Virus record (IMG/VR): IMGVR_UViG_3300031521_000316
Coordinates: 1 to 26,277 of that record
Source: a virus
Length of the DNA stretch: 26,277 nt
Reading direction: 5' to 3' (one strand)
The notes under the pieces were generated by a model, which was not told the DNA's origin, ran no database searches, and was given only the letters and a program-made list of their open reading frames with translations. Positions within the stretch are counted from its first letter, which is position 1, and every line of letters starts with the position of its first letter. Of the stretch, positions 1 to 26,277 are shown in pieces. A program made the position numbers and the translations under genes.

Positions 1-756
1 CTCAGTTGAATATTTGATACAGTTAAGAGTATCTTCAACAGACGGGTGAACAATGCCGTATTTTTGCATTGTCTGTTCTAATTCAGCATAGTTAGTATTG
101 TTTATAATTGAAATAATATTATTACGAACAATGTCTGGAGACCAATAATGCCTATTTCCACATAAGAATTTTTCATTATTAGCATTGCCATAACCAGATG
201 TCGAACGACAATTTGACGTTAGTGTGCTGTGTGCTGTTTTGTTATAAAGAGGTGTCGAAGCAGATACGTGTGCACCTGAAATTGAATTGTTATTTAGTTT
301 TTTATTTGTTTGTTCAATTTTCTTCAAAATAAATTGAAGATTGTCACCCATAACTTTTGCTTTAAACATTGCTTTTTTAGCAGTACCACGAGCCTTAACA
401 TTACCGTCAATAAAATCCACTAATAAAGATTGTTTTCTTTTTGGACTTAAATAGGTAGTTAACGTTGGTGCAATTAGATCTTGTTCTTTAATTGCATCGT
501 TGATATAATTTAATAACGTACCTTCTTTTTTATCTCTATCGCCATTTTCATCACGTTCCAAATAACTTATAACAGGATCAGTAAATTGAAATTTTCCACC
601 TGGACGCAGTGATGTTTTAATAAAACTCAAACATTCATCATATGTTTTTTCGGACATTAAAGCAAGATAAGTCGCTGCATCGTTAATGTAGTGTTTAAGT
701 AAATTCAAATCTCTATTGTATTCACTGCTGGGTAATACGAATGGATTAATAAACAC
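1..756 (-). CDS. Probable phiKZ-type family B DNA polymerase, N-terminal part (runs off the window)
   Basis: An open minus-strand frame of 252 codons runs without a stop from a GTG at 756 to the window edge. The GTG is chosen because AAGGA lies 8 bases upstream and no in-frame ATG is close. The protein begins VFINPFVLPSSEYNRDLNLL. Near residue 150 it has KKLNNNSISGAH, resembling the motif B (K...NSxYG) region of family B polymerases in the form I recall from phiKZ-like phages. This is followed by HSTLTSNCRSTSGYGNANNE. The role would be phage genome replication, inside the phage nucleus if one forms. The motif resemblance is from memory and the catalytic Asp motifs lie outside the window, so the polymerase call is an inference. 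The coding frame itself is secure. Confidence 0.6.
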   Translation of the reverse strand, partial: MFINPFVLPSSEYNRDLNLLKHYINDAATYLALMSEKTYDECLSFIKTSLRPGGKFQFTDPVISYLERDENGDRDKKEGTLLNYINDAIKEQDLIAPTLTTYLSPKRKQSLLVDFIDGNVKARGTAKKAMFKAKVMGDNLQFILKKIEQTNKKLNNNSISGAHVSASTPLYNKTAHSTLTSNCRSTSGYGNANNEKFLCGNRHYWSPDIVRNNIISIINNTNYAELEQTMQKYGIVHPSVEDTLNCIKYSTE

Positions 757-814
757 GTTGTTGTCCTTATTTATAGTAAAGCTATACCATCAGTCAGACT
801 AATATTTTTTAACC

Positions 815-876
815 AAAAAAAAAACAACGGCATATTCTGGTGTTAAATACAAGACAATTGTCCGTATTTAACACCA
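815..876 (-). terminator. Hairpin terminator with TATGCCG and T10
   Basis: Immediately after the stop of the 81-aa membrane protein gene, a perfect stem (838-850 with 864-876) is followed on the minus strand by TATGCCG (828-834) and then ten T residues (815-824). It separates that gene from the polymerase gene downstream. Confidence 0.75.
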
Positions 877-1122
877 TTATTTGCGCTTCGTAATAAACAA
901 TAAAAACTTGATACATGCCAAAGTATTATAGATCGGAATCAATGCCGATAAAATCACACCAACCACAGGACTGATTGTTGACCAAAAACTAGCGTATGTT
1001 GGACTTTTTCCGATAGCAATATATCTGCTATAAGAAGCAGCAGTTATTGCATTCATTTTTACCGATCCAACAACACCAACATAAATTGCCGATACTGCAT
1101 AAACGTATAATAAAAAAGTCAT
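877..1122 (-). CDS. Small membrane protein, 81 aa
   Basis: The ATG is preceded by a strong ribosome site (CTCAGGAG, 6 bases upstream). Two hydrophobic segments are visible, about residues 3-20 (FLLYVYAVSAIYVGVVG) and about 50-77 (ISPVVGVILSALIPIYNTLA and following). The tail is basic, KRK. It is probably a two-pass inner-membrane protein of the phage. I do not recognise the family. It lies between a hairpin upstream (1145-1171) and a strong terminator downstream, so it is probably a single-gene or two-gene unit with the 59-aa gene before it. Confidence 0.7.
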   Translation of the reverse strand: MTFLLYVYAVSAIYVGVVGSVKMNAITAASYSRYIAIGKSPTYASFWSTISPVVGVILSALIPIYNTLACIKFLLFITKRK

Positions 1123-1144
1123 ATAACTCCTGAGGTAATAGCGT

Positions 1145-1171
1145 ATGGGAGGTATTTTTGATACCTCCCAT
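1145..1171 (-). terminator. Intergenic hairpin between the 59-aa and 81-aa genes
   Basis: A perfect 11-bp stem ATGGGAGGTAT/ATACCTCCCAT with a 5-base loop sits after the stop of the 59-aa gene and about 10 bases before the ribosome site of the 81-aa gene. There is no T-run, so it may be a partial terminator or a processing or stability hairpin. Confidence 0.55.
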
Positions 1172-1178
1172 TGTGAAG

Positions 1179-1358
1179 CTAAAGATCAATTGTTATGGGT
1201 GCTGGAACATACCGCAAATTTTCTTTGCGATTAGGAGCATCGGGGCGGATACCGATACTGGCAGCATAAACGTGAGTTTCTGCTGCAACCAACAACACGT
1301 CGAATAAGGCATCTGAAATTCCTATGTCGACTTCTGTACCACCAAATGAAACTTTCAT
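1179..1358 (-). CDS. Hypothetical small protein, 59 aa
   Basis: The frame is open further upstream, to an ATG at 1403. The ATG at 1358 is chosen because GGGAG lies 6 bases before it, while the upstream ATG has no ribosome site. The protein starts MKVSFGGTEVDIGISDALFD and ends APITIDL. It has no signal peptide or membrane segment, and I do not recognise it. It lies 62 bases downstream of the exact 26-bp element at 1420-1445, which is likely its promoter. Confidence 0.6.
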   Translation of the reverse strand: MKVSFGGTEVDIGISDALFDVLLVAAETHVYAASIGIRPDAPNRKENLRYVPAPITIDL

Positions 1359-1419
1359 TGTAACTCCCTTGTTTAGTTTGCAAACACAATAAACTATTTT
1401 CATAGCCTATTCCCAATAA

Positions 1420-1445
1420 TAGAATATATGTCTGAAATATTCTGG
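1420..1445 (-). promoter_or_regulatory. 26-bp element, copy 1: putative phage promoter
   Basis: On the minus strand the core reads TATTTCAGACATATATTCTA. The same 26 bases occur exactly at 25103-25128, again about 60 bases upstream of a small minus-strand gene and directly downstream of a terminator. The ends form a 7-bp inverted repeat (AGAATAT/ATATTCT). The same position relative to unrelated genes suggests a promoter or operator. Confidence 0.55.
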
Positions 1446-1456
1446 ATTGAGAAAAT

Positions 1457-1510
1457 AAAAAATTCGGCATATATAAGAATTAGGGGGAGAAGGAACAACC
1501 CCTCTCCCCC
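1457..1510 (-). terminator. Hairpin terminator with TATGCCG and T-run
   Basis: The stem GGGGGAGA (1483-1490) pairs with TCTCCCCC (1503-1510). On the minus strand it is followed by TATGCCG (1465-1471) and a T6 run (1457-1462). It ends the transcript that carries the HNH gene and its long 3' non-coding stretch. Confidence 0.7.
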
Positions 1511-1895
1511 TCCTACAACAAGAAGAACATTTAACAAATAATTCCACACAGGAAAAATCACTGATAGTCATTTCCGGCCAAGAGTCCGCCTAGCCGTAAA
1601 CACTAAATATGGAACTAGATATATTTGTAGGGAAAACAAGGAATGAAACCCACACATTTACATCAAGATTATTAAACGTATCTTCTAGCAATTCTCTAAC
1701 TAATTTATTTTAATGTCAACACCACAACAGAATCGTGAAAGGAAACAGATGTGTTATCGACTAAACTAATTAGAAATTCTTATTATTCGATTCTAGCACA
1801 AATCAAACAATAAGCGAACCGGACATGCCACGCCCTTATTAACGGTGCAACGCGTTATCTTTTAACATAAGATATACATGCAATATTTTTTATAA
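1511..1895 (-). other. 385-base non-coding stretch downstream of the HNH gene
   Basis: No credible ORF is seen. Several inverted repeats are present: TATCTT/AAGATA near 1856-1874, AATAAG/CTTATT closing a GC-rich loop near 1811-1842, CGGC/GCCG near 1574-1596, and AAATAT/ATATTT near 1607-1628. The stretch lies between the HNH stop and the terminator at 1457-1510, so it would be transcribed. It could be a structured RNA or degraded homing-element sequence. No tRNA and no clear group I intron core could be recognised. Confidence 0.35.
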
Positions 1896-2558
1896 TTATC
1901 CAAGTTCAATTGTAATATTGCTTCTATATCTAACAGGAACTTCAATAGCATCTTTTACTGACCACCCTCTATCAATTCTGCGCCTAAAAGTACCTGAATC
2001 AATGTTAAACTCTTTATCTATTTCTAATGCATTATACAGTTTGCCATTATAATTATAAAATACATTATTACGACGATTATTAGCTTGCTCTTCAGCATTA
2101 GACCATTTACAATTACCAGGTTCGTAATTACCATTGTTATCTCTTCTATCGATAGAGTGATCGTCTGATGGTCTAGGTCCCATATCTGCATAGAAGTTTT
2201 CAAATGAATTCAACCATCTATCACAAACAGCAATGCCTCTAGCACCATAATCATTATGTTTATGTTGATTTGGATTTGTGCATCGTTGTATCATCTGATT
2301 CTATATACCATATTCAGGCACGTGGCTAAGTCCGTGAGTGGCGTTATTTTGACCTAAACGATTAGCGTGTTCTTTTTGAAGACATCCGTAACTTTTAGTA
2401 TCTTTTTTTATGAGATTAGTTGATTTAACGTCTACAATATTACCACATTCACATTTACATTCCCATAAAACATAACCTTCTTTTGATCGACCTTTTTCTG
2501 ATATTACAGTCAACCTATCAAATTTAATACCAATTAAATTTTTTAATTTGTCTGACAT
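1896..2558 (-). pseudogene. HNH homing endonuclease, split by an in-frame amber codon
   Basis: Two open stretches, 2558-2301 and 2294-1896, lie in the same frame and are separated only by TAG AAT CAG. Reading the TAG at 2301-2303 as TGG gives one continuous protein of about 220 residues. The N-terminal half has the GIKFDRLTVI opening and a Cys cluster (WECKCECGN) common in phage HNH enzymes. The C-terminal half has the HNH core, with HSIDRRDNNGNYEPGNCKWS and a later NNRRN, followed by a small C-terminal region (GKLYNALEI) like intron-encoded DNA-binding modules. A second probable lesion is SYGCL where family members usually have SCGCL, losing a metal ligand. Both lesions would be G-to-A changes on the coding strand. 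The start at 2558 has AGGAG 10 bases upstream; an ATG at 2567 lies too close to it. Re-initiation at 2294 might still give the C-terminal half. Confidence 0.8.
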
Positions 2559-2616
2559 AAAACACATACTCCTATAAATGTTAATTTAGAACTACTATCT
2601 AAATAGTTTCATATAG

Positions 2617-2634
2617 GTAATATGTGTTTAAAAA
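2617..2634 (-). promoter_or_regulatory. Putative early promoter (AAACACATATTAC) for the HNH gene
   Basis: On the minus strand TTTTAAACACATATTAC is shared with 8091-8107 and, in diverged form, with 9653-9670. It resembles the TATATTAC core I recall for phiKZ early promoters used by the injected virion RNA polymerase. It lies about 60 bases before the HNH start. Confidence 0.55.
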
Positions 2635-2669
2635 GATTTAAAATTGTATTAGGTATATCTGATGTTTTG

Positions 2670-3068
2670 TTAATCAATTGATATATTGATATTGCTATAG
2701 CCATTCTGTACTAATGCGTTTCTTATTCTTGGTACATCATTAGCTGTTACATTGCCAATCTTAATAGAAATTGTCGAGCTAGTTACAAGTTCAATTGTTT
2801 CAGCTTTAATCCAAGCAATTCCAAGAATAACGACCTGACCACTCATTGTTTTAATTTTAACGTAATCGTATCCGTTAGGATCGTTCGGTGTTCCTGATGG
2901 GAGATACGGATAAAACTGAACGTGTCTAGCTTCGGTATCCATTTCTTTATTTGCCATATCACGATCCATAATTGCTAGAACCGTAACACCTTTGAAATTG
3001 CTGCCTAATAACGACAGTGGGTAGACATCAAAATTATAAACATTTCTAATAGAAAGCTGAACGCTCAT
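2670..3068 (-). CDS. Hypothetical beta-rich protein, possibly SH3-fold type, 132 aa
   Basis: The start has GAGG 7 bases upstream and lies 9 bases after the TGA of the previous gene, so this is the last gene of the 6098-2670 operon. The protein opens MSVQLSIRNVYNFDVYPLSL and contains SGTPNDPNGYDYVKI, VVILGIAWI and NDVPRIRNALVQNGY. From memory, similar proteins in phiKZ-like phages are annotated as SH3-fold or hypothetical proteins. No membrane segment or catalytic motif is visible. Unlike the upstream operon genes it is beta-rich and not obviously a member of their paralog family. The role is unknown. Confidence 0.7.
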   Translation of the reverse strand: MSVQLSIRNVYNFDVYPLSLLGSNFKGVTVLAIMDRDMANKEMDTEARHVQFYPYLPSGTPNDPNGYDYVKIKTMSGQVVILGIAWIKAETIELVTSSTISIKIGNVTANDVPRIRNALVQNGYSNINISID

Positions 3069-3077
3069 TGGTGTACC

Positions 3078-3452
3078 TCAATATGGTAAATGATGAAGAA
3101 CTATGTCTGTTCCTAGAAAACGATCGAAAAAGTATGGGAAACTATTATCACAGAATAAACCATTTTCTTTCAATCTTTCATAAACGCTAGTAACAAGAAC
3201 GTTCACAGCTTGATCGAGCCGCACTATCTTTTTTTCATCATTTAAAAAATCATGATCAATAAGTCTGGTGTAATCTGGAAAACTATCGCTATACTCAATT
3301 ACTCCGCTATCATCATTCAACAACATCGAAATAACTTGGGTCATGATTTCGTTTAAATCAATTCGATTAAAAATTCCAGCAACGTCTTGCATAAACAAAT
3401 CAATTAAATCGTCAGCTCTAATAATTACATATTTCGGATAATTGTTGTCCAT
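3078..3452 (-). CDS. Tandem-array paralog, 124 aa, unknown function
   Basis: The start at 3452 has no clear ribosome site and lies 15 bases after the previous stop, so translation is probably coupled. The protein begins with a short hydrophobic strand (YVIIRADD) followed by helix (LIDLFMQDVAGIF). It ends SFPYFFDRFLGTDIVLHHL. The strand-helix opening and the aromatic ending with LD/LG..IVL match the neighbouring genes at 3468, 3951 and 4362. No catalytic motif is visible. Confidence 0.65.
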   Translation of the reverse strand: MDNNYPKYVIIRADDLIDLFMQDVAGIFNRIDLNEIMTQVISMLLNDDSGVIEYSDSFPDYTRLIDHDFLNDEKKIVRLDQAVNVLVTSVYERLKENGLFCDNSFPYFFDRFLGTDIVLHHLPY

Positions 3453-3467
3453 GATGTTTTTAATTAA

Positions 3468-3944
3468 TCACGATGCATCTGATACTTCGATTACATCAGT
3501 TATTTTTGGTGGAATAAAACTAGCTAAAACAATATCTTTATCCAACATTTGTTGAAATTGATAAAACAGATAGCCGTCACGATATGCTTTGATTCTACGG
3601 AGTTCATTAACAATAATACAACCAAATGCATAGGTTGCATTGCTAATGCTTGTAACGTCATTTACGTAGTTTGTAAGCAAACGACTATTAATTACATTTT
3701 CTTGAATTGATTCAAAACAAGATGGACCAAGACAATTTTTCATCAATGTCATACACTCATTCGCTAATCTTATTTCAGCATCTTTCTCAAACATTATTGA
3801 CTGAAGAATTAATTGAATAATTTCAAATTCATTTATGTCTAATTCTTCAAGTAGTGTAATCTTTGAACGTAATTCTTTAATTAATGCGCTAGTGTCTAAA
3901 ATGATATTAGATATCGCTAGTTCCCTGTTTACTTGATCTTTCAT
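3468..3944 (-). CDS. Tandem-array paralog, 158 aa, unknown function
   Basis: The start at 3944 has GAGGG about 10 bases upstream and lies 6 bases after the stop of the gene before it. The protein is mostly helical, opening with NIILDTSALIKELRSKITLL. Its end, YRDGYLFYQFQQMLDKDIVL, aligns closely with YVDGFFQYSFQQLLDYNTVV in the next upstream gene (3951-4349). This is the clearest sign that these genes arose by duplication. No enzyme motif or membrane span is visible. Confidence 0.7.
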   Translation of the reverse strand: MKDQVNRELAISNIILDTSALIKELRSKITLLEELDINEFEIIQLILQSIMFEKDAEIRLANECMTLMKNCLGPSCFESIQENVINSRLLTNYVNDVTSISNATYAFGCIIVNELRRIKAYRDGYLFYQFQQMLDKDIVLASFIPPKITDVIEVSDAS

Positions 3945-3950
3945 TTCTAA

Positions 3951-4349
3951 TTATCCCTCGTTAATTTTACTTAAAACAACTGTGTTGTAATCCAGCAATT
4001 GTTGAAATGAATACTGAAAAAAACCATCCACATATCCATTAAGACTAAGTATTTTATTTTTTAATTTATTACATAATTTAACAACGGCAGACATTATTCG
4101 TTGTTGATCAAATTCATCAAGTCGGGTATTTTCATACAACCCTTCTCCTTTAGCCATATCCATTGCAACATTTAATACCATTCCAGCATAAACATCTTCT
4201 TCAGCTACTGCTATTGTGTCGAATAATTGACTGAGTACAGCCTCAATATCAGGCGTTGGTAAATCAACGTTATTTAATACAGCCCTAAAATCATCTAGTT
4301 CTTGTTTAAAGTCTAGAATAATTAAATCAGGCATGTTTTTATAATTCAT
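3951..4349 (-). CDS. Tandem-array paralog, 132 aa, unknown function
   Basis: The start at 4349 has GAGGTGATGT directly before the ATG. The protein is acidic and helical, opening MPDLIILDFKQELDDFRAVL after a short lead. It ends YVDGFFQYSFQQLLDYNTVV, sharing the Y-x-DG...Y-x-FQQ-x-LD pattern with the protein at 3468-3944. Spacing to both neighbours is 6-12 bases, so it is part of one operon. Confidence 0.7.
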   Translation of the reverse strand: MNYKNMPDLIILDFKQELDDFRAVLNNVDLPTPDIEAVLSQLFDTIAVAEEDVYAGMVLNVAMDMAKGEGLYENTRLDEFDQQRIMSAVVKLCNKLKNKILSLNGYVDGFFQYSFQQLLDYNTVVLSKINEG

Positions 4350-4361
4350 ACATCACCTCAT

Positions 4362-4742
4362 TTAATGCGGGTTTATTTGAGTCCCAATAATAAAATCATC
4401 GCCAAACCATTTCCAGTAAGATATTATTATTGAAGAATTACGTGATTTAAATAAATCAATCATCATTTCATTAATAGCAATAGTTATTAATTCCACAGCT
4501 AAATCAATGCATTCACTTCTGAATTCATATTCAGTAAGATATTCCATAACAGCATCAACACTGTTTAGATAATCAATTCTTATTTTATTTAATACATCAT
4601 CCAACCCTCTATTGGTACTAACGCGCGATAGTATTGTGTCTCTTATAACACCTTTTACTCCGTCGTTATAAAACATAAATAATTCATCGTATTTTTGAAA
4701 CAAACGAAGTATGTCCTTAGTTGGAAGGATAAAAATAACCAT
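4362..4742 (-). CDS. Tandem-array paralog, 126 aa, unknown function
   Basis: The start at 4742 has AAGGA 8 bases upstream. It opens with a strand then helix (MVIFILPTKDILRLFQKYDE), like the other members. The middle is helical, and the end has SIIISYWKWFGDDFIIGTQI in the place where neighbours have an aromatic stretch followed by LD or LG and IVL. Similarity to the other members is weak but consistent in layout and length. Confidence 0.65.
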   Translation of the reverse strand: MVIFILPTKDILRLFQKYDELFMFYNDGVKGVIRDTILSRVSTNRGLDDVLNKIRIDYLNSVDAVMEYLTEYEFRSECIDLAVELITIAINEMMIDLFKSRNSSIIISYWKWFGDDFIIGTQINPH

Positions 4743-4756
4743 TGATTATTTCCTTA

Positions 4757-5212
4757 TTATTCAAAACCAATATTTTCTTCTATTTTTAATTTAGCTATTG
4801 TATCCTGATATGGTGGCGATACGAATAAATCGCATTCATTACAAAGAGTATAACGATATTCGTTATCTGAATTAAAAAATGCATTAGGTACAAATGTCGT
4901 TATGGCGTCTACGATAGCATTAAAAACTTCACTAGCTGTTTTATTTGCAATGTCTTTTGGCAACCCGTGACGCATTAACAATAATGTTGATGGTGGAAGA
5001 TAGCCCAATCCCTCAGTATCATTTTGTTGATTAAATATCTCATGAATCATTAAAGAGATAAATTCACAACCATCATAATCTAGCATGTTGGATTGATTTG
5101 AAACCAATCTATTGTGCTCTAAATTAAAAATTGCAAATTCTTTAAATCTCTGTTTTAAAATTCCAACAGGTTCCATTAATGAAATCAGAATGCTATCGTT
5201 GTTCTCCATCAT
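4757..5212 (-). CDS. Tandem-array paralog, 151 aa, unknown function
   Basis: The frame is open to 5284, but that start would lie inside the previous gene by more than 60 bases. The ATG ATG at 5212-5207 follows a GAAG site and sits 10 bases after the previous stop, so 5212 is chosen. The protein opens MMENNDSILISLMEPVGILK, again a strand followed by helix. It ends with a Cys-containing segment LCNECDLFVSPPYQ and an acidic tail. The C-x-x-C may be fortuitous. Confidence 0.65.
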   Translation of the reverse strand: MMENNDSILISLMEPVGILKQRFKEFAIFNLEHNRLVSNQSNMLDYDGCEFISLMIHEIFNQQNDTEGLGYLPPSTLLLMRHGLPKDIANKTASEVFNAIVDAITTFVPNAFFNSDNEYRYTLCNECDLFVSPPYQDTIAKLKIEENIGFE

Positions 5213-5222
5213 TTCAATTCTT

Positions 5223-5708
5223 CTATAAACGTAATGGGCGTTCAGTTGTTTTAAATTCCCAACCGTGTTCTTGTGTCCAAGCATGAATTCGAAAATCTAT
5301 ACTTTTCTCTATAATGATATCGCCATTCATGGAATTTCTAAAATGGATTATCCATTTGTCTTTACCAATAAAGGCACCAATGTCGATTCGCATATCCATT
5401 AAAAGTGTTTCGATTAATTCGTATACTTCTAATGTGTGTTTGTATTCTGGACAAATAAATTCTTCCCACATATCAACAATGCTTTTTGATTTACAGCGTG
5501 TCCACGCTGAGTTATCGATTAGCATTTTATCGATATATGCATTAATGATTTTAATTCCTCTATCTGTTCTTATTCTTAAAGCAGCTTTGTCTTTATGAAT
5601 TGTATTTGGTGATATTAGTGGTATTAAATATCTCGCAGCCACTACTTCGATCGTTGTTGCCAATTCAGTTGGATCAAACACATAAATGCTCTGAATTTCA
5701 GTTTGCAT
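5223..5708 (-). CDS. Tandem-array paralog, 161 aa, unknown function
   Basis: The start at 5708 has AAGGG 8 bases upstream and lies 3 bases after the stop of the previous gene. The protein opens MQTEIQSIYVFDPTELATTI (strand, then helix) and is rich in Ile and Arg. It contains LIETLLMDMRIDIGAFIGKD and DIIIEKSIDFRIHAW near the end. It fits the operon family by length, position and opening, but it is a remote member. Confidence 0.65.
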   Translation of the reverse strand: MQTEIQSIYVFDPTELATTIEVVAARYLIPLISPNTIHKDKAALRIRTDRGIKIINAYIDKMLIDNSAWTRCKSKSIVDMWEEFICPEYKHTLEVYELIETLLMDMRIDIGAFIGKDKWIIHFRNSMNGDIIIEKSIDFRIHAWTQEHGWEFKTTERPLRL

Positions 5709-5711
5709 TAT

Positions 5712-6098
5712 TTATACCCTTAATTTAAATAGCTCTGGATTAGAATAGTATTTTATAAACAAATCAAATTCTGTTAATCCAATTTCGATTGTGTTGTTAT
5801 CGTTATATATTATCGGAGCTTTAATATGAAAACTTGTTAATACACTTAATGGTATTGGTAAGTGCGTATTTAATTCGCTATGAAACACATTAAATGGATA
5901 TTTATTATGTTCATGATTTTTATCAAATAAATGATAAATTAATTCTAATTCTTCTGCTAAAATCCATTGAATAGCTTTCTTCTCATCAAAAATAAATGTA
6001 CCATAATGATTGCACATAATAGAATTTAGCGGCGGTCTAATGACTGCTAGGTATTCTCTTATGTATTGAATTAAAGTCGCTCTATGAGCCAGCAACAT
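5712..6098 (-). CDS. First gene of the tandem array, about 128 aa, unknown function
   Basis: The frame is open to a TTG at 6131 with no ribosome site, and an ATG at 6119 has a weak one. The ATG at 6098 has a strong GGAGGG five bases upstream, so it is preferred. The longer forms would add FIPEGC, which resembles the strand opening of the other members, so 6119 remains possible. The protein contains YIREYLAVIRPPLNSIMC and ends TEFDLFIKYYSNPELFKLRV. It follows the terminator at 6154-6199, so it needs read-through or a promoter I could not identify. Confidence 0.6.
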   Translation of the reverse strand: MLLAHRATLIQYIREYLAVIRPPLNSIMCNHYGTFIFDEKKAIQWILAEELELIYHLFDKNHEHNKYPFNVFHSELNTHLPIPLSVLTSFHIKAPIIYNDNNTIEIGLTEFDLFIKYYSNPELFKLRV

Positions 6099-6153
6099 AC
6101 ATCCCTCCGGTATGAACATAGTATCCGTCAACTATGTTTTTATTTACTGTTTT

Positions 6154-6199
6154 AAAAAAATTCGTCATATACCCACATTAACCAATAGTGGCCAATGTG
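6154..6199 (-). terminator. Terminator with TATGACG and T7 at the end of the structured RNA
   Basis: On the minus strand CACATTGGCCA pairs with TGGTTAATGTG (6199-6174) in an 11-bp stem with two G-U pairs. On the plus strand those two positions would be A-C mismatches, which favours the minus strand. TATGACG (6163-6169) and seven T residues (6154-6160) follow, close to the TATGCCG plus T-run seen at other unit ends. Confidence 0.65.
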
Positions 6200-6968
6200 A
6201 GTACAGATTTTTCTTTTATTAATAAAAAATAAAGAAAATTTCAAACCAACTTCGGTTCAGCACTTACTACCAGTCAATTGATGCCCCATTTAATAGGTTG
6301 GCGTCTTTCAGGGACTGTCGTAATGTTCAAAAGGAAGTCGGTTTGAAATAATCTCTACATATGATAATATTTGGTCACTAATATATTCTCGTTAGAAAAC
6401 ATTATTAGTGACCACCCTTACTATAAATGCGCGAGCTAACCTAATAGCACATGGCAGAAGAAGGGGGTCAGTAAAGCTATACCGCATCTATGTAATGGAC
6501 GCAATTATCATCCGAGATGATCTGGTTTATTTACATGAGCAGGCTAGACACCACACAGGCGTCTTTTAAAGGATTTTGATGCTTAGTGTATTTAGATCAT
6601 CCAGCACTTAACGTCAACGCTCTATAAGCTCAGTTAGTGCCTTTGCAGGTGATGTCTAAAGTTTTTTAGACCTACAACAAATAACTCAGCAAATGAAACT
6701 ATCTATTGTAAGTCCTAGCGCACATCGGTGGAACACAGGTACTTGCCTTATAGATAGTCGCTACTCCTAGACATAGGAGCAGAGATTGGCTATTAATCAA
6801 TAATCTCGTCGAGATTGCCAATTTGATCTCTAGAGTTTGCTGAGCATTTAAATTGAATGGATTGAATAAAATATACTGCCAATCAATCCACTCATGAATG
6901 TTGTAGAGCCAACTAAAATCATAGTCTCTAAACATATTTATTTGCCAGTGCGCGGTACCTTTCTTATT
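6200..6968 (-). ncRNA. Candidate large structured non-coding RNA downstream of phuZ
   Basis: About 770 bases with no supported gene but many nested helices. Helix 6685-6693/6836-6844 (CTCAGCAAA/TTTGCTGAG) closes a junction holding three arms: 6698-6706/6750-6758, 6764-6769/6774-6779, and 6781-6790/6817-6831, the last with an inner hairpin 6802-6816. Others are 6238-6253/6334-6349 (15 pairs plus one wobble), 6373-6383/6403-6413, 6516-6523/6594-6601 enclosing 6546-6552/6558-6564, 6604-6612/6633-6640, 6654-6660/6665-6671 and 6858-6864/6884-6890. Wobble positions favour the minus strand: A-C on the plus strand becomes G-U on the minus strand in at least four helices, against one counter-example (in the 6698-6758 arm). 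It ends at the terminator 6154-6199 and is probably co-transcribed with phuZ. Exact 5' and 3' ends are not determined. Size and phage context recall the ROOL and GOLLD RNA classes, but no match is claimed. Confidence 0.6.
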
Positions 6969-7961
6969 TTAAAGAATCAATCCTGAACCCACAGCCTTAT
7001 CATTAGCTGTAAGCACTCCAGTTACTTTCAAACGCGCATCCTGAGCATGTTGCAATTCAGTCAAAATATGTTGCAGATGTTTTCCAATTTCAGGAACAAT
7101 ACCATCGCTAACAACAAAATGCATTGGTGTTTTTTCCAATACCTTATTGTAAGCATCGCTTGGCAAGAAACCAGAACACTGATATTCTGGCATGCTTTGC
7201 ATGGTTGTTGACATTCCTTCTTTAACTAGCGTAGCAACACTAATTACATTACCAATATCTTTTGGTGTATCTTGATTGCACAAAACCGTAAGCGATGCCA
7301 GTTGAACAGGATACGTCGTTACCTTATCAAAACGCAGCCAGTTAAACAAATCTCTTGAATCCATTTCACGGTTTTCACGTGAATACAGCGCACAAAGAGA
7401 TAGGACTGAAGATACCAACAATTGATCAGCTTCTTCGCGAGTAGTCGTATTGCTATTTTGCACATACAACATCACTACAGGAGCTTTACACATTTTTGCA
7501 ATTGATTCATATGACTTAATAGTTTTCAAACTATTCTCACAATCCAAGCGAGTGTCGACTGAACCGATTGCCATGATAATGGTAGGAACTTCACTCATCA
7601 ATAATTCACGAGTAAGCAAAGGTCCAATAACGGAACCACTACCACCACCAGCACTTGAAATAATGATATTCAAATCCGCTGGTTTGAATTGTTGAAGAAC
7701 TGCACGAACGCGGTCGCCAATTTCTTCGTGATTTTCGCTACGAACTTTTCCAGAACCATCGAGACCATCAATGATGTAGCAATGTGCTGGATCAATTTCC
7801 TTTCTCAAATTTGAAAGACTCGTATCGATATATGCAATATCGAGTTCTCCAAAACCAATTTCTTTAAGACCACGATACTGCTCCAGCAGCGATCCAATAT
7901 TAAGTCCTGCTCCCCCACAGGAATAGCAACGAATAACGCCTTTTTTGATCATTCCACTCAT
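6969..7961 (-). CDS. phuZ: Phage tubulin PhuZ (tubulin/FtsZ-fold GTPase), 330 aa
   Basis: The tubulin signature loop SSAGGGSGSVIG is at residues 102-113. A T1-like loop, SCGGAGLNIG, is at 14-23, and a second phosphate-loop-like segment, DGSGKVRSENHEE, at 68-80. A D-x-x-D pair at 201-204 (MDSRDLFNW) fits the T7 loop catalytic acids. Length suits the family. In phiKZ-like phages PhuZ forms dynamic filaments that centre the phage nucleus and deliver capsids to it. The start at 7961 has AAGGG about 9 bases upstream. The promoter is probably the early-type element at 8091-8107, giving a leader of about 130 bases. The C-terminus (AVGSGLIL) lacks the acidic tail described for the studied PhuZ proteins, so filament contacts may differ. 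Confidence 0.93.
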   Translation of the reverse strand: MSGMIKKGVIRCYSCGGAGLNIGSLLEQYRGLKEIGFGELDIAYIDTSLSNLRKEIDPAHCYIIDGLDGSGKVRSENHEEIGDRVRAVLQQFKPADLNIIISSAGGGSGSVIGPLLTRELLMSEVPTIIMAIGSVDTRLDCENSLKTIKSYESIAKMCKAPVVMLYVQNSNTTTREEADQLLVSSVLSLCALYSRENREMDSRDLFNWLRFDKVTTYPVQLASLTVLCNQDTPKDIGNVISVATLVKEGMSTTMQSMPEYQCSGFLPSDAYNKVLEKTPMHFVVSDGIVPEIGKHLQHILTELQHAQDARLKVTGVLTANDKAVGSGLIL

Positions 7962-7989
7962 TTCTATTTTCCCTTATATGACATAGACA

Positions 7990-8019
7990 GGTGTATCGGA
8001 TGTTCCATAAACATACACC
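7990..8019 (-). promoter_or_regulatory. Leader hairpin upstream of phuZ
   Basis: GGTGTAT (7990-7996) pairs with ATACACC (8013-8019) in the 5' leader of phuZ, about 30 bases before the start codon. It could tune translation or mRNA stability. The stem is perfect but only 7 bp. Confidence 0.35.
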
Positions 8020-8090
8020 AAGTTTGTAAAAATATTTATTTGATTTTTTTATACACTATTATAACTATGATTAACACACTACTCAAGTTA

Positions 8091-8107
8091 GTAATATGTG
8101 TTTAAAA
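8091..8107 (-). promoter_or_regulatory. Putative early promoter (AAACACATATTAC) for phuZ
   Basis: The minus strand reads TTTTAAACACATATTAC, identical to 2634-2618 and followed by TAA. It sits about 130 bases upstream of phuZ, which is expressed early in related phages. It overlaps the first codons of the plus-strand ORF at 8098. Confidence 0.6.
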
Positions 8108-8937
8108 TAAAATACAATCCAAAGGAGAACATCATCTTAGCACTCAATAAATCCCTGGATGAAATTCACTACCGCATCCCAAAAGCAATATTGGATGCTG
8201 TGTTCATTGCACCCAGTACAAAATGGTCAAGAATACCTATTAATATTGATGAGCAAATAATGTCATTAGTTATTAGGCCTAGAGTTTTAGTTGACTGTAA
8301 CCTCGTTGGTGGAACTGAAGCATTTATACCTTTAGATGGCGTTCCGGTGGAACGTACAAATGATTATACATCTGTTTACAGAATTCCGAAATCCTACACA
8401 CAAGGTAGGTCAATTATTAGCGTATTGAATATTACATTTTCAGATCCTACTAAAGCATCAAGCTATGGTGTAGCTGCTGGTCAACAAAATACAACGATGT
8501 TGCAGCTTGGTAGTTCTGTGATGGATGCCATGGGTAGCATGCCTGTTACATCTACAGCTAGAGTTCAGTTAATTGGTGAGAATGTTGTTATGGTAAGAGA
8601 CACCGTTCTTTTACCTGCTAATATTTATTTAAGATGTTTATTAGCAAATGATGAAAACATGTCACATCTTCAATTGAAGAGCTATCGTGATTTTGCTAAT
8701 CTCGTAGTGTTTGCTGTTAAGGCATATGTTTATAACACTTATGTTATTCAACTCGATATGGGTGAATTACATGGTGGTCAAACAATCGGAAGATTTAAAG
8801 ATATTATTGATGGCTATGTAGATGCTGAAGATAACTATCAATCTTACTTAACAGATAAATGGCAGAAGATAGCTTTAATGAACGATACTGAATCTTGGAC
8901 TCGTATGTTAAAACTACGAATTGGTGGAAGTCGTTAA
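8098..8937 (+). CDS. Probable virion structural protein, up to 279 aa
   Basis: The frame is open from a GTG at 8098 that has no ribosome site and overlaps the divergent promoter element. A good ribosome site, AAAGGAG, lies at 8121-8127, but only ATC codons (8131, 8134) follow at proper spacing. The true start is therefore uncertain and could be GTG 8098 or a non-standard codon near 8131. The body is alpha/beta, for example RIPKAILDAVFIAPSTKW, RVLVDCNLVGGTEAFIPLDG and YVIQLDMGELHGGQTIGRF. It resembles conserved virion proteins of phiKZ-like phages by general character only. A strong hairpin follows the stop. Confidence 0.75.
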   Translation: MFKIKYNPKENIILALNKSLDEIHYRIPKAILDAVFIAPSTKWSRIPINIDEQIMSLVIRPRVLVDCNLVGGTEAFIPLDGVPVERTNDYTSVYRIPKSYTQGRSIISVLNITFSDPTKASSYGVAAGQQNTTMLQLGSSVMDAMGSMPVTSTARVQLIGENVVMVRDTVLLPANIYLRCLLANDENMSHLQLKSYRDFANLVVFAVKAYVYNTYVIQLDMGELHGGQTIGRFKDIIDGYVDAEDNYQSYLTDKWQKIALMNDTESWTRMLKLRIGGSR

Positions 8938-8956
8938 AGAAAAAAGAAAGAAGAAA

Positions 8957-9005
8957 CATACTAGTCAGAACAATCCGTTAAAGGAAAGTTCTGACTAGTA
9001 TGCTG
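8957..9005. terminator. Bidirectional hairpin terminator
   Basis: A perfect 15-bp stem (8957-8971 with 8988-9002) lies between convergent genes. On the plus strand TATGCTG (8999-9005) overlaps the stem end. On the minus strand the stem is followed by a T-rich stretch ending in TTTTTT. Confidence 0.75.
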
Positions 9006-9055
9006 GACATGTGCAAATAAACACTTAATGAATTGTGACCAATCACTACTAGTGT

Positions 9056-9078
9056 GATATAGGTCTGAAATAATCTAG
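9056..9078 (-). promoter_or_regulatory. Diverged third copy of the 26-bp element
   Basis: It matches the element at 1420-1445 and 25103-25128 at 19 of 23 aligned positions, in the same minus orientation (TATTTCAGACCTATATC). Downstream on the minus strand there is no gene, only the hairpin at 9002-8957. It would therefore drive a short RNA of about 100 bases, or be a relic. Confidence 0.4.
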
Positions 9079-9089
9079 AATATTAGATG

Positions 9090-9314
9090 TTATACAAAAG
9101 CTTCAGCGTAACGTCGGTCTAAATTTTTATGTCTCTTCTCAACACTACGTAATTTTAAACTACAAAGATTAAAATCTTCTTCTGTTGGATTATTTCTCGA
9201 TAGTGATTTGAAATCTTTAATACATTCATCGTAAGCTGCGATAATGGATTTGTATTCTCTTTTAAAAAAATTCTCTGTTGATTTTTCAGAATCATTAATT
9301 GTAATAGTGGCCAT
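9090..9314 (-). CDS. Small helical protein, 74 aa, unknown function
   Basis: The start at 9314 has AGGAT about 10 bases upstream. The protein is highly charged and predicted to be nearly all helix after a short strand (MATITIND). It includes FFKREYKSIIAAYDECIKDF and LRSVEKRHKNLDRRYAEAFV. It is similar in size and character to the 70-aa gene just upstream. An early-expressed host-takeover or coiled-coil adaptor role is possible but not shown. Confidence 0.65.
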   Translation of the reverse strand: MATITINDSEKSTENFFKREYKSIIAAYDECIKDFKSLSRNNPTEEDFNLCSLKLRSVEKRHKNLDRRYAEAFV

Positions 9315-9405
9315 TATATTCTAATCCTAATTGAAAATTATTAAGGGCTATATCGTGTTCAAATAATTATCACTTGTATTAAAAAATTACTTAAGGAAAA
9401 ATAAT

Positions 9406-9618
9406 CTATTCACTATCAATCGTTTTAAGTTCTTTTTCTAAAGCTTTTTGTTTTCTTTGCATTCGTTTTATTCCCCTACTATTAGCACTAATAAGTTTTG
9501 CTGCTTCAATGGGATCTTTAGCAACAAGTTCTTGTAATCTTTTTATATTGTCATTATACTCGTTTATAAAACTATTAGCACAATCTAATTCTCGTTCAAT
9601 TTCTATTACTGTTAACAT
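9406..9618 (-). CDS. Small coiled-coil protein, 70 aa, unknown function
   Basis: The frame is open to 9648, but the ATG at 9618 has AAGG 8 bases upstream and lies 35 bases after the putative early promoter, so it is chosen. The sequence MLTVIEIERELDCANSFINE, followed by KRLQELV and RMQRKQKALEKELKTIDSE, reads as two heptad-like amphipathic helices. It is probably an early gene. The family is not recognised. Confidence 0.65.
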   Translation of the reverse strand: MLTVIEIERELDCANSFINEYNDNIKRLQELVAKDPIEAAKLISANSRGIKRMQRKQKALEKELKTIDSE

Positions 9619-9652
9619 ACAAATTACCTTATTGTGAGTAAATACCAAATTA

Positions 9653-9670
9653 GTAATATGTCGTTGAAAA
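9653..9670 (-). promoter_or_regulatory. Putative early promoter (GACATATTACTAA)
   Basis: The minus strand reads TTTTCAACGACATATTACTAA, sharing ACATATTAC with the elements at 2617 and 8091. It is 35 bases before the start of the 70-aa gene. Confidence 0.5.
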
Positions 9671-10265
9671 AATCTAAATTAAATGATTAATATAATGTGT
9701 TAATTTAGTAAAAATTTCTGTATTATATTGGGGGCTTCGCCCCCCTAAAATCATTTTAGTATGCGTATTCCTACGATTCGCTTTGCTCATCTCCGGCGCT
9801 ACGCATAGGAAGGGAGCAGGCTGCACATCTCATCCATTACGCTTCGCTACATTCCTTCGTCGTTCCGCCTGGAAAATTTAATTCCTAAAAATTAAACTTC
9901 CAAATAATATAAGTATAAAATAAAAAATTATTTTCTTTTTATTTTTGTATATAAAAAATGTTTTCCTAAACGTAGACTGATTATATTTATTATTTAAAAA
10001 ACTATATAATTCCAAAAAGACACGGTTTTATAAACTTACTTTGGGCGGCGATGTTCGGCGCGGGCGGCGGAGGCGCAAAATAGGTATGTAGCATTGGCGC
10101 TAAAGCGCTACAGTGCATTTTAATAGTATGTGTAGAGACTTACTACTAAAAGAATAACAAATGCGTCTATGGGCTTTATAACGAATTTAGAAAATTAATA
10201 TTTGTTTTATTGACAAATATTGTGATTCAGTTATATTAACTAAAAGTACATAAGGAATACAGATC
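9671..10265. other. Large intergenic region with GC-rich islands in AT-rich DNA
   Basis: It lies between divergent early and virion genes and holds no credible ORF. It contains a GGGGGC/GCCCCC hairpin with a UUC loop (9730-9744), a second hairpin CTAAAA/TTTTAG just after, and a GC-rich tract with GCTTCGC-like words (9766-9874). Next come about 130 bases of nearly pure A+T (about 9880-10015) with an AAATAAAAA/TTTTTATTT hairpin. A G-rich island at 10043-10076 is about 85 percent G+C, and GGCGC/GCGC follows near 10097. The last 60 bases should hold the promoter of the 262-aa gene; GTTATATTAACTAAAAG at 10232-10248 is a candidate. Origin, packaging or regulatory roles are all possible. Confidence 0.4.
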
Positions 10266-11054
10266 ATGAATTTATTAAAGCGAGCACTTGAGTCCGATGT
10301 TGAACCTGAAGGTAAAACAATTGTAATGAAAGGTCCGTTGTCTGAAGTTTATACTCAGGCTTTGAATATTGCATACAGTAAAGCTGAAGGCGATGATCCT
10401 AGTTCTACTGATCTAGTCACAAGCAGTGTTGATGGAATAGCTACTGAATCAGTTAAAGAAAAAGAAAAAAAGAAAAAGAAACTGGATATCAAAGTTAAGA
10501 AGAACTCATTCCATGAATGGTTGCATAAAAATCCTGGTGAAAAAATCACCGATGCCGATATTGAAAAAGGTTTGAAGAGCGACGATAAACATGTACAGAA
10601 AATGGCAAAATTTGCACAAAATGCAAAGAAATGGCATGATAAAGCTGAAGGTAAAAAACCTGCTACTGAATCCATAGATTTTAGTATCGAGAGTTTTGAT
10701 AACATTATCATGGAAACGCAGCAGATGGACATTACAGTAATGAATAAATTACTGAATGACATGAATGCTTCAAGTGCTCCGCCTACTGATAATTTTCAAA
10801 CTGTATATGGTGTTAGTAAAGATGCTGTTACAGAAGAAGACGTTATTGCTGTTACTTCGGAAGTTGTAAATACGCCGACAGACAGTGAATTCATTTTAGT
10901 TCTGGATGCAGTTACTCCTAGTACAGCAACTGATGTTGTTGAAGAAAAGATTGTTGAAATTAATGCGGCGTTAGAATGTATTGCTTCTGCATATGGGGTT
11001 AAGGTATTTAATAGCCTTAAAGATGCATCTGGTTACATTTTAAATAAACGTTAA
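10266..11054 (+). CDS. Probable virion protein with prohead-protease-type sites, 262 aa
   Basis: The start at 10266 has AAGGA about 9 bases upstream. Three parts can be seen. Residues 1-60 hold ALES at 7-10 and ATES at 59-62. A Lys-rich linker (64-79) leads into a compact module SFHEWLHKNPGEKITDADIE with later MAKFAQNAKKW (81-123), a pattern seen at the ends of several phage structural proteins. The C-terminal half (150-262) is acidic, alpha/beta, with VVEEKIVEINAALECIASAY. ATES (133-136) and SIES (140-143) flank the junction. Jumbo-phage prohead proteases of the phiKZ type cleave after A/S-x-E, so processing of this protein during head maturation is likely but inferred. It is followed by a strong hairpin. 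Confidence 0.7.
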   Translation: MNLLKRALESDVEPEGKTIVMKGPLSEVYTQALNIAYSKAEGDDPSSTDLVTSSVDGIATESVKEKEKKKKKLDIKVKKNSFHEWLHKNPGEKITDADIEKGLKSDDKHVQKMAKFAQNAKKWHDKAEGKKPATESIDFSIESFDNIIMETQQMDITVMNKLLNDMNASSAPPTDNFQTVYGVSKDAVTEEDVIAVTSEVVNTPTDSEFILVLDAVTPSTATDVVEEKIVEINAALECIASAYGVKVFNSLKDASGYILNKR

Positions 11055-11062
11055 AATAAGAA

Positions 11063-11098
11063 ATATAGTCGGTAGGTTTTCCTACCGACTATATGCTG
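11063..11098 (+). terminator. Hairpin with overlapping TATGCTG
   Basis: A perfect 14-bp stem (11063-11076 with 11081-11094) has a TTTT loop. TATGCTG at 11092-11098 overlaps its foot, followed by TTTAATAAT. Confidence 0.7.
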
Positions 11099-11157
11099 TT
11101 TAATAATACAATTTATCGGCTAATCTTGTGTAAGCTTTATTAAGTAAAGGCAAGATA

Positions 11158-12387
11158 ATGAATAGTGTTTTAGAAGTTTTTAATGAAGAATGTAAGACAT
11201 TAGTTCTAGACATTCATTTAGTAAAGCGACTATTAAAGTATCAGACTGATTTTGTAATGAAGAATCAGGATCATCAAGAATTTTTTGGTGGAAATTTAAC
11301 TGGTGTCCATGTTGTTAGATTTACCGATGCAGATAGAAACAGATGGTTCCATGAAATTTTGGAAGTTGATGATGGTCCGTTAGAGGAACGTTTATTAGCA
11401 TTGCCAACAATTAATGCCGAATATCATGTTTCGAGCGACACTATGAATTTGTCGTGCATTTGGCTAGCACATGCATTGTTTAATAGCTCATTGCTAAATA
11501 AAGAACAAAAACACGAAGCAATGGTTAATGTGTTTTTAGTCTTACAGTATAAATATTTGACTAGTAGATTGTTTCGGCATTTTATTTATCCAGCCGATAA
11601 AGCTACAGCAGAAGCTACTTATGCACAATTAAATTATAAGTATGCTATCAAGGTTTATGGTAGTTGGTCAGCACTCTTGCTGGCTAGGGCAGAAGAAATC
11701 ATCTCTGAAAGTAGTATTCATTATAAAACTATTACGGAAATGAAATCTGATAAAGACGTTGTATATATGCTTAACGATACTCAAGGTCGGATTAGAGATA
11801 TGTTAAAAAATATATATGATGTTTTCAAACGCGTGCACGAACAAGGTACTCGAATAATTACAACAAGTTCAGTTATTGAGCACGAAGGTGTTGAGGTTCT
11901 AAAAGAAAAAACTCATGACATAATGAGCTATAAGAGGTATATTGGCTCTATAATTTCAGATAGAAATTCTTTTATTCGTTTAGAATTAGTTAGCATTATT
12001 GAAAAATTAATTTATACAATGCCATCAAAACCATTCATGGAAACATTAGAATGGATGTCGGATAATTACCGACAGCATGGAGCTACAGTTATTGAGGAAA
12101 TTCTCGATGAAACTTTAGTTCATTGTTTTGATTACATTAGCAATAATAAAGACGTAATTAGAAGTACAACTGATTACGCTACATTATTGAGTAAATTAAA
12201 AGGCGTGTATATGTCTTCTCGTTCTACAGACGTAGTGTTGTTGTCGTTGCGCGAAAAAGTAGAGACCATGGTTAAAATGGCTACTCATAATCGTAATGAA
12301 TCAGTAATTTCATCTGTACGCACTGGAATTATGCTTTACATTAACATACGTACGCTAACAATGAAACACTATGCAACCACTATCTAA
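11158..12387 (+). CDS. Probable virion or conserved jumbo-phage protein, 409 aa
   Basis: The start at 11158 has AAAGG about 8 bases upstream. The protein is mostly helical, without membrane spans or enzyme motifs. It contains TGVHVVRFTDADRNRWFHEI and later long helical stretches such as IRDMLKNIYDVFKRVHEQ. It stands between the 262-aa virion gene and the 163-aa gene on the same strand, with 30 bases to the latter, so the two are probably co-transcribed. The position beside terL suggests a late or structural role; the function is not known. Confidence 0.7.
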   Translation: MNSVLEVFNEECKTLVLDIHLVKRLLKYQTDFVMKNQDHQEFFGGNLTGVHVVRFTDADRNRWFHEILEVDDGPLEERLLALPTINAEYHVSSDTMNLSCIWLAHALFNSSLLNKEQKHEAMVNVFLVLQYKYLTSRLFRHFIYPADKATAEATYAQLNYKYAIKVYGSWSALLLARAEEIISESSIHYKTITEMKSDKDVVYMLNDTQGRIRDMLKNIYDVFKRVHEQGTRIITTSSVIEHEGVEVLKEKTHDIMSYKRYIGSIISDRNSFIRLELVSIIEKLIYTMPSKPFMETLEWMSDNYRQHGATVIEEILDETLVHCFDYISNNKDVIRSTTDYATLLSKLKGVYMSSRSTDVVLLSLREKVETMVKMATHNRNESVISSVRTGIMLYINIRTLTMKHYATTI

Positions 12388-12417
12388 CAAAACGAATTAC
12401 ACTATAGGTTGTTAGAA

Positions 12418-12909
12418 ATGAACTTTATTACTGGTTTAATAAATCGTTTTCTTTTATTCGTAGAAAGGTTAAAAGGAAACACAACAGTGATTGAAATTAA
12501 AACCCCTAAGAATTTAGTAGGGCATTTAACTGGATATAGTGTTCATGGTTATGAAATACAAATATTTTGTCAGAAACGGCATTATAGACGCAGTTACGAT
12601 AGTTGGTATATTCCGAATGTAAACCACATAGCGTATCGGGTGTTTAGTATAGTGACCAACGATGCTCCAGATAGATTGAAAAAAGCGTGTGAGTTAGATA
12701 TAGTTATTCCAGAACTAATGGCAGAAACAATTGATGAACGTCGTCAAAGACAAGCAGCAATTGATGCATATTTGGATATATTGGCTCAATCACTTATAAC
12801 TGATAATAGTAATATTAAAGGGAATGGTGATGTTGCAACACGAGTTCCAAACACTCAAGATATCTTAAATGTTTTAAGCAAATGTAAAATGTCTGATGAA
12901 TCACAATAG
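12418..12909 (+). CDS. Hypothetical protein, 163 aa
   Basis: A TTG at 12409 is also in frame. ATG 12418 is preferred because ATAGG lies 9 bases before it and nothing precedes the TTG. The N-terminus is moderately hydrophobic and amphipathic (MNFITGLINRFLLFVERLKG). The middle is beta-rich with many aromatics (GYEIQIFCQKRHYRRSYDSW), and the C-terminal half is helical. The stop is TAG, directly followed by the shared terminator. Function unknown. Confidence 0.65.
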   Translation: MNFITGLINRFLLFVERLKGNTTVIEIKTPKNLVGHLTGYSVHGYEIQIFCQKRHYRRSYDSWYIPNVNHIAYRVFSIVTNDAPDRLKKACELDIVIPELMAETIDERRQRQAAIDAYLDILAQSLITDNSNIKGNGDVATRVPNTQDILNVLSKCKMSDESQ

Positions 12910-12973
12910 CGGCATATCCCATATACCAGACTCTCAGTATAGTTGAGATTTCTGGTATATGGGAATTATGCTG
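12910..12973. terminator. Bidirectional hairpin with TATGCYG on both sides
   Basis: CCCATATACCAGA/TCTGGTATATGGG forms a 13-bp stem between convergent genes. On the plus strand it is followed by TATGCTG (12967-12973). On the minus strand it is followed by TATGCCG (12916-12910). The heptamer thus appears on both sides, each oriented with its own incoming transcript. Confidence 0.8.
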
Positions 12974-15196
12974 TTAACCAAATTTATCTAATATTTCATA
13001 ACTAGTCATAGGCCTATCTGAAAGCACCCCATTCAAAGCATTTTGTGCCTGAACGTTATATGCTACAATATCCTGATTATAGTTTCTACGTTTATTTCGT
13101 TTATTGTCATAGGCCTGTTGAATCAAAGTATCTAGTGAATATATTTCACCACTCTCTAAGATAATCTGTTTATCAAGTCTACGTAATTCATGTTCTAAAC
13201 GCAAACAAACATATTCATCAGTTTCCTTACTAAGTTGATCGTACATTAATTCGATTTGTTCTCTAATAGCTTGTTGCTCAATTCGAAGTTCTTTATCCAA
13301 TGGAGTTTCCTCTGACTTAGATACGACATTTACCATGATTTGTTTAGAATCAATACCGTAATAAGATAGATTTTTTCCTTGGGTAAGTAACCAATGTCCT
13401 AACAACCAACCAATGACTAAGTCATCGTGTTCGCCTTCTTCGTGATCTATTCTACCGTTTCTATTAACAAGTCCGGTTATCTGATCAATTAATGGTTTAT
13501 CGTGAATCTTATCGCAACTACGCTTAGCAGCATTTTGCAATGTAGTTGAATACAATTCACTTCTACTAGCGTAACCAACACCCGCAGTAGCAAAGCCAAA
13601 AGTTTTCTTATAACGAACATAAATGTCTTTACTACGACGATTCATCGGTTGTTTGATTTCACGATATCTGTCTGGATATTCATCGTACTCATTAACAACT
13701 CTATTAAATAAACGTTGAAACGGATCAATTCCATGTTCCGGTAACATTAGCAATAGATAATCTAATAGCATTGCGCCAGTTGAACGACGTTCAATAATGG
13801 CTGTAATGTTTGGATATGAAACTAATATTGAACAAACCCATTTAGAAAATGTGATTAAGTTAGTTTCGTTATACGTACCAACAGCAATGATTTCCAATGT
13901 TTCAATATCTTCAATTACCAATGAAATATCGTCACCGCCACTAGCCTCACTAGTATCCATTCCAAGTACGAATTTGCCTGTTGCTAGTCTGTGGAATATT
14001 TCAGTTTCTGGAATATACCAACGAGTGATATAACCATCAGGAATACTAATGTCAGTATAAGTAGGACTAAATTGACTTTTTGTAATTCTTTCCAATACAT
14101 AAACAGGAATTGGATTTGTTTGCGAACCTGATGTCCATAAATTAAAATAATCTCGATTAGCATCATCACCAGTTGCTGTTGATGTATCGATTTTATCTTT
14201 TAACCATTCGTCAGTTTTACCTAATTGACGATGATCCATCGTGATGTTAATTCTACACACACCACCACGCGAATTGTTTTTAACAAAATGCTCTAGTTCT
14301 GCTAAATTAGCACAGTCGAAGAAACGTTCATCCCAAACAGCAGAATTTGATAATAGATTGAAAATGTATTTTCCATCCTTATCATCTTTCTTACCAGCAG
14401 TTGTTGTTAAAGTAATGCCATAAGGCACACCAGCTTTCTTGGCTGCGTCAAAAGCAGCACCTGTTGCTGCTAGTAGCGCTGGCAAGGCAATGGCTATATT
14501 CGGCTGGAATGGAGCTTCATCAATACGCACTACGGATGTTACTAGACCACGACCCATGTTGTAAGCGCGCTTTGGTGACGCTTGTGGTACGTGTGCTGTA
14601 TATTTATTACCCAATGACTTAATAGATATTTCTTCTGTATTATTCGTATCATCTTTAGTTCGTTGTTGAAGATACAACGGTAACTCTGATGCAATATCTT
14701 TTATCTGTTGAATATTTTTTCGTCGTACAATTTCATCTTTAGTTAAAAGATTGATTTTTGTATTGTGACATAAAAGGTTCATTAAAAGAACGTCTAATGT
14801 ATCAATAGCAAATGATTTTCCAGTTTGTCTTGGTTGAATTAGAAATGTAGTAATGTGATTAAAGAAACACCACCATACTGAAATGTTGGCTCTATTGGCA
14901 TCAAACTGAACGGACTTCGAAGTACCTTCACCTGGAACTCTAGCTACTTCTCTTAGAAAGTACCAAGGGTTTTCTCGACACTCCAAAGCAATAGCTGCCA
15001 TTTGTTCCAATGTGAGCTTAGGATCAAATGGATCAACACCTTGTAAATCTGGATTAATTAACGCTAGAATAAATGCATGATTGTCTATACCCATGACTCT
15101 ATAAACAGAAGCCAGGCGCAAAAAGCTTTTATTGTTAGTTTTTGTATCAACAATTGCTGTTGGATACTTTCTCCAGTCTTCTTTAAATAAAATCAT
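12974..15196 (-). CDS. terL: Large terminase subunit, ATPase and nuclease, 740 aa
   Basis: The protein translocates genome DNA into proheads and cuts it. The N-terminal ATPase has Walker A QPRQTGKS at 121-128, Walker B VVRIDEAPF at 222-230 and the coupling motif TTTAG at 264-268. The C-terminal RNase H-like nuclease has its first Asp in LGMDTSE (D414), Glu in AIIERR (E469) and a final HDD at 590-592. All key residues are present. A charged helical C-terminal extension (about 625-740) is typical of the longer phiKZ-type enzymes. There is no intein or intron. The start at 15196 follows a hairpin-containing gap. Position next to the 559- and 856-aa virion genes matches the phiKZ gene 25-27 order. 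Confidence 0.93.
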   Translation of the reverse strand: MILFKEDWRKYPTAIVDTKTNNKSFLRLASVYRVMGIDNHAFILALINPDLQGVDPFDPKLTLEQMAAIALECRENPWYFLREVARVPGEGTSKSVQFDANRANISVWWCFFNHITTFLIQPRQTGKSFAIDTLDVLLMNLLCHNTKINLLTKDEIVRRKNIQQIKDIASELPLYLQQRTKDDTNNTEEISIKSLGNKYTAHVPQASPKRAYNMGRGLVTSVVRIDEAPFQPNIAIALPALLAATGAAFDAAKKAGVPYGITLTTTAGKKDDKDGKYIFNLLSNSAVWDERFFDCANLAELEHFVKNNSRGGVCRINITMDHRQLGKTDEWLKDKIDTSTATGDDANRDYFNLWTSGSQTNPIPVYVLERITKSQFSPTYTDISIPDGYITRWYIPETEIFHRLATGKFVLGMDTSEASGGDDISLVIEDIETLEIIAVGTYNETNLITFSKWVCSILVSYPNITAIIERRSTGAMLLDYLLLMLPEHGIDPFQRLFNRVVNEYDEYPDRYREIKQPMNRRSKDIYVRYKKTFGFATAGVGYASRSELYSTTLQNAAKRSCDKIHDKPLIDQITGLVNRNGRIDHEEGEHDDLVIGWLLGHWLLTQGKNLSYYGIDSKQIMVNVVSKSEETPLDKELRIEQQAIREQIELMYDQLSKETDEYVCLRLEHELRRLDKQIILESGEIYSLDTLIQQAYDNKRNKRRNYNQDIVAYNVQAQNALNGVLSDRPMTSYEILDKFG

Positions 15197-15227
15197 ATTT
15201 TAATTTCTTTCTTAAATAATTGTACTA

Positions 15228-15269
15228 ATATTCTTGCTATAATCAATAGTCAGATTATAGCAAGAATAT
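15228..15269 (-). terminator. 17-bp intergenic hairpin upstream of terL
   Basis: ATATTCTTGCTATAATC (15228-15244) pairs perfectly with 15253-15269 across an 8-base loop. It follows the stop of the 559-aa gene. There is no long T-run and no TATGCYG, so partial termination or RNA processing before terL is likely. Confidence 0.65.
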
Positions 15270-15283
15270 AGTATTATTTAATT

Positions 15284-16963
15284 TTAAATCGCATCGTAAA
15301 CAGGAAGACCAGCTATTGATAAATGAATATCATTATCTGCTGTTCGTAGGAAGAATGCAACATAAGCAGTACTATTGACAGGAATGGCATCAGAAATTGT
15401 TAGTTCCTTATTCCATTGTGAAATCGGAAACTCAATGCGATCTGTCCCAACAACCAATGCAAAATAATTTGGTGGTGGTGGAGCAACTTCTTTTGCCGAG
15501 TCAGACAGCGGGAGAGTGCGATAATAGAACTTATTCAGCCAGTCCGTTAATGTGGTGCAATCAGAATCAATCTTAATTTTCCATAAATTCTGATTAATCA
15601 TCTTGGATGTAGCGTGAATATTTTGTCCATAAACAGGATCTTGATTTGGACTAAAACCAATTGTCCAATTCGTTGTTCTTTCTGTTCCTGGAGCCATCAA
15701 CGAAATATTAATTAATTGAGTATGACGATATTGGCTGAAAGAACCATTAACGTCATTCAGATTTAACGAAACATTCAACTGCTGCGTAACGCCATATTGC
15801 GATGGATTAAACGGTCTACTATTTGTACTTACTTTAACGTACGGTGTTACTCTGTAGAAATTTGTACGATTCAGATCATACATAAACCATTCAAGGCGAT
15901 ATCCGTCAATAGCATTTTCCCAAATAGGATAAGCAAAAAGCTTAACAGTATAAGCACCATCAGGCTTAATAGTAATTGCTTTAAAGTTCTGAGTAATAAA
16001 CTGACCATCAGCCATATTGGAGCCATATACAATCTCGCCAGCAGATAACGTGTACTTCAAGACAAGATTAAATTTCTGACCAATTAATGTTGATAAGAAA
16101 CCTTCAAATCCAAATATTGAGAATTTGGAACCATCAACAGGAAGACGAATTTGTGAACCATCGCTATAGTTAACAACACCAATAAGTCCAAGTCCATTTA
16201 ATGGAACATTAAGTGGGTACTGAATAAGTCTTGGATCACTACTAGAAAGGAATGGAGACTCTAGACCAATGCCAATAATATATTTCACTGATGCATCTGT
16301 ATTTCTAATGAATGCAGTGTTTTCAATTAATAGTTGTCGTTTAGAAACAACTCGACCGTTATCGGAATAGAATACAGCTGTCACTACTTCACCATCTTTA
16401 AGATTTTCTAAAGTGTGGCACACTGGAACAGTTTTAATGGCAATGTTCTGAGCACCAGTCATAGCAACTAATTCTAACGGTATAGCTTGACCTAACAAAG
16501 TTCCTGTTTGATCGTATAAAGAACTAATAACTTTTGCTGTTCCATCCAATTCGCTGCCCTTAAATATCATGGCTTTATTAACCATGCTACCTGCAACCTG
16601 TAGACGAGCATCAACTGAAAGTGTATGCGGAGTAACGCTTTTATCTAAATATACTCGATAGGTGTCAGATTGTGTACCTGGACCAACACCTAACAGAATA
16701 TCTGATTCAGAAAACTCACCAACAAACTCAGCAATAAGAACAGATAATGTCGGAATTAATGTTGTCTCATCAACAGAAATTACCTTCCATTTCTCATCGG
16801 TATTGTAGTCAACGACATAGTCATTAACATTAGGTACATATTTTCCAGAACCAATTTGACCGAAGTAGATCTCATCAAGAGCCCACATTGACCATCGTTG
16901 ATTAGGATTATAAACAGGAGCGACGTTATCGCTCCCAACAATTGATGCAATAACATTTGACAT
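15284..16963 (-). CDS. Virion structural protein, phiKZ gp26-like position, 559 aa
   Basis: The start at 16963 has AGGAA about 9 bases upstream and lies 11 bases after the stop of the 856-aa gene. The protein is beta-rich throughout, with many repeated strand-turn patterns, for example LVGTDRIEFPISQWNKELTI near the end and SDILLGVGPGTQSDTYRVYL near residue 95. This suits a tail-fibre, baseplate or decoration protein. The assignment as the phiKZ gp26 counterpart rests on gene order beside terL, not on alignment. No enzyme motif is visible. Confidence 0.75.
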   Translation of the reverse strand: MSNVIASIVGSDNVAPVYNPNQRWSMWALDEIYFGQIGSGKYVPNVNDYVVDYNTDEKWKVISVDETTLIPTLSVLIAEFVGEFSESDILLGVGPGTQSDTYRVYLDKSVTPHTLSVDARLQVAGSMVNKAMIFKGSELDGTAKVISSLYDQTGTLLGQAIPLELVAMTGAQNIAIKTVPVCHTLENLKDGEVVTAVFYSDNGRVVSKRQLLIENTAFIRNTDASVKYIIGIGLESPFLSSSDPRLIQYPLNVPLNGLGLIGVVNYSDGSQIRLPVDGSKFSIFGFEGFLSTLIGQKFNLVLKYTLSAGEIVYGSNMADGQFITQNFKAITIKPDGAYTVKLFAYPIWENAIDGYRLEWFMYDLNRTNFYRVTPYVKVSTNSRPFNPSQYGVTQQLNVSLNLNDVNGSFSQYRHTQLINISLMAPGTERTTNWTIGFSPNQDPVYGQNIHATSKMINQNLWKIKIDSDCTTLTDWLNKFYYRTLPLSDSAKEVAPPPPNYFALVVGTDRIEFPISQWNKELTISDAIPVNSTAYVAFFLRTADNDIHLSIAGLPVYDAI

Positions 16964-16974
16964 TATCTTAATTC

Positions 16975-19545
16975 CTAGAATGCAGAAATTGATAAAAAGT
17001 GAGATATGTTTACATTGTCATGTAAATACAATCTAACAACCCTAGTGATAAACTTATAAGCATAAATATCAATTTCTATAACAGTAGAAAGATTATGCGG
17101 ATGAACAGCTACGTAATTTAAATCCGGCTCTAATCCTACTTGAGTTGGATCAAATGCTAATAAATATTCATATGGTTTACAAATATCCATTACATCAGAA
17201 TCACTATATTGCTCTTTGAGTCTTTGATCGTGAATAAGTCCAGATTTTAAATCATAAATAATCTTACAACAAAATGGACTAAAAACTTCATATAGACTTT
17301 CAATAGCATTTGGTGTACCATAATTAATTTCTGGCATCCAAAGTGTCATGTAGTCGGAAATGCGTTTGTCTATGATCTGTGATTTTGCTCGACAAGCATA
17401 CGTGCTTGAATAACCCAATCCTCTTAATGGAACAACAATATCACGTATTAAATACGGTACACCATTTTGAGCATTTGGCACTAAGACGCCAGGATCATTT
17501 TCTGCGAATTTTAGTTGGTTTCTAGTTTGAAGTTTTCCACCAACAACAATACGTAATACTTTATCGTCACGAATATCGAATCTGTTGTTATGTGATAAAA
17601 GCTCATGTTCAATAAAACCATGATCATTGGATTTATTTATAGATAAATCTTCATTACAGAATCCAGTAAAACGAATTGTGATTCGTTGTTTTTTTGTTAA
17701 TGGATTTTGTAAATATGCTTTATTTAAAATAACAATTTTTGGAAAATTAACAATATAGTCTAAGTCTTGAATTAAGCTATGTCCATTTAAGAATAAATCT
17801 AACTCGCCCAACGGTACAGTCATTACTTGAGCTAATTCAATACCGTTTTGTAAAACGTGTTGATTTAAACTAAATTCTAATGTGCCATTGATATCACTTA
17901 ATTCTAAATTATAAGCTAAAAATGATTTGTTGCTACGAACCATACCGTATTCTCTAGTATGGTCAATATTCCAGATAAGCTTATTGTTTAAAATACTGTA
18001 CTTGTCACTGTTTGTTACATCTATCCAATTGTCATCAGGAACACCACCGTTAATTTGGCATAAATACATTCTGTATTCTAACGAATAATCAATCGGTATC
18101 AAAACATTGCCGTAATATTCATCTAGCAACATTTGACCAGTACCAACGATCATTTCAATTAGTTTAGTATTATCCATGTATGCAACATAATCACTACCTA
18201 ATGGATGAATGAAAAAGTCTAACAACACACCATCTACATTGTATTCATAGGCAGTACTTTTATTTATAAGCGCATAAGGTAACTGAATTATTTGCGTCCC
18301 AGAAAAAGAATGTGTGTAGGTTGGAGTATCACCAATAAGTTTACTTATTGAATTATAACCATAAGCATCTTCTACCAGAATTCTATTAATTTCTGATGCG
18401 TTAGATCTCATTATTTTGGCATATGCCGATTTTTCTAATTCAGCAACTTGCCAATTAGAAACAATAGAATTAACACCTACCATTGCATCTATTAGTTTTT
18501 CTTCAGGTAATTTATAAAGTTCTTCTATTCGATTATTTTCTAATACTAGATTTCGATCATATCCAGATTTACGAATATGTAATCTAATTACTAGCTTATC
18601 GATATCTGTCCAACCAGTAGTATCGTTCAAATAACCTGCGATATATGGTGTAACAATAGAATAGTCTTTATGTGTAATCATTCGAATTGCATCAGATTCA
18701 TTTCGATGATAATACACGCCCTTATGACGATCTTGAGTATCTTTATTAATTAAAAAGAAATCAATATCATCGTGATAATCGATTCGATTATTTTCTTGTT
18801 CTGTATAATGTACGAGATACTTATGTTTGTTATCTAACGTACTTATAAATGTTTCTAATGATCCAACCGTCAAATCAATAACTTTGTAAACGGAACTATC
18901 GTAAACATACTCGACAACATCACCTACCTTGGTTGTAATCATGTCGATTGATGAAACTTTAAAGCCATTTATAAACGAATATACAGCACCTGGTAAATTA
19001 CTTAATGTTGCAATTTCATCTTGTAATGAAATAATTTCATCTGTATTTTTTATTGTTTTTCCATTAACTTTGACATAGTCATTTAATGGATCAGATTGAC
19101 TGCTTCCAAAATAAGCATTGCTATAAACACGTAAGAAAATTGGCTCTTCACTTAATTTAATACCAATTGAACGTTGGTCTTTAATAGCTACAATTAAATC
19201 TTTATCTTGAGTACACATATACCACACTTGTGTACGAGGATATTCTAGTCCGTTATTACCGTAAATATCAACAATAAGATTTTCTCTATTGCATGCTTCT
19301 GCAAATGTTGTCCAAACATTATCGGATTCAAATAATCCCATAAGTGCCGGATGCAATTGGCCGATCTGATAAACGTGGAATCTAACGTTTTGTTCTGGAA
19401 GAACTTCAGTTCTCCACAAAATTTTTACCGTATTCCAGACACCACCATAGGGCGTAAGTTTTGCCGGTTGCACAATCATTTGTTTGTCTTGATTCGGCGT
19501 GCACCAGACATTTCTTATTGCGTGGTTAATAAGGTAATCAAACAT
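16975..19545 (-). CDS. Virion structural protein, phiKZ gp27-like position, 856 aa
   Basis: The start at 19545 has AAGGA 6 bases upstream and follows a canonical terminator. The protein is large and beta-rich, with multiple repeat-like strand segments such as LPGAVYSFINGFKVSSIDMI, PLGELDLFLNGHSLIQDLDY and YNVDGVLLDFFIHPLGSDYV. These 'NGHxL/VDGVLLDF' units look like repeated small beta domains of a baseplate or tail-needle type protein. Gene order (terL, 559 aa, 856 aa, 307 aa, sheath, tube) is that of phiKZ 25-30. The specific role in the virion is not known. Confidence 0.75.
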   Translation of the reverse strand: MFDYLINHAIRNVWCTPNQDKQMIVQPAKLTPYGGVWNTVKILWRTEVLPEQNVRFHVYQIGQLHPALMGLFESDNVWTTFAEACNRENLIVDIYGNNGLEYPRTQVWYMCTQDKDLIVAIKDQRSIGIKLSEEPIFLRVYSNAYFGSSQSDPLNDYVKVNGKTIKNTDEIISLQDEIATLSNLPGAVYSFINGFKVSSIDMITTKVGDVVEYVYDSSVYKVIDLTVGSLETFISTLDNKHKYLVHYTEQENNRIDYHDDIDFFLINKDTQDRHKGVYYHRNESDAIRMITHKDYSIVTPYIAGYLNDTTGWTDIDKLVIRLHIRKSGYDRNLVLENNRIEELYKLPEEKLIDAMVGVNSIVSNWQVAELEKSAYAKIMRSNASEINRILVEDAYGYNSISKLIGDTPTYTHSFSGTQIIQLPYALINKSTAYEYNVDGVLLDFFIHPLGSDYVAYMDNTKLIEMIVGTGQMLLDEYYGNVLIPIDYSLEYRMYLCQINGGVPDDNWIDVTNSDKYSILNNKLIWNIDHTREYGMVRSNKSFLAYNLELSDINGTLEFSLNQHVLQNGIELAQVMTVPLGELDLFLNGHSLIQDLDYIVNFPKIVILNKAYLQNPLTKKQRITIRFTGFCNEDLSINKSNDHGFIEHELLSHNNRFDIRDDKVLRIVVGGKLQTRNQLKFAENDPGVLVPNAQNGVPYLIRDIVVPLRGLGYSSTYACRAKSQIIDKRISDYMTLWMPEINYGTPNAIESLYEVFSPFCCKIIYDLKSGLIHDQRLKEQYSDSDVMDICKPYEYLLAFDPTQVGLEPDLNYVAVHPHNLSTVIEIDIYAYKFITRVVRLYLHDNVNISHFLSISAF

Positions 19546-19560
19546 GGTTATCCTTTATTG

Positions 19561-19607
19561 AAAAAAGTTACTACTTCTACTAATAAAAATAAGTAGAAGT
19601 AGTAACT
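19561..19607 (-). terminator. Canonical intrinsic terminator
   Basis: A perfect 16-bp stem (19566-19581 with 19592-19607) is followed on the minus strand by TTTTTT. It lies between the 307-aa and 856-aa genes and has no TATGCYG. Confidence 0.8.
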
Positions 19608-19619
19608 AATTTTTCTTCA

Positions 19620-20543
19620 TTAGTTTTTTACACTAGAGACAGCTAAAAGATTTAATGTTGCTCTTACGAAATCCTTACCGATATCCCTGAATGTACTGCG
19701 TTCTGTTATTTTTGCAATTTGCGAATTTCTGTATGAGCGTTCGTTGAACGTAAATAGCAGAATGGTAATCCAGGTTGGCGGATGTTCAATAGCGGCAGTA
19801 ATCATTTCTTTGGAGTTAACTCCATACCAAGTATTGGCAAGAATTGAGTACAGAACTCCAACGTTCATTTCTTTTAATCTAATGCTGCCAGTAATTTCTT
19901 CAGCACAATTACAAAAATGAATAACGTCACTAACATACGGAATTTTATCGACAATAGCCAAAACATCTTTTGCTGATGCTCTAAGGGTTTTGGTTATATT
20001 GCCAATCATGCGTAGTTTATCGCGTTCATCAACAACAGATTCATTTGTGAATTGTGAAAGATAAAAGATTGCTGCAAGAATGCCTAAGTCAAATTGTTCT
20101 TTTGGATCTAAGGCAAAACGTTTGCCAACAGCTTCACTTATCCAACTTGCGAATACAGCCATTGGTGTTTGTGAAATATCTCTCAGTATATTTGGATTTT
20201 CATTAATCCAAATAGAATTTAATTTTGAACGATGTATTGCCAGATTGTATTCAACTTCATTTCGAATTCTAAATACGTTTTGATCGTTATCCCATTTACC
20301 AAAATGCCGAACATCAGTAAACAGATCAAAATTATCTTTAGTTGTTTCGATAAGAATAGGATGTACAAAAGCAGGAATGTCATTGGCAACAGACGAACCA
20401 CCTTCAATGATTCTGATGTTAGAATACCCTTCAACTGGGGGTAATTGGCCACTAAAAAAAGCAGCCTTAATTGACTCATAAATTTTTTCTAATACATATC
20501 CGTTGCATGCCAATGTATTGTAAGCTGTTTTATTAATAGACAT
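19620..20543 (-). CDS. Virion structural protein, phiKZ gp28-like position, 307 aa
   Basis: The start at 20543 has AGGAAAA directly upstream. The protein is mainly helical with some strands. It includes YSNIRIIEGGSSVANDIPAF and KEMNVGVLYSILANTWYGVN. It is divergent from the sheath gene, with a 203-base shared upstream region. The phiKZ gp28 counterpart is inferred from gene order. It could be a tail-completion or baseplate component; no motif decides this. Confidence 0.7.
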   Translation of the reverse strand: MSINKTAYNTLACNGYVLEKIYESIKAAFFSGQLPPVEGYSNIRIIEGGSSVANDIPAFVHPILIETTKDNFDLFTDVRHFGKWDNDQNVFRIRNEVEYNLAIHRSKLNSIWINENPNILRDISQTPMAVFASWISEAVGKRFALDPKEQFDLGILAAIFYLSQFTNESVVDERDKLRMIGNITKTLRASAKDVLAIVDKIPYVSDVIHFCNCAEEITGSIRLKEMNVGVLYSILANTWYGVNSKEMITAAIEHPPTWITILLFTFNERSYRNSQIAKITERSTFRDIGKDFVRATLNLLAVSSVKN

Positions 20544-20746
20544 TTTTCCTATTCCTGTTTATGTTTTACATTTAGTAGATTGAAAATAGCAATCATCATA
20601 TGTTAAAAGATATTGGTCATTAAATAATTTTAACAAGGATATCTCTAATCACAGAATAATTGTTGGGAAATATTTTTTAATCATTATGATGCTACGCACT
20701 GTTGCTAAGCATACAATTCTCCAAATTCGTTACAGGAAAACAAACC
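20544..20746. promoter_or_regulatory. Divergent upstream region between the 307-aa gene and the tail sheath
   Basis: About 200 AT-rich bases without a gene. Both flanking genes encode virion proteins, so late promoters on both strands are expected. TATG words occur at 20598-20605 and near 20685, which would fit the short TATG late-promoter core I recall for phiKZ, but they are too short to assign with confidence. Confidence 0.35.
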
Positions 20747-22837
20747 ATGACCGCTACCATCGTCAGTGCTATGCCGTCGACCAGGATGCTAGGTGTAGAG
20801 GATTTAAGCACACGGCAACAAGTGCCGGAACCAGAAGCAATTCCAACTCATTTACCGAAAATTTATCTGTTTGCCCAAAAGGGACCTACTACGGCTCAGT
20901 TAGTATCTGGCGCAAGTATGCTCAGCATGTATGGCGAAGATAGTTTTGATTTACGTAAACCATGGGCTACCCATGCAACTGTTCTTGCTAATTTAATTAA
21001 TGCGCAAGGCAATGCAATTATGGTTGAGCGGGTTAAACCTGCTGATGCTGCTCCCCCAGCAACGATTCGTGTTGCACTTGATGTGCTGCCAACACAAGTT
21101 CCAGTTTATGCTCGCAACGATGACGGAAGCTATGAATTAGATGCCAACGGCGCTCCTGTTGAAACTGGCGATACTGTTGCTGGCTTCCAAGTCAAATGGG
21201 TAGCTGGTCCCGTGACAGTTAGTAGTCAAGGCGACGATAGCTTTGGTATTGCTACTCCTGTCTCTGGCGATCAAGTTGATGCCGTATCACATGTTCAATC
21301 GAAGCGTTACCCGATTCACGATCTGCGTGTTTCTGGATTTGGTGCATATGGCGACAATTTAGGTATGCGTATGTGGGCACCCACGACGAAATCCAGCATG
21401 CCGTTGGATGACCGTCTTATTGCTACCGAAAAAGTTTATCCTTTCCGTATGGCTTGCGTTAGTCGCCCGAATGCAATTACAACGCCATCGATTGTTAAAA
21501 CTAATTTTAGTGAACAATACGTTGATGTTGTTTTCAAGAAAGATGTAATTGATAAGAATACCGATGCATTGGTTTCTGTAAACGATGTGTTTATTCAATC
21601 GTATCAGAATCTGAATGATCCTACTGGTGTTCCGGCACAATACGGTCCTTTTGGTGAAATGCATACGTACTTCGATAACGTCGAAACATTGCTGCAACAG
21701 TTCTATGCAGCTGAAGTTCCTTACATCGATGAGTTCTCTGATTTCAATCATGAAGCAAATGAAGAATATCGTTTCAATTTGATTTCAGGCGTATCTAGTC
21801 AGAATGTTCCTTATGCTTCTTATAAGGTTATTAGTGGTACATCCAACAGTGTTCGCTTTACTGAAAATGCTACGGTGTTTGCTACAGGTGGATTTGATGG
21901 TACGATGAATGAAACAGTGTTTGGTGAATTAGTTGCTGAAGCTGTGGCTGGTTATGGTGACATCGATAGCTATCTTCAGAATAGTGCTAAGTATCCAGAA
22001 TCTATCATTTACGATAGTGGTTTTCCGTTAGCGACTAAGTATGCGTTGTGTAGCTTTATTGCAATTCGTAAAGACACAGCAGTTATTCTTTCAACGCACG
22101 ATACGTCTGGTCCTGTATTGAGTGCATCTCAAGAATCGGCTCTGGCTGTGGCTCTTCGTACGCGCATGCAGATGTATCCTGAATCTGAGTACTATGGCAC
22201 TGCAACGATGCGTGGTATGATTGTTGGCCGTTGTGGTACGCTGTTGAATAGCCAGTACCGTAAGAAGCTTCCGTTGACTTTGGAAATTGCAGTTAAGTCA
22301 GCAAAATACATGGGTGCATCTAATGGTAAGTGGAAACCGGTTTTCAATTTTGATTGCGCTCCCAATAATAATATTACGATGTTTACTGATGTCAATGTTA
22401 CGTATACGTCAGCTAAGGTGCGTAATAAAGATTGGTCAAATGGTTTAGTCTGGGTTGATGATTTCGATCTTCGTAGTTTGTATTTCCCAGCACTGAAGAC
22501 TATTTACGATAACGATACATCTATCTTGAATAGCTATTTTACCATGATGGCTTGCGTAGAGCTTGAGAAGATTGGTGAACGCGCTCATCGTCAATACACT
22601 GGTGTGTCGTCGCTTACAAACGCACAGTTGGTTGATCGTGTAAATAAATTTGTTGAAGCAGCTGTCTTAGATAAATTTGGCGGTAGATTTGTAATTAAAC
22701 CAGACGCATATTTCACTGCTGCTGACATTGCTCGTGGTTATAGCTGGGCTTTGAATATTAAGCTGTATGGTCCGAACATGAAGACCGTTCAGAGCCTGCA
22801 TATTTCTGCTCGCCGCATTAGTGATTTAGATTCGTAG
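20747..22837 (+). CDS. Contractile tail sheath protein, 696 aa
   Basis: The frame is open from 20702. The ATG at 20747 is chosen because AGGAAAA lies just upstream and the protein then starts MTATIVSAMPSTRMLGVEDL. Length is close to that recalled for phiKZ gp29 (about 695). Features of the sheath family seen here are the N-terminal P-x-IYLFAQKGPT segment with SMYGEDSFDLRKPW (residues about 40-75), the variable outer domain in the middle, and a C-terminal conserved part with FVEAAVLDKFGGRF and a final strand region near MKTVQSLHISARR. It assembles around the tube and contracts on infection. The tail tube gene follows. Base composition is visibly more GC-rich than neighbouring genes, as expected for a very highly expressed gene. 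Confidence 0.88.
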   Translation: MTATIVSAMPSTRMLGVEDLSTRQQVPEPEAIPTHLPKIYLFAQKGPTTAQLVSGASMLSMYGEDSFDLRKPWATHATVLANLINAQGNAIMVERVKPADAAPPATIRVALDVLPTQVPVYARNDDGSYELDANGAPVETGDTVAGFQVKWVAGPVTVSSQGDDSFGIATPVSGDQVDAVSHVQSKRYPIHDLRVSGFGAYGDNLGMRMWAPTTKSSMPLDDRLIATEKVYPFRMACVSRPNAITTPSIVKTNFSEQYVDVVFKKDVIDKNTDALVSVNDVFIQSYQNLNDPTGVPAQYGPFGEMHTYFDNVETLLQQFYAAEVPYIDEFSDFNHEANEEYRFNLISGVSSQNVPYASYKVISGTSNSVRFTENATVFATGGFDGTMNETVFGELVAEAVAGYGDIDSYLQNSAKYPESIIYDSGFPLATKYALCSFIAIRKDTAVILSTHDTSGPVLSASQESALAVALRTRMQMYPESEYYGTATMRGMIVGRCGTLLNSQYRKKLPLTLEIAVKSAKYMGASNGKWKPVFNFDCAPNNNITMFTDVNVTYTSAKVRNKDWSNGLVWVDDFDLRSLYFPALKTIYDNDTSILNSYFTMMACVELEKIGERAHRQYTGVSSLTNAQLVDRVNKFVEAAVLDKFGGRFVIKPDAYFTAADIARGYSWALNIKLYGPNMKTVQSLHISARRISDLDS

Positions 22838-22846
22838 TATTGGTCA

Positions 22847-22876
22847 TATGCTAGCTGACACGTGTCAGCTAGCATA
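22847..22876. repeat. 30-bp perfect palindrome between sheath and tube genes
   Basis: TATGCTAGCTGACAC is followed directly by its exact reverse complement, with no spacer, centred on ACACGTGT. It may be an RNA hairpin that lowers or separates tube expression, or a dimer-binding site. There is no T-run. Confidence 0.7.
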
Positions 22877-22948
22877 GGTTATTTTACTAACTATTGTCTT
22901 ATTTATTACGACAAAACATGTTCAACAAATTAATAAGGATCACTCACA

Positions 22949-23812
22949 ATGACTAGATTAACAGACGCAATTCTGCAAACTAGCACGTCATATGCTCAAG
23001 GGCATGGCGCGCCAATGGTAGATTTGCAATATGGTGGCCAAATGGGGTACGCCCCAGACTTGGCTGAATGGGTAAGTAATCAAGCATACGTTCGTCGTAA
23101 CTTGATTTGTTTGTTGGTTGAAGCACCGAAAGGATTTAGTCTTCTTCCGAATCCCGAATCGTGGATTGCCACGCTTCGTGCTCTGGTTGAACTTCATCCG
23201 TTGTCCATTGATGGTTTGAATGCAGGTCTTGAAGTTGAGTTTGCATCAAATCCAGTTGGTGGTGGTGGTCAACAACAAGAAGATTTTACTGATGTAAAAG
23301 AAACACAATCGAAGCCTGTTTTCCGTTGGGGTGAAAAGTACGGCATGCCAATTGCCACTTTCTTCCGTGGATGGATTACGAATTTGATGATGGACCCAAA
23401 CACCAAGTTTGCTAATGTTGCAACTCTTGCTAATAAGCCAACTGACATGTTGTCGGATCAATCGGCCGCTACAATGATTTTTATTGAGCCCGATCCTACG
23501 CATACCAAGGTTGTGAAGTCATGGCTTATTACAAACATGATGCCACAAGGCACTGGTGAAATTACAGGTCGTCGTGATCTTACGCAAGCTAATGAAACTC
23601 CGACATACGACATTAGCTTTACTGGTATCGCGCAATACGGTATTGGCGTGGATCAGTTCGCACAACAGCTTCTTGATGGCATTAGCTTAACAGGTGCAAA
23701 TCCGCAACTTCGCCCTGCTTTTGTTGATGCAATCACTGCTGATATCTTGGCAGCTAAGAAGGGTTACAGCAACGAAGTTCAGGCTTTAGCTTCAGCCAGC
23801 ATTAAGGTATAA
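22949..23812 (+). CDS. Tail tube protein, 287 aa
   Basis: The start has AAGGAT about 9 bases upstream. The protein starts MTRLTDAILQTSTSYAQGHG and contains a Trp- and Phe-rich core (KYGMPIATFFRGWITNLMMD) and a later RRDLTQANETPTYDISFTGI. This is the layout of phiKZ-type tail tube proteins (gp30). It lies directly after the sheath gene, as in phiKZ. Subunits stack as hexameric rings inside the sheath and form the DNA channel. A glycine-rich surface loop (GGGGQQQ, about residue 100) may be flexible. Two tandem hairpins follow the stop. Confidence 0.85.
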   Translation: MTRLTDAILQTSTSYAQGHGAPMVDLQYGGQMGYAPDLAEWVSNQAYVRRNLICLLVEAPKGFSLLPNPESWIATLRALVELHPLSIDGLNAGLEVEFASNPVGGGGQQQEDFTDVKETQSKPVFRWGEKYGMPIATFFRGWITNLMMDPNTKFANVATLANKPTDMLSDQSAATMIFIEPDPTHTKVVKSWLITNMMPQGTGEITGRRDLTQANETPTYDISFTGIAQYGIGVDQFAQQLLDGISLTGANPQLRPAFVDAITADILAAKKGYSNEVQALASASIKV

Positions 23813-23881
23813 AAAAAAATAAAGGCATAACCTTTATTTTGGATGACTGGACCCATAAGGTCCAGTCATCCATTTATGCCG
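23811..23881. terminator. Tandem hairpins, bidirectional terminator with TATGCCG
   Basis: The first stem AAATAAAGG/CCTTTATTT spans 23817-23839. The second is a perfect 13-bp stem (23841-23853 with 23859-23871). On the plus strand TATGCCG follows at 23875-23881. On the minus strand the first stem is followed by nine T residues and its loop region holds TTATGCC. Confidence 0.8.
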
Positions 23882-23885
23882 ATAA

Positions 23886-24200
23886 TTATTCGACACGATA
23901 AGTTGCTTCGATTTTATCGGGGATCAATTGCAAACGAGCAGCGCATATATGCAATTTCTTTTGACGTTCGTCATATTCTGCATACTTACGTTTAACGTCC
24001 GCTAAAGATCTTTCTAGATTATACTTCTGTTCACGAAGTCCCCGCATTGTTTTTTCATTTGCGGTTAATTCACCATCGATCAACAGTAATGTTAATCCTT
24101 TCTTAGATAGTGTTAGTTCGGTTACTTGAACAGCGTCTTCAACAATTTTATTGACCTGTTCTGTGGGCGTTTTGCCAATACTGCTAAACAAACCAAACAC
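23886..24200 (-). CDS. Coiled-coil protein, 104 aa, unknown function
   Basis: The start is a GTG at 24200 with AAGGAG 7 bases upstream, an unusually good site for a non-ATG start. After a short lead (FGLFSSIGKTPTEQVNKIVE) comes a helix-rich charged region with heptads (LREQKYNLERSLADVKRKYA). It is the last gene of the small operon 25044-23886. The partner is unknown; the preceding membrane protein is a possibility. Confidence 0.65.
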   Translation of the reverse strand: MFGLFSSIGKTPTEQVNKIVEDAVQVTELTLSKKGLTLLLIDGELTANEKTMRGLREQKYNLERSLADVKRKYAEYDERQKKLHICAARLQLIPDKIEATYRVE

Positions 24201-24218
24201 AATTATCTCCTTGAGGAT

Positions 24219-24494
24219 TTAACTCGCAGCAACTTTGGATTCTTCTTTTGCTTTCTTTAAGAGCTTCATTCGATTTCTGAAAATATAAAGCAAAGCAAAG
24301 AAAGCAACAAATGCTACTGGTTTCGTTGCGTACTTCAGTAAGAACCAGATAGCGCCGCACATCAACATGAATGCTGAGAAATACGAAACTGATTTCATTC
24401 TCTCATCGGTACTGACAATTACATTGTAAGTGATGACAATGTTTTTTCCGAATAGAAAGAATATCGCGAACATGACACCTATGAGCAATAACAT
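24219..24494 (-). CDS. Small membrane protein, 91 aa, three predicted spans
   Basis: The frame is open to 24614, but that would overlap the 70-aa gene by over 100 bases. ATG 24494 has AAAGG 8 bases upstream and is chosen. Hydrophobic segments are at about residues 1-14 (MLLLIGVMFAIFFL), 38-54 (FSAFMLMCGAIWFLLKY) and 57-71 (PVAFVAFFALLYIFR). A basic tail follows (KLLKKAKEESK). It is likely an inner-membrane protein, perhaps linked to lysis or superinfection control, but nothing in the sequence decides this. Confidence 0.65.
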   Translation of the reverse strand: MLLLIGVMFAIFFLFGKNIVITYNVIVSTDERMKSVSYFSAFMLMCGAIWFLLKYATKPVAFVAFFALLYIFRNRMKLLKKAKEESKVAAS

Positions 24495-24504
24495 GATTTT
24501 TCCT

Positions 24505-24717
24505 TTATTGGCTTTCGACGATTTCAACAGTGAATTCAGCGGTCTTGAACTCGACGAATTGTTCTTTAAATAAACGAATCGATTGCTTGGCTTTCTCTTC
24601 AAGAAAATGCTCAATCAAATCGTGTTCAACGTGGTCATGTGGACCAACACTAAATACCGCATGGGTAGTTGGTTTGTGACCTTCAAGTTGTCGTATAACT
24701 ACGGCTACTTTCGGCAT
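24505..24717 (-). CDS. Hypothetical protein, 70 aa
   Basis: The start at 24717 has AAGG 7-8 bases upstream. The sequence opens with a strand (MPKVAVVIRQLEG), has a His-rich turn (GPHDHVEHDLIEHFLEEKAK) and ends with strands (AEFTVEIVESQ). It looks like a small alpha/beta fold. The five His residues could bind metal, but there is no known motif. It lies 10 bases upstream of the membrane-protein gene and 12 bases after the 104-aa gene. Confidence 0.65.
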   Translation of the reverse strand: MPKVAVVIRQLEGHKPTTHAVFSVGPHDHVEHDLIEHFLEEKAKQSIRLFKEQFVEFKTAEFTVEIVESQ

Positions 24718-24729
24718 AATTTTTCCTTT

Positions 24730-25044
24730 TCAGATAGTTTTGGAATACAGCGATTGCGGGCCATCGCTCCAACGATAAACAGTGAATGACATTGTAAAAT
24801 CACTCATCATGTTTTCCAATGAGTCTCGTTTGTCCTTAAGCCATTTGTTCAACATATTCACATCGTAAAAATATTGAACGATTTTTTTAGTGATTTCGTA
24901 GGAACTATTTCCATTTCCAATAAAACGATATTCGATAGCAAACGATCCATCGATAGGCCAGTTAGCTGCATTAACAGGCGAAGTGTCTGCAAGTAATGCG
25001 CTCGAACAAGCATATTGGTGTCCTAGTACTAAACTATTTCTCAT
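24730..25044 (-). CDS. Hypothetical protein, 104 aa
   Basis: The start at 25044 has AGAGGAAAA 5 bases upstream. It is the first gene of the 25044-23886 operon and lies 59 bases downstream of the second exact copy of the 26-bp element. The protein contains PIDGSFAIEYRFIGNGNSSY, an amphipathic helical middle (ITKKIVQYFYDVNMLNKWL) and a C-terminal strand pair (MSFTVYRWSDG). No family is recognised. Confidence 0.65.
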   Translation of the reverse strand: MRNSLVLGHQYACSSALLADTSPVNAANWPIDGSFAIEYRFIGNGNSSYEITKKIVQYFYDVNMLNKWLKDKRDSLENMMSDFTMSFTVYRWSDGPQSLYSKTI

Positions 25045-25102
25045 GACATTTTCCTCTTAAATGATTGGTGGTTTAACAGCATTTATGGTTCAATCTCAAG
25101 AG

Positions 25103-25128
25103 TAGAATATATGTCTGAAATATTCTGG
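25103..25128 (-). promoter_or_regulatory. 26-bp element, copy 2: putative phage promoter
   Basis: Identical over 26 bases to 1420-1445, in the same orientation and nearly the same distance (59 versus 62 bases) from the next start codon. A terminator lies immediately upstream in both cases. Confidence 0.6.
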
Positions 25129-25133
25129 GATAC

Positions 25134-25165
25134 AAAAAAATAAGGACAGCATACCTTATTTTTTT
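25134..25165 (-). terminator. Hairpin terminator with TATGCTG in the loop
   Basis: AAAAAAATAAGG pairs with CCTTATTTTTTT around an 8-base loop. On the minus strand the loop carries TATGCTG and the stem ends in seven T residues. It ends the 26119-25171 unit. Confidence 0.8.
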
Positions 25166-25170
25166 ATACA

Positions 25171-25740
25171 TTATTTACGATTAATGTCAATAACTACTGC
25201 ATCTTCAGTAGCAATATGCATTACTGGTTTATCAACAATAATTTCTTGATTAACCATTTCTTTAAGTGTTTCTGTAATTTCGGCAATAATTTTGTTTGTG
25301 TATGGAACAATATCCCCAAGTATAGGACTATCGTTATTGAGTTTCAATTCAATAACTTTAAGAGTGGCTGACAATTCTTCAAGTTCAGATGTAAGTTTAT
25401 TCGACAGTTGGAATGATGGTGGATTGATATTGTTCGAACCAAAGGAAACGCCTTTTTCCCAGATCTTCCAAGAAAACAATGCATTCCACTCTGGTGAGTC
25501 AGGTACCATATTTCCAGGCATTGCTACTTGCAGTTGTTCAAAAGCAGTTTTCGATAATGCTGGTTGTGATTGAACATCCCAAAGAATCTTAAACATAATT
25601 CTAAAACACAGATTTGCATTTACCCAATACGAATCATCAGCAATAATTTTTTCAGCGTTTCTATTCCAGTATAGATTTCCTTGTTCGTCAGCATGCACTA
25701 AAACAGTATCGTTACCAACCATGATGCTTGGGTTAGCCAT
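25171..25740 (-). CDS. Hypothetical protein, 189 aa
   Basis: The start at 25740 overlaps the end of the previous gene by 8 bases and has GGAG about 8 bases upstream, so the two are translationally coupled. The N-terminal part is alpha/beta with several Trp (LYWNRNAEKIIADDSYWVNA). The middle has WNALFSWKIWEKGVSFGSNN, and a helical stretch from about residue 112 (LTSELEELSATLKVIELKLN) could form a coiled coil. No family is recognised. Confidence 0.65.
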   Translation of the reverse strand: MANPSIMVGNDTVLVHADEQGNLYWNRNAEKIIADDSYWVNANLCFRIMFKILWDVQSQPALSKTAFEQLQVAMPGNMVPDSPEWNALFSWKIWEKGVSFGSNNINPPSFQLSNKLTSELEELSATLKVIELKLNNDSPILGDIVPYTNKIIAEITETLKEMVNQEIIVDKPVMHIATEDAVVIDINRK

Positions 25741-26119
25741 TTGTTATTTCTCCACATAGTTGAACTACAAAACCTTCTCGTTCTAAGTATTTTTTCATTA
25801 AGTTGACAAAAATATATCGATGACAGAATGTATTTGGCTTACAATAACATGCAATAGCAACTTCAGTATATTCTTTAAGTTTTTCCCATTCTGGAAATGC
25901 TTGTTTAAATGACTGACGCATTCTGGTTAGATATAGAGTTGTGTATTGCTCTTCAGTCAATTTACCATTTTTATAATCCATGACAGCAGAGTACTCTGGG
26001 GCGAATGCAAAATTCCCACTTTTAGCCGTAACATCAAGCATTGTAATTTTTCGCTCAACAGCTAATCGCCAACTCCCCATTTGAATTGTCCATACTTTTA
26101 TTACTTTTTTATCGGGCAT
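25733..26119 (-). CDS. DUF488-like Cys-rich protein, 128 aa
   Basis: The start at 26119 has no good ribosome site. The C-terminal motif VAIACYCKPNTFCHRYIF (C91, C93, C99, H100, R101) followed by VVQLCGEI resembles the conserved CxC...FCHR region of DUF488 proteins. These are widespread small proteins of unknown biochemistry, sometimes seen in phages. The central helical region (TLYLTRMRQSFKQAFPEWEK) also fits a small alpha/beta fold with the Cys cluster as a possible metal or nucleotide site. The family assignment is from memory. Confidence 0.6.
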   Translation of the reverse strand: MPDKKVIKVWTIQMGSWRLAVERKITMLDVTAKSGNFAFAPEYSAVMDYKNGKLTEEQYTTLYLTRMRQSFKQAFPEWEKLKEYTEVAIACYCKPNTFCHRYIFVNLMKKYLEREGFVVQLCGEITNG

Positions 26120-26132
26120 GATTTTTGAACAT

Positions 26133-26204
26133 AAAAAAATTACGGCATATTTGAATTACAATCACATAAATAATTTAGCTATTATTATCTATGTAATTGT
26201 AATT
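26133..26204 (-). terminator. Hairpin terminator with TATGCCG and T7
   Basis: AATTACAAT (26154-26162) plus ACATA (26164-26168) pair with 26190-26194 and 26196-26204. The intervening C-A mismatch on the plus strand is a G-U pair on the minus strand. TATGCCG (26149-26143) and seven T residues (26139-26133) follow. Confidence 0.75.
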
Positions 26205-26210
26205 TTCACA

Positions 26211-26277
26211 TTATTCAGTTGTACGAGTTTTACACAATTCAAGAACATCAGCCTTTACTTTGCCAATTGGAATAAAG
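26211..26277 (-). CDS. C-terminal end of an unknown gene (starts outside the window)
   Basis: An open minus-strand frame enters from the window edge and ends at TAA 26211-26213. It encodes FIPIGKVKADVLELCKTRTTE. It is followed by the terminator at 26133-26204, which supports a real gene end. Too short to identify. Confidence 0.55.
   Translation of the reverse strand, partial: FIPIGKVKADVLELCKTRTTE

Follow-up and report, generated by a model that had tools for sequence, protein, structure and literature searches.

What lies between a phage tubulin gene and the operon downstream of it, when 837 nt (6132–6968) separate the phuZ stop from the next gene, ORF 5712–6131, and everything is carried on the minus strand? 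We analysed this locus in a virus record from IMG/VR (26,277 bases), called the window here, meaning the whole stretch of DNA analysed. The best matches of its PhuZ are from phiKZ-like jumbo phages, the first being Burkholderia phage FLC9 (46% identical), and the gene 3′ of the gap matches the FLC9-group loci with tblastn E values of about 1e-9 to 1e-15. A sequence-only reading had placed a folded RNA without a credible gene in this gap, and both halves of that description agree with our results: we found no convincing gene, no reading frame being open across the whole gap, and the minus strand folds far better than expected from its composition.

Over 6154–6968, the minimum free energy (MFE) was −248.7 kcal/mol on the minus strand and −216.5 kcal/mol on the plus strand. 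Against dinucleotide shuffles the minus strand scored z = −5.6 (20 shuffles) and −9.3 (60 shuffles), and −8.4 without the terminator hairpin; 16 other 815-nt segments, taken on both strands, reached at most −6.1, except for −7.9 in one overlapping the gap. In 200-nt windows, z across the gap ranged from −1.1 to −4.6, moderately stable throughout (whole-window mean −1.0, s.d. 1.6), and several terminators elsewhere in the window were locally stronger. Because the gap is not extreme in short windows, the fold signal is spread along its length and does not come from a single hairpin. The strand energy difference (−32.2 versus −12.5 ± 6.8 in shuffles) favours the minus strand by about 2.9 s.d., supporting the orientation that had been argued from wobble pairs. 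All helices named in the earlier reading recur in the MFE structure with pairing probabilities of 0.9–1.0 (P in Table 1), including the helix that closes the three-arm junction, which is one pair longer than the 9 bp first described.

Table 1 Features of the phuZ-downstream region of the window
Feature	Position	Strand	Size, support or remark
phuZ, phage tubulin gene	6969–7961	−	330 aa; PHROG phrog_4733 tubulin PhuZ, E 4e-84
Putative large structured RNA, 3′ part of phuZ transcription unit	6154–6968	−	Fold z, strand bias, syntenic structured RNAs; no Rfam match; extent provisional
Putative ORF, only minus-strand candidate in the gap	6699–6935	−	78 aa; starts 33 nt past phuZ stop
Hairpin	6854–6894	−	12 bp; P 0.98
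5′ domain, junction with three arms	6684–6845	−	10-bp closing helix 6836–6845/6684–6693; P 0.92
Long hairpin	6372–6414	−	19 bp; P 0.96
3′ domain	6238–6349	−	112 nt; 16-bp closing helix 6334–6349/6238–6253; P 1.00
Terminal hairpin, probable terminator	6168–6205	−	17 bp; P 0.98
TATGACGA (6169–6162), then A, then T7 (6160–6154)	6154–6169	−	TATG = phiKZ late promoter core
Next gene, first in run of small genes	5712–6131	−	139 aa; homologue of FLC9 gp10

To our knowledge, very few large structured phage RNAs have been described and none has a settled function; for two of them, ROOL and GOLLD, assembly into RNA-only oligomeric cages would be one mark of membership. Membership of either family had been suggested as possible for the window RNA and is not supported, as cmscan with all 4227 families of Rfam 15 returned nothing relevant in the window up to E = 5; nor did the Rfam intron models match the window RNA, which is thus not recognisable as a group I intron. 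No tRNA was found in the window, and in related loci cmscan against Rfam gave only tRNAs or chance matches below threshold. GOLLD RNAs are large (often over 800 nt), phage-borne and elaborately folded, often lie by tRNAs and have unknown function (PMC12286853). The window RNA shares the size, the carrier and the elaborate fold, and tRNAs occur within the corresponding unit of two relatives (L068 and L070), but the window RNA and its relatives lack an Rfam match and are sited downstream of phuZ in jumbo phages of the phiKZ type. ROOL, another ornate phage-borne RNA with a 659-nt example (PMC12286853), is of similar size but differs in the same two respects, the Rfam match and the setting. Among known RNAs, these two as described come closest in kind to the window RNA. 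Our literature search found no report of phuZ-downstream RNAs like that of the window. As related phages have RNAs at this site that are equally large and folded but differ in sequence, the window RNA seems to be of a kind not yet described in phages.

Relatives of the locus were collected from IMG/VR and GTDB genomes using PhuZ and the divergent upstream gene 8098 as queries. The gene 3′ of the gap is homologous across them, and its distance from phuZ sorts them into groups. Group A consists of FLC9 (LC667451.1) and eight metagenomic relatives, including L006–L010, L013 and L034, with 738–771 nt between phuZ and the 5712 homologue. In group C (L012, L083 and L085, L012 being a Caballeronia arationis contig), about 780 nt lie within the slot after an acyl-carrier-like gene. 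Group D (L068, L070, L069 and L121) has about 850–1050 nt in L068, L069 and L070, with either tRNAs (L068, L070) or a zinc-ribbon gene (L069, L121) between the RNA and the terminator. L067 has a slot of 835 nt, and a more distant pair, group E (L035 and L038), carries a conserved, folded stretch of about 570 nt immediately downstream of phuZ. The window belongs to this positional set in slot, strand and length of noncoding sequence (837 nt, within 0.7–1 kb). In FLC9, the phuZ-downstream region is unannotated and agrees with the window in synteny, strand, size and terminal hairpin.

Further long phuZ-downstream regions without long ORFs were seen in L037 (600–1080 nt after phuZ), L025 and L019. 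We excluded L018, L021, L022 and others, in which the conserved part of an apparently noncoding gap mostly showed a gene-like codon pattern on the opposite strand. In L070, two tRNAs (3197–3360) follow the structured RNA and precede the terminal hairpin of the phuZ-downstream unit; a tRNA neighbourhood is also reported for GOLLD and ROOL (PMC12286853). The Caballeronia arationis contig (NZ_FCOG02000011.1, L012/L122; 143,740 bases) comes from a bacterial isolate assembly and holds jumbo-phage genes including phuZ.

The nearest PhuZ relatives of the window (L057, L016, L005 and L065) have no region of such size, and protein genes or short spacers stand in its place. In the PhuZ tree the window clusters with these four and L067 (96/89 support), and since only L067 has a similar region, the trait is patchy: it is either ancestral with losses or was gained more than once.

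Structure is conserved within the groups to different degrees. The group A consensus comprises 172 pairs, and 97.9% of its cells are paired; both sides had changed in 30 pairs, versus 15.4 ± 2.5 in shuffles, and slid controls collapsed; in group C (L012), 13 pairs were double-changed versus 6.2 ± 1.7 in shuffles. Consensus energies lay 12–16 s.d. below column-shuffled alignments in groups A, C and D and at −107 versus a shuffled mean of −42 (s.d. 4.4) in group E, figures that are somewhat generous because column shuffling ignores dinucleotides. The 14 double changes of group E fall inside the shuffled range (maximum 18), so support for this group comes from its energy and from its having no broken pairs. 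Group D, with many broken pairs, is the weakest. Sense-strand preference was seen in groups A, C and E, and the strands were even in group D. The FLC9 and Caballeronia groups thus have covarying, sense-strand structure, and the other groups have conserved structure that is weaker in detail.

Taken with the fold energy, the strand bias and the lack of a clear gene, these syntenic structured RNAs give good support to a large structured RNA in the window, encoded by the same strand as phuZ. The opposite reading, that the gap has no function as RNA and is a spacer or a remnant of decayed genes whose inverted repeats arose by chance, draws on the variability of the site, where close relatives carry protein genes or short spacers, and on the strong local hairpins found elsewhere in the window. 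We consider it improbable: z = −9.3 is sustained over 815 nt and accompanied by strand bias, conserved structure recurs in the same slot in several groups, and neither of the two ORFs tested yielded a Pfam or PHROG coding remnant.

By sequence, the window RNA stands apart. Searches of the phage and IMG/VR collections, including blastn against phages and a single-protein PhuZ scan, returned no homologue of it, and at E < 1e-3 blastn showed no similarity among the groups or between any group and the window, with a few very short matches at looser limits. Treating it as a homologue of the FLC9 group failed with nhmmer and with R1, the covariance model built on the conserved 5′ domain of group A. 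R1 scored FLC9-group members at 193–202 bits and gave no match to the window in a wide search; with filters off, the window reached at most 9.1 bits, away from the expected place. The FLC9 region, so alike in setting, is therefore unlike the window RNA in sequence and by covariance model, and the compensatory changes described above belong to the FLC9 and L012 groups.

Architecture offers some resemblance. Relatives have a helix of 10–15 bp around roughly 134–150 nt in a place similar to that of the window 5′ domain. L067 and the window share a layout in which a 10–11-bp helix around 145–162 nt is followed by a 9-bp helix around 88–92 nt and then a 16-bp helix around 102–112 nt, the last enclosing 102 nt near the 3′ end in L067 and 112 nt in the window; this likeness is only suggestive. 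Overall, the window RNA fits the set of its relatives by position, size, strand and fold but not by sequence.

We also considered a transcript of dual function, with a short peptide encoded at the 5′ end (6699–6935) and a structured RNA after it. Over its first 38 codons, this ORF had a codon score of 0.075; genes scored 0.215 ± 0.086 when read in frame and −0.49 or −0.81 when read out of frame. Pfam and PHROG searches with the ORF gave no match. In the FLC9 group, an unannotated ORF of 74–75 aa lies directly after phuZ (L002 7054–7278; same place in L006–L010 and L034). It carries the motif MF...YHDFSWFPS.QAAA.RK, overlaps the start of the structured RNA and shows mostly synonymous changes in its middle part together with a 3-nt indel; given this synonymous bias, a short peptide from it is plausible. 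Counted from phuZ, it starts at 41–46 and ends at 265–273, compared with 34–270 in the window. Homology between the two ORFs was not accepted (P about 0.03; best of nine comparisons 0.006). The shared position and length and the synonymous changes in the FLC9 group speak for a dual-function transcript, but the window ORF shows no significant similarity to its counterpart and has a lower codon score than real genes, and for the window we give this reading little weight.

At the 3′ boundary, the unit closes with a hairpin close to TATGCCG in groups A, C, D and E and in L067; the window counterpart is TATGACGA, and a hairpin with TATG[C/A]CG also occurs at other gene ends within the window. The late promoter of phiKZ has a TATG core with transcription starting at its G (PMC4666361), and for this reason we read the end of the RNA, from its sequence, as probably a terminator with the next operon's promoter behind it. 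Elsewhere in the window, TATGCCG lies near gene ends at 834, 1471, 12916, 23875 and 26149, several times directly after a hairpin; these sites are candidate terminator-plus-late-promoter boundaries of this phage.

From its orientation and the terminator, we infer that the window RNA probably closes the phuZ transcription unit at its 3′ end. The phage polymerase would read past phuZ into the gap and transcription would stop at the terminal hairpin; the folded 3′ part might then be cut from the message or outlast it, leaving a stable product with a possible structural role in trans, of the kind envisaged for GOLLD and ROOL. What the sequences establish is the structure and its strand, the synteny, and the conserved structure of the relatives; transcription, processing and a role in trans are inferred. 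We lean, with modest confidence, towards this account, in which the window RNA is one of a fast-diverging set of large structured noncoding RNAs that this clade of phuZ jumbo phages carries between phuZ and a conserved operon of small genes, produced by read-through from phuZ and acting in trans.

Its main rival, which we judge rather unlikely, is a long structured 3′ untranslated region (UTR) acting only in cis to protect the phuZ message or tune the amount of PhuZ. A plain 3′ UTR rarely needs a conserved fold of 500–800 nt. The shared strand, the position directly after phuZ and the terminator-like final hairpin would all suit a cis element, but in L012, L083 and L085 the RNA follows the acyl-carrier-like gene and not phuZ directly, and in group D the tRNAs (L068, L070) or the zinc-ribbon gene (L069, L121) separate it from the terminator. 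This placement of the RNA in groups C and D, behind other genes or ahead of tRNAs, makes the cis reading less likely. A precedent for it comes from phiKZ, whose noncoding RNAs comprise one of about 100 nt, thought to be processed from the 3′ UTR of PHIKZ298, and one of about 180 nt from the 5′ UTR of p40 (PMC8545117). Although phiKZ is a related jumbo phage, its noncoding RNAs are thus much shorter, and the gap after phiKZ phuZ is 54 nt and holds no such region. A 2026 review mentions phiKZ non-coding RNAs only in general.

A more specific proposal, to our minds distinctly unlikely, is that these RNAs form one undescribed class within this jumbo-phage clade, kept by position while their sequences diverged beyond recognition, and serving the phase of infection that involves tubulin and the nucleus, whether by forming an assembly of RNA alone, by acting as a scaffold associated with ribosomes or filaments, or in some similar way. 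Under the set we favour, the gap downstream of phage tubulin becomes a place to seek more large structured RNAs, and as the phuZ-linked set includes a cultivated carrier, Burkholderia phage FLC9, whose region is unannotated, tests of expression, structure and knockdown are possible.

On the other side of the RNA, the run of small genes spans 2670–6131 on the minus strand, with products of about 125–175 aa each and several one-to-one homologues in relatives. Beyond it, ORFs 2301–2567 and 1896–2294 (minus strand) share a frame with one in-frame stop between them and jointly resemble an HNH-type homing endonuclease; in L016 the matching stretches are adjacent in a single frame.
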